Source: Pantanalinema sp.
GTDB taxonomy: Bacteria > Cyanobacteriota > Sericytochromatia > S15B-MN24 > UBA4093
Assembly: GCA_036704125.1 (NCBI GenBank)
Contig: DATNQI010000012.1
Coordinates: 1 to 38,412, forward strand
Length of the DNA: 38,412 bases
Reading direction: 5' to 3'
Part shown: positions 1 to 38,412 of the stretch, piece after piece
Layout of the letters: the number at the start of each line of letters is the position of its first letter
Numbering within the stretch: the first letter of the stretch is position 1
Program-made: the position numbers and the translations under genes
The notes under the pieces: model-generated
Told to the model about the DNA's origin: nothing
Database searches by the model: none
What the model saw: the letters and a program-made list of their open reading frames with translations, nothing else

Positions 1-276
1 AACAAGGTCAGCCCCCCCTTCCGGGTCGGCGAGTTCGACCTGATGTTCGGCGAGGGCGTCAGCCGCGAGGGCTGCGTGCTGGACATGGCCGTCGAGCACG
101 AGATCGTCAAGAAGAGCGGCTCGTGGTTCAGCTACGGCGACGGCAAGATCGGCCAGGGCCGCGACGGCGCCAAGGCCTTCCTCCAGGCGAACCCCGAGCT
201 CTTCGCCGAGATCGAGGGCCTGGTGCGCGCCAAGGTCTTCGGCGCCCAGGAGCCCGAGCTCGCGGGTGTCCGCTGA
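1..276 (+). CDS. recA: RecA recombinase, C-terminal part (gene cut by window edge)
   Basis: The reading frame is open from base 1 and ends with TGA at 274-276, giving the last 91 residues of a RecA protein. RecA is the cytoplasmic ATP-dependent DNA strand-exchange protein that also triggers LexA cleavage. Diagnostic pieces are [23 protein letters not shown] and [10 protein letters not shown] followed by [11 protein letters not shown], which are the end of the ATPase core and the small C-terminal domain. The ATPase core itself lies outside the window. The acidic tail is short, ending in PELAGVR. It is followed after 92 bp by rny on the same strand, a neighbour order known from several phyla. 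The identification is essentially certain; only the start is missing. Confidence 0.96.
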
Positions 277-368
277 GCGTCGTGATCGGCTAAGATAGCC
301 TTAGATGCCGCTTCGCGCGGCTCGCCGAGAGACGGGCCGCGCACGAAACTAGAAAGAGAGGGGCGGCC

Positions 369-1922
369 ATGGTCGCACTCGACGCGATCTTGCTGCTGCT
401 TGCGCTCGCCGGTCTCGCGGTTGCCGGCGGTCTGTTCCACGCCGCCAGCAAAAGGCGCGAGGCGGTCGACAAGGCCCTGGCCGAGGCCGAGGTCCGCGCC
501 AGGGAGCTCGTCGCCAAGGCCGACGCCGACGCGCAGAACCAGCACAAGGCCCTCATCCTCGAAGCCAGGGACGAGGCGCTGCGCCTCAGGCGCGATGCCG
601 AGCGCGAGCTCAAGGAGCAGCAGGCCGAGGTCTCGCGCCGCGAGAGCCGCGCCCGCCAGAAGGAAGAGACCCTCGATGCCAGGGCCGAGGCCGTCTCGCG
701 CAAGGGCGAGGAGCTGTTCGCGCGCGAGCGCGAGCTCCTGGCGCTGCAAGAGGAGGCCGAGCGCTTGCGCGAGAGCCAGCTTCTCGAGCTGCAGCGCGTG
801 GCTGCGCTCGGCGCCGAGGACGCCAGGAAGCTGCTCTTGACCAAGCTCGAGCACGAGCTTGAGCGGGAGTCGGCCCTGATGATCAAGCAGGCCGAGCAGG
901 AGGCCCGCGCCATCGCCGACAAGAAGGCCCGCGAGATCGTCACCACCGCCATCCAGCGCTGCGCGGTGGATCACTGCGTGGAGGGCACCGTCTCGGTCGT
1001 CACCCTCCCCTCCGACGACATGAAGGGCCGCATCATCGGGCGCGAGGGCCGCAACATCCGCGCCCTGGAGAGCGCGACCGGCATCGACCTGATCGTCGAC
1101 GACACCCCCGAGGCGGTCGTCCTGTCCAGCTTCGACCCGGTGCGCCGCGAGATCGCCCGCCGGGCCCTGGAGGCCCTCATCGCCGACGGCCGCATCCACC
1201 CCCAGCGCATCGAGGAGCAGGTCGAGAAGGCCCGCCGCGACGTGGAGGCCCAGATGAAGGAGGACGGCGAGGCCGCCCTCCTGGAGGTCGGGGTCCAGGG
1301 GGTGCACCCCGAGCTGGTCAAGATCCTCGGCCGCCTGCGCTACCGCACCTCCTACGGCCAGAACGTGCTCGCCCACTCCAAGGAGGTCTGCTACATCGCG
1401 ACCATGATCGCCGAGGAGCTGGGAGCCAACGTGCAGGTCGCCAAGCGCGCGGCGCTCATGCACGACCTGGGCAAGGCCGTGAGCCACGAGATGGAGGGCT
1501 CCCACGCCGTGAACGGCGCCGCCATGGCGGCCAAGTACGGTGAGAACCCCGCGGTGGTGCACGCCATCCGGGCGCACCACAACGACGAGGAGCCCGCCAC
1601 CGTCGAGGCGGTCATCTGCCTTCTGGCCGACGCGATCTCCGCGGCGCGCCCCGGGGCCAGGCGCGAGAACATCGACATCTACGTCAAGCGCCTCCAGAAG
1701 CTCGAGGAGATCGCGAGCTCCTTTCCCGGCGTCGAGCGCACCTTCGCCATCCAGGCGGGCCGCGAGATCCGGGTGATGGTCCAGCCCGAGGTGGTCGACG
1801 ACGTCATGGCCCACAAGATCGCGCGCGAGATGGCGTCGCGCATCCAGAGCGAAATGGAGTATCCTGGCATGATCAAAGTCACGGTCATCCGGGAGACCCG
1901 TTCGACCGAGTTCGCCAAGTAA
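369..1922 (+). CDS. rny: Ribonuclease Y (membrane-anchored endoribonuclease)
   Basis: The 517-residue product matches RNase Y length and layout. RNase Y starts decay of many mRNAs by endonucleolytic cleavage and is tethered to the inner membrane. An N-terminal membrane segment (residues about 5-25, rich in Leu and Ala) is followed by a long charged Glu/Arg/Lys coiled coil (about 30-200). A KH domain follows with [15 protein letters not shown] near 220-235, then an HD phosphohydrolase domain with the metal-binding pair in [13 protein letters not shown] (His365-Asp366). ATG 369 is preceded by a purine-rich AGAGAGGGG. In many Gram-positive and Deinococcus-like genomes rny sits between recA and ymdB, exactly as here. 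The coiled coil has unusually many Ala and Arg residues, in line with the base composition. Confidence 0.97.
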
Positions 1923-1937
1923 ACACGGGATCCCGCT

Positions 1938-1959
1938 CCCCGGGCGAGCGCGCCCGGGG
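1938..1959 (+). other. Perfect 9-bp GC hairpin between rny and ymdB
   Basis: CCCCGGGCG and CGCCCGGGG flank a 4-base loop, 15 bp after the rny stop codon. No T-run follows, so it is not a canonical terminator. It could protect the rny mRNA 3' end, pause polymerase, or attenuate reading into ymdB. Only the hairpin itself is seen; the role is a guess. Confidence 0.5.
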
Positions 1960-1986
1960 CGAACGAGTTAGAAATGGAACGCCTTC

Positions 1987-2781
1987 ATGTCGGCGCATCC
2001 GAGTGCCCTCCACGTGGTCGTCATCGGGGACGTGGTGGGGCATCCAGGCCATCAGGCCATCCTCAAGGGCCTGCCTCGCCTTCGCAAGCAGCTCCCGGTC
2101 GATCTGGTGATCGCGAACGGTGAGAACGCCTCGGGCGGCTTCGGCCTCCAGGAGAAGACCTACCACCTGCTGCGCGACGCCGGGGTCGACGTCATCACCC
2201 TCGGCAACCACGCCTGGGACAAGAAGGAGATCTTCGACTACATCGACGACGCCGATCGCGTCGTGCGGCCCGCCAACTACCCCCCCGGCACCCCCGGGCG
2301 CGGGTCCACCCTGGTCACGGTCGCCGGCACCCCGGTCGCCGTCATGCAGCTGATGGGGCGGGCCTTCATCAACGTCGGGGACTGCCCGTTCCAGACGGCC
2401 GAGCGCGAGCTGAAGAAGCTCAAGACCCAGGCCAAGGTCATCATCGTGGACATGCACGCCGAGGCCTCCTCCGAGAAGCTCGGCATGGCCTTCATGCTCG
2501 ATGGTCAGGTGAGCGCCGTGATCGGCACTCACACTCACGTTCAGACCGCCGACGAGCAAATTTTTCCGCGCGGAACCGGGTATATTACGGATGCGGGAAT
2601 GACCGGGCCCCGCGACTCCATCCTCGGGATCCGGCCGGAGCTGGCGCTGAAGCGCATGCGCCAGCACTTGCCGGTTCGCTTCGAAGTCCAGGAGGGGGAA
2701 GGGGTCTTCTCGGCCGTGTGGCTCTCGATCGATCCCCAGACCGGACGCACGCTCTCGATCCAGCGCATCCACTACCGCTAG
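1987..2781 (+). CDS. ymdB: YmdB-family metallophosphoesterase (TIGR00282 type)
   Basis: The 264-residue protein has the length of the YmdB/DR1281 family of binuclear-metal phosphoesterases, which hydrolyse 2',3'-cyclic nucleotides such as cAMP isomers. Metal-ligand motifs are in order: VIGDVVGHPG at the start, IANGENASGGFGL near residues 43-56, LGNHAWDK near 75-82, DMHAEASSEK near 156, and IGTHTHVQTADEQI near 180. YmdB of Bacillus subtilis affects biofilm and motility gene expression, and this family travels with rny. ATG 1987 has only a weak ribosome-binding site (TGGA), and the first recognisable strand begins at residue 9, so the start is probable rather than proven. The spoVS gene follows after 51 bp. 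Confidence 0.93.
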   Translation: MSAHPSALHVVVIGDVVGHPGHQAILKGLPRLRKQLPVDLVIANGENASGGFGLQEKTYHLLRDAGVDVITLGNHAWDKKEIFDYIDDADRVVRPANYPPGTPGRGSTLVTVAGTPVAVMQLMGRAFINVGDCPFQTAERELKKLKTQAKVIIVDMHAEASSEKLGMAFMLDGQVSAVIGTHTHVQTADEQIFPRGTGYITDAGMTGPRDSILGIRPELALKRMRQHLPVRFEVQEGEGVFSAVWLSIDPQTGRTLSIQRIHYR

Positions 2782-2820
2782 CGTCACTCCTCATCGTCGG
2801 CCCCCGGGGCCTCATCATCG

Positions 2821-2835
2821 GGAGGATCGAACGTG
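2821..2835 (+). promoter_or_regulatory. Strong ribosome-binding site fixing the GTG start of spoVS
   Basis: GGAGGA at 2821-2826 lies six bases before GTG 2833. It decides the start, because no ATG occurs at the conserved MEVFKVSAKS amino end. Confidence 0.75.
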
Positions 2836-3093
2836 GAGGTTTTCAAGGTTTCCGCCAAGTCCAACCCCAGCGCCGTGGCGGGTGCTCTGGCCGGCGCCCT
2901 TCGCGAGCAGGGCCGGGCCGAGATGCAGGCCATCGGGGCCGGGGCCCTCAACCAGGCGATCAAGGCGGTCGCCATCGCCCGGGGCTACGTGGCCCCCGGC
3001 GGCATGGACCTGGTCTGCATCCCCGCCTTCATCGACATCGTCATCGAGGGCGAGGAGCGCACCGCCATCAAGCTGATCGTCGAACCTCGCTAG
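2833..3093 (+). CDS. spoVS: Stage V sporulation protein S (SpoVS, Alba-like fold)
   Basis: The 86-residue product is nearly full-length identical in pattern to SpoVS: VFKVSAKSNP, then AGALREQGRAEMQAIGAGA, LNQAIKAVAIARGYV, LVCIPAFIDI and a final IKLIVEPR. SpoVS has an Alba-like fold and is thought to bind nucleic acid. In Bacillus it acts in spore coat and septation timing, but it is also common in non-spore-formers such as Deinococcus-Thermus and Chloroflexi, so its presence does not prove sporulation. GTG start with a strong ribosome-binding site. It closes the recA-rny-ymdB-spoVS block and is followed by a weak hairpin and then a new promoter. Confidence 0.96.
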   Translation: MEVFKVSAKSNPSAVAGALAGALREQGRAEMQAIGAGALNQAIKAVAIARGYVAPGGMDLVCIPAFIDIVIEGEERTAIKLIVEPR

Positions 3094-3115
3094 GGAGCTT
3101 CCCTGCCCTTCTCAG

Positions 3116-3136
3116 GCTCGGGCCTTTGGCCCGGGC
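3116..3136 (+). terminator. Weak hairpin after spoVS
   Basis: GCTCGGGCC TTT GGCCCGGGC forms a 9-bp stem with one G-T pair, 23 bp after the spoVS stop. Only a short T-stretch (CCGGTTTCG) follows, so this is at best a leaky terminator. Its right half overlaps the proposed promoter for the PHP gene. Confidence 0.35.
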
Positions 3137-3153
3137 CCGGTTTCGCTTAGAAT
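3126..3153 (+). promoter_or_regulatory. Candidate sigma-70-type promoter for the PHP gene
   Basis: TTGGCC at 3126-3131, a 16-bp spacer and TAGAAT at 3148-3153 resemble TTGACA/TATAAT with four and five matches. The predicted start point is about 32 bp before ATG 3193. Confidence 0.45.
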
Positions 3154-3192
3154 AGTCGCGATCCCGCACGACCCAGCGTGGAAGGGGAGCCC

Positions 3193-4125
3193 ATGAAGGC
3201 CGATCTGCACCTCCATACCACCTGCTCCGACGGGCGCCTCAGTCCCGAGGCCCTCGTCCTGGCGGCCGCGCGCGCGGGGCTCTCGGCGATCGCCGTGACC
3301 GACCACGACAACACCGACGCCGTCGCCGAGGCGATGGCCGCGGTCGCGGAGCGCGGCCTCAAGCTGGAGGTGGTCCCGGGGGTCGAGGTCACGGCGATGC
3401 GCGGCGACACCGAGCTGCACATTCTCGGCTACTTCGTCGATCCCCGGGCTCCCGGCTGGCAGGAGGCCATGGCGCGAGCGCGGCGCGAGCGCGAGCAGCG
3501 GGCGGCCGCGTTCGTCGCGAAGTTCGCGGCGCACGGCATCCGCCTCGGCCTCGACGCGGTCCAGCGCCACGCGGGGGATGGGGCGATCGGGCGTCCGCAC
3601 GTGGCCCGCGCCCTGGTGGAGGCGGGCGCCTGCGGCACCGAGCAGCAGGCCTTCGACCGCTACCTGAACCCCGGCTGCCCGACGTTCGTGCCGCGCGGCG
3701 GCATGGATCCCAAGGAGGCGATCGCCTTGATCCATGCGGCCGGCGGCGTCGCCTCGCTCGCCCACCCGCGCAGCGTCCCTTTGAGCGAGCCGGACGCGAA
3801 GGGCGAGACGCTGCTCGCCTATCTGGTCGCCTGCGGCCTGGACGCGCTGGAGGTGATTCACCCGTCGGCCACCTCGATGCTGCGCGCGCACTACGCGCGG
3901 CTGGCGGCCGAGAATGGCCTGCTGGTGACGGGGGGCTCGGACGACCACGGTCCGAGACCCGGCCATCCGAGCCGCATCGGGGACCTGAGCGTCCCCTACT
4001 CCTGGCTGGCCGCGCTTGGCGCGCGTCGTCCGAGAAGCACCGGGGAGGTTTCGGCAAACTACGCTGGACCTTTGCGGGAAAGCTTCTATAATGGGACCAT
4101 CAAGCAACGGTCCCAGTCTCAATGA
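3193..4125 (+). CDS. PHP-domain metal-dependent phosphoesterase
   Basis: The 310-residue protein opens with MKADLHLHTTCSDG, the classic first PHP metal motif. Further motifs are VTDHDNTDAV, GVEVTA near 60, a central variable region with GRPHVARALV, LAHPRS near 193 and a final GGSDDHG near 255. Relatives include the YciV/RNase AM family (5'-3' exonuclease of short RNAs or 3',5'-nucleotide phosphatase) and other trpH-like proteins; the exact substrate cannot be read. ATG 3193 was chosen over an upstream in-frame GTG at 3178 because GAAGGGGA precedes it and the PHP motif begins at once. The hpf promoter is embedded in its 3' end, so the two genes overlap in regulation. The last 30 or so residues are likely poorly conserved. 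Confidence 0.9.
   Translation: MKADLHLHTTCSDGRLSPEALVLAAARAGLSAIAVTDHDNTDAVAEAMAAVAERGLKLEVVPGVEVTAMRGDTELHILGYFVDPRAPGWQEAMARARREREQRAAAFVAKFAAHGIRLGLDAVQRHAGDGAIGRPHVARALVEAGACGTEQQAFDRYLNPGCPTFVPRGGMDPKEAIALIHAAGGVASLAHPRSVPLSEPDAKGETLLAYLVACGLDALEVIHPSATSMLRAHYARLAAENGLLVTGGSDDHGPRPGHPSRIGDLSVPYSWLAALGARRPRSTGEVSANYAGPLRESFYNGTIKQRSQSQ
4065..4092 (+). promoter_or_regulatory. Promoter for hpf inside the 3' end of the PHP gene
   Basis: TGGACC (4065-4070), a 16-bp spacer and a perfect TATAAT (4087-4092) stand out in an otherwise GC-rich coding region. Start of transcription would be near 4099, about 38 bp before hpf. This gives hibernation factor expression separate from the upstream genes. 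Confidence 0.6.
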
Positions 4126-4136
4126 GGGAGTGGCTT

Positions 4137-4691
4137 ATGGAACTCGTGATCAAAGGACACCACGTCGAGGTGACGGACGCGCTGCGCGACTACGCCGACA
4201 AGAAGGTCGGCCGGGTCGTCCGCAACGTGGATGGGGTCATCGAAACCCAGGTCGAGCTCTCGGTCAACAAGAACCCGAGCGTGCCCGAGAACCAGATCGT
4301 CGAGGTCACCCTGTTCGCCAAGGGCACGGTGATCCGCGCCGAGGTCAGCACCGAGAGCATGTATGCCTCGCTCGACCTGGTCGCGGACAAGCTGGAGCGT
4401 CAGATCCGCCGCTACCGCCAGAAGCTCCAGGGCCACGATCGCCACAACCGTCAGAAGACGGCCACGGCGGTTGCCGCCGAGCCCATGGTCGAGGCGGTCG
4501 AGGAGGTCGAGCGCGAGATCGTTCGCACCAAGTCCTTCCCGGTTCTCGCCATGTCGCCGGACGACGCGGCGGTCCAGATGGAGCTGTTGGGTCACAACTT
4601 CTTCATGTTCATCAACCAGTTCACCAGCCAGGTGAACGTGATCTACCACCGCAAGGACGGCAACTACGGCCTCATCGAGCCGACCGCCTAG
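4137..4691 (+). CDS. hpf: Long-form ribosome hibernation promoting factor (HPF/RaiA)
   Basis: HPF binds the 30S decoding region in starved cells. The long form adds a C-terminal domain that pairs two 70S ribosomes into inactive 100S dimers. The 184-residue length and two-domain layout fit: an N-terminal S30AE domain (MELVIKGHHVEVTDALRDYA, about 1-100), a charged linker, and a C-terminal domain (about 130-184) with SFPVLAMSPDDAAVQMELLG, GHNFFMFIN and YHRKDGNYGLIEP. ATG 4137 is preferred over ATG 4122 because GAGGGAG precedes it and homologues begin MELVI or similar. ATG 4122 would overlap the PHP stop codon. It has its own promoter and ends at a strong terminator, so it is probably transcribed alone. 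Confidence 0.95.
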   Translation: MELVIKGHHVEVTDALRDYADKKVGRVVRNVDGVIETQVELSVNKNPSVPENQIVEVTLFAKGTVIRAEVSTESMYASLDLVADKLERQIRRYRQKLQGHDRHNRQKTATAVAAEPMVEAVEEVEREIVRTKSFPVLAMSPDDAAVQMELLGHNFFMFINQFTSQVNVIYHRKDGNYGLIEPTA

Positions 4692-4705
4692 TCCATCACC
4701 ACTTC

Positions 4706-4740
4706 GGGGCCGGCGCTTGCGCCGGCCCCGTTCGATTTTT
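4706..4740 (+). terminator. Rho-independent terminator after hpf
   Basis: An 11-bp perfect stem GGGGCCGGCGC / GCGCCGGCCCC with a TT loop (4706-4729) is followed by GTTCGATTTTT. It begins 14 bp after the hpf stop. It separates hpf from tatC, whose TTG start lies 13 bp after the T-run. Confidence 0.85.
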
Positions 4741-4752
4741 CAGAGGCCGCCC

Positions 4753-5493
4753 TTGTCCACCCCCGAGCACGATCAGATCGCCATGCGCGATCGCCTCGCC
4801 GGCGAGATGACCTTCGTCGAGCACCTCGAAGAGCTGCGCTGGCGCATCGTCAAGTCGCTCGCCGCCCTCGCCGCGGGCTTCGGTCTCGCCTTCGTCTACA
4901 GCCGCCTCCTCATGGCCTGGCTCTCGGTGCCCGCCGGCGACACCCGCTTCATCTTCACCTCGCCGGCCGAGTACTTCATGGCCAGCCTCAAGGTCGCCTT
5001 CTTCGCCGGCCTCTACCTGGCCCTGCCGGTGATCCTCTACCAGCTGGTGGCCTTCGTGGCCCCGGGGCTCACCCCGACCGAGCGGCGCTGGGTGCTTCCC
5101 GTGGTGGCGGGCTCGTTCCTGCTCTTCACCGCGGGCGGGGCCTTCGCCTACTACGCCCTCTTGCCGGCGGGCCTGCACTTCCTTTTGGGGTTCGCGCCCT
5201 CCACCGTGGCCCCGATGCTCTCGATCGGGACCTACCTGGGCTTTGCGGCCTCGCTGCTCTTCGCTTCGGGCTTCATCTTCGAGCTGCCGCTCGTGCTCCT
5301 GGCGCTCGCCTGGATCGGGGTGGTCTCGTCGGCGATGCTCGCCAGGTTTCGCAAGGTGGCGATCGTGCTCGCGCTCGCCATCGGGGCGGTCATCACCCCC
5401 TCGGCGGACATCTTCAGCCAGCTGATGCTGGCGCTCGCCCTGGTGCTGCTCTACGAGCTGAGCGTCTGGCTCATCCGGCTCACGGGCAAGTAG
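4753..5493 (+). CDS. tatC: TatC, core of the twin-arginine protein translocase
   Basis: TatC is the polytopic inner-membrane receptor for folded proteins carrying a twin-arginine signal. The 246-residue product has the usual length and six hydrophobic segments. Family motifs are MTFVEHLEELRWRIVKS at the amino end, FTSPAEYFMASLKVAFFAGL near residue 75, the PGLTPTERRWVLP loop, and GVVSSAMLARFRKVAIVLALAIGAVITPSADIFSQ split over the last helices. TTG 4753 is chosen because AGAGG lies six bases upstream. ATG 4783 is an alternative, with a poorer site. No tatA/B gene is visible nearby. The gene converges on the next one with an 18-bp gap and no visible terminator. Confidence 0.93.
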   Translation: MSTPEHDQIAMRDRLAGEMTFVEHLEELRWRIVKSLAALAAGFGLAFVYSRLLMAWLSVPAGDTRFIFTSPAEYFMASLKVAFFAGLYLALPVILYQLVAFVAPGLTPTERRWVLPVVAGSFLLFTAGGAFAYYALLPAGLHFLLGFAPSTVAPMLSIGTYLGFAASLLFASGFIFELPLVLLALAWIGVVSSAMLARFRKVAIVLALAIGAVITPSADIFSQLMLALALVLLYELSVWLIRLTGK

Positions 5494-5511
5494 GATCCAG
5501 GCGCCGCCCGA

Positions 5512-6225
5512 TCACTTCCAGAACTGCCAGCCCTTTTTCTCGGGCTTGTCGGCGGCCGTCCTGGCGACGACCGCCGGCCGTGCGCTCAGCGCGCCGGTCT
5601 GCGGCTTGGCCTGGGGCTTGGCCGCGGGCCTGGACTGCTCCCAGTCGAAGATGCCGAGCCGGATGACGTCGAGGTTGGAGGCCGAGAGGCCGAGGTACCG
5701 GTAGGCGTCCAGGTCGCTGCGCTCGGCCCTGGCGCCGAGGAAGGCCTGCCAGGCCTTGGCCATCATGGCCTGCTCGGTGATGAAGCCGACGGCGGGGATC
5801 CAGTGGGCGACGCCGATGGTGAGGGTCCGGCGCAGGTTGAGGTTCTGCAGGCCCTGGGTCGCGTAGAACTCGTTGCGCATCTGGTGGGCGATGCGCGCGA
5901 GCGGCACCTTGAGGCTGCCCTTGTCGACCGAGCCGAGGCTGAGCACGATGAACCGGTCGAAGCGCATGGCGAAGTCGGCGACCTTGCGCCGGGGCCCTCG
6001 CTCGAGGCGGATGGAGCGCTCGGTGGCCGTCTGGGCGCGCTTGAGCAGCCGCTCGCGCATGGTCTCGGCCTCCTGCGCCTGCAGGGGGATGGCGTCCTCG
6101 ATCTCGACGATGGCGAAGGCCATGCCGGCCAGGTAATGGTTGCCCAGCTCCAGCTCCTCGCGCAGGCGCGTCATGAGCCGGGGGTAGTCGGGGTGAGATG
6201 CGAACGGCGGCGTCGTGGTGTCCAT
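5512..6225 (-). CDS. Uncharacterised protein with a possible degenerate GGDEF-like domain
   Basis: The 237-residue cytoplasmic protein is not firmly recognised. Its middle resembles the order of a diguanylate cyclase domain: a strand-like AGMAFAIVEIED (about 33-44) where the first GGDEF strand sits, then MRFDRFIVLSLG (about 86-98) where the GGDEF loop should be, then LARIAHQMRNEF, then RRTLTIGVAHW, which is like the usual TVSIGVA strand. The catalytic GGDEF signature is absent (FDRFI instead), so if the fold is right it would be enzymatically dead. The tail is a Pro/Ala/Lys linker ending GWQFWK. A TATAAT lies exactly seven bases before the ATG with no ribosome-binding site, which suggests a leaderless mRNA. 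It converges on tatC. Confidence 0.55.
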   Translation of the reverse strand: MDTTTPPFASHPDYPRLMTRLREELELGNHYLAGMAFAIVEIEDAIPLQAQEAETMRERLLKRAQTATERSIRLERGPRRKVADFAMRFDRFIVLSLGSVDKGSLKVPLARIAHQMRNEFYATQGLQNLNLRRTLTIGVAHWIPAVGFITEQAMMAKAWQAFLGARAERSDLDAYRYLGLSASNLDVIRLGIFDWEQSRPAAKPQAKPQTGALSARPAVVARTAADKPEKKGWQFWK

Positions 6226-6232
6226 GGTAGGG

Positions 6233-6238
6233 ATTATA
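6233..6238 (-). promoter_or_regulatory. TATAAT box placed for a leaderless transcript
   Basis: On the minus strand TATAAT is followed by CCCTACC and then the ATG at 6225. The expected start point is at or next to the start codon, and no Shine-Dalgarno sequence lies between. No convincing -35 box is seen. Confidence 0.5.
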
Positions 6239-6321
6239 CCCGCCGCGCCCGAACTCGTACGCTTCGTTCACGGCCTGCACCATCGCGCTCCTGCTCGCCG
6301 TCACGCGGCCGTCCGGGGCAA

Positions 6322-6346
6322 CCCCCTCGTGCCGCAGGCAAGGGGG
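6322..6346. other. Stem-loop in the gap before hom
   Basis: CCCCCT and TGCC pair with GGCA and AGGGGG around a GCA loop, with a two-base bulge. It lies in the 239-bp gap between the divergent gene at 6225 and hom at 6465. It might belong to a hom leader RNA, but no promoter or known riboswitch pattern was recognised, and the rest of the gap shows nothing clear. Confidence 0.35.
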
Positions 6347-6464
6347 CCTAGCGCCTCTTGCGGTAAGCGCGGGCCTCGACGAGGCTGGTGAACTGGATCC
6401 GCTGCCGGGTATGAAATTTCCGGTGGCGGATTGCCATTCGCCGAGGTTGAGAGAAGGGGATTGC

Positions 6465-7745
6465 GTGAGGGAAGCTCGCTCGATAGGGATCGGTTTGCTC
6501 GGGTGCGGGGTGGTCGGGCAGGGGGTGGTGCGCCTCCTGGCGAATCGGCCTGAGCTGCACCTCGTGGCGGTCGCCGTGCGCGACCCGGGGCGCGATCGCG
6601 GCCTCGAGCCCTCCCTGGTCACCACCGATTCGCAGGCGGTCGTCGATCACCCCGACGTCCGCGTCGTGATCGAGGTCATGGGGGGGCTTGAGCCCGCGCG
6701 ATCGCTCGTCCTGCGCGCCATCCGCAACGGCAAGCACGTCGTCACCGCGAACAAGGCCTTGCTCGCCCATCACGGGCGCGAGATCGTCGAGGCCGCCCGT
6801 AACGCCGGCGTCGAGGTCTACTTCGAGGCGGCGGTCGGCGGCGGCATCCCCGTCATCATGCCCCTCAAGCGAGGCCTCGCCGCCAACGCCGTCCAGCGCA
6901 TCAGCGGCATCATCAACGGCACCACCAACTACATCCTCACCCGCATGGCCCAGGAGGGCGATACCTTCGCCGACGCCCTCGCCGAGGCCCAGCGCCTGGG
7001 CTACGCCGAGGCCGACCCGACCGCTGACGTGGCGGGCCACGACGCGGCCCACAAGCTCGCCATCCTGGCCTCCATCCTCTCGGGGGCCTTCGTATCCCTG
7101 GAGACGGTTCACCGGGAGGGCATCGAGCGCCTGACCCCCAGGGACCTCGCCTACGCCCGGGAGCTGGGCTACGCGGTCAAGCTGCTCGGCATCGCTCGCC
7201 GGGCGGGCGATCGCCTCGAGGCCCGCCTGCATCCCGCCATGATCCCGCTCTCGCATCCCCTCGCGCGGATCGACGGGGTCACCAACGCCGTCACGGTGGT
7301 GGGCGACGCGGTCGGCGAGGTCACCTTCTCGGGCCCCGGGGCGGGCTCGCTGCCCACCGCGAGCGCGGTCGTGAGCGACGTCCTGAACCTGGTCGAGGCC
7401 ATCGAGAGCGCCTCGCCGCCGAGCCGCCTGATGGACGGGTGCGCCGCCGGCGAGGCCCAGGTCGTGCCCATCGGCGAGATCGAGACGGCCTACTACCTGC
7501 GGCTTTTGACCGAGGATTTGCCCGGGGTGCTCGGGGCGGTCGGCTCCCTGTTCGGGGCGCGGGGCGTCTCCATTCGCTTCTTCGTCCAGAAGGAGGTGCG
7601 CGACGGCCTGGCCGAGCTGGTCTTCGTCACGCACGCGGTGCGTGAGCAGGCCTTCAGGGACGCGCTCGCCCAGGTCGAGGCCCTGCCGGCCCTCAAGGAG
7701 GTGGCGGCGCTGATCCGGGTGGAGGAGGATGCGAATGGACGCTGA
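6465..7745 (+). CDS. hom: Homoserine dehydrogenase with C-terminal ACT domain
   Basis: The enzyme reduces aspartate semialdehyde to homoserine with NAD(P)H, at the branch point to threonine and methionine. Of its 426 residues, the first part is a Rossmann fold with GIGLLGCGVVGQGV near residue 7. The middle carries VVTANKALL and the catalytic-domain signature, with YFEAAVGGGIPVI, then ISGIINGTTNYIL and EADPTADVAGHDAAHKLAILA. A C-terminal ACT domain (about 340-426, YYLRLLTEDLPGVLG) suggests threonine feedback. GTG 6465 follows GAGAAGGGGA and starts right before the Rossmann strand, so it is preferred over ATG 6411. Its end overlaps the start of thrC, implying coupled translation. Confidence 0.95.
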   Translation: MREARSIGIGLLGCGVVGQGVVRLLANRPELHLVAVAVRDPGRDRGLEPSLVTTDSQAVVDHPDVRVVIEVMGGLEPARSLVLRAIRNGKHVVTANKALLAHHGREIVEAARNAGVEVYFEAAVGGGIPVIMPLKRGLAANAVQRISGIINGTTNYILTRMAQEGDTFADALAEAQRLGYAEADPTADVAGHDAAHKLAILASILSGAFVSLETVHREGIERLTPRDLAYARELGYAVKLLGIARRAGDRLEARLHPAMIPLSHPLARIDGVTNAVTVVGDAVGEVTFSGPGAGSLPTASAVVSDVLNLVEAIESASPPSRLMDGCAAGEAQVVPIGEIETAYYLRLLTEDLPGVLGAVGSLFGARGVSIRFFVQKEVRDGLAELVFVTHAVREQAFRDALAQVEALPALKEVAALIRVEEDANGR

Positions 7746-8820
7746 GCGGAAGGGCCGCGCCTGGCCCGGCCTGATCGAGAGCTACCGGGACTTCCTGCCG
7801 GTCGGGCCCGAGACGCCCGTGGTGACCCTCAACGAGGGCTGGACGCCCCTGGTGCGGCTGGAGAACCTGGCCAGGGCCATCGGCCTGCCGGAGCTTCGCC
7901 TCTACGCCAAGCTGGAGGGGGCGAACCCGACCGGCTCCTTCAAGGACCGCGGCATGACCATGGCCGTCACCAAGGCAAAGGAGGCGGGCGCCGAGGCGCT
8001 GATCTGCGCCTCGACGGGCAACACCTCGGCGGCGATGGCGGCCTACGCCGCGCGCGCCGGCATGCGCTGCTACATGCTGGTGCCCGACGGCTACGTGGCC
8101 CTCGGCAAGCTCGCCCAGGGCATCCACTACGGGGCGCGCGTCATCCCCGTCAGGGGCAACTTCGACGCGGCGCTTTCCCTGGTGCGCGCCATCTCGGCGC
8201 GCCACCCGGTGACGCTGGTCAACAGCGTCAACCCCTTCCGGATCGAGGGCCAGAAGACCGCCGCCTTCGAGCTGTGCGACCAGCTGGGCGAGGCCCCCGA
8301 CATGCTCTCCATCCCGGTGGGCAACGCCGGCAACATCACGGCCTACTGGAAGGGGTTCAGGGAGTACCACGCTGCCGGCAGGGCCGCCTCGACTCCTCGC
8401 ATGCTGGGCTTCCAGGCCTCGGGGGCGGCGCCCATCGTCCGGGGGCGCCCCGTCGAGCACCCCGAGACCGTCGCGACCGCCATCCGCATCGGCAACCCCG
8501 CGAGCTGGCAGGGGGCCCTGGCGGCCGTCGCGGAATCGAGGGGCCTCGTCCGGGACGTGACCGACGACGAGATCCTCGAGGCCTACCGCATGCTCGGCCG
8601 CCTGGAGGGCGTCTTCTGCGAGCCGGCCTCGGCGGCCTCGGTGGCCGGCGTCGTCAAGCTCGCGCGCGAGGGCTTCTTCGCCGGCGACGAGCGCGTCGCG
8701 TGCGTGCTGACGGGCAACGGCCTCAAGGATCCGGACACGGCCATGCGCGGGATCGACCAGGCCCCCGTCGCGGTCGAGGCCGACGAGGAAGCGGTGCTCG
8801 CCGCAATGGGCTTTGTTTAG
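7735..8820 (+). CDS. thrC: Threonine synthase
   Basis: This pyridoxal-phosphate enzyme turns O-phosphohomoserine into threonine. The 361-residue product begins with the short-form threonine synthase pattern: ETPVVTLNEGWTPLVRL, then the PLP lysine motif NPTGSFKDRGMTMAV (Lys70), ASTGNTSAAMAAYAARAG, and the phosphate-binding PVGNAGNIT near residue 195-205. Near the end come FCEPASAASVAG and LTGNGLKDPD. ATG 7735 is preceded by GGAGGAGGA; an ATG two codons earlier is possible. It overlaps the hom stop by 11 bp. No thrB homoserine kinase lies next to it, so kinase activity must come from elsewhere in the genome. Confidence 0.95.
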   Translation: MDAERKGRAWPGLIESYRDFLPVGPETPVVTLNEGWTPLVRLENLARAIGLPELRLYAKLEGANPTGSFKDRGMTMAVTKAKEAGAEALICASTGNTSAAMAAYAARAGMRCYMLVPDGYVALGKLAQGIHYGARVIPVRGNFDAALSLVRAISARHPVTLVNSVNPFRIEGQKTAAFELCDQLGEAPDMLSIPVGNAGNITAYWKGFREYHAAGRAASTPRMLGFQASGAAPIVRGRPVEHPETVATAIRIGNPASWQGALAAVAESRGLVRDVTDDEILEAYRMLGRLEGVFCEPASAASVAGVVKLAREGFFAGDERVACVLTGNGLKDPDTAMRGIDQAPVAVEADEEAVLAAMGFV

Positions 8821-8851
8821 CTTCGATTAAGTCCGTTTAGTTTGGATTAAG
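8815..8851 (+). repeat. Two 17-bp near-identical direct repeats with a 20-bp period
   Basis: GTTTAGCTTCGATTAAG (8815-8831) and GTTTAGTTTGGATTAAG (8835-8851) differ at two positions and are three bases apart. The first overlaps the thrC stop codon. They lie at the head of an AT-rich 153-bp gap before the subtilase gene. A pair of half-sites for a regulator is one possibility; no regulator is identified. Confidence 0.55.
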
Positions 8852-8877
8852 ACTCGGCAAAATCTTGCTTGGTTTCC

Positions 8878-8907
8878 TTGTGGCGGCTTTCGCGCCGGTG
8901 TTATGGT
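8878..8907 (+). promoter_or_regulatory. Weak promoter candidate for the subtilase gene
   Basis: TTGTGG (8878-8883), an 18-bp spacer and TATGGT (8902-8907) form the best pair seen in the AT-rich gap before 8974. The match is modest and other TA-rich stretches nearby (around 8925-8940) could serve instead. Confidence 0.25.
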
Positions 8908-8973
8908 TTAAATCCTGATTATTAGACCGTTATCGATCGTCAATGATGCCGCTCGATCCCCGAGGAGGACCTC

Positions 8974-10215
8974 ATGGCCAAGCCCCTTCACTCTCTGACG
9001 ACCGCCGCGGTCATGGCGGCGGCCGTGAGCGTGCTCGGCTGCGCCGGGGTGGGGCCGGTCCCGACCGGCGACGCCGCGGGTGCGGGCAAGGCCGTGGTGT
9101 TCGGTGTCGACGGCGAGGCCCAGCTGCTCGTGAAGCCCAGGGAGGGTCGGGCCTTCCGCTCGCCCGTGGGACGCTCGCTCGGGGACATCGAGGATCTGGG
9201 GGTCCAGCTGTACTCGGTCCCGGCGAACCAGCTCGCAAAGACCCTCGCGACCTTGCAGGCCAACCCGGACGTCGAGTACGCCGAGCCCTCGTACCGGGTG
9301 AAGGCCTTCGATCTTCCCTCGCGCGACGAGGGGGTCCCTAACGATTCCCTCTACGCCCAGCAGTACGCCCCCCAGGTCGTGCAGGCCCCGCAGGCCTGGC
9401 GCACCAGCAAGGGGAGCGGCATGGTCATCGCCGTGCTGGACACGGGCCTCGACACCACCCACCCCGAGTTCGCGGGCCGGGTGGTCGAGGGCTTCAACGC
9501 CATCACGCGCAAGAGCGACGTCAAGGACGATCACGGCCACGGGACGCACTGCGCCGGGGTCGCGGCCGCCGCGGTCAACAACGGCCAGGGCATGGCGGGC
9601 ATCGCCCCGGAAGCCAAGATCATGCCCATCAAGGTCCTCGCCGCCGACGGGGCGGGATCCGACGCCTACGTGGCGCGGGGGATCTCGTGGGCCGTCAAGC
9701 ACGGCGCCGACGTGATCAGCCTCAGCCTCGGCGGCCCCGGCGAGAACAAGACCCTTGCCGCCGCGGTCACGGCCGCTCTCAGGAAGGGCGTGCCGGTGAT
9801 CTCCGCCATGGGCAACGACGGCAGTGGCGAGAAGGCCTTCCCCGCGGCCTATCCCGGCGTGATCGCGGTCGGGGCCACCAACGCCAAGGATCAGGCGGCG
9901 GACTTCTCCCAGCACGGCGACTGGATCTCGGTGGCGGCCCCCGGCGTCCAGATCCTCTCGACCTTCCCGACCTACAGGGTCACCCTCAACGAGTACGGCT
10001 TCGGGCTCAACTACGCGGTCCTCGACGGGACCTCGATGGCGACGCCGGCGGTGGCGGGCCTGGCTGCTCTCATGCGCGCGCGCTTCGGGAAGTCGATGAC
10101 CCCCGAAAAGCTCAAGGCGAAGCTGGAGGGGGCGGCGGACAAGGTGGGGGGCCTGTCGGCCTTCGACCCTCACTTCGGCAACGGGCGCGTGAACGCGGCG
10201 CGTGCCCTGCAGTAG
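8974..10215 (+). CDS. Subtilisin-like serine protease (S8 family), predicted lipoprotein
   Basis: The 413-residue protein starts with a lipoprotein signal: hydrophobic AAVMAAAVSV then lipobox LGCA (Cys about residue 23). An inhibitor-like propeptide follows (about 45-115, with NPDVEYAEPSYRV, as in fervidolysin-type proteases). The S8 catalytic domain follows, with Asp156 in VIAVLDTGLD, His189 in GHGTHCAGV, oxyanion Asn281 in SAMGNDGSG and Ser354 in DGTSMATPAVAGLAAL. All catalytic residues are present, so it should be an active endopeptidase at the cell envelope, probably maturing by removing its own propeptide. ATG 8974 follows GAGGAGG. It may be monocistronic: the next gene has its own promoter. 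Confidence 0.95.
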   Translation: MAKPLHSLTTAAVMAAAVSVLGCAGVGPVPTGDAAGAGKAVVFGVDGEAQLLVKPREGRAFRSPVGRSLGDIEDLGVQLYSVPANQLAKTLATLQANPDVEYAEPSYRVKAFDLPSRDEGVPNDSLYAQQYAPQVVQAPQAWRTSKGSGMVIAVLDTGLDTTHPEFAGRVVEGFNAITRKSDVKDDHGHGTHCAGVAAAAVNNGQGMAGIAPEAKIMPIKVLAADGAGSDAYVARGISWAVKHGADVISLSLGGPGENKTLAAAVTAALRKGVPVISAMGNDGSGEKAFPAAYPGVIAVGATNAKDQAADFSQHGDWISVAAPGVQILSTFPTYRVTLNEYGFGLNYAVLDGTSMATPAVAGLAALMRARFGKSMTPEKLKAKLEGAADKVGGLSAFDPHFGNGRVNAARALQ

Positions 10216-10240
10216 CGGCTCGACGGGCGCGGCGTGCTGT

Positions 10241-10268
10241 TTGAACGCCAGCCTATCGGGTATACTAT
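10241..10268 (+). promoter_or_regulatory. Candidate promoter of the phnDCE operon
   Basis: TTGAAC at 10241-10246 is followed by TATACTAT at 10261-10268. Taking TACTAT as the -10 gives a 16-bp spacer; taking TATACT gives 14 bp. It lies just after the subtilase stop and about 50 bp before the TTG start of phnD. Confidence 0.5.
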
Positions 10269-10314
10269 TGCTGCCCTTTCCCCGGCGATTCACCTGCCGC
10301 AGAGGAGGCTTCGT

Positions 10315-11220
10315 TTGACTTTCCCGCTCCGTCCGCTGCTGGGTCTCGGCATGGCGCTGGCTGCAGCGATCGCCCTGGTTGCGCACCCCCAACCGGCCGA
10401 GGCGTACAAGCCCCGCGTCCTGCGGATGGGCTTCGTCCCTTCCGAGAACGTCCAGGAAGTCATGCGCAACGCGCAGCCCATCGTGGCCATGATGCGCAAG
10501 GAGCTCGGCATGGACGTGGTCCCCTTCGTGGCGACCGACTACACCGGGGTCATCGAGGCCATGCGGGCCAAGCGCCTGGACGTGGCCTTCTTCGCCCCCG
10601 GCGCCTACGTGCTCGCCGAGCGCCAGGCCAAGGCCAAGGTGATCCTCAAGGTCGTGCGGGGCGGCAAGGACGTCTTCTACACGGCGATCATCACCCACAA
10701 GGCCACGGGCATCAAGTCCATCAAGGACCTCAAGGGCAAGACCTTCGCCTTCGTGGACCCGGCCTCGCTGTCGGGCTCGCTCTACCCCAAGGTCATGCTC
10801 CTCGACGAGGGCCTCAACCCCGAGCGCGACTTCAAGCGGGTGGTCTACGCGGGCGGCCACGACGCGACGGTGCTCGCCGTCCTCAGGCGCCAGGTGGACG
10901 CCGGGGCGACCTTCGCCAACGACACCACCGGCCATCACGGCGCCTGGGACGAGTTCCTCAAGGATCCCAAGCAGCGCGAGCAGATCCAGGTGGTGGCTTA
11001 CTCGCGACCGGTGCCCGCCGACAACATCGCGGTGGCCGCCGATCTCGACCCCGAGTGGGTGGCGCGCATCCGCGCGGCCATGCTCAAGATCAGCGCCTCG
11101 CCTCAGGGGCGAGCGCAGCTCAAGAAGATCTACCACATCGACGGCTTCAAGGCCGCCACGCCGGCCGAGTACGCCCCGGTACGCGAGGTGTTCGACCGCG
11201 TGGGGTTCAAGAGTCGGTAG
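10315..11220 (+). CDS. phnD: PhnD-type phosphonate/phosphite/phosphate substrate-binding protein
   Basis: The 301-residue periplasmic binding protein has a signal peptide (about 1-28, LLGLGMALAAAIALV ending AEA). It then follows the PhnD family: LRMGFVPSENVQ, VPFVATDYTGVIEAMRAKRL, DVAFFAPGAYVLA, IKDLKGKTFAFVDPASLSG and VDAGATFANDT. The ligand is most likely a phosphonate, phosphite or related oxyanion; the exact one cannot be read. TTG 10315 lies seven bases after AGAGGAGG and gives a clean signal peptide. The in-frame start at 10234 would overlap the promoter and add an unlikely extension. It leads a phnD-phnC-phnE operon with an 18-bp gap to phnC. Confidence 0.9.
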   Translation: MTFPLRPLLGLGMALAAAIALVAHPQPAEAYKPRVLRMGFVPSENVQEVMRNAQPIVAMMRKELGMDVVPFVATDYTGVIEAMRAKRLDVAFFAPGAYVLAERQAKAKVILKVVRGGKDVFYTAIITHKATGIKSIKDLKGKTFAFVDPASLSGSLYPKVMLLDEGLNPERDFKRVVYAGGHDATVLAVLRRQVDAGATFANDTTGHHGAWDEFLKDPKQREQIQVVAYSRPVPADNIAVAADLDPEWVARIRAAMLKISASPQGRAQLKKIYHIDGFKAATPAEYAPVREVFDRVGFKSR

Positions 11221-11238
11221 AAAGCCAGGAACCAAAGC

Positions 11239-12036
11239 GTGGACCACTTCCTCCAAGTCCAGGGGCTCAAGAAGGCCTACTCCAACGGCCCCACCGTCCT
11301 CCACGACGTGAGCTTGACCTTCAAGCCCGGCGAATTCTCGGTGATTCTCGGCCTCTCGGGGGCGGGGAAATCGACCTTCCTGCGCTGCCTCAACCGCCTG
11401 ATCGAGCCCACCGAGGGCCGGATCCTCATCCCGCGCGACCTCATCTCGCCCGACGGCACCGGCGAGCTCGACCTGGCCCGCGCCAGCTCCCACGAGCTTC
11501 GCCTCTGGCGCCGCAAGGTCGGGATGATCTTCCAGCACTTCAACCTGATCAAGCGCCTGTCGGTGATCGACAACGTGCTCGCGGGCAGCCTCGGCTACGC
11601 CGGGGTGCTGCCCGGCATGCTGCGCCTCTTCTCGAGCGCCGAGCGCGATCGCGCCCTCTACAACCTCGAGCGCGTCGGCCTGCTCGACCATGCCTACAAG
11701 CGCGCGGACGCCCTCTCGGGCGGCCAGCAGCAGCGGGTGGCGATCGCTCGCGCCCTGATGCAGCGCCCCACCGTGATCCTGGCCGACGAGCCCGTCGCCT
11801 CCTTGGACCCCAAGCTCGCCAGGCAGATCCTCGACATCCTCAAGCGCGTGGCGGCCGAGGACGGGCTCACGGTCATGGTGAGCCTGCACGTGCTCGAGCT
11901 GGCGCGGGCCTACGGCGACCGGATGATCGGCTTCCACGGCGGCCGGGTGATCTTCGACGGAGCCCCCGACCAGCTGGACGACAAGGCGGTCCAGCAGATC
12001 TACAGCCGCGGCACTGCCCAGCTCCAACCCGTGTGA
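11239..12036 (+). CDS. phnC: PhnC-type ABC transporter ATPase
   Basis: The 265-residue nucleotide-binding subunit powers the importer. Walker A is GLSGAGKST near residue 38, the Q-loop is [19 protein letters not shown], the ABC signature is [17 protein letters not shown] near 155, Walker B is [13 protein letters not shown], and the H-loop His lies in VSLHVLEL. Family traits of PhnC include [12 protein letters not shown] and the long insert before the Q-loop ([20 protein letters not shown]). GTG 11239 has an AGGA site eight bases upstream. It is packed between phnD and phnE, four bases from the latter. Confidence 0.95.
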
Positions 12037-12040
12037 GGCC

Positions 12041-12988
12041 ATGATGCGCTCCTATACCAAGCCCCTGGATCCCCTCAAGCCCCACGTCCCCACCCGGTTC
12101 CCCGAGCGCCCCAGGCGCGCCAGGACGCCGTGGGCCCTCGGCGCCCTCATGGTCCTCTTGCTGGTCTGGGCCTTCGCCGGGGTGCAGTTCAACCTCAAGG
12201 AGCTCGTCGAGGGCACGCCCAAGATGGTGGAGTGGGTCCAGCAGAGCCTGCCGCCCGACCTCTCGACCATCACCGACCCCGGGCGCTACGCCCTGCCGAG
12301 CGAGGTCACGCCCGCGCAGCTCCTGGCGCCCTCGGTCCTGACGCCCGAGCAGGCCGAGATCAAGGACCGCTGGTGGGCCAACACCTTCCCCCAGACGGTG
12401 CTCGGGGCGACCATCCAGACCATCCAGATGGCCTTCGCGGGGACCTTCCTGGCGGTGCTCTTCGCCTTCCCCCTCTGCTTCCTGGCGGCGCGCAACACCA
12501 GCCCGCACCCCTACGTCTATCACGCGGTCAAGCTCGCCGTGAACTTCCTGCGGACCATCCCCGACTTCGCCGTCGGCCTGGTGCTCATCACGGCCATCGG
12601 CCTGGGGCCCTTCACCGGCACCATGGCCCTGGCCTTCCACACGGCGACGGTGCTGATCAAGCTCTTCGCCGAGGAGGTGGAGAACATCGACGGCGGCGTG
12701 GTGGAGGCGATCCAGGCCACCGGGGCGCGCTACGTGCAGGTGCTCGCCTTCGCGGTGGTGCCCCAGGTGATGCCCGGCTTCATCTCGTCGGTGCTCTACC
12801 GCTTCGAGACCAACATCCGCGCGGCCGCGGTGCTGGGCCTCATCGGCGCGGGCGGCATCGGCTTCATCATGAAGAGCGACTTCAGCCTCTTCCAGTACCC
12901 GCAGGCGGCGACCACGGTCCTGGTCCTGATCGTGCTGGTCATGCTGGTGGACTACACCTCGGCGCGCCTGCGCAAGATCGTGATCTAG
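12041..12988 (+). CDS. phnE: PhnE-type ABC transporter permease
   Basis: The 315-residue inner-membrane protein has a basic cytoplasmic amino end, one membrane segment (about 28-48), a periplasmic loop to about 120, then a five-helix permease domain. Signature pieces are FPQTVLGATIQTIQMAFAGT, NFLRTIPDFAVGLVL, the EAA-loop-like VVEAIQATGARYVQVLAFAV and RFETNIRAAAVLGLIGAGGI, all typical of PhnE (TIGR01097). ATG 12041 is immediately followed by a second ATG at 12044, and either could be used. No carbon-phosphorus lyase, phosphonatase or phosphite dehydrogenase gene is present in this window, so the fate of the imported substrate is unknown. Confidence 0.93.
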   Translation: MMRSYTKPLDPLKPHVPTRFPERPRRARTPWALGALMVLLLVWAFAGVQFNLKELVEGTPKMVEWVQQSLPPDLSTITDPGRYALPSEVTPAQLLAPSVLTPEQAEIKDRWWANTFPQTVLGATIQTIQMAFAGTFLAVLFAFPLCFLAARNTSPHPYVYHAVKLAVNFLRTIPDFAVGLVLITAIGLGPFTGTMALAFHTATVLIKLFAEEVENIDGGVVEAIQATGARYVQVLAFAVVPQVMPGFISSVLYRFETNIRAAAVLGLIGAGGIGFIMKSDFSLFQYPQAATTVLVLIVLVMLVDYTSARLRKIVI

Positions 12989-12989
12989 C

Positions 12990-13772
12990 TTGAAGCCGGC
13001 TCCTTTAGCTCGCTCGGTTCTCTGGCTCGTCCCCGTCACGCTGATCGCCTTCTTCGCGACCGCCGTGCTGTGGGGGATCGTGGGCCCCCTCTTCATCCCC
13101 GCCCTGCGGGGCAACGAGCGGCTCATCTCCCTGACCGGCTTCTTCCCGATCGAGCTGGTCGGGGTGCTGGGGCCCGCGCTGCTTGCATGCAAGCTGGGCA
13201 AGGTCGATCTCCGGGGGGCCTTCCCCTTTCGCCCGGTGGCGTGGTGGCGCGTCTTGCTCGTCGTGGGGGCCACCTTCGGGCTCGCGCTCGTCATCACCTA
13301 CATGCAGGGCTGGTTCGCCCAGGCGACTGGCCTGCCGTACCCCGAGGACGTCACCGACCTGATCCGGGCCCACACGCCCGCTCAGTGGGTGTTCATGCTG
13401 GTGGCCGTGGCCTTCGTGCCCGCCTTCGCCGAGGAGATGGTCACGCGGGGCTACATCCAGTCGGCCCTGGTGCCGCGGCTGGGCCTCGGCTGGGGGATCC
13501 TGCTGACGGCTGGGATCTTCGCCCTCATGCACTTCCTGCCCGCGGGCATCCCGACCTACGTGATCCTCGGCATCTGGCTGTCGTGGGTGCGGCATCGCAC
13601 GGGCTCGATGGTGGGCACCGTCGCCGCCCACGCCACCAACAATACCCTTGCGCTCTTGCAGGCGAACCTGGTCCCCGAGGCCTACTGGGCGGCGAACATC
13701 GCCTGGGTGCTACCGGTGGGCGTGCTGGTGTTCGGGGGCCTAGGGTACCTGGCCTTAAGGAACTTGGATTAG
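12990..13772 (+). CDS. CPBP-family intramembrane metalloprotease (CAAX/Abi type)
   Basis: The 260-residue polytopic membrane protein carries the three conserved CPBP motifs in order. These are the Glu-Glu motif in FAEEMVTRGYIQSALVPRLG (about 147-166), the His in FALMHFLPAG (about 177), and HATNNTLALLQ (about 212). These residues make up the presumed glutamate/histidine active site of Rce1-like proteases. The substrate is unknown; bacterial relatives act in bacteriocin immunity, signalling or protein secretion. TTG 12990 starts one base after the phnE stop without an obvious ribosome-binding site, so it may be translationally coupled, although a link with phosphonate uptake is not expected. 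A long GC palindrome follows its stop. Confidence 0.88.
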   Translation: MKPAPLARSVLWLVPVTLIAFFATAVLWGIVGPLFIPALRGNERLISLTGFFPIELVGVLGPALLACKLGKVDLRGAFPFRPVAWWRVLLVVGATFGLALVITYMQGWFAQATGLPYPEDVTDLIRAHTPAQWVFMLVAVAFVPAFAEEMVTRGYIQSALVPRLGLGWGILLTAGIFALMHFLPAGIPTYVILGIWLSWVRHRTGSMVGTVAAHATNNTLALLQANLVPEAYWAANIAWVLPVGVLVFGGLGYLALRNLD

Positions 13773-13774
13773 AT

Positions 13775-13823
13775 CCCCCCACCCCTCCCCCGCCCCCGGT
13801 GGGGCGGGGCTGGGGGTGGGGGG
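13775..13823 (+). repeat. GC palindrome with a G-quadruplex-capable right arm (copy 1)
   Basis: A left arm CCCCCCACCCC and following C-runs pair with a right arm of G-runs to form a stem of about 22 bp with a bulge. The + strand right arm has four G-runs of four or more separated by one or two bases. It lies between convergent genes, two bases after the CPBP stop. A second, shorter copy is at 38351-38387, so this is a dispersed intergenic element. It may terminate transcription although no T-run follows. Confidence 0.75.
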
Positions 13824-13857
13824 ATACAAGCAAGTTCCTCCGACTCAGCCGCGGGCG

Positions 13858-14409
13858 CTATTGTTCGGCCTGCGGCTGGATCGCGGGCTTCGGGAAGGGC
13901 AGGGTCGCGCTGTCCTTGGCCACGGCGATGACCAGGAGCGGCACCTCGGCCGGGATCATCAGCGCCTGCACCATGTGCGTCCCCATCTTGCGCGGGGCCG
14001 GGGTGTTGTCCATGGCCGCGACCATGTGCTCGCGGATCGCGGCATGGTACTTGGCGGGGATGCCCGACTGCACCAGGAAGCTGTCCAGCAGCTCGCGCTC
14101 CGCCTTGAGCACCTCCGGGTCGCCGACCACGGGGATCGCGAAGATCTCGCTTTCGATCTTGCCGCCCTTCACCACCAGCATGACCTGGCATGCCTTCTTG
14201 TAGGTGCTGGTGGCGCGGTAGGTGACGCCGCTCAGCGCCTTGTTCTTGAGCGTGAAGGGCTCCAGGAAGGCGACCTGGCCGCCGGTCACCATGGGGCCCG
14301 CCTCGAAGTTCTCCACCGTGTCTCCGACGCGGGCGTCGGCCCCGCCCGCACCCAGCAGTCCCAGCGTCAACGCGAGTGCCGCCAAGATTCCCCGATGTCG
14401 CCATGCCAT
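13858..14409 (-). CDS. Exported protein of unknown function
   Basis: The 183-residue protein has a basic amino end and a hydrophobic segment (AALALTLGLLGAGG) with probable cleavage after ADA, so it should be exported. The rest is soluble, with an Ala/Val-rich core. Around residues 90-100 it carries PVVGDPEVLKAERELLDSF, and near the end MVQALMIPAEVPLLVIAVAKD. No family was recognised. The start is ATG at 14409, with GGAGGT just upstream on the minus strand; a longer frame to 14493 lacks support. It ends in a short Pro/Gln-rich tail (IQPQAEQ). It converges on the CPBP gene across the GC palindrome. Confidence 0.7.
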   Translation of the reverse strand: MAWRHRGILAALALTLGLLGAGGADARVGDTVENFEAGPMVTGGQVAFLEPFTLKNKALSGVTYRATSTYKKACQVMLVVKGGKIESEIFAIPVVGDPEVLKAERELLDSFLVQSGIPAKYHAAIREHMVAAMDNTPAPRKMGTHMVQALMIPAEVPLLVIAVAKDSATLPFPKPAIQPQAEQ

Positions 14410-14513
14410 GAGCCACCTCCCCGTATGAGGGTGAGCCTCCTGCTCCCGGAGGAGCGTGGCGCTTATGGTAGTGCAGGCCGTTCGCGCGCGCATCGCATGC
14501 TCTATCGCTGCGG

Positions 14514-14519
14514 TATACT
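14514..14519 (+). promoter_or_regulatory. Probable -10 box before the 14561 lipoprotein gene
   Basis: TATACT is preceded by CGG, much like the box at 10261. No clear -35 is seen. It would start a transcript about 35 bp before TTG 14561 and could drive the lipoprotein gene, miaA and dapF together. Confidence 0.4.
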
Positions 14520-14560
14520 GGGATCACCCGTCGGCGCGACCATCCACAAAGGAGATCTCG

Positions 14561-15211
14561 TTGCCCCGCCTTATCCGTCTAGCCGTGGCCCTGGCCCTCC
14601 TGGCGGCGCTCGCGACCGCCTGCGCCCCCGGGTTCCGCATCATGGATCGCTCGCGTGACGCCTCCTTCCCCGGCTCGCGCGGCGATGCCGCGCGCTACGA
14701 GGCGCAGCGCGCCGAGTGGACCCGGACCGAGGCCCTGGGGGTGCGCAGCGAGGCGACGGTGACCATGCTCGATCCGTCGCTCGGGGCCCACTGGCTCGCG
14801 GCGCAGGCCGGCAAGGAGGGGCGCGAGGTCGCGGACGCCTTCGATCAGGGGCTGTGGGAGGGCCTGTACGGGCCGCGCGGCGATCGCCTCCCCTTCGAGG
14901 TCTCCTGGCGCTTCGACAAGCTCTATCAGCCGCAGCGCGTCACCAACCCGAAGGTGGGCTGGACCTTCACCCTCCTGGACGACCACGGCCGCTCTTGGGG
15001 GCCCCTCTTCCTGGGCGACGTCCAGCAGGGCTTCGACGCGGACGCCTGGACCGGCTCGTTCCGGGTCTGGTTCCCCACCAAGGACACGCTCAAGGGGCCT
15101 CTCTTCGATGGCCGGACCCGCTCGCTCACCCTGAGGATCGGCGGAGCACCCGGCGTGGCTGATTTCGTCTGGAAGTTCCGGCCCGAGGTCGGGGCCCCGG
15201 CCGAGGACTGA
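14561..15211 (+). CDS. Predicted lipoprotein of unknown function
   Basis: The 216-residue product has a lipoprotein signal: PRLIRLAVALALLAALA followed by a lipobox ending at Cys about residue 21 (ATAC). The mature part is predicted globular and rich in aromatic residues, with WLAAQAGKEGREVADAF, LPFEVSWRFDKLYQPQRV, WTFTLLDDHGRSWGP and a C-terminal FVWKFRPEVG, suggesting a beta-rich fold. No family was recognised. TTG 14561 has AAAGGAGA eight bases upstream and gives a clean signal sequence; the longer frame from 14456 runs through the promoter. It is followed after three bases by miaA, so it probably shares an mRNA with it. Confidence 0.75.
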   Translation: MPRLIRLAVALALLAALATACAPGFRIMDRSRDASFPGSRGDAARYEAQRAEWTRTEALGVRSEATVTMLDPSLGAHWLAAQAGKEGREVADAFDQGLWEGLYGPRGDRLPFEVSWRFDKLYQPQRVTNPKVGWTFTLLDDHGRSWGPLFLGDVQQGFDADAWTGSFRVWFPTKDTLKGPLFDGRTRSLTLRIGGAPGVADFVWKFRPEVGAPAED

Positions 15212-15214
15212 GCC

Positions 15215-16120
15215 GTGGCACGCCCTCCCCTCCTCGTCCTGGCCGGAGCGACGGCCAGCGGCAAGAGCCGGCTTGCGCTCGCGCTGGCCGAGGCCTTCGA
15301 CGGGGTGATCGTCGCCGCCGACAGCCGCACCGTCTACCGCGACTTCGACATCGGGACGGCCAAGCCGACCGCCGAGGAGCGCGCGCGGGTGCCGCACCGC
15401 CTGATCGACGTGGCGGATCCGACCGACACCTACACCGTGGCGCGCTACAAGGCGGCGGCGATCGAGGCGATCGCCGAGGTCCACGCCGCGGGCAAGCTCC
15501 CCATGCTGGTGGGCGGCACGGGCTTCTACATCCGGGGCCTGATAGGCGGCCTGGTCATCCCCGAGGTGCCCCCCCAGCCCGAGCTGCGCGCCGAATTCGA
15601 GGCCCTCGTGGATCCGCACGCCCGCCTTGCCGAGGTGGACCCCGTCACGGCGGCGCGGCTGCACCCCAACGATCGGATGCGGGTCATCCGCGCCCTGGAG
15701 GTGCACGCGGTGCTGGGCAGGCCGCTATCTGAGGCCGCGACCAAGGCTCAGTCGCCCTACGACGCGCTGTACCTGGCGCTCGGGATGGAACGCGAGCGCC
15801 TCTACGACAGGATCAACCAGCGCACCCACCAGATGATGGAGCAGGGGCTGGTCGAGGAGGTCGAATACCTGGTGGGGCGCTACGGGGCCGACCTGCCGCT
15901 CTTGCAGACCCTGGGCTACGCCGAGACCCTGGACCTGCTTTCGGGGCGTGCGACCAGGGACGAGGCGATCGCGGCCATCCAGCAGCACACCCGGAACTAC
16001 GCCAAGCGCCAGCTCACATGGTTCCGCCGCGAGGAGGGGGTGCGCTGGCTCGACGGGGACCGGCCGGAAGGCCTGTTTGACGAGGCGGCGGGACGGGTCG
16101 AGGAGTGGCGGGCGTCATGA
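15215..16120 (+). CDS. miaA: tRNA dimethylallyltransferase (MiaA)
   Basis: MiaA adds a dimethylallyl group to adenosine 37 of tRNAs reading codons that start with U. The 301-residue length is usual. Motifs are the P-loop GATASGKS (residues 11-18), AADSRTVYRDFDIGTAKPT, PHRLIDVADPTDTYTVARY, VGGTGFYIRGL, NDRMRVIRALEVH, QTLGYAE, and QQHTRNYAKRQLTWFRRE, all in the standard order. GTG 15215 is the only sensible start, with the P-loop strand beginning at once and GAGG upstream. It overlaps dapF by four bases (ATGA), so the two are coupled. Confidence 0.96.
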   Translation: MARPPLLVLAGATASGKSRLALALAEAFDGVIVAADSRTVYRDFDIGTAKPTAEERARVPHRLIDVADPTDTYTVARYKAAAIEAIAEVHAAGKLPMLVGGTGFYIRGLIGGLVIPEVPPQPELRAEFEALVDPHARLAEVDPVTAARLHPNDRMRVIRALEVHAVLGRPLSEAATKAQSPYDALYLALGMERERLYDRINQRTHQMMEQGLVEEVEYLVGRYGADLPLLQTLGYAETLDLLSGRATRDEAIAAIQQHTRNYAKRQLTWFRREEGVRWLDGDRPEGLFDEAAGRVEEWRAS

Positions 16121-16920
16121 TTCCTTTCACCAAGATGCAGGGGGCGGGCAACGACTTCATCGTGATCGATTGCCTGGATGCGTTCGGCGTCCTCGACTTC
16201 GGGGCGATCGCCCCGGCCCTGTGCGATCGCCACTTCGGGGTCGGCGCGGACGGCCTCTTGCTCGTTCTGCCCTCCGAGGTGGCCGACTTCCGGATGCGGG
16301 TCATCAACGCGGACGGCAGCGAGCCCGAGATGTGCGGCAACGGGCTGCGCTGCTTCGCGCGCTACCTGCACGACGCGGGCCTGAGCGACGCGCTCACGCT
16401 TCGCATCGAGACGGGGGCGGGCGTCCTGAAAGCCGAGGTGCTCGAGACCGGCGTGCGGCTCGACATGGGCGCCCCGCGCATGGCCGAGCGCCTGTTGGAG
16501 CCCCTGGTGGCGGGGGATGCCTCCTTCGAGGCCACCGCCGTCTCCATGGGCAATCCCCACTGCGTCGTCTTCGTCGAGGACCTGGATGCCTTCGACTTCG
16601 AGAAGTACGGCCCTCTGGTCGAGGCGCATCCCGCCTTTCCGCGGCGCACCAACGCCGAGTTCGCCCAGGTGCTCGCTCCCGACCGCATCCGGCTCAAGGT
16701 CTACGAGCGAGGGGTCGGTCCCACGCTCGCTTGCGGCACCGGCGCCTGCGCGACCCTGGTGGCGGCGGCCATGAGCGGCCGCACCGGGCGCGAGGCCCGC
16801 ATCGACTTGCCCGGCGGGACCCTCTCGATCCGCTGGGACGAGGACGGTCGCATCCTCATGACGGGCCCGGCCCGGGTCGTCTTCACCGGGGCCGTCGATC
16901 CGCTGCGCCTGAGGCGGTGA
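16117..16920 (+). CDS. dapF: Diaminopimelate epimerase (DapF)
   Basis: DapF interconverts LL- and meso-diaminopimelate for lysine and peptidoglycan synthesis. The 267-residue protein has both catalytic cysteines: Cys73 in MCGNGLRC and Cys206 in LACGTGACATLVA. Other motifs are FTKMQGAGNDFIVID at the start, GVGADGLLLV, VSMGNPHCVVFVED and ERGVGPTLACGTGA. ATG 16117 overlaps the miaA stop codon. An upstream in-frame GTG at 16105 is possible, but the conserved start MIPFTKMQG favours 16117. This implies meso-DAP-type peptidoglycan or lysine from DAP. It converges with 10 bp on the next gene, without a visible terminator. Confidence 0.95.
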   Translation: MIPFTKMQGAGNDFIVIDCLDAFGVLDFGAIAPALCDRHFGVGADGLLLVLPSEVADFRMRVINADGSEPEMCGNGLRCFARYLHDAGLSDALTLRIETGAGVLKAEVLETGVRLDMGAPRMAERLLEPLVAGDASFEATAVSMGNPHCVVFVEDLDAFDFEKYGPLVEAHPAFPRRTNAEFAQVLAPDRIRLKVYERGVGPTLACGTGACATLVAAAMSGRTGREARIDLPGGTLSIRWDEDGRILMTGPARVVFTGAVDPLRLRR

Positions 16921-16930
16921 GCCTGCGTCT

Positions 16931-17581
16931 CTACCAGCGATACCCAACCGCCAGTCCCTGGAAATTCCTGAGGGCGTTCGAGAACTGCGGAGTCCCCGAG
17001 CCCAGTTCGAGCGGGACCGCCAGAGCCTCGTAACCGATGTACAGCTGGCCATTGCTGGGCAGCTTGAGGCCGATCCCCAGACCAACTATCGGAAGGGCAA
17101 GTCCCCCCACCGAGATACCCACCCCCCGGGATGTCGCGCCGATCAGATGATTCTGCGCACCGTAGCCTTGCAGGCTGCAGGATTTCAGGTGGTCGCCGAT
17201 CAAGGGCAAGGTGCCGAGCTGGAGGGAGCCTGCGAGGCCCGCCTCGATCCCCCCGTACGTGTCCTCCTGGCCGCCTTCGTAGTAGGCCCAATTCTGCCGA
17301 TAGCCAAAAAGGCCGCGAAGGTTGACGGGATCCGAATCGAACAGCGGGAGCGGCGCCCTGATCGCGGCCTGCAGGATCTGCATGGCGCCCGCACGGCCCG
17401 AGCGGCCGGTGGTCGGGAGGTAGTCGACCTGGAGGATCCCGTCCTCGGCGACGGTCTGGAACATTCCGATTTCACCGGGAATCGACTGGAAGTACAGGCC
17501 CGTCTGAGGGATGGCGAACGCCGGGGCCGAGAAGGCGGTAAGTGCCGTGATGGCCAGGGCCAAATAAGATGCGCGGTACAT
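16931..17581 (-). CDS. Predicted outer-membrane beta-barrel protein, unknown function
   Basis: The 216-residue protein has a signal peptide (MYRASYLALAITALTAFSAP with cleavage after AFA). Its alternating hydrophobic/polar strands include NWAYYEGG, GQLYIGYEALAVPLEL and LQGYGAQNHL, and it ends NFQGLAVGYRW. A terminal aromatic residue after an alternating strand is the usual outer-membrane assembly signal, so a small barrel or porin-like protein is the best guess; no family was recognised. The start has AGGAGAA seven bases upstream. It is the last gene of the minus-strand operon that begins at 20116 and lies 11 bp after its neighbour. Confidence 0.7.
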   Translation of the reverse strand: MYRASYLALAITALTAFSAPAFAIPQTGLYFQSIPGEIGMFQTVAEDGILQVDYLPTTGRSGRAGAMQILQAAIRAPLPLFDSDPVNLRGLFGYRQNWAYYEGGQEDTYGGIEAGLAGSLQLGTLPLIGDHLKSCSLQGYGAQNHLIGATSRGVGISVGGLALPIVGLGIGLKLPSNGQLYIGYEALAVPLELGSGTPQFSNALRNFQGLAVGYRW

Positions 17582-17592
17582 GGGTTCTTCTC

Positions 17593-18177
17593 CTAGGGCT
17601 TGATGGCCTCGATCTCGATGAAGGTTCGAACGTTATTGGTGGCATCGTAGGTGTCGATCTTGAGAGGCATCCCATCGCTCGACGAATAGAAGATCTGTCC
17701 GAAGATGTCCTTGCTCTCGCTGAAGGAGAACACCTGGATGGCTTTACCCTGGTAGATGCCATTCCGGATGAACTTCGCTCGCTGGCTCAGGCTGTCGCCG
17801 GCCAGGAGCAGGCCTGCCATCAACTTGGGCTCTCGGGCGAAGGCCGAGAATCCGAGTTGCCTGAGGTCGGTGAAGCTCTGCTTTTCGGCGCTCTCACCGG
17901 GCCGTTCAAGGACCGTCGCCGTTTGAGCGGCGAGATCCACCTCGATGGAGGTCGTGGCGATCGATGGCGAAGCCTGCGAGCCGTTGAAGGTCTCAAAAAA
18001 CAAGCGCCACTTCCCGCTCGCAGCCGAGATGGTCCCGGGCAACCGCTGTGCTGCGGGCTGCCCGGGAACAGGCGCGATGATCCGAAGGGATCCTTTGAAG
18101 GTGCTCGGCAAGGCCATCGCGGGCATGGCCGTCAGCATGAGTAGCGCTGGAACGATGCTTTGGATAGGGATTCGCAT
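17593..18177 (-). CDS. Exported protein, possibly LolA-like
   Basis: The 194-residue protein has a signal peptide (IVPALLMLTAMPAMA). Its mature part resembles the order of LolA/outer-membrane lipoprotein sorting folds: an early KGSLRII strand, KWRLFFETFNGS, a middle with FSFSESKDIFGQIFYSSSDG, then GMPLKIDTYDATNNVRTFIE near the end, like the usual strand pair preceding a short NIK-type tail (here EIEAIKP). The likeness is in pattern only, so the assignment is tentative. It could carry a lipid or lipoprotein in the periplasm, which would suit its place between an outer-membrane-like protein and a lipoprotein gene. Start ATG 18177 has a weak AAGAGA site. Confidence 0.6.
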   Translation of the reverse strand: MRIPIQSIVPALLMLTAMPAMALPSTFKGSLRIIAPVPGQPAAQRLPGTISAASGKWRLFFETFNGSQASPSIATTSIEVDLAAQTATVLERPGESAEKQSFTDLRQLGFSAFAREPKLMAGLLLAGDSLSQRAKFIRNGIYQGKAIQVFSFSESKDIFGQIFYSSSDGMPLKIDTYDATNNVRTFIEIEAIKP

Positions 18178-18188
18178 TGGTTCTCTTG

Positions 18189-19490
18189 CTAATTCTTATT
18201 ATAGGTTACCCAAGAAACCTCATCCAGGGTTTGGGCATAGTCGACGTCGTCACTGAGGGGGTTCTTTGCCGATCCGCGCTGCAACTGGTACGTGGTTCCG
18301 GCAGAGAGGCTGAAGAGGGATCGCAAGCTTCCAGGCAGGACAGGCACGTCGAGGCTTTCAGTGCTCTCTCCCAGCGAGATGACTTCCCAAAGCCAGGCTC
18401 CGCCTGCAGCAGGAAGTGCAGAAAAGTCTGCGGTGTAGGCATTTGCCCCAGCCACGCCCTGATCGATGAGTGCCCTGAACGTGACGTCAAAGGTTTCGTC
18501 GCCTGGGCGATACTTGCTCGAGATAGGCGTCTCCAGCAATGCCATCACATGGTTTCCCGGAAGTAGCCCGGACTTGCTAGAGCCCGCGATCATTGGTCGA
18601 TTCGCCGTGTTTTTGAGCGCCGATCCCGTCACCGTATAATGAGCCCCGGCGATGCCGAAGGCGGAAGCCGGCGGTAAGTCGAAGGGTTCATGCGTGGAAA
18701 GTCCGGTAATGTCCCCGATCATGACCTTGTTGGGGTGGGCGGGGGTGTCACCGGGCCAGGTGAGGAAGTAGCTCGCCCGACTCAGAACGCTCCCGTCCGT
18801 CTTCAGGAGGGGTACATCCGTTTGGTACGTTTCGTAATCGGGAGACTGCGTCAAGGTCACGTCGAGTGACGAGGAGACGGAAGCTTGCTTCGAACCGACG
18901 GCTTGTCCATCCCACCCATACGCGAGGATGGTCGCGTCCCCCACGGGAACGGTCAGCTTGATGCTACCGGTGCCCGCCTCCGAGAGGTTGACCGAGCCAA
19001 GGTGCTTTGCGATCGCATACGTGTAGCCGACCGGCTTGACGGCGACAGAAACGATCGTCGAGGAAAGCCCTGCCGGGGCAGATAGCTGGACGGTCATGGA
19101 CTCCGTCGCTTCAGGTGTTGGAGTGGTCTTGGGTGGAATCCTCAACATTCCCCCCTGATAGCCATGGACCGTGAGGTTGACATAGCCGGTCTTCAAAACG
19201 GTGACCGATGGCGCTTTGACGAGTGCGCTGCGCGTGGCCGTGAAGGAGCCGTCCATGCCCGTCAATGCCTGGGTCTTGTTATCCAGGACCACGAACGCTG
19301 CTGAAACAGGTTGGCCCGTCGTGACGTTATAGACCACCCCCGAGACGGTTATTTCCTGAGCGCCCGAGGATGGCGTTGGGCTGCTGTAGCTGCTTGGATA
19401 GACGGGATACTGCTTCGAAGTGGGGCAGCCAGCAAGCAGCATGGCAGCGACTACAGCGAACAGGCTTTTGCGTTGCAAATTCTTGGTCAT
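18189..19490 (-). CDS. Lipoprotein with carboxypeptidase-regulatory-like domain
   Basis: The 433-residue product begins MTKNLQRKSLFAVVAAMLL and then lipobox LAGC (Cys about 22). After a Ser/Pro/Tyr-rich linker comes a beta-sandwich repeat typical of carboxypeptidase-regulatory or CnaB-like domains: ITVSGVVYNVTTGQPVSAAF, FVVLDNKTQALTGMDGSF and VLKTGYVNLTV (about 45-125). The remainder is beta-rich and not recognised. ATG 19490 is chosen because AAAGGA lies eight bases upstream and the lipoprotein signal starts there; the longer frame to 19550 overlaps the previous gene. It is probably a surface or periplasmic protein made together with its neighbours. Codon use is less GC-rich than in the flanking core genes. 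Confidence 0.75.
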   Translation of the reverse strand: MTKNLQRKSLFAVVAAMLLAGCPTSKQYPVYPSSYSSPTPSSGAQEITVSGVVYNVTTGQPVSAAFVVLDNKTQALTGMDGSFTATRSALVKAPSVTVLKTGYVNLTVHGYQGGMLRIPPKTTPTPEATESMTVQLSAPAGLSSTIVSVAVKPVGYTYAIAKHLGSVNLSEAGTGSIKLTVPVGDATILAYGWDGQAVGSKQASVSSSLDVTLTQSPDYETYQTDVPLLKTDGSVLSRASYFLTWPGDTPAHPNKVMIGDITGLSTHEPFDLPPASAFGIAGAHYTVTGSALKNTANRPMIAGSSKSGLLPGNHVMALLETPISSKYRPGDETFDVTFRALIDQGVAGANAYTADFSALPAAGGAWLWEVISLGESTESLDVPVLPGSLRSLFSLSAGTTYQLQRGSAKNPLSDDVDYAQTLDEVSWVTYNKN

Positions 19491-19501
19491 GTTCACGTCC
19501 T

Positions 19502-20116
19502 TTACTCGCCTGCATTCCAGGTCTTGACTGCCCGTCCGAGGTGATTCCAACTTTCCTGGCGGCGGTTCACGGAAAAGATGGCGGTCGCCAGACTGGCGAC
19601 GCCCAGGCCGGCGCCTGCGTAGAAGAGCGGGTTGGAGGTCGGGCTCTGGCTGGAGTTCGACAAGGAGATGCTCAGGGGGATGGCGGCCAGCACAGCCAGG
19701 CCATAGCCCCAGGCCAGGTAGTTGTTTTGCTGTGTAGCGGTCTCATCGGCTAGCTTCAGCTCGGCAGACGCTTTGTCGGAGCTTGAAAGCAGTCCGGTCA
19801 GGTTGGTGTGGGGGTGGTTGTCGGCGGCGAAGAGGTAGTGTGTCCGGATGGCGCCCCAGAGAGAGTCGTCGCCGGTAATCCGCCACGTTTGACCATCCAT
19901 CGCGCCGCCCACGAGCCGAACGTGGTCGGAGATCTTGTTGGACTTGGGGTCGATCGGAAGAACGATGGGATTGAGGCCAAAGAAGGATGAGCGTTGAACG
20001 AAGAGGAGCTTCGAGCGCTGCGAGGTTGTCGAGGCTTCGCTTTCGGCTGCAAGCGCAGGAGCGGTATTGATGAGCGATAACGCGATCGAGAGCGATAAGG
20101 CGGATGCTTTTTTCAT
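19502..20116 (-). CDS. Exported/membrane protein, first gene of the minus-strand operon
   Basis: The 204-residue protein starts MKKASALSLSIALSLINTAP with cleavage likely after ALA. A soluble middle part (about 30-130) includes LLFVQRSSFFGLNPIV and DHVRLVGGAMDG. Two hydrophobic stretches follow: YGLAVLAAIPLSISL (about 145) and NPLFYAGAGLGVASLATAI (about 167-185). The tail is RRQESWNHLGRAVKTWNAGE. No family was recognised. ATG 20116 gives the cleaner signal peptide; an ATG four codons upstream (20128) has a ribosome-binding site placed too close. A partial copy of its last third is found at 21334-21522, inside the toxin array, with a 21-base identical core (19619-19639 against 21502-21522). Confidence 0.65.
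   Translation of the reverse strand: MKKASALSLSIALSLINTAPALAAESEASTTSQRSKLLFVQRSSFFGLNPIVLPIDPKSNKISDHVRLVGGAMDGQTWRITGDDSLWGAIRTHYLFAADNHPHTNLTGLLSSSDKASAELKLADETATQQNNYLAWGYGLAVLAAIPLSISLSNSSQSPTSNPLFYAGAGLGVASLATAIFSVNRRQESWNHLGRAVKTWNAGE
19588..19639. repeat. Segment duplicated in the toxin relic at about 21472-21522
   Basis: The last 45 bases match the copy at 21478-21522 at about 38 positions by hand count, ending in 21 identical bases. It encodes the SNPLFYAGAG part of the 20116 gene. The copy is fused to an unrelated toxin fragment. Confidence 0.7.
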
Positions 20117-20232
20117 TTCTATTTCCATTCCTGATTAATCCGACGTTGTTGACTGCATCGTAGTGGCCTGTTGTGCTGACTCGTTTTGGGAACTGCGTCC
20201 CACTGCTCATCGCATTCTCGATAACCGAAGAC

Positions 20233-20262
20233 ATTACACCTCAGTTCTGCATTTTCGCTCAA
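20233..20262 (-). promoter_or_regulatory. Promoter of the five-gene exported-protein operon
   Basis: On the minus strand TTGAGC (20262-20257), an 18-bp spacer and TGTAAT (20238-20233) match the sigma-70 consensus at four and five positions. It sits just after the last immunity-like gene and about 110 bp before the ATG at 20116. It therefore separates the toxin locus from the exported-protein operon. The remainder of the 188-bp gap shows nothing clear. Confidence 0.5.
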
Positions 20263-20304
20263 GGGGTCGAATTCCTCTGGTTTTTCAGCACCCTGTTAAA
20301 GGAC

Positions 20305-20775
20305 TCAAACCTTATCGAGAGGGCCAATTTTATCCCTGTAGAACAGCCTTGTCCTCTCGTCAGTTGCAGGCTCGATTCCGCAGTAGTACTCAGAGACACC
20401 TACGCTGTTCGCAAGCATGCTTGAGCCAGCTGCAAGTCTCTTGACAGCGTCTTGCCTATCACCTGCGTCGATGTTGGCGCTGCCAAATACGACAGCCACT
20501 TCGTTCGATCCTTCGAAGCGTAAGATTCGGACCAGCGGACTACGAATTGGAACGCCACCAATCGTGGCAAAGGCAGCTCGTAGAAAAATGGATGCCGGCG
20601 CCGCCTCCTTCTTAAGAAGTGGCATTAGATCATTATTGATCTGGGTCTGACCAATGATTCCAAATTCGCTAGGGGAAATTTCGAGGATGTCCACCCCCTG
20701 CAGCAGGTCATATACCAACCTGTCAACGGCACCATCGGAAACGCCCTCGAAGATTAGTTCAATAAGGCCGTCCAT
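20305..20775 (-). CDS. Putative immunity protein of toxin relic 4
   Basis: The 156-residue cytoplasmic protein has no signal peptide and was not recognised. It begins MDGLIELIFEGVSDGAVDRL and ends FYRDKIGPLDKV, with a mixed alpha/beta pattern including VPIRSPLVRILRFEG and EVAVVFGSANIDAGDRQDAV. The start codon lies two bases after the stop of the toxin relic at 20778-20969 (TGA-TT-ATG), the same geometry as at the intact toxin and its partner (TAA-TT-ATG at 22857). Position, size and lack of signal peptide suggest an immunity protein; the function is inferred from context only. Base composition is lower in GC than in core genes. Confidence 0.6.
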   Translation of the reverse strand: MDGLIELIFEGVSDGAVDRLVYDLLQGVDILEISPSEFGIIGQTQINNDLMPLLKKEAAPASIFLRAAFATIGGVPIRSPLVRILRFEGSNEVAVVFGSANIDAGDRQDAVKRLAAGSSMLANSVGVSEYYCGIEPATDERTRLFYRDKIGPLDKV

Positions 20776-20777
20776 AA

Positions 20778-20969
20778 TCAGTCCAAGAACCCTTTAAATG
20801 AGCCATTCATATTGAGCCGAGCTCCTCGCCCATCTGGGAGTCGTTTCTCCAGGAACGAGAGGCCATTGTTATAGGTCTGACCTGTCTCGGAACTGCAAAG
20901 ATGATGAGCGATTAGAGCTGATAGTGGATGCGGTGCAAGGTGGGGTTTAAGCGGGAGACATAGGCTCAC
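20778..20969 (-). pseudogene. Orphan toxin C-terminal fragment (relic 4)
   Basis: The 63-codon frame opens with GTG 20969, overlapping the stop of the previous immunity-like gene. Its second half, TGQTYNNGLSFLEKRLPDG followed by RGARLNMNGSFKGFLD, has the look of a known type of Rhs/YD toxin tip that ends in a GRGARFxxDGSFKGFLD-like pattern (remembered, not searched). The first 27 or so residues show no such pattern and may be junk coding. No signal peptide or carrier domain is present, so it is most simply a toxin tip left behind after another tip replaced it on the YD protein. Its stop is two bases from the next immunity-like start. Confidence 0.6.
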
Positions 20970-21334
20970 GGCGCCAACCAGGCTTCGGCATGTCTCCGAG
21001 ACAACTCACCCAGCATGGGCGCGATACGTGGCCACAAGCCTTCTTTATGAGCCGCCTCAGCTGTGATAGCCTCGATCAGGCCCGTCGCAACAGCCGTAAC
21101 CAAACCGATGTCACCGCTACCCATCGCTTCCTCAACCAAACGGAACACACGCTGATTTACATCTGCACCCACGACATCAAAGTCTTCGGCAATTTGATGT
21201 CCAAGTGCAGCAAACAAGATCGTGACAGGTGGCTCGTCTGGCCTCCAGTACTCCATAGTCTCTCGCAAGCTGACTTGCAAACCTTCGGATAGTGAAACGA
21301 GCGAATCAACGAACTCCTGACAACTTACTTCCAT
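20966..21334 (-). CDS. Putative immunity protein of toxin relic 3 (DUF7674-like)
   Basis: The 122-residue, mostly helical, acidic protein starts MEVSCQEFVDSLVSLSEG. The region FDVVGADVNQRVFRLVEEAM, then GSGDIGLVTAVATGLIEAIT and APMLGELSRRHAEAWLAP, recalls small helical proteins found behind polymorphic toxins (DUF7674-like, from memory). Its ATG shares one base with the stop of relic 3 (TAATG), so translation is coupled to the relic frame. It has no signal peptide, which fits an immunity protein neutralising a toxin in the cytoplasm. The next relic's GTG overlaps its stop codon, giving a continuous chain of overlapping frames. Confidence 0.6.
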   Translation of the reverse strand: MEVSCQEFVDSLVSLSEGLQVSLRETMEYWRPDEPPVTILFAALGHQIAEDFDVVGADVNQRVFRLVEEAMGSGDIGLVTAVATGLIEAITAEAAHKEGLWPRIAPMLGELSRRHAEAWLAP

Positions 21335-21612
21335 TAGCGCCCTCTCAGTGCATTCCTCATGTCTCGGATGATGTTCTCGGCTGCAGCTCGATCACTGGGC
21401 CTGGCTGTAGGATTGTTGGCCAGCCACCTTTCGAGCGACCGATGGTGCTTTCCGGCAAGAACAGCCATTACCAGACTGGACACGCCAGGGCCTGCGCCGG
21501 TGTAGAAGAGCGGGTTGGAGGTGAGGTTGCGGAATACGCCGCTACGTGGTTTCACATTTTCCTTGTAGCCAGTGCCAAGGAACTTCTCTCCAGCTATTAG
21601 CAGCTCAGTCGC
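21334..21612 (-). pseudogene. Chimeric toxin relic 3 fused to a duplicated operon fragment
   Basis: The open frame runs 92 codons from after a TAA at 21615-21613; a GTG at 21555 is the only start-like codon. Its first part, AGEKFLGTGYKENV and SGVFRN, resembles a toxin tip of the FLGxGYKEIxPGVFRS type (remembered). At LTSNPLFYTGAGPGV it switches abruptly into a copy of the C-terminal part of the exported protein encoded at 19502-20116, and continues with SLERWLANNPTARPSDRAAA to a stop at 21334-21336. This junction of two unrelated coding pieces marks a past recombination or deletion. It is probably not functional, though its stop is coupled to the next gene's ATG. Confidence 0.65.
21472..21522. 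repeat. Duplicated copy of the segment at about 19588-19639
   Basis: It encodes TSNPLFYTGAG within relic 3. The last 21 bases (21502-21522) are identical to 19619-19639. Divergence before that point shows the duplication is not brand new. Confidence 0.7.
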
Positions 21613-21638
21613 TTAAAATCCCCCTGAACGCTTACTAC

Positions 21639-22226
21639 TCACTCGCGGCGCTTTTCAGCAACACTAAGTTTCTTAATCTCTGCTGGGCTTAAACGCTCTC
21701 TAATACTGGAGTACAGATCGGCCGCTTTTGAGTAATCTCTTTGTCGAAACGCCTCATCTGCCTGTGGCCGCAATTGTCCAGCTAGAACATCAAGAGCGTA
21801 TTCTTCAGACCATGACTTCCGCTCGCCTTCGAGTAAGGAGAAGTATTGCGGATCGCTATCAAGAGCCGAGCAGCCATAGCGTTTCATTAATACGATTAGT
21901 ACTTCGAGACCGGCGACTACTCCTTCCGGTGTAGTTGCTGCTGCATAGTGAAATTGCTTAGCAGTGTCCGGGTCCATGTGCCGAATGATTTCGGAAATCG
22001 CGTATCGAGTTCCGAACGCAGTAACACCTGCCCCTATCTCATACGATTGCCGCCCGTGATAAACGTCCACTTCAACACAGCCTTTTCGGTAACGTACAAG
22101 CGTTGGCAAAATTTCGACTTCGGAAAATCCAAGTTCGCAGAGAAATGCAAAGGCTTTCCTGGTTTCCTCTGCAAAGTTGATATAATCGCGATCCGATGTA
22201 TCCATAATGTTAACCATCTCCATCAT
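21639..22226 (-). CDS. Putative immunity protein of toxin relic 2
   Basis: The 195-residue cytoplasmic protein starts MMEMVNIMDTSDRDYINF. The central part, FLCELGFSEVEILPTLVRY, KGCVEVDVYHGRQSYEIGAG and FGTRYAISEIIRHMD, has the pattern of small alpha/beta immunity-type proteins (a front FxFL-gF helix, then paired VxVxYDxRSxEI strands). The tail, QADEAFRQRDYSKAADLYSS and AEIKKLSVAEKRRE, looks like a single TPR-like helical pair. ATG 22226 is chosen because the stop codon of relic 2 (TGA 22225-22223) overlaps it, the usual coupling. The frame extends to TTG 22271, but that stretch runs over the relic. No family name can be given with certainty. Confidence 0.6.
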   Translation of the reverse strand: MMEMVNIMDTSDRDYINFAEETRKAFAFLCELGFSEVEILPTLVRYRKGCVEVDVYHGRQSYEIGAGVTAFGTRYAISEIIRHMDPDTAKQFHYAAATTPEGVVAGLEVLIVLMKRYGCSALDSDPQYFSLLEGERKSWSEEYALDVLAGQLRPQADEAFRQRDYSKAADLYSSIRERLSPAEIKKLSVAEKRRE

Positions 22227-22399
22227 TGCGCGGGAGGATTCCATTTGTTGGTCTTCGGATCGAACCTCCAACCGCGATTTCGTTCAGCATTGAGGAACTG
22301 ATCTGCTGTTTCACCTGGGGAAGAATCACGAACTGGCTTTCCTCTTGCTATTTCCTGACGAAGCACTCCTGAGTTTTGTTTCCAGTTTACTTTAGGGTT
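22223..22399 (-). pseudogene. Orphan toxin C-terminal fragment (relic 2), no start codon at its head
   Basis: Between a TGA (22402-22400) and a TGA (22225-22223) lies a 58-residue frame: NPKVNWKQNSGVLRQEIARG, then KPVRDSSPGETADQFLNAER, then NRGWRFDPKTNKWNPPAQ. This is the pattern of a frequent Rhs/YD toxin tip (NWKQNSGxLRQEMxxGKPIRDASPG...FLNAER...RGWxFD...WxPP, remembered). Four or so residues seem missing after LNAER. It has no ATG, and the only GTG lies 11 codons in, so it is a displaced tip, not a stand-alone gene. Its stop overlaps the ATG of the following immunity-like gene. It is too short and startless to appear in ordinary gene calls. Confidence 0.7.
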
Positions 22400-22437
22400 T
22401 CACCTTCCTTTTGTATGTGTTGTTTAGTAAGTTTGTG

Positions 22438-22857
22438 CTAATTGTCTTTATTTTTAAATATTTTAGATACTAAGTCTAGTGATTTTGATTCTTCAAATGA
22501 TATGTAGCCAGATTTAAATAAATCTCCAGTCATAAGTTTTCTGACAGGTTCCCAGTTTTTGTTCAAATATTTCGCCAGGTTATTTACATTTTTTGAGTCA
22601 TCTGTTTCTGGGATGTACGATGAATCGACAAACTCAAGTATGTAGTCAAGATTATGCCATTCATTTTCTGATTTTCCGATTTCTACAAAAATCTGTCCCC
22701 TGTCTTTGATTATTCTCAAATTGAATTCCGGAGAATTTAGCAAAATAAGCGAGTTCCCGAACAATTTTGTATCAACGGAAGATTCTTTGATACTGAAGTT
22801 TCTTTCTTTGGCGATTAATAAAAATTCCGGAGCAATAGATTCGATTAAAGAAGACAT
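22438..22857 (-). CDS. Putative immunity protein of the intact YD toxin
   Basis: The 139-residue acidic cytoplasmic protein begins two bases after the YD stop codon (TAA-TT-ATG), with GAGAGGG overlapping the end of the toxin gene as ribosome-binding site. It has alternating helices and strands: SIAPEFLLIAKERNFSIKES, LFGNSLILLNSPEFNLRII, DRGQIFVEIGKSENEWHNLD, YILEFVDSS, and a Lys/Asn-rich helical tail. No family is named. Its DNA is strikingly AT-rich (many AAA, ATT, TTT codons) compared with all core genes, so it was almost certainly acquired with the toxin tip. Location and composition make immunity to the tip the best hypothesis. Confidence 0.7.
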   Translation of the reverse strand: MSSLIESIAPEFLLIAKERNFSIKESSVDTKLFGNSLILLNSPEFNLRIIKDRGQIFVEIGKSENEWHNLDYILEFVDSSYIPETDDSKNVNNLAKYLNKNWEPVRKLMTGDLFKSGYISFEESKSLDLVSKIFKNKDN

Positions 22858-22859
22858 AA

Positions 22860-25800
22860 TTAATTCCCTCTCACCAAGCGAGATCCGTCTGCATTAGGCT
22901 TATATCCCTTTCCAGAAAGATATTCCAACTCTCTGGCGAAATAGGATCCTGGTTTTACCTTATTTAGTGGAGTTGCGAGAAGAATGTCATCTCCTCTTGA
23001 AATCATTCGATCGAGGAACTTTTGGTTTGCTGTCCATTGCTCTGCCTTTGACATCCTATTCCATACATCTGCAGGAATTTCGAATGCGCGAGCACCGATG
23101 TTTTCAGCAAGCTCCATATATTCTGGATAATGGCCTAGAACTGTCTTACCTGCCTGAGAGGCGGCTGACTTGAGTGCGCTAAAGCCAAATCGTTCGGCAA
23201 CTTGCGAACCAACTGCTGCAACACCTGCTCCGGCTGCTTCAAATACTGAGCCAGGGGTTAGGGCTAATGCCGTACTCAGCAAGGATTCATCGTCTTGGAC
23301 AAGCGAACTCAATGCAAGTCCAACATTGCCTGCGGCTCGTTCCACCAAATTTCCACTAAGCGACTTTTGAGCCCAGTAATCTTGGGCCCGATGGGCGTAC
23401 TCCTCCCCAGCATAGGCGACCTTATTGCCATGCTTCTCCCACATCTTGCGTTCGGTGATCAGCGCCTCATTCTGTTGGTAGCTATTGGCAAACTGACCCG
23501 CTATCTTGGCATAGCCAAGGTACTCATTTGTCTTGTCCAAGCCAGGGATCTCGACGCCGAAAGAATTCGAGATGGTGGAAAGGCCGCCCGTAACTGCTGA
23601 CAAAGAGTTTGCCGTATCGAAGCTAACGAGCGAGGTCAGGTTGCCGACGTTGAGTGCCCCCAAGCCCCCAGCCCCGCTTGCAACGGAGCTGATGGCATTG
23701 TAGACGTTGACGCCCTTTTCGACCCACTCAAGCGCCCCGCCCAACTGAGGGCTGATCGAGCTGGCAGCATCCTTTACGATTCCCGTCGCAAGGCTCACGC
23801 CTTGCCCAACGATGTAGTTCGTCGCTGCGGACTGGGCAATAGACAACAGCGCTGGTGCTGCGGCGGGGAAGAGCGCGCTGGCTCCAATCACGGCAACCAC
23901 CCCAGCTCCGACAGCCAGCGCTTTCCAAGGATCGGACTTCACCGCATCGATAGCGCCACCGACCATGCTGCTCACGCCGTTGAGCGCCCCGCCAATGCGT
24001 TCGGTCACCTTATCGAAGAAGTTGTTGCTTGACTGAGGCTTCCACTCCGCCTGGAACCCCCAGGCGTCGATGAGGGTCGCCGGGTTGTTGTTCACGTAAG
24101 CGTAGCGGTGCAGGCTCATGGGATCCGCTGGGGTGCCGCGGTAACTATCCTGATTCATGAACCGACCGGTCGCCGGGTCGTACCAGCGGCTGCCGAAGTA
24201 GTAGAGCCCTGCTTCGGTGTCGTACGACTTGGCGGTCAATAGCTGCGTGTTGTACGGGTCCAGAAGACCCGCCTGCGGCGTACCGAAGACGTCCTGCCGG
24301 TAGCGAAGGATCCGGCTGCCCTGGTGATCGGTCATACCGGTCACGCTGCCGAGGGCGTCGTGCAGGTAGTAGAGGTGGTTGCCCTTGGTCTGGAGCTTGA
24401 AGGCCTGATCCAGCCGGCCGTGGTTGCCGAACATGCGGCGGGTGACGGCCTCGCCGTTCCCAGAGTAGTACTCCGCAAGTGGCGCCCCGGTCTCCGTGAA
24501 CTCGCCCAGCAGCGTGTTTCCGGCGTAGGAGTAGCGGGTGCTCAGCTGCCGCTGGGGTTGCTCGACGTCTGGGCGATCGCCCTGGATCAGGCGCCCCATG
24601 GGGTCGTAGGTGTACTTGAGCTGGCCGCCGTCCGCATAGCGCACGCCCGCGAGCTGGTTCAGGGCATCGTACTGGTAGCGGACCGAGCTGCCTTCCGTCG
24701 TTTCGGCCACCCGGTTGCCGTTCCCATCGTACTCGTAGGTGGTTTCCCCGACGCGCTTGAGCTGGTTGGCGTCGTCGTACGAATAGGCGAGCGTACCCGT
24801 CTGAGTGGTTTCCGTCAGGCGGTTCCCGACCTGGTCGTAGGTGTAGCGGACCGAGCTGACCGGATCGAACCAGTAGGCAGGCGCCTCTACGTTCGTCTGG
24901 TTCTTGCCGTTCGAGGAGCCACGCTTCGCGTTCTTGCTCTTGGCCTTGCCGAGCTTCTCCTTTTGGGGCTTGCCGTGCTCGCCCTTGTCCTTGTCGGCCT
25001 GCTTGCCGTTGCCATTCCCTTGGCCATTGCCAGAGTTGCCATTCCCCTGGCCATTGCCAGAGTTGCCATTCCCCTGGCCATTACCAGAGTTGCCATTCCC
25101 CTGGCCATTACCAGAGTTCCCGTTGCCAGGGTTATTGTCGTCTGGCTTCCCGTTGCCGTTTCCATTTCCGGACGAGTCTTGCCCGTTACTATTGCCGTTC
25201 CCGTTGCCGGATGAACTCTGGCCGTTGCCATTGCCGTTACCGTTGCCTTGGCCGGAATTGCCGTTGGCGGCGATTGAGCGCACGGACAGGATGGTGAACT
25301 TGCTGCTTCCGAGCCCCGAGTCCTTGATGGAGAGGAGCTTAGGGCCCTTCTCCTTCTCGTCTTCAGCGCTCGAGGCCTGCTGGCCGTTCCCCTTCGCGCC
25401 GTTGCCCTGCTGGGCCGAGGCCAGGGTGAAGTCCCGGTCCGCCAGGATCGCCTGGACGGGGTAGGTGACATCTTCTAGCCGGGAAAGGGCGTCGTAGCGG
25501 TACTGGGTCAAAGAGCCGTCGAGCTCTCTGGTCTGGGTGCGGTTGCCGACGCGGTCGTACTCGTAGGCGAAGCCCTGGAGCCCTTGACCACCGCGCCCGT
25601 AGTGGGTAAGCGACTTGGTCTGGTTGGCAGGATCGTAGACGTAGGCGCTTCGGTTCCCGGAAGGGTACTCCATTCCGGTGAGGCGCCCACCACGGTCGTA
25701 CTGGTACGACGTTCGATTCCCCTCGGGATCGATCATCGCGCGCATCTGGTTCAGATCGTCGTAGTCGTAGCGAACCGTGCGGCCCTGCGGGGTCGTGAGG

Positions 25801-28800
25801 GCCGTCATGCGATCCACGGCGTCGTAGGCGAAGCGCGTCGTCTTGGCCCAGGTGACGTTGCTCTCTTCCGTGAGGCGGTCGAGATCGTCGAAGCGGCGCT
25901 GGACGTTCGCATGACGGTTCTGGTAGCCCGTCATGTTCCCCACCTCGTCGTAAGTGAACGAGGCGAGGTCGTCGGGAGTCTGGACTTTCGAGACCCGGCC
26001 CAGCTTGTCGTACTGGTAATCGGTCCAGGCGCCGTTACCGTCACGCTTCTTGTCGAGATTGCCGACCGAGTCGTAGACGTACTGGCTCATCCGCTGGAGC
26101 GGATCGCGCTCCCAGTCGAGACGGTTCAGCTCGTCGTAGTGGAAGGCCCACTGCTTTCCGCGGGCGTCCTGTAGGGCCGTCATGTTCCCGATGGGATCGT
26201 ACTGGTAGCGGGTCTGGTTCCCCAGGGCGTCCGTGACCCGTGTCAGGCGGCTGAGCTCGTCGTAGGCGTACTGGGTGCTCTGGCCCTGCGCATCCGTCTT
26301 GCGCGTGAGGCGGTCCAGGCGATCGTAGAAGAAGTCCGTCGAGTAGCCGTTGCCGTTCATGCGACGGATCGGGCGGCCCATCTTGTCGTAATTGACGCTC
26401 ACCTGGTTGCCGTTGGCGTCACGTACGAGCGTGACTTGAGCCAAGGCGTTGTAGCGATACTCGGTCGTGCGTCCCAGAGGCTCGTAGACGAAGCGCAGGC
26501 GATCCGCTGCGTCGTACGCGTTACGCGTGGTCACCCCCAGGGCATTGGTGACGCGATCCAGGTTGCCCATCCGGTCGTACGCAAGCTGGGTGGTCTTGCC
26601 CATGGGTTGCGAGACGGCCGTGACCCGGTTCAGGGCATCGTACTGGTAGCGGGTGGTTCGGTTCTTGGCATCGATCGAGGCCGTCAGGTTCCCGAACGCG
26701 TCGTACTGCATCCGGGTCCGGCCTTGGAGGGCGTCGATGACCTCCTCGGGGAGGTTGAGGTCGTTGTAGGAGATGGTCGTCGTCGCGCCGTCCGCCAGGC
26801 GTCGCGTGCTCGTCATGTTGCCGAGCTCGTCGTAGGCGAAGAGGGTCGCGCGCAGCAGCGGGTCCGTGACCTTGGTCAGGCGGTTGTTGGCGTCGTAGGC
26901 ATAGGTGGTCGAGCGACCATTGGCATCCGTGCGCCTGAGGAGATTGCCTGCCGGGTCGTACTGGAACTCCATGCGCTGTTGCAAGGGAGCATTGACCCGG
27001 ACCGGGCGGCCCAACCGATCGTAGAAGATGGATGTCGCCTGGCCGTTGGCATCGGTGATCGACGTCATGCGACCGGCAGGGTCGTAGCCGTAGGAGGTCT
27101 TCGCTCCCTTCGAGAGTTCCGAAACCTCGCTGAGGCGGTTGAGTGAGTCGTAGACGTAGTCTGTCTCGGCCCCACTCGGCGAGATCTTCTCGAGCAGGTT
27201 GCCGGCGTTGTCGTAGCGTAGCTGGGTGACCCGCCCCTCGGGGGCGGAGATGCGCGAGACGCGCCCTGCGGCATCGTAGGAATAGTCCGTGACGCCGCCG
27301 TTGACCTTACGGATGCTCTTCAACTCGCCGCTCGGCCAGTAGTCGAACTCGGTCGGGTTGCCGAGCGCATCGACCACCGTCTTGATGCGGCCCAGGGCAT
27401 CCTGCTGGAAGCTCTGGCGGCGGCCGTCGGGGGCCGTGATCTCGGTGAGGCGCCCGAGCGCATCGTACGCGTAGCGGGTGGTCTTGCGCGTGTCGGTGAC
27501 CGTGAGGATCTGGCCCGCGGCGTTGTAGGTGAATTGCTGGGTCTGGCCCTTGGGGCGCTCGATCTGCAGCAGGGTGCCGTCGGCGCCATAGCGGTAGTGG
27601 GTCGGTCCTTCGGGTGCGGGAGGGACGACGTCCGTGATCTGCCCGACGGCGTTGACCACGAACTGGGTGGAGAACTGCCGGGGATTGGTGATGCGCTTGA
27701 TGGCCCCGATCCAGTGGTACTCGATGGCGCTGGCCTGCCCTTCGGGGTCGGTCACCAGCGAGACACGATTCAGCGGGTCGTAGGCGTAGCGGGTGATCTC
27801 GCCCAGTTCGTTGGCCATCTGGGTGACGTTGCCCGCCGCGTCGTAGGTGAAGGCCTTGGCGCGCTGGGTCGGATCGACGATCCGGGTCACCCGGCCGTTT
27901 CCGTCTCGCTCGAACTGCGTGAGGTGGCCGTTACCGTCGGTGACCTTCCAGAGTTGCCCGAGCGAATTGTAGGAATAGCGCGTCTCAGCCCCGGCGTTGT
28001 CGCGGGTGTAGACCAGCTGGTTCTTCTTGTCGTAGCCCATCTGCGTGACGCGGCCGCCCGGGGCGGTGATCCGGGTGACGTTGCCATTGGCGTCCGCCTC
28101 GAACAGGGTGATTTGTCCGAGCTGATCGGTGTAGGTATGCAGGTGGCCCCGGGCGTCGTACTCGTAGCGGCGCGTCCCGGTGGGATCGGTCACGCCGGTG
28201 ACCTGTCCCAGCGCGTCGTAGGCGTAGGTCGTCCAGCCGCCGATGGGGGTGTCGACGTGCGTGAGCAGGCCAAAGGCGTTGTGCTCGGTCGTCGTCCGGT
28301 GCTGGCCCGGGTCCACGACCGCCTGGGTCTGGCCGTGGTCGTCCACGGTGTAGGCGACCGTGCGCCCGGCTGGGTCGCGGATGCTCCTGACGTTCCCCTG
28401 AGCATCCAGCGTGATGGTGGTGACGCCGCTCGGGTCCTTGACCTCGTAGGGCTGGGAGAACTGGGGATCGTACTTGATGGTGGTTTCCTGGCCCGAGGCG
28501 TCCACCTTGCGGGTCATGTTGCCACGGTCGTCGTACCCGTAGGTCAGCACGATCTGGCGATCGCCCCGGCTGAAGCTCTCCCTGACCTTGCGGTGATTCT
28601 CGTACGCGTAGTCGAAGACCGTCCCGCTGGGGTCCTTCTGGCGGACGATGTCCCCGTTGTTGATGTCATACTCCGTCCGGAAGGTTCGGCCATCCACCTC
28701 GTGGGCCGTCTGGACGGTCTTGCCGGGGGAGTAGACGAACTCCGTGCGGCCTCCCTCGGGGTCGGTCGCCTGGATGACCTTGCCCTGAGCGTCGTAGGCG

Positions 28801-31169
28801 AAGCGCCACATCTGCTCGGGATCGCGATCGCTGTGCCCGGTCATCATGTGGCCCGCGTAGGTGTACACCTGGTGGGCCGAGCCCGGGTGGATCACCTCGA
28901 CGAGGTTGTCGCCCTCGTAGCGATAGGAAAAGGTACGACCGGCCGGATCAACCATGGTGGCGATCCGATCCCCCTGGTAGGTGAACCGGAGGTGCCGGCT
29001 GGACGGATCGGTGACTTGTGTGAGCTTGCCGCTGGTGTATGCCAGCTCGAAGCGGTTGCCGTTGCGGTCCGCGAAGCCCTGCAGGCGGCCGGCATCAATG
29101 GGCTGGGTCGTGCCGAACGGCTCGATCCCCGGCTCGTAGAAGAACTTGCGCTCCGTCGCGATCCGCTTGAGGCCGCCGGAGAAGTCGAAGGTGGCTCCTT
29201 CCTTGTCACGGACCTGGTACGAACCGTCCGCGAGCTGGCTGAGGCTCAGGCCCGTGCCAGGAGGCGCACGGTAGCCGTTGCCGGCTGGCATGAAGATGGT
29301 GCTCTGACCGTGATCGTTGTAGTAGGCGATCGCGTTGTCCGGGAAGCGGAAGAGGTACTGGTTGTAGGTGTGGGTCCAGCCGTGGCCGAGGGGCATGAAG
29401 CCGCGGTTAGAGTCGTCCGGCTTGAAACTGCTGTTGTAGGAGCGCAGGAAGTCCGTGCGCATCCCGCGGCCCTTGAGCTGCAGGTCGTAGTGGTCGTGAT
29501 AGTTGGCCCCTGAGACCACGTCGACCGGATCGACCTGGAAGGTCGAGGAGAAGAGGGCGGGCGGCTTGGTGGTGGCGTTTGGCTCGCTCGAGGGATTGGT
29601 TGGGTCGTTCGAGGTCGTGAAGGTGTTCTTGATGATCCCCTGCTCGACGCCGTCCGCGTAGACGTCGAGCACGAGCTGCTTGGCGAGTTCAGCGCTTTCG
29701 CCGCCAGCGTTGACGGCCTGGATCACCTGCTCCAATACCGTTTCGGGTAACTGCAGGAGGCCAGCCTTGAGGTTCGCGGCTTCTTTCGGATCCTTCGGCT
29801 TTAGGCCGGTAACGGCTCCGGTCGTCTGCTGATCTTTCCAGATATTTGCGCGATCGGCATCGATCGCCTTGGCGATATCCGAATCGCTGCGATCGTAGGC
29901 CGCAAAGGCGCCAACGCAGGCGTAGTCCGCGATCGGGTCGTGCTCGTCCGGATTGACGGCGGCGTCCGCTCCGCTCAGAAAGCCGATGCCAGCCTCACCG
30001 TGTTGATCGGGCGCATAGGGCCGATAAAATTTCAGCTTGGAGAACTTGGGCTCCCCCCGCAAGCCGGCGAACGGCGTGGAGAACGCAATCGTGGCACCCC
30101 CGAAATCTGTCAGGGGGTAGTCCGAAGGCCCGTGAAACGCCCCCGTGGGAAAGGGCTGCACTTCGACCCAGAAGCCATTGATCCTTGTAGGGCGGCCTCG
30201 GCGGAAACTGTTGTCAGGGAGCTTGGCGACTTCTTCTCGCAGCTTGTTGACGAGATGGGGGTTGGTTTCCCAGTAATAAATCGATTCCTTTCGCTTGATG
30301 ATGGAATCGAAAGCATAGGTTTTTATGTGGTTCAACGATGATTCATAGTTTGAAAAAGCCCAATAAGGATGCTGCTTCAGAGTCAGCTTGATGCCGCTGT
30401 AGAACCACTTCGGCCAGCCAAAGTTCCCGTAGCCCGATCCGGTGAAGCTGTCGCCGCTGTGCCAGTCCTTCCATTCGTTTTTGTAGCCTGAGAACCAGCC
30501 CTTATCGGCCTGCTCGATGAAGATCGAGCGACGATCGCGGTTCTCTCCCAGGAGGCGCGGATATTGTCCGTTGGAATCGTTCAGGAAATCTGCGACGAAT
30601 AAGCGAAACCCACTCGATTCCTCGTGTTCGCTGAAGTACGAGTTGTGATATTCGACGTCCTTCGGATCCCTGCCATCGTCGTTAACAAGCGGCAAGGTCA
30701 ACGTGTGCGGCGAGCGTTGGGCAGGTGCCTTTCCCTTTGTTTTCCAGCCAAAGGTCGTGACATATTCATACTCGTTGTTGCCATCACGCGGAGGCGTGCC
30801 GTCGGGCTCGAAGAAGGTCGTCCCCGATCTGAAGACGAAATTGCTCGTGGTTTTGTCGACGGCTTGATGCTCATAGTTGTGATGCGCCCTTGCCAGGGGC
30901 GTGGTGGCGGGGCTCAACCTGGCCCACTTCGTCAGTACGTCTTGCAGCCCTGCCGTCAGGTGCCACAGTTGATGCTTGAATTCGCCCAGCGGGCCAGGCA
31001 GGTTCAGCCTGTCCAGCCGGGAGTGGAGGATCATGCCGTAGTCGGGTGACGGGCTCGGGACGAAGGGAAGGGATGCAGGTCCTTCGGCTCTTGGCGGCAG
31101 GCTGTAGAGGACCATCAGCATGGCCAGGGTCGCCGAAATGAGGCGCGTGCCCGGCATCGAACGGCGCAT
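22860..31169 (-). CDS. Giant YD-repeat (Rhs-like) polymorphic toxin, intact
   Basis: The 2769-residue protein has a Sec signal peptide (about 1-29). An unrecognised amino region runs to about 545, then a DUF6531-like segment (VDVVSGANYHDHYDLQLKG, about 550-630), then a long shell of YD repeats (motifs such as YRYDALNRLTKVTD) from about 700 to 2330. A Gly/Asn/Ser/Gln low-complexity insert interrupts the shell at about 1940-2090. The Rhs core end is DPATGRFMNQDSYRG with YVNNNPATLIDAWG (about 2330-2372); the usual last DPxG is DAWG. A hydrophobic/helical region follows, then a 93-residue tip (2677-2769) with GHYPEYMELAENIGARAFEI, PADVWNRMSKAEQWTANQKF and LDRMISRGDDILLATPLNKV, a recurring toxin-tip type whose activity I cannot name. 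The tip's DNA is far less GC-rich than the shell. The secretin gene is 13 bp upstream. Confidence 0.92.
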   Translation of the reverse strand: MRRSMPGTRLISATLAMLMVLYSLPPRAEGPASLPFVPSPSPDYGMILHSRLDRLNLPGPLGEFKHQLWHLTAGLQDVLTKWARLSPATTPLARAHHNYEHQAVDKTTSNFVFRSGTTFFEPDGTPPRDGNNEYEYVTTFGWKTKGKAPAQRSPHTLTLPLVNDDGRDPKDVEYHNSYFSEHEESSGFRLFVADFLNDSNGQYPRLLGENRDRRSIFIEQADKGWFSGYKNEWKDWHSGDSFTGSGYGNFGWPKWFYSGIKLTLKQHPYWAFSNYESSLNHIKTYAFDSIIKRKESIYYWETNPHLVNKLREEVAKLPDNSFRRGRPTRINGFWVEVQPFPTGAFHGPSDYPLTDFGGATIAFSTPFAGLRGEPKFSKLKFYRPYAPDQHGEAGIGFLSGADAAVNPDEHDPIADYACVGAFAAYDRSDSDIAKAIDADRANIWKDQQTTGAVTGLKPKDPKEAANLKAGLLQLPETVLEQVIQAVNAGGESAELAKQLVLDVYADGVEQGIIKNTFTTSNDPTNPSSEPNATTKPPALFSSTFQVDPVDVVSGANYHDHYDLQLKGRGMRTDFLRSYNSSFKPDDSNRGFMPLGHGWTHTYNQYLFRFPDNAIAYYNDHGQSTIFMPAGNGYRAPPGTGLSLSQLADGSYQVRDKEGATFDFSGGLKRIATERKFFYEPGIEPFGTTQPIDAGRLQGFADRNGNRFELAYTSGKLTQVTDPSSRHLRFTYQGDRIATMVDPAGRTFSYRYEGDNLVEVIHPGSAHQVYTYAGHMMTGHSDRDPEQMWRFAYDAQGKVIQATDPEGGRTEFVYSPGKTVQTAHEVDGRTFRTEYDINNGDIVRQKDPSGTVFDYAYENHRKVRESFSRGDRQIVLTYGYDDRGNMTRKVDASGQETTIKYDPQFSQPYEVKDPSGVTTITLDAQGNVRSIRDPAGRTVAYTVDDHGQTQAVVDPGQHRTTTEHNAFGLLTHVDTPIGGWTTYAYDALGQVTGVTDPTGTRRYEYDARGHLHTYTDQLGQITLFEADANGNVTRITAPGGRVTQMGYDKKNQLVYTRDNAGAETRYSYNSLGQLWKVTDGNGHLTQFERDGNGRVTRIVDPTQRAKAFTYDAAGNVTQMANELGEITRYAYDPLNRVSLVTDPEGQASAIEYHWIGAIKRITNPRQFSTQFVVNAVGQITDVVPPAPEGPTHYRYGADGTLLQIERPKGQTQQFTYNAAGQILTVTDTRKTTRYAYDALGRLTEITAPDGRRQSFQQDALGRIKTVVDALGNPTEFDYWPSGELKSIRKVNGGVTDYSYDAAGRVSRISAPEGRVTQLRYDNAGNLLEKISPSGAETDYVYDSLNRLSEVSELSKGAKTSYGYDPAGRMTSITDANGQATSIFYDRLGRPVRVNAPLQQRMEFQYDPAGNLLRRTDANGRSTTYAYDANNRLTKVTDPLLRATLFAYDELGNMTSTRRLADGATTTISYNDLNLPEEVIDALQGRTRMQYDAFGNLTASIDAKNRTTRYQYDALNRVTAVSQPMGKTTQLAYDRMGNLDRVTNALGVTTRNAYDAADRLRFVYEPLGRTTEYRYNALAQVTLVRDANGNQVSVNYDKMGRPIRRMNGNGYSTDFFYDRLDRLTRKTDAQGQSTQYAYDELSRLTRVTDALGNQTRYQYDPIGNMTALQDARGKQWAFHYDELNRLDWERDPLQRMSQYVYDSVGNLDKKRDGNGAWTDYQYDKLGRVSKVQTPDDLASFTYDEVGNMTGYQNRHANVQRRFDDLDRLTEESNVTWAKTTRFAYDAVDRMTALTTPQGRTVRYDYDDLNQMRAMIDPEGNRTSYQYDRGGRLTGMEYPSGNRSAYVYDPANQTKSLTHYGRGGQGLQGFAYEYDRVGNRTQTRELDGSLTQYRYDALSRLEDVTYPVQAILADRDFTLASAQQGNGAKGNGQQASSAEDEKEKGPKLLSIKDSGLGSSKFTILSVRSIAANGNSGQGNGNGNGNGQSSSGNGNGNSNGQDSSGNGNGNGKPDDNNPGNGNSGNGQGNGNSGNGQGNGNSGNGQGNGNSGNGQGNGNGKQADKDKGEHGKPQKEKLGKAKSKNAKRGSSNGKNQTNVEAPAYWFDPVSSVRYTYDQVGNRLTETTQTGTLAYSYDDANQLKRVGETTYEYDGNGNRVAETTEGSSVRYQYDALNQLAGVRYADGGQLKYTYDPMGRLIQGDRPDVEQPQRQLSTRYSYAGNTLLGEFTETGAPLAEYYSGNGEAVTRRMFGNHGRLDQAFKLQTKGNHLYYLHDALGSVTGMTDHQGSRILRYRQDVFGTPQAGLLDPYNTQLLTAKSYDTEAGLYYFGSRWYDPATGRFMNQDSYRGTPADPMSLHRYAYVNNNPATLIDAWGFQAEWKPQSSNNFFDKVTERIGGALNGVSSMVGGAIDAVKSDPWKALAVGAGVVAVIGASALFPAAAPALLSIAQSAATNYIVGQGVSLATGIVKDAASSISPQLGGALEWVEKGVNVYNAISSVASGAGGLGALNVGNLTSLVSFDTANSLSAVTGGLSTISNSFGVEIPGLDKTNEYLGYAKIAGQFANSYQQNEALITERKMWEKHGNKVAYAGEEYAHRAQDYWAQKSLSGNLVERAAGNVGLALSSLVQDDESLLSTALALTPGSVFEAAGAGVAAVGSQVAERFGFSALKSAASQAGKTVLGHYPEYMELAENIGARAFEIPADVWNRMSKAEQWTANQKFLDRMISRGDDILLATPLNKVKPGSYFARELEYLSGKGYKPNADGSRLVRGN
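22863..23141 (-). other. Exchangeable toxin tip of the YD protein
   Basis: These codons encode residues 2677-2769, which follow a remembered pattern GHYPEY...GAR.F.IP...W..MS..EQW.ANQKFLDR...RGD.I.LATP...V.PGSYF..EL.YL..KGY. It is the domain expected to be released or delivered. Base composition drops sharply here compared with the YD shell. Confidence 0.6.
25021..25128 (-). repeat. Four tandem 27-bp units coding the 9-residue repeat GQGNGNSGN
   Basis: Copies start at 25021, 25048, 25075 and 25102, nearly identical, the last one diverging. They lie in the Gly/Asn-rich insert of the YD protein (wider low-complexity region about 25003-25262). Length change by slippage in multiples of nine residues would keep the frame. 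Confidence 0.85.
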
Positions 31170-31182
31170 GTGCGGTTACCCC

Positions 31183-32502
31183 CTACTGATCGCCCAGGAT
31201 GTGCGGCGTGATGAAGATGACGAGCTCGGTCTTGACCCGATCCTTTTGCCGGCTACGGAAAAGCGTGCCCAGGACCGGCAGATCCGAGAGGTAAGGCAAG
31301 CCGCTGAGCAGCTCGATGTCCCGCTCCTGAAGCAAGCCCCCGATGACGATGGTCTGGCCCGCGGCCACTCGGATCGAGGCCTGGGATTCACGGGTGCTGA
31401 GCTGGGGGTAGCCTTGCGGAGTCGTGCCGGTGATGGTGCTCACGTTGGTCTGGAGCTTGGAGGTGACGAAGCGCACCTCGTTGACCCGAGGGGTGATCCG
31501 CAGCTCGACGCCGGCCAGGAAGTCCTCCTTGATCTGGAAGACTTGAGTGCCCGAAACCTGGGTGACGAAGTACGGGATGCGCTCACCCGTGACGATCTTC
31601 GACTCTTCGCCTTCGAGCGCGGCCACCCGCGGGCTGGCGAGAATCTTCGCCTGCCCTGAATTCTGCAGCGCGTTCAGCGTCAGCTGCATGTTTACCCCGG
31701 TCCGCACGAAGGGCTGCATGGGGATGGGCTGGGTGCCGAAGCCCCCGTTGTCCGGGGCCTTCTCCTGGAAGTTCGCGCTGAGCGACGGGCTGAAGGAGAA
31801 GCCCAGATTCCGCGCGGTAGCCTGGTTGATCTCGACGACCTGCGCTTCCAGGAGGACCTGGCGGCTCGGGCGATCGAGGGCCTGAATGGTGCTCTCGAGA
31901 CCGGAATAATCCCCCGTGCTGTTGTCGATCACGAGATTGTTACGGGCCTCGTCCCCGGAAATTCGTCCGTTCCCCTGGGGCAGCATGGTGGCGAGCACGT
32001 TCGCGATGTCCCGGGCGTTGGCGTATTCCAGGTGCCGCACCACGATGCCCTTGGGAAGCTCGGCGAGCACCGAGACGGGAGTCCGATCGAAGCGGATGAC
32101 GGCGCGCTTGGTGTCCGGCGAGAGGACGGAGTGAGGGCGGTAGGAGCCCTTCAGGACGATCTGGAGGCGAGTCTCTTGCGGGGAGCCGTTCGCAGCTGGC
32201 AGAACTTCCTGCTGCATTCGCTCGATCGGGCCAACCGGCTCCTTCAAGACGTTGAAGCCCTTCCGTGGCGTCGCATTGAAGAGGCGAACCGTGAGGGACG
32301 GCGGAGTTTGAGAGAGGCGCTCTTCGAGCTGAAAGTGCAACGCGCCATCCCCTTGGATCACCAGGGCATTCTGCTCGTCGTCGAATCGTACATCGAGCAG
32401 CCCGGCCTTCCCGTTGACCGAGAAGACCTCCGAGGGGTTCAGGGCGAAGGCGGGCTGAGCGAACAGCAAGCAGGCAAGCAAGAGCAATAGGAGGTGATGC
32501 AC
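31183..32502 (-). CDS. Short PilQ/GspD-like secretin
   Basis: The 439-residue protein has a signal peptide (LLLLLLACLLFAQPAFA). An AMIN-like amino region (about 22-150, with LTVRLFNATPRKGFNVLK) is followed by a secretin N-domain (KGIVVRHLEYANARDIANVL, NNLVIDNSTGDYSGLESTIQ). The secretin core (about 220-439) has QVLLEAQVVEINQATARNLG, ILASPRVAALEGEESKIVTG, the signature VAAGQTIVIGGLLQ and LPYLSDLPVLGTLFRSR, ending ELVIFITPHIL. Secretins form gated outer-membrane rings for type II/IV systems. Here no pilus or type II genes are nearby and the next gene downstream is the YD toxin, so a private export channel is an attractive but unproven idea. GTG 32502 start with AAAAGG upstream. Confidence 0.92.
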   Translation of the reverse strand: MHHLLLLLLACLLFAQPAFALNPSEVFSVNGKAGLLDVRFDDEQNALVIQGDGALHFQLEERLSQTPPSLTVRLFNATPRKGFNVLKEPVGPIERMQQEVLPAANGSPQETRLQIVLKGSYRPHSVLSPDTKRAVIRFDRTPVSVLAELPKGIVVRHLEYANARDIANVLATMLPQGNGRISGDEARNNLVIDNSTGDYSGLESTIQALDRPSRQVLLEAQVVEINQATARNLGFSFSPSLSANFQEKAPDNGGFGTQPIPMQPFVRTGVNMQLTLNALQNSGQAKILASPRVAALEGEESKIVTGERIPYFVTQVSGTQVFQIKEDFLAGVELRITPRVNEVRFVTSKLQTNVSTITGTTPQGYPQLSTRESQASIRVAAGQTIVIGGLLQERDIELLSGLPYLSDLPVLGTLFRSRQKDRVKTELVIFITPHILGDQ

Positions 32503-32576
32503 GCAGATAACCTTTTTTGGGATGATGAAACGATGATTTTTATGTGGCGAACGTGAAGAGCATACCCTTGCTTGTT

Positions 32577-32606
32577 ATTAGGTGATGCGTATCTTGCTAG
32601 TCTCAA
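32577..32606 (-). promoter_or_regulatory. Candidate promoter of the secretin-YD operon
   Basis: TTGAGA (32606-32601), an 18-bp spacer and CCTAAT (32582-32577) on the minus strand lie in a clearly AT-rich 269-bp gap shared with the divergent kinase gene. Poly-A/T tracts at 32610-32642 lie upstream, as a UP element would. The match is modest. On the plus side only a TATGAT at 32700-32705 is notable for the kinase gene. Confidence 0.35.
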
Positions 32607-32771
32607 TTAAAAATAAAATGTACGTGAAATATATATTTTTTTCATAAGTCTCCGAACTTGATGCGAGGTCAGAGGCATCCCAAACGCCCGATTTTCCATT
32701 ATGATGACAAGGGAGCGTCCGTTTTTCGGGGTGCTCCGTGCCCTCGCACCCTTCCGTCCCCCGGAGCGCCA

Positions 32772-33704
32772 GTGATCGTCACCGTCACCCCCAACGCCGC
32801 AATCGACCGCACGGCCGTCGTGTCGGGCTTCAAGCTCAACGCCGTCAACGAGGTCAAGAACATGCCGGCGTTGCCCGGCGGCAAGGGCATCAACGTGGCA
32901 CGGGTCCTCAAGGCGTTCGGCGCGCCGGTGGTGGCGACCGGCTTCATCGGGGGCGAGACGGGCAAGACCATCAAGATGGGCCTGGAGCGCAGCGGCGTCG
33001 GCACCGACTTCGCCATCGTCATGGGCGAGTCGCGCACCTGCCTCAAGATCGTCGATCCCCAGCGCCTGATGGTGACCGAGCTCAACGAGCTGGGCCCCGA
33101 GATCACCGCCCAGGAAGTCACCAAGCTCACGGCCATCCTCAACAAGTGGAGCCAGAAGGCCTCGAACGTCGTCTTCTCGGGAAGCCTGCCGCCCGGCGCT
33201 CCGCAAGACTCGTACCGCAAGTGGGTCGAGGCCTTCCAGCGCACCGGCGGAAGGGCCTTCGTGGACGCGCGGGGCGCGGTGCTCCGCCACGCCCTGGAGG
33301 GCCGGCCCTACCTGGTCAAGCCCAACCAGCAGGAGGCCGAGGAGCTGGTCGGCTACTCGCTCGACTCCGAGACCCGGATCTCCCAGGCGGTCGAGACCTT
33401 CATGACCAAGGCTCAGATCGCGCTCATCACCCTGGGCGAGCGCGGGGCGGCGGTGGGCTTCGAGGGCGAGCGCTGGCGCGCCTACGCCCCGCCCATCAAG
33501 GGGGCGAATCCCATCGGCAGCGGGGATGCCTTTCTCGCGGGCTTCATCGTGGGCCTCACGCGCCAGCTTCCCATCAAGGACTGCCTGCGCCTGGCCACCG
33601 CGACCGGCGCGGCCAACGCCCAGGCCCCGGGAGCCGGCGTCATCCGGCTCGAGCAGGTGGACCGCCTCAGCGGCCAGGTCCGCGTCGAGGCCCTGCGCCG
33701 CTAG
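32772..33704 (+). CDS. PfkB-family sugar-phosphate kinase, 1-phosphofructokinase-like
   Basis: The 310-residue kinase has the family pattern of FruK/LacC: MIVTVTPNAAIDRTAVV at the start, LPGGKGINVARVLKAFG (about 34-50), ATGFIGGETG, VVFSGSLPPGAP, VKPNQQEAEEL, LITLGERGAAVG, and the catalytic GSGDAFLAGF with Asp252. It should phosphorylate fructose-1-phosphate or tagatose-6-phosphate using ATP. No phosphotransferase genes adjoin, so the true sugar is open. GTG 32772, five bases after GGAG, fits the conserved amino end; the longer frame from 32658 does not. It is GC-rich like the core, so the toxin locus ends here. It converges with 12 bp on the next gene. Confidence 0.9.
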   Translation: MIVTVTPNAAIDRTAVVSGFKLNAVNEVKNMPALPGGKGINVARVLKAFGAPVVATGFIGGETGKTIKMGLERSGVGTDFAIVMGESRTCLKIVDPQRLMVTELNELGPEITAQEVTKLTAILNKWSQKASNVVFSGSLPPGAPQDSYRKWVEAFQRTGGRAFVDARGAVLRHALEGRPYLVKPNQQEAEELVGYSLDSETRISQAVETFMTKAQIALITLGERGAAVGFEGERWRAYAPPIKGANPIGSGDAFLAGFIVGLTRQLPIKDCLRLATATGAANAQAPGAGVIRLEQVDRLSGQVRVEALRR

Positions 33705-33716
33705 GTCTTTTCCACT

Positions 33717-35003
33717 CTATCTGAACAGGCTCACGATCCCGTCGACGATGGCGCCGCCCGCCGCGCTGACCTGGTCTGCGATCTCGTCGGCGCCCTTGCC
33801 GATGAGCTTGATGCCGTTGGAGAAGTTGGAGGCCACGATCCGGGGCAGGTCCTCGATCCCCGGCTCTTCCTCCGAGGTCGCGGTGGTCTTGGCGCCGGTG
33901 ATGGCGCGGATCCCCTTCGAGAGGGTGTTGATCAAGAGGCCCGGGATGGGCAGGATGGGGGATCCGACCGCCTGGATGATGCCCTTGGGCAGGTTTCCGA
34001 GCCCCACCGTGACGCTGGCCCCGGCCCCGCCGCCGACGCCCGCAGCCGCCTTGGCCCCGGCGCCCAGCGTGATGGCCCCGTCCCTGACGACGAGCGTGCC
34101 GTCGAGACCGGCCCCGACCCCGGCGAGCGCCTCGGCCGAGCCGCTCGCGCCCACCTGGATGAGCCCGAGGATCGAGGCGAAGCCCTTGGCCTGGGTCCTG
34201 CCCCAGGCGCCCGAGACGGCCTCGGCCGCGGCGCCGATCCCGAAGGAGGGCAGCCCGAACTGGTCGATCCCCACGTGGACCCGGCTCTGGGCCTTGGTCC
34301 TGGTCCCGGTGACGGCCTCGGTTTCGAGGGCGGCCCCCACGAGCTTCGCGTCCTTGACGGCGAGCTCGCCCGCGACTTCGCCGCGGACCCGGGCGTAGGC
34401 CTCGGCGACGGCCCCGGCCTGGGCGTCGAAGGAGGTGGGGGTGGCGACCAGCGACGCGGCCCCTTCGGCGCGGGCCCTGAGCTCGGCGTCCACGCTCACC
34501 GAGCCGGTGGCCGTGGCGCTAGGACCGAGCTGGGCCTGGCCCACGGCGGCCGCGCGGATGCGGGCGGCCGCCTCGGCCAGAAGGGCGCCCTGGGCTGCGA
34601 CCAGCTGAGGGGCGATCACCACCATGCCGTCGGCCGAGGCCTGGGCGACGCCCTCGGCCTCGATCCCGCCGGCGCCGCGCAGGGTGAGCGCGCCGATGGA
34701 GGCCTCGAGCGCGGCCTGCGCGCTGTAGCGGGCGGCGGCGGCGGCCTCGGCCTGGACGCGCGCGCCCGAGAGCGCTGGGGTGTCCACCACCTTCAGGGTG
34801 GCCTGCGCGCGGGCCGCCCCGTCGAAGCGGTAGGAGTCGCCTTCGCGGTGCGCGCGGGCCTCGTGCTGGACGGTGCGGGTCTCGACGGCAGGCCCGGTCG
34901 GGACCCCCCCGGCGGCCGTCGCGAGCGCATGCAGCCGCCGGAGGCGCTCCGCGTGAGCGGCGCCTCCGGCGGGGTGATGCATGCCAGCCTGTAATCCGCT
35001 CAT
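33717..35003 (-). CDS. Ala/Gly-rich protein of unknown function
   Basis: The 428-residue protein has no signal peptide. It is very rich in Ala, with heptad-free, repetitive segments: AEAAAAARYSAQAALEASIG, LLAEAAARIRAAAVGQAQLG, EGAASLVATPTSFDAQAGAV and AYARVRGEVAGELAVKDAKL, likely long amphipathic helices or strands. A Gly-rich middle (AGVGAGLDGTLVVRDGAITL) is followed by KGIIQAVGSPILPIPGLLIN and a helical end. The carboxy part, with AGASVTVGLGNLPKG and IVDGIVSLFR, could sit at a membrane. No family was recognised. ATG 35003 has GAGGAG five bases upstream. Its antisense strand is densely open, as expected for this composition, but the start site, length and stop at the kinase 3' end favour this frame. 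Confidence 0.7.
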   Translation of the reverse strand: MSGLQAGMHHPAGGAAHAERLRRLHALATAAGGVPTGPAVETRTVQHEARAHREGDSYRFDGAARAQATLKVVDTPALSGARVQAEAAAAARYSAQAALEASIGALTLRGAGGIEAEGVAQASADGMVVIAPQLVAAQGALLAEAAARIRAAAVGQAQLGPSATATGSVSVDAELRARAEGAASLVATPTSFDAQAGAVAEAYARVRGEVAGELAVKDAKLVGAALETEAVTGTRTKAQSRVHVGIDQFGLPSFGIGAAAEAVSGAWGRTQAKGFASILGLIQVGASGSAEALAGVGAGLDGTLVVRDGAITLGAGAKAAAGVGGGAGASVTVGLGNLPKGIIQAVGSPILPIPGLLINTLSKGIRAITGAKTTATSEEEPGIEDLPRIVASNFSNGIKLIGKGADEIADQVSAAGGAIVDGIVSLFR

Positions 35004-35121
35004 GGGCTCTCCTCGTCGCGGCGATGATCCTGTTATCGGGCCTTTCCTCCCGAGGTTCGGTAAAGAGGCCGATAAGCCTGGTTAAAGCATGGGAGCAAGG
35101 CGGGGACCGTCGCGGCGGTGC

Positions 35122-35127
35122 TATCAT
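35122..35127 (+). promoter_or_regulatory. TATCAT box placed for a leaderless transcript
   Basis: TATCAT is followed by GGCGCC and then ATG 35134. The expected start point is at the A of ATG, and no ribosome-binding site precedes it. No clear -35 is present. Confidence 0.45.
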
Positions 35128-35133
35128 GGCGCC

Positions 35134-36201
35134 ATGAGCACCAGACCGCCCGTGGCCTTCGATCCGGCCCCCTTCGAGCCCCATCCCCTCTTCCGCCATG
35201 CGCACCTGCAGACGGTCGTCGGGGAGGTGGTGCCGCGCGACTTCGCCCGGCACCACGCCCCCTGGCTCGCGTCGGCCCGCACCGAGCAGTTCACCCTGGC
35301 GGACGGCGACAGGCTGCAGGCCGTCCTGCACCTTCACCCCGACGATCCCGCTCGCCTGCGGCCGGTGGTGCTTCACCTCCACGGCCTGGAGGGCAGCGCC
35401 GAGGCGTCCTACCAGAAGGGCATCAGCACCAAGGCCTACGCCGCGGGCTTCCACTCGGTCCGCCTCAACTTCCGCAACTGCGGGGACACGGAGCACCTGG
35501 CGCGCGCCCTCTATCACGGCCGATCCACCGACGACGTGCTCGCCGTGCTCGCGGCCCTCAGGGAGGAGTGGGGCTTCTCGACGCTCTACGCCACGGGGGC
35601 CTCGCTCGGGGCCAACCTCCTGCTGCGCCTCCTGGCTGACGCCGGCCAGGCGCCTCCGCCCGGCCTCGCCGGCGTGGTCGCCGTCTCGCCGCCCGTCGAC
35701 ATGGCCATGACGGCCGCCGCGCTGGATCGGGGCTTCAACCGGGGTTACACGGCCTACTTCCTCGGCTTGCTCAAGCGCAAGATGCGCCGCAAGCAGCGCC
35801 TGAGCCCCGGGGGCGAGGGGCTGTCCGAGCTCGTGCGCGAGCTGGGGCGGGTGCATACGCTGCGGGCCTTCGACGAGCTGGTGACCGCGCCGCTCTCGGG
35901 CTACCCCGACGCGGCGACCTACTACGCCCACGCGAGCTCGGGCGACGACCTGCACCGCGTCCGGGTGCCGACCCTCCTCATCCACGCCCAGGACGATCCC
36001 TTCCTGCCCTACGCCATGTACGGCCCCAGGATGGAGGCGATCGCCGCCAACCCTTACCTCGTGTCCGTCTTCCCGGATCACGGGGGGCACGTGGGCTTCC
36101 TGATGCCCAAGGGGCGGCCCGGGCGCCGGCCATGGATGGACGAGTGGTGGGCCGAGAACGAGGCGATCGCCTACCTCCAGGCCCTGCACGAGGCCCGCTG
36201 A
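35134..36201 (+). CDS. YheT-type alpha/beta hydrolase
   Basis: The 355-residue protein matches the YheT/ABHD1-3 family of hydrolases: FRHAHLQTVVGEVV near the start, VVLHLHGLEGSAEASYQKGI (about 75-95), FHSVRLNFRNCGDTEHL, and nucleophile GASLGANLLLR (Ser157). Acid motif LLIHAQDDPFLPY and histidine motif FPDHGGHVGFL complete the Ser-Asp-His triad. Members act on esters of unknown, probably lipid-like, substrates. ATG 35134 lies six bases after a TATCAT box with no Shine-Dalgarno, so it may be translated leaderlessly; the longer frame from 35089 is unlikely. It ends at a perfect bidirectional terminator. Confidence 0.92.
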   Translation: MSTRPPVAFDPAPFEPHPLFRHAHLQTVVGEVVPRDFARHHAPWLASARTEQFTLADGDRLQAVLHLHPDDPARLRPVVLHLHGLEGSAEASYQKGISTKAYAAGFHSVRLNFRNCGDTEHLARALYHGRSTDDVLAVLAALREEWGFSTLYATGASLGANLLLRLLADAGQAPPPGLAGVVAVSPPVDMAMTAAALDRGFNRGYTAYFLGLLKRKMRRKQRLSPGGEGLSELVRELGRVHTLRAFDELVTAPLSGYPDAATYYAHASSGDDLHRVRVPTLLIHAQDDPFLPYAMYGPRMEAIAANPYLVSVFPDHGGHVGFLMPKGRPGRRPWMDEWWAENEAIAYLQALHEAR

Positions 36202-36205
36202 ACGA

Positions 36206-36248
36206 AAAGAAGGAGGGCGCCCCGTCGATCGGGGCGCCCTCCTTCTTT
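36206..36248. terminator. Perfect 19-bp bidirectional terminator
   Basis: A 19-bp perfect stem (36206-36224 with 36230-36248), loop TCGAT, ends in T-rich CTTCTTTG on one side and TTCTTTTCG on the other strand. It lies between the convergent genes ending at 36201 and 36260 and can serve both. Confidence 0.9.
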
Positions 36249-36259
36249 GCTCGAAAGTC

Positions 36260-36823
36260 CTAGTACTTCGGGACGACCACGAAGCGGCTGGCCTTGAGGC
36301 TGAAGTTGAGGTAGTAGGTCGTGACCGCGCCGTCGGGACGAACGGCGGTCATCTCCTTGGTCTTGACGTTCCAGCGGACCACGTTGGACTGGTAGCCCTT
36401 GGCGAAGCTGGTGGTGTCGAAGTAGAACTCGAGCTCGCCGCGCTTGCCGGCGGCCAGGTCGGTGGCCTGCTGGAGGTACTGGGCGGCCGAGGTGACCTTG
36501 GGGGTGAACTCGTGGCCGTGCTTGAGGAAGTGGGTCTCGAGGTTCTGCTCGGCGCTCAGGTTGGCCGCGGGGCGCGAGGCGAAGGTGCCGTTGGGAACCG
36601 TGTTGCGGCTCTTGGAGATGATCTCCAGCTGCGCATCGGTCAGCTTCACGCCGAGGTCGGCGACGGCCTTGACGAACTCTGCCTTGGTCTTGGGCGCAAC
36701 GGCGAGCGCTTTGGTCGTCTGCGAGTTGGACGAGCCGACGATGCCGGTGCCGGAGAGACCGCAGCCGCTCAGCGACAGGAGCATCGTGGTCAGGGCGATC
36801 GCGGAGAACAGCTGCTTCTTCAT
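36260..36823 (-). CDS. Lipoprotein with a polymorphic-toxin nuclease-like (BECR-type) domain
   Basis: The 187-residue protein has a lipoprotein signal (MKKQLFSAIALTTMLLSLSG, lipobox Cys about 21). It then has a Ser/Thr-rich linker and a helix (about 40-85). The C-terminal 85 residues run LETHFLKHGHEFTPKVTSAA, YLQQATDLAAG, LEFYFDTTSFAKGYQSNVVR, WNVKTKEMTAVRPDGAVTTY and YLNF. This is close to the remembered toxin pattern HxxKHGxEF..EYlxxA...YDxxtNeFavvxxdGxirTyFkP, a BECR-fold RNase type seen at tips of contact-dependent toxins. Whether the nuclease is active or domesticated is unknown. ATG 36823 follows GAGG; TTG 36835 is less likely. No immunity gene is adjacent. Confidence 0.75.
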   Translation of the reverse strand: MKKQLFSAIALTTMLLSLSGCGLSGTGIVGSSNSQTTKALAVAPKTKAEFVKAVADLGVKLTDAQLEIISKSRNTVPNGTFASRPAANLSAEQNLETHFLKHGHEFTPKVTSAAQYLQQATDLAAGKRGELEFYFDTTSFAKGYQSNVVRWNVKTKEMTAVRPDGAVTTYYLNFSLKASRFVVVPKY

Positions 36824-36883
36824 GGGATACCTCAAGTGGGGAAGGGTGCCACGATCCTTATCCCCCCCATCGGATCCGATCTT

Positions 36884-36900
36884 GCTAATGATCGCTAATG
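36884..36900. repeat. Two GCTAATG direct repeats, 10-bp period
   Basis: GCTAATG occurs at 36884-36890 and 36894-36900 in a 264-bp gap between the lipoprotein gene (minus) and the membrane gene (plus). They lie 61-77 bp before the lipoprotein start, within AT-rich DNA that includes TTAACA (minus strand, near 36911-36906). This could be an operator or part of a promoter. The rest of the gap shows nothing more. Confidence 0.35.
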
Positions 36901-37087
36901 TTTTTGTTAAGAAGCGGTAATGAAGTTCATTCCGGCGGGATCATCGTCTCGATTGCCTGATACCGCCGAACGATCTTGGGCGGAACGAACGTTGAGCGCG
37001 CGGGCCCCGGGTGATTCCATGGAGCCGCCGTTCGGCACCCTTGTGTTCACCCCCTCGCGCCCCTGCGCCAGGGAAGGAGGCAGGCCG

Positions 37088-37402
37088 ATGGCCTTCAGGC
37101 CTCTGGATGCGTTGCTCTGGGGCGCGGCGATCGCCCTTTTCCTCTACGGGATCGCCTTCTTCGGCCTCGCGACGGGGCGCCTCGGCGTGGAAGCCTCCTT
37201 CGGCTGCGGCGTCGTCGCCTTCCTCCTCGGCGTCTCTTCGCTGGTCGCCTTCCTCTGGGCGATGCTGCTCGATTGCCTCGGGCGCCCCTTCCAGGAGGGT
37301 GAAAGCCGGCGGCTGCTGTACGCCGCCTTGATCGTGGGCCTGGTGCCCGCGGGTGCCGTGCTGTACTACTTCCGGGTCGTGCGCCCCGGAGCGCGTTCGT
37401 GA
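37088..37402 (+). CDS. Small polytopic membrane protein of unknown function
   Basis: The 104-residue protein has three predicted membrane segments: LLWGAAIALFLYGIAFFGLA (about 9-28), FGCGVVAFLLGVSSLVAFLW (about 39-58) and YAALIVGLVPAGAVLYYF (about 79-96). No family was recognised. ATG 37088 follows AAGGAGG at about seven bases, and the longer frame from 36920 lacks both a site and conservation-like features. Its stop overlaps the GTG of the LCP gene (GTGA), so the pair is translated together. It may assist the LCP protein at the membrane, but this rests only on position. Confidence 0.75.
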   Translation: MAFRPLDALLWGAAIALFLYGIAFFGLATGRLGVEASFGCGVVAFLLGVSSLVAFLWAMLLDCLGRPFQEGESRRLLYAALIVGLVPAGAVLYYFRVVRPGARS

Positions 37403-38316
37403 GCGCCCGGCGCGGCCTCCTCCTGGCCTTGTCGGTCCTGCTGGGCTTCGGTCTCGGCGGGGTCTCGGGCTACGTGCTGGGCGAGCTCAGGCGCCCGTCG
37501 GCGCCCGTGGTGCTGGCGCCCCCTGCCCCCGCGAGCATCCCGAGCGCCGGCGAGCAGACGATCCTCGTGATGGCGAGCGACGCCAAGGGGGACAGCGGCC
37601 GGGACTCGCTGCGCGGCAACACCGACTCGATGCTTTTGGTCCACCTGGAGCCCGCGACCCGGCGCGTGAGCGTGCTCGCCATCCCGCGCGACACCCGGAC
37701 GGCGATCGAGGGCCACGGCACCTTCAAGGTCAACGCCGCCAACGCCTACGGGGGCCCGGAGCTCGCCATGCGCACCGTCTCGCGGCTGGTGGGGGTGCCG
37801 ATCGATCGCTATTTGCTCGTGAGCCTGCACGGGGTGCGCGCGGCGGTCGACGCCATCGGCGGGCTCGAGGTGACGGTGCCCAAGCGCATGCGCTACCGCG
37901 ATCGCGCGGGGGGGCTGACGATCGATCTCCAGCCGGGCCGCCAGCACCTCTCGGGCCGCCAGGTCGAGGCCTTCCTGCGCTTCCGGCACGACGAGGAGGG
38001 CGACATCGGGCGGATCCAGCGCCATCAGGCCTTCATGACCGAGGTCGCAAGCCAGGTCTTTTCGCCGCAGCGCTTCTTCCAGCTCCCTGCGCTGTGGGTG
38101 GCCGTGCGCGAGCACGTCGAGACGGATCTCTCGAGCGCCGAGGCGCTGCGTATCGCCTACACGCTGCGAGGCCTGGACGTGCCCAGGGGCCTCGAGCTGG
38201 AGGTCCTGCCCGGCCATGAGGACCGCAGCCGCGGCCCGTGGTACTGGGAGGCCGACACGGCGGCGATCGAGCCCTTCCTCGCACGCAGCTTCCGCAAGCA
38301 GCCCCCCTCCGACTAA
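37399..38316 (+). CDS. LytR-CpsA-Psr (LCP) family cell-wall glycopolymer ligase
   Basis: LCP proteins move polysaccharide or teichoic-acid-like chains from lipid carriers onto peptidoglycan, outside the inner membrane. The 305-residue protein has an N-terminal membrane anchor (LLLALSVLLGFGLGGVSGYV) and the LCP domain from about 45. Motifs are RGNTDSMLLVHLEPATRRV, LAIPRDTRTAI, FKVNAANAYGG, and the pyrophosphate-binding FLRFRHDEEGDIGRIQRHQ near residue 193, with the conserved Asp and Arg residues. GTG 37399 overlaps the upstream stop. The protein is usual in Gram-positive and cyanobacterial-type walls. After its stop, 34 bp later, lies copy 2 of the GC repeat. Confidence 0.92.
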   Translation: MSARRGLLLALSVLLGFGLGGVSGYVLGELRRPSAPVVLAPPAPASIPSAGEQTILVMASDAKGDSGRDSLRGNTDSMLLVHLEPATRRVSVLAIPRDTRTAIEGHGTFKVNAANAYGGPELAMRTVSRLVGVPIDRYLLVSLHGVRAAVDAIGGLEVTVPKRMRYRDRAGGLTIDLQPGRQHLSGRQVEAFLRFRHDEEGDIGRIQRHQAFMTEVASQVFSPQRFFQLPALWVAVREHVETDLSSAEALRIAYTLRGLDVPRGLELEVLPGHEDRSRGPWYWEADTAAIEPFLARSFRKQPPSD

Positions 38317-38350
38317 GCAGGTCGGTGTGAAACTAGTCGTTCGCTTGATA

Positions 38351-38387
38351 CCCCGCCCCCGGGTGGGGCGGGGCTAGGGGTGGGGGG
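38351..38387 (+). repeat. GC palindrome with a G-quadruplex-capable right arm (copy 2)
   Basis: CCCCGCCCCCGGG with a G-rich right arm of four runs of four or more G matches copy 1 at 13775-13823 over about 27 bases. The outer left arm of copy 1 is missing here. Again it lies just past a gene end, with the G-rich strand on plus. Confidence 0.7.
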
Positions 38388-38412
38388 ATCTAAACGTTCC
38401 TAGTCCCTCACG

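What the first reader, a model, noticed from the sequence alone, without database searches (positions are those of the whole stretch)
36260..36823. Lipoprotein carrying a BECR-type toxin nuclease-like domain, without immunity gene
The C-terminal region has FLKHGHEF, a YLQQA helix, a two-strand repeat WNVKTKEM / TAVRPDGAVTTYY and ends LNF, as in RNase tips of contact-dependent toxins, but is attached to a lipoprotein signal. Either a solitary secreted RNase anchored to a membrane or a domesticated nuclease fold would be unusual. No cognate immunity gene is adjacent.
Basis: partly seen in the sequence, partly recalled or inferred. Interest (0 to 1): 0.65.

Follow-up and report, generated by a model that had tools for sequence, protein, structure and literature searches.

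The report
Lipoprotein built on a toxin-nuclease fold
A non-photosynthetic relative of cyanobacteria makes a small membrane-anchored lipoprotein whose main domain is, by predicted structure and by sequence, a cousin of the RNA-cutting tips of bacterial warfare toxins, kept with its likely active-site residues across its class but with no antidote gene beside it.

Summary
The gene is real: window 36260-36823 (-), 187 aa, lipobox LSGC, monocistronic. Its host class is Sericytochromatia. AlphaFold gives a confident helix plus four-strand meander, with H98/K101/H102/E105 in the helix and T169 in strand 4. The best solved match is the CDI toxin 8EY4, then colicin D, and a second model built on a 27%-identical homologue agrees. 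Independent profile comparison with polymorphic-toxin tips scores 44-60, against a shuffle maximum of 25, and a toxin-only profile finds one of these lipoproteins and nothing else in 18 genomes. Seven genomes from six families keep all key residues. Paralogous lipoprotein groups in the same class have lost most of them. No immunity gene is conserved beside the seven copies. Best reading: a vertically inherited, envelope-anchored BECR RNase that needs no immunity because it is exported; catalysis is inferred, not shown. It is not a polymorphic-toxin system. Lipoprotein-toxin fusions have precedents (SitA; Amoebophilus APD1/2), so this is a new variant of a known kind.

The parts
36260..36823 (-). 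BECR-fold lipoprotein gene, 187 aa plus stop
   Evidence: orthologues in G001, G002, G005, G010, G015, G017
36761..36823 (-). Type II signal peptide with lipobox L-S-G-C (residues 1-21); glycine at +2
   Evidence: sequence; C21 invariant in A3
36569..36691 (-). N-terminal helical hairpin, residues 45-85, specific to the lipoproteins and absent from the toxin tips
   Evidence: model helices 47-56 and 63-72; alignments A1 and A3
36275..36562 (-). BECR domain, residues 88-183
   Evidence: VIA-align range to 8ey4_A, Z 8.5; hhalign to toxin tips
36509..36553 (-). Active-site helix, residues 91-105, with N94, H98, K101, H102, E105 (H98 codon 36530-36532, H102 codon 36518-36520)
36317..36319 (-). T169 in strand 4, the position of the conserved S/T of BECR RNases
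   Evidence: strand 167-172; invariant in group A; aligned to the toxin T of G-x3-T
36206..36248 (.). 19-bp inverted repeat with 5-base loop between the two convergent genes, likely bidirectional terminator; makes the gene monocistronic
   Evidence: read directly from the sequence

Best explanation
The protein is an envelope-anchored ribonuclease. It is made with a lipoprotein signal, crosses the inner membrane through Sec, is lipidated at C21, and a short linker and helical hairpin hold a BECR-fold RNase domain in the periplasm or on the cell surface. There H98, K101/H102, E105 and T169 would cut RNA without metal, as in colicin D and CDI toxins. Because it folds outside the cytosol it needs no immunity partner. 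Its role is probably housekeeping, such as degrading external or incoming RNA, and not kin-specific killing. Shown here: gene, homology, predicted fold, residue conservation, vertical-type phylogeny, lack of a shared neighbour. Inferred: lipidation, location, catalysis, biological role.
For: Predicted fold with pLDDT above 90 over most of residues 50-180 and helix-plus-four-strand-meander topology. Best solved matches are 8EY4 (prob 1.00, Z 8.5) and colicin D (Z 6.0-7.0), unrelated rows 2.6 or less. A model of the 27%-identical homologue gives 8EY4 Z 9.9, rmsd 2.1 over 86 of 88 residues, colicin D about 6-7, colicin E5 about 3. The sequence profile hits 8EY4 first among PDB chains, E 0.006. 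hhalign to toxin tips prob 94-97, far above shuffles. The reciprocal toxin-only profile finds only a lipoprotein of this family in 18 genomes, E 3.3e-4. H98, K101, H102 and T169 are invariant in seven genomes despite synonymous codon change. Six of the seven group A proteins form one supported branch whose inner order broadly follows kinship. No conserved immunity neighbour.
Against: No activity data. Paralogues of the same lipoprotein family persist without most of the catalytic residues, so the shared function may not need catalysis; Y116, D136 and G165 are invariant across A1 even where H98/K101/H102 are lost, and the toxins lack the D136 equivalent. Foldseek E-values alone are modest, 1e-2 to 3e-3. 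In the second AlphaFold job only one of five models was confident. dN/dS of about 0.4 shows only moderate constraint.
Confidence: 0.55

Rival explanations
1. Domesticated, non-catalytic BECR fold: the domain is a binding module (RNA, nucleotide or protein) in the envelope, and the H/K/H/T set is kept in group A for binding or folding.
For: Paralogous groups in the same class keep the lipoprotein architecture and the Y116, D136 and G165 positions (in most) while losing H98, K101, H102 and T169.
Against: In group A exactly the residues shared with killing toxins are invariant, across about 40-75% amino-acid divergence.
Confidence: 0.25
2. SitA-like lipoprotein toxin delivered to other cells by contact or membrane exchange, with an immunity protein encoded elsewhere.
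For: SitA toxins of myxobacteria are outer-membrane lipoproteins with nuclease tips, one a CdiA-type tRNase (PMC5562445). The tip here is a CDI-toxin homologue. An RHS toxin cassette lies 5 kb away on the same contig.
Against: No linked immunity gene in seven loci. SitA toxins are polymorphic with a cognate SitI and occur only in TraAB-bearing species; here the same domain is inherited and not swapped.
Confidence: 0.1
3. The BECR resemblance is convergent: a small helix-plus-sheet lipoprotein of another family with a chance His-rich helix.
For: No curated family recognises it; individual Foldseek E-values are modest.
Against: Fold, sequence profile, residue pattern in order and spacing, and reciprocal profile search all point to the same toxin family.
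Confidence: 0.04

Closest known systems
8EY4-type CDI/polymorphic toxin tip (E. coli O32:H37 PT-VENN toxin; relatives at the C-termini of CdiA, FHA and RHS proteins)
   Same: Fold (Z 8.5 and 9.9) and ordered motif N-x3-H-[FW]-x-K-H-x2-[ED]-F ... Y ... G-x3-T.
   Different: Not the tip of a giant secreted protein; carried on a 187-aa lipoprotein with an extra helical hairpin and YFD segment; no linked immunity gene.
Colicin D tRNase domain
   Same: BECR fold, Z 6.0-7.0; H-x2-[ED] and [ST] pattern listed for Tox-Colicin D in PMC3482391.
   Different: About 11-16% identity; colicin D is released with an immunity protein; residue-by-residue register with K607/K608/H611 not established here.
SitA lipoprotein toxins (Myxococcus)
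   Same: Lipobox plus C-terminal nuclease domain of CDI-toxin type (PMC5562445).
   Different: SitA tips are polymorphic, have SitI immunity and use TraAB exchange; none of that was seen here (TraAB not searched).
PBECR domains of phage MuF/polyvalent proteins (PMC5512222)
   Same: His in N-terminal helix plus C-terminal S/T; viral contig L024 carries a MuF-fused relative, not named by Pfam, with HFLKHGHEF and KTYF.
   Different: Phage virion context, no lipoprotein signal.
APD1/APD2 lipobox effectors of Amoebophilus (PMC3482391)
   Same: Surface-anchored lipoproteins carrying effector domains.
   Different: Shared N-terminus with polymorphic C-termini; here a single inherited domain.

Membership tests
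BECR fold RNases | N-terminal helix followed by a four-strand meander, often a fifth strand (PMC3482391) | tested here: met
   H91-105, H113-124, E131-136, E148-152, E157-161, E167-172, E181-183; second model agrees
[quoted passage not shown]
   H98 and H102 in helix 91-105, T169 in strand 167-172, invariant in group A
BECR fold RNases | Structural similarity to solved members above background | tested here: met
   8EY4 Z 8.5, colicin D 6.0-7.0, next unrelated 2.6; 9.9 and 6.0-6.9 for the homologue
BECR fold RNases | Metal-independent endoribonuclease activity | not testable with these tools
   needs an assay
8EY4-type polymorphic toxin system | Homologous toxin domain | tested here: met
8EY4-type polymorphic toxin system | Toxin domain at the C-terminus of a large secreted delivery protein | tested here: not met
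   187-aa lipoprotein
8EY4-type polymorphic toxin system | Immunity gene directly downstream | tested here: not met
   no shared small neighbour in seven loci; the one tight downstream ORF (G017) has its only relative unlinked in G015
SitA lipoprotein toxins | Lipobox with nuclease C-terminal domain | tested here: met
   by sequence and predicted fold only
SitA lipoprotein toxins | Cognate sitI gene | tested here: not met
SitA lipoprotein toxins | TraAB outer-membrane exchange in the host | not tested
   not searched
Ntox35 (PF15534) | Residue pattern H, KH plus C-terminal S/T (PMC3482391) | tested here: met
   H98, K101-H102, T169
Ntox35 (PF15534) | Match to the family model | tested here: inconclusive
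   no hit in hmmscan or in 59 genomes, but the control genomes were also silent

The most novel reading that the evidence does not exclude
A class-wide family of envelope lipoproteins in Sericytochromatia was founded by capture of an interbacterial-toxin RNase domain. One branch remains an active RNase fixed in the cell's own envelope without immunity (for example an RNA-scavenging or anti-phage barrier enzyme), while sister branches lost catalysis and became binding or structural proteins.
Probability: 0.35. Interest if true: 0.6.

Novelty: new variant of a known kind. Interest (0 to 1): 0.47.

Why it matters
It would be a clear case of a warfare RNase fold turned into a resident, vertically inherited envelope protein, with live-looking and dead-looking versions side by side in one class. 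That gives a test bed for how toxin domains are domesticated and for whether bacteria keep RNases fixed in their own envelope. No curated family covers it, so these proteins are likely to be annotated only as hypothetical lipoproteins.

Tried and rejected
Family libraries Pfam, NCBIfam, PHROGs: nothing above threshold for the window protein; PADLOC PDC-M03B at E 0.005 is weak and was not pursued. Weak PDB-sequence hits to EF-hand proteins and calmodulin come from the helical hairpin and vanish with the group A profile. Phage and plasmid collections hold no direct relative of the window domain. The hit G128/L059 lies in no recognisable gene, and L060/G358 and G239 were taken as chance matches. 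Structural alignment gives only ranges, so which of H98 or H102 matches colicin D H611 is left open. The toxin copies on E. coli and Salmonella plasmids were deliberately not fetched; soil and plant-associated ones (Burkholderia pyrrocinia, Streptomyces, Rhizobium) were used.

Full report
What is there. The window carries a 187-aa gene at 36260-36823 on the minus strand, with an ATG start, a ribosome-site-like TGAGG upstream and a type II signal peptide ending LSGC. A 19-bp inverted repeat separates it from a convergent alpha/beta-hydrolase gene (PF00561). On its other side lie divergent genes, a short ORF without a family match and a LytR-CpsA-Psr gene. It is therefore a single-gene unit. The related genomes in the nucleotide collection are labelled Sericytochromatia (or cyanobacterium MAGs), a class of non-photosynthetic Cyanobacteriota.

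Relatives. No Pfam, NCBIfam or PHROG model recognises the protein. A genome search found homologues in 12 of 59 genomes, all in the same class, and a profile search of 386 genomes of the phylum found convincing matches only in that class. Seven proteins, the window's and those of G001, G002, G005, G010, G015 and G017, form group A at 27-61% identity to the window's. They come from five families besides none shared twice except f1 and f7, and six of the seven form one supported branch (97/91) whose inner order broadly follows kinship; the most distant, G017's, is unplaced. Further lipoproteins in the same class, often several per genome and some with proline-rich linkers, align over the mature part but have lost most or all of H98, K101, H102 and T169.

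Fold. AlphaFold2 on the seven-sequence alignment gives mean pLDDT 82.5, with 119 residues at 90 or more and low confidence only in the signal and linker. The order of elements is two small helices, helix 91-105, helix 113-124, strands 131-136, 148-152, 157-161, 167-172 and 181-183. This is the BECR arrangement as defined by Zhang et al. 2012 (PMC3482391). Foldseek against the PDB ranks the CDI toxin 8EY4 first (prob 1.00, TM 0.74 by target length) and colicin D next (prob 0.75-0.95), then drops to prob 0.13 or less in the rows shown. VIA-align gives Z 8.5 to 8EY4, 6.0-7.0 to colicin D, 4.9 and 4.3 to two more CDI toxins, and 2.6 or less for everything else. A second model, led by the 27%-identical homologue from G017, gives the same elements, 8EY4 at Z 9.9 and rmsd 2.1 over 86 of 88 residues, colicin D at 6.0-6.9 and colicin E5 at about 3. 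Both models use the same seven sequences, so they are not fully independent, and in the second job only one of five models was confident.

Sequence evidence independent of the model. The group A profile searched against all PDB chain sequences puts 8EY4 first, E 0.006. 8EY4 relatives sit at the ends of CdiA, filamentous-haemagglutinin and RHS proteins on plasmids. Three from soil or plant bacteria were used. Aligned, they share N94, H98, aromatic 99, K101, H102, E105, F106, Y116, G165 and T169 in order and, between H98 and F106, in spacing (in one search the T column of the toxins is lost in the long alignment). Profile-profile comparison gives prob 94 with three toxins and 97 when the MuF-phage relative is added; the real scores of 44 and 60 compare with maxima of 18.6 and 24.7 in 200 column shuffles. 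A toxin-only profile run over the 18 class genomes returns one match, the group A gene of G002, at E 3.3e-4.

Active site. [quoted passage not shown] PMC3482391). Here H98 and H102 lie in helix 91-105 and T169 in strand 4. H98, K101, H102 and T169 are four of the 15 invariant columns of the domain alignment and show synonymous codon changes, which fits retention by selection. H102-x-x-E/D105 matches the Hxx[ED] motif given for the colicin D clade; which histidine is the equivalent of colicin D H611 was not resolved.

Immunity and context. No small gene is shared next to the seven group A genes. The only cross-matches among neighbours are a regulator-like gene near G001 and G015 and one long protein (neighbours listed). 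The one ORF tightly downstream, in G017, has its only relative on a different contig of G015. The window does hold a classical RHS toxin with a low-GC companion gene 5 kb away, but it has a different tip.

Interpretation. That the domain is a BECR-fold homologue of CDI-type RNase toxins is well supported (I put it at about 0.95). That the window's protein is an active, envelope-anchored RNase is the best inference (0.55): an exported enzyme that reaches its active form outside the cytosol needs no immunity protein, and its inherited, non-polymorphic distribution argues against kin-discrimination killing. The main doubt is that related lipoproteins persist without the active site, so the shared role of the family may be binding. 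Lipoprotein-toxin fusions are known (SitA, PMC5562445; Amoebophilus APD1/APD2, PMC3482391), so the architecture is a new variant and not a new kind. A literature search for lipoprotein with BECR returned no report of this family among the listed papers.

Correction to the family count: the seven group A genomes are labelled f1 (window, G001), f2 (G002), f3 (G005), f5 (G010) and f7 (G015, G017), that is five families; where the summary says six, read five.

Noticed in passing
window 22438-31169 (-): A 2769-aa RHS-repeat protein (34 RHS repeats, DUF6531) followed directly by a 139-aa ORF of about 31% GC; together with the GC dip to 0.39 this looks like a polymorphic toxin with a recently acquired tip and immunity cassette. 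The tip has no family or PDB match.
   Followed up: partly
window 33717-35003 (-): 428-aa alanine-rich, low-complexity protein in a stretch of 78% GC, with no family match.
   Followed up: no
L064, L065, L066, L069 (also L067): A further branch of the lipoprotein family with long proline-rich linkers that lacks the catalytic set; function unknown.
   Followed up: partly
L036 11765-12310 (G002:C231): Second group A-like copy in G002 split between reading frames: pseudogene or assembly error.
   Followed up: no
L024 1363-2670: Viral contig with a Phage_Mu_F head protein ending in an HFLKHGHEF...KTYF domain, a relative of the 8EY4-type toxin tips that Pfam does not name.
   Followed up: partly
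L077 1171-1600: Pantoea soli plasmid carries a toxin-tip cassette of the same family interrupted by stop codons.
   Followed up: no
window 36455-36694: PADLOC candidate model PDC-M03B matches residues 44-123 weakly (E 0.005), spanning the helical hairpin and active-site helix.
   Followed up: no
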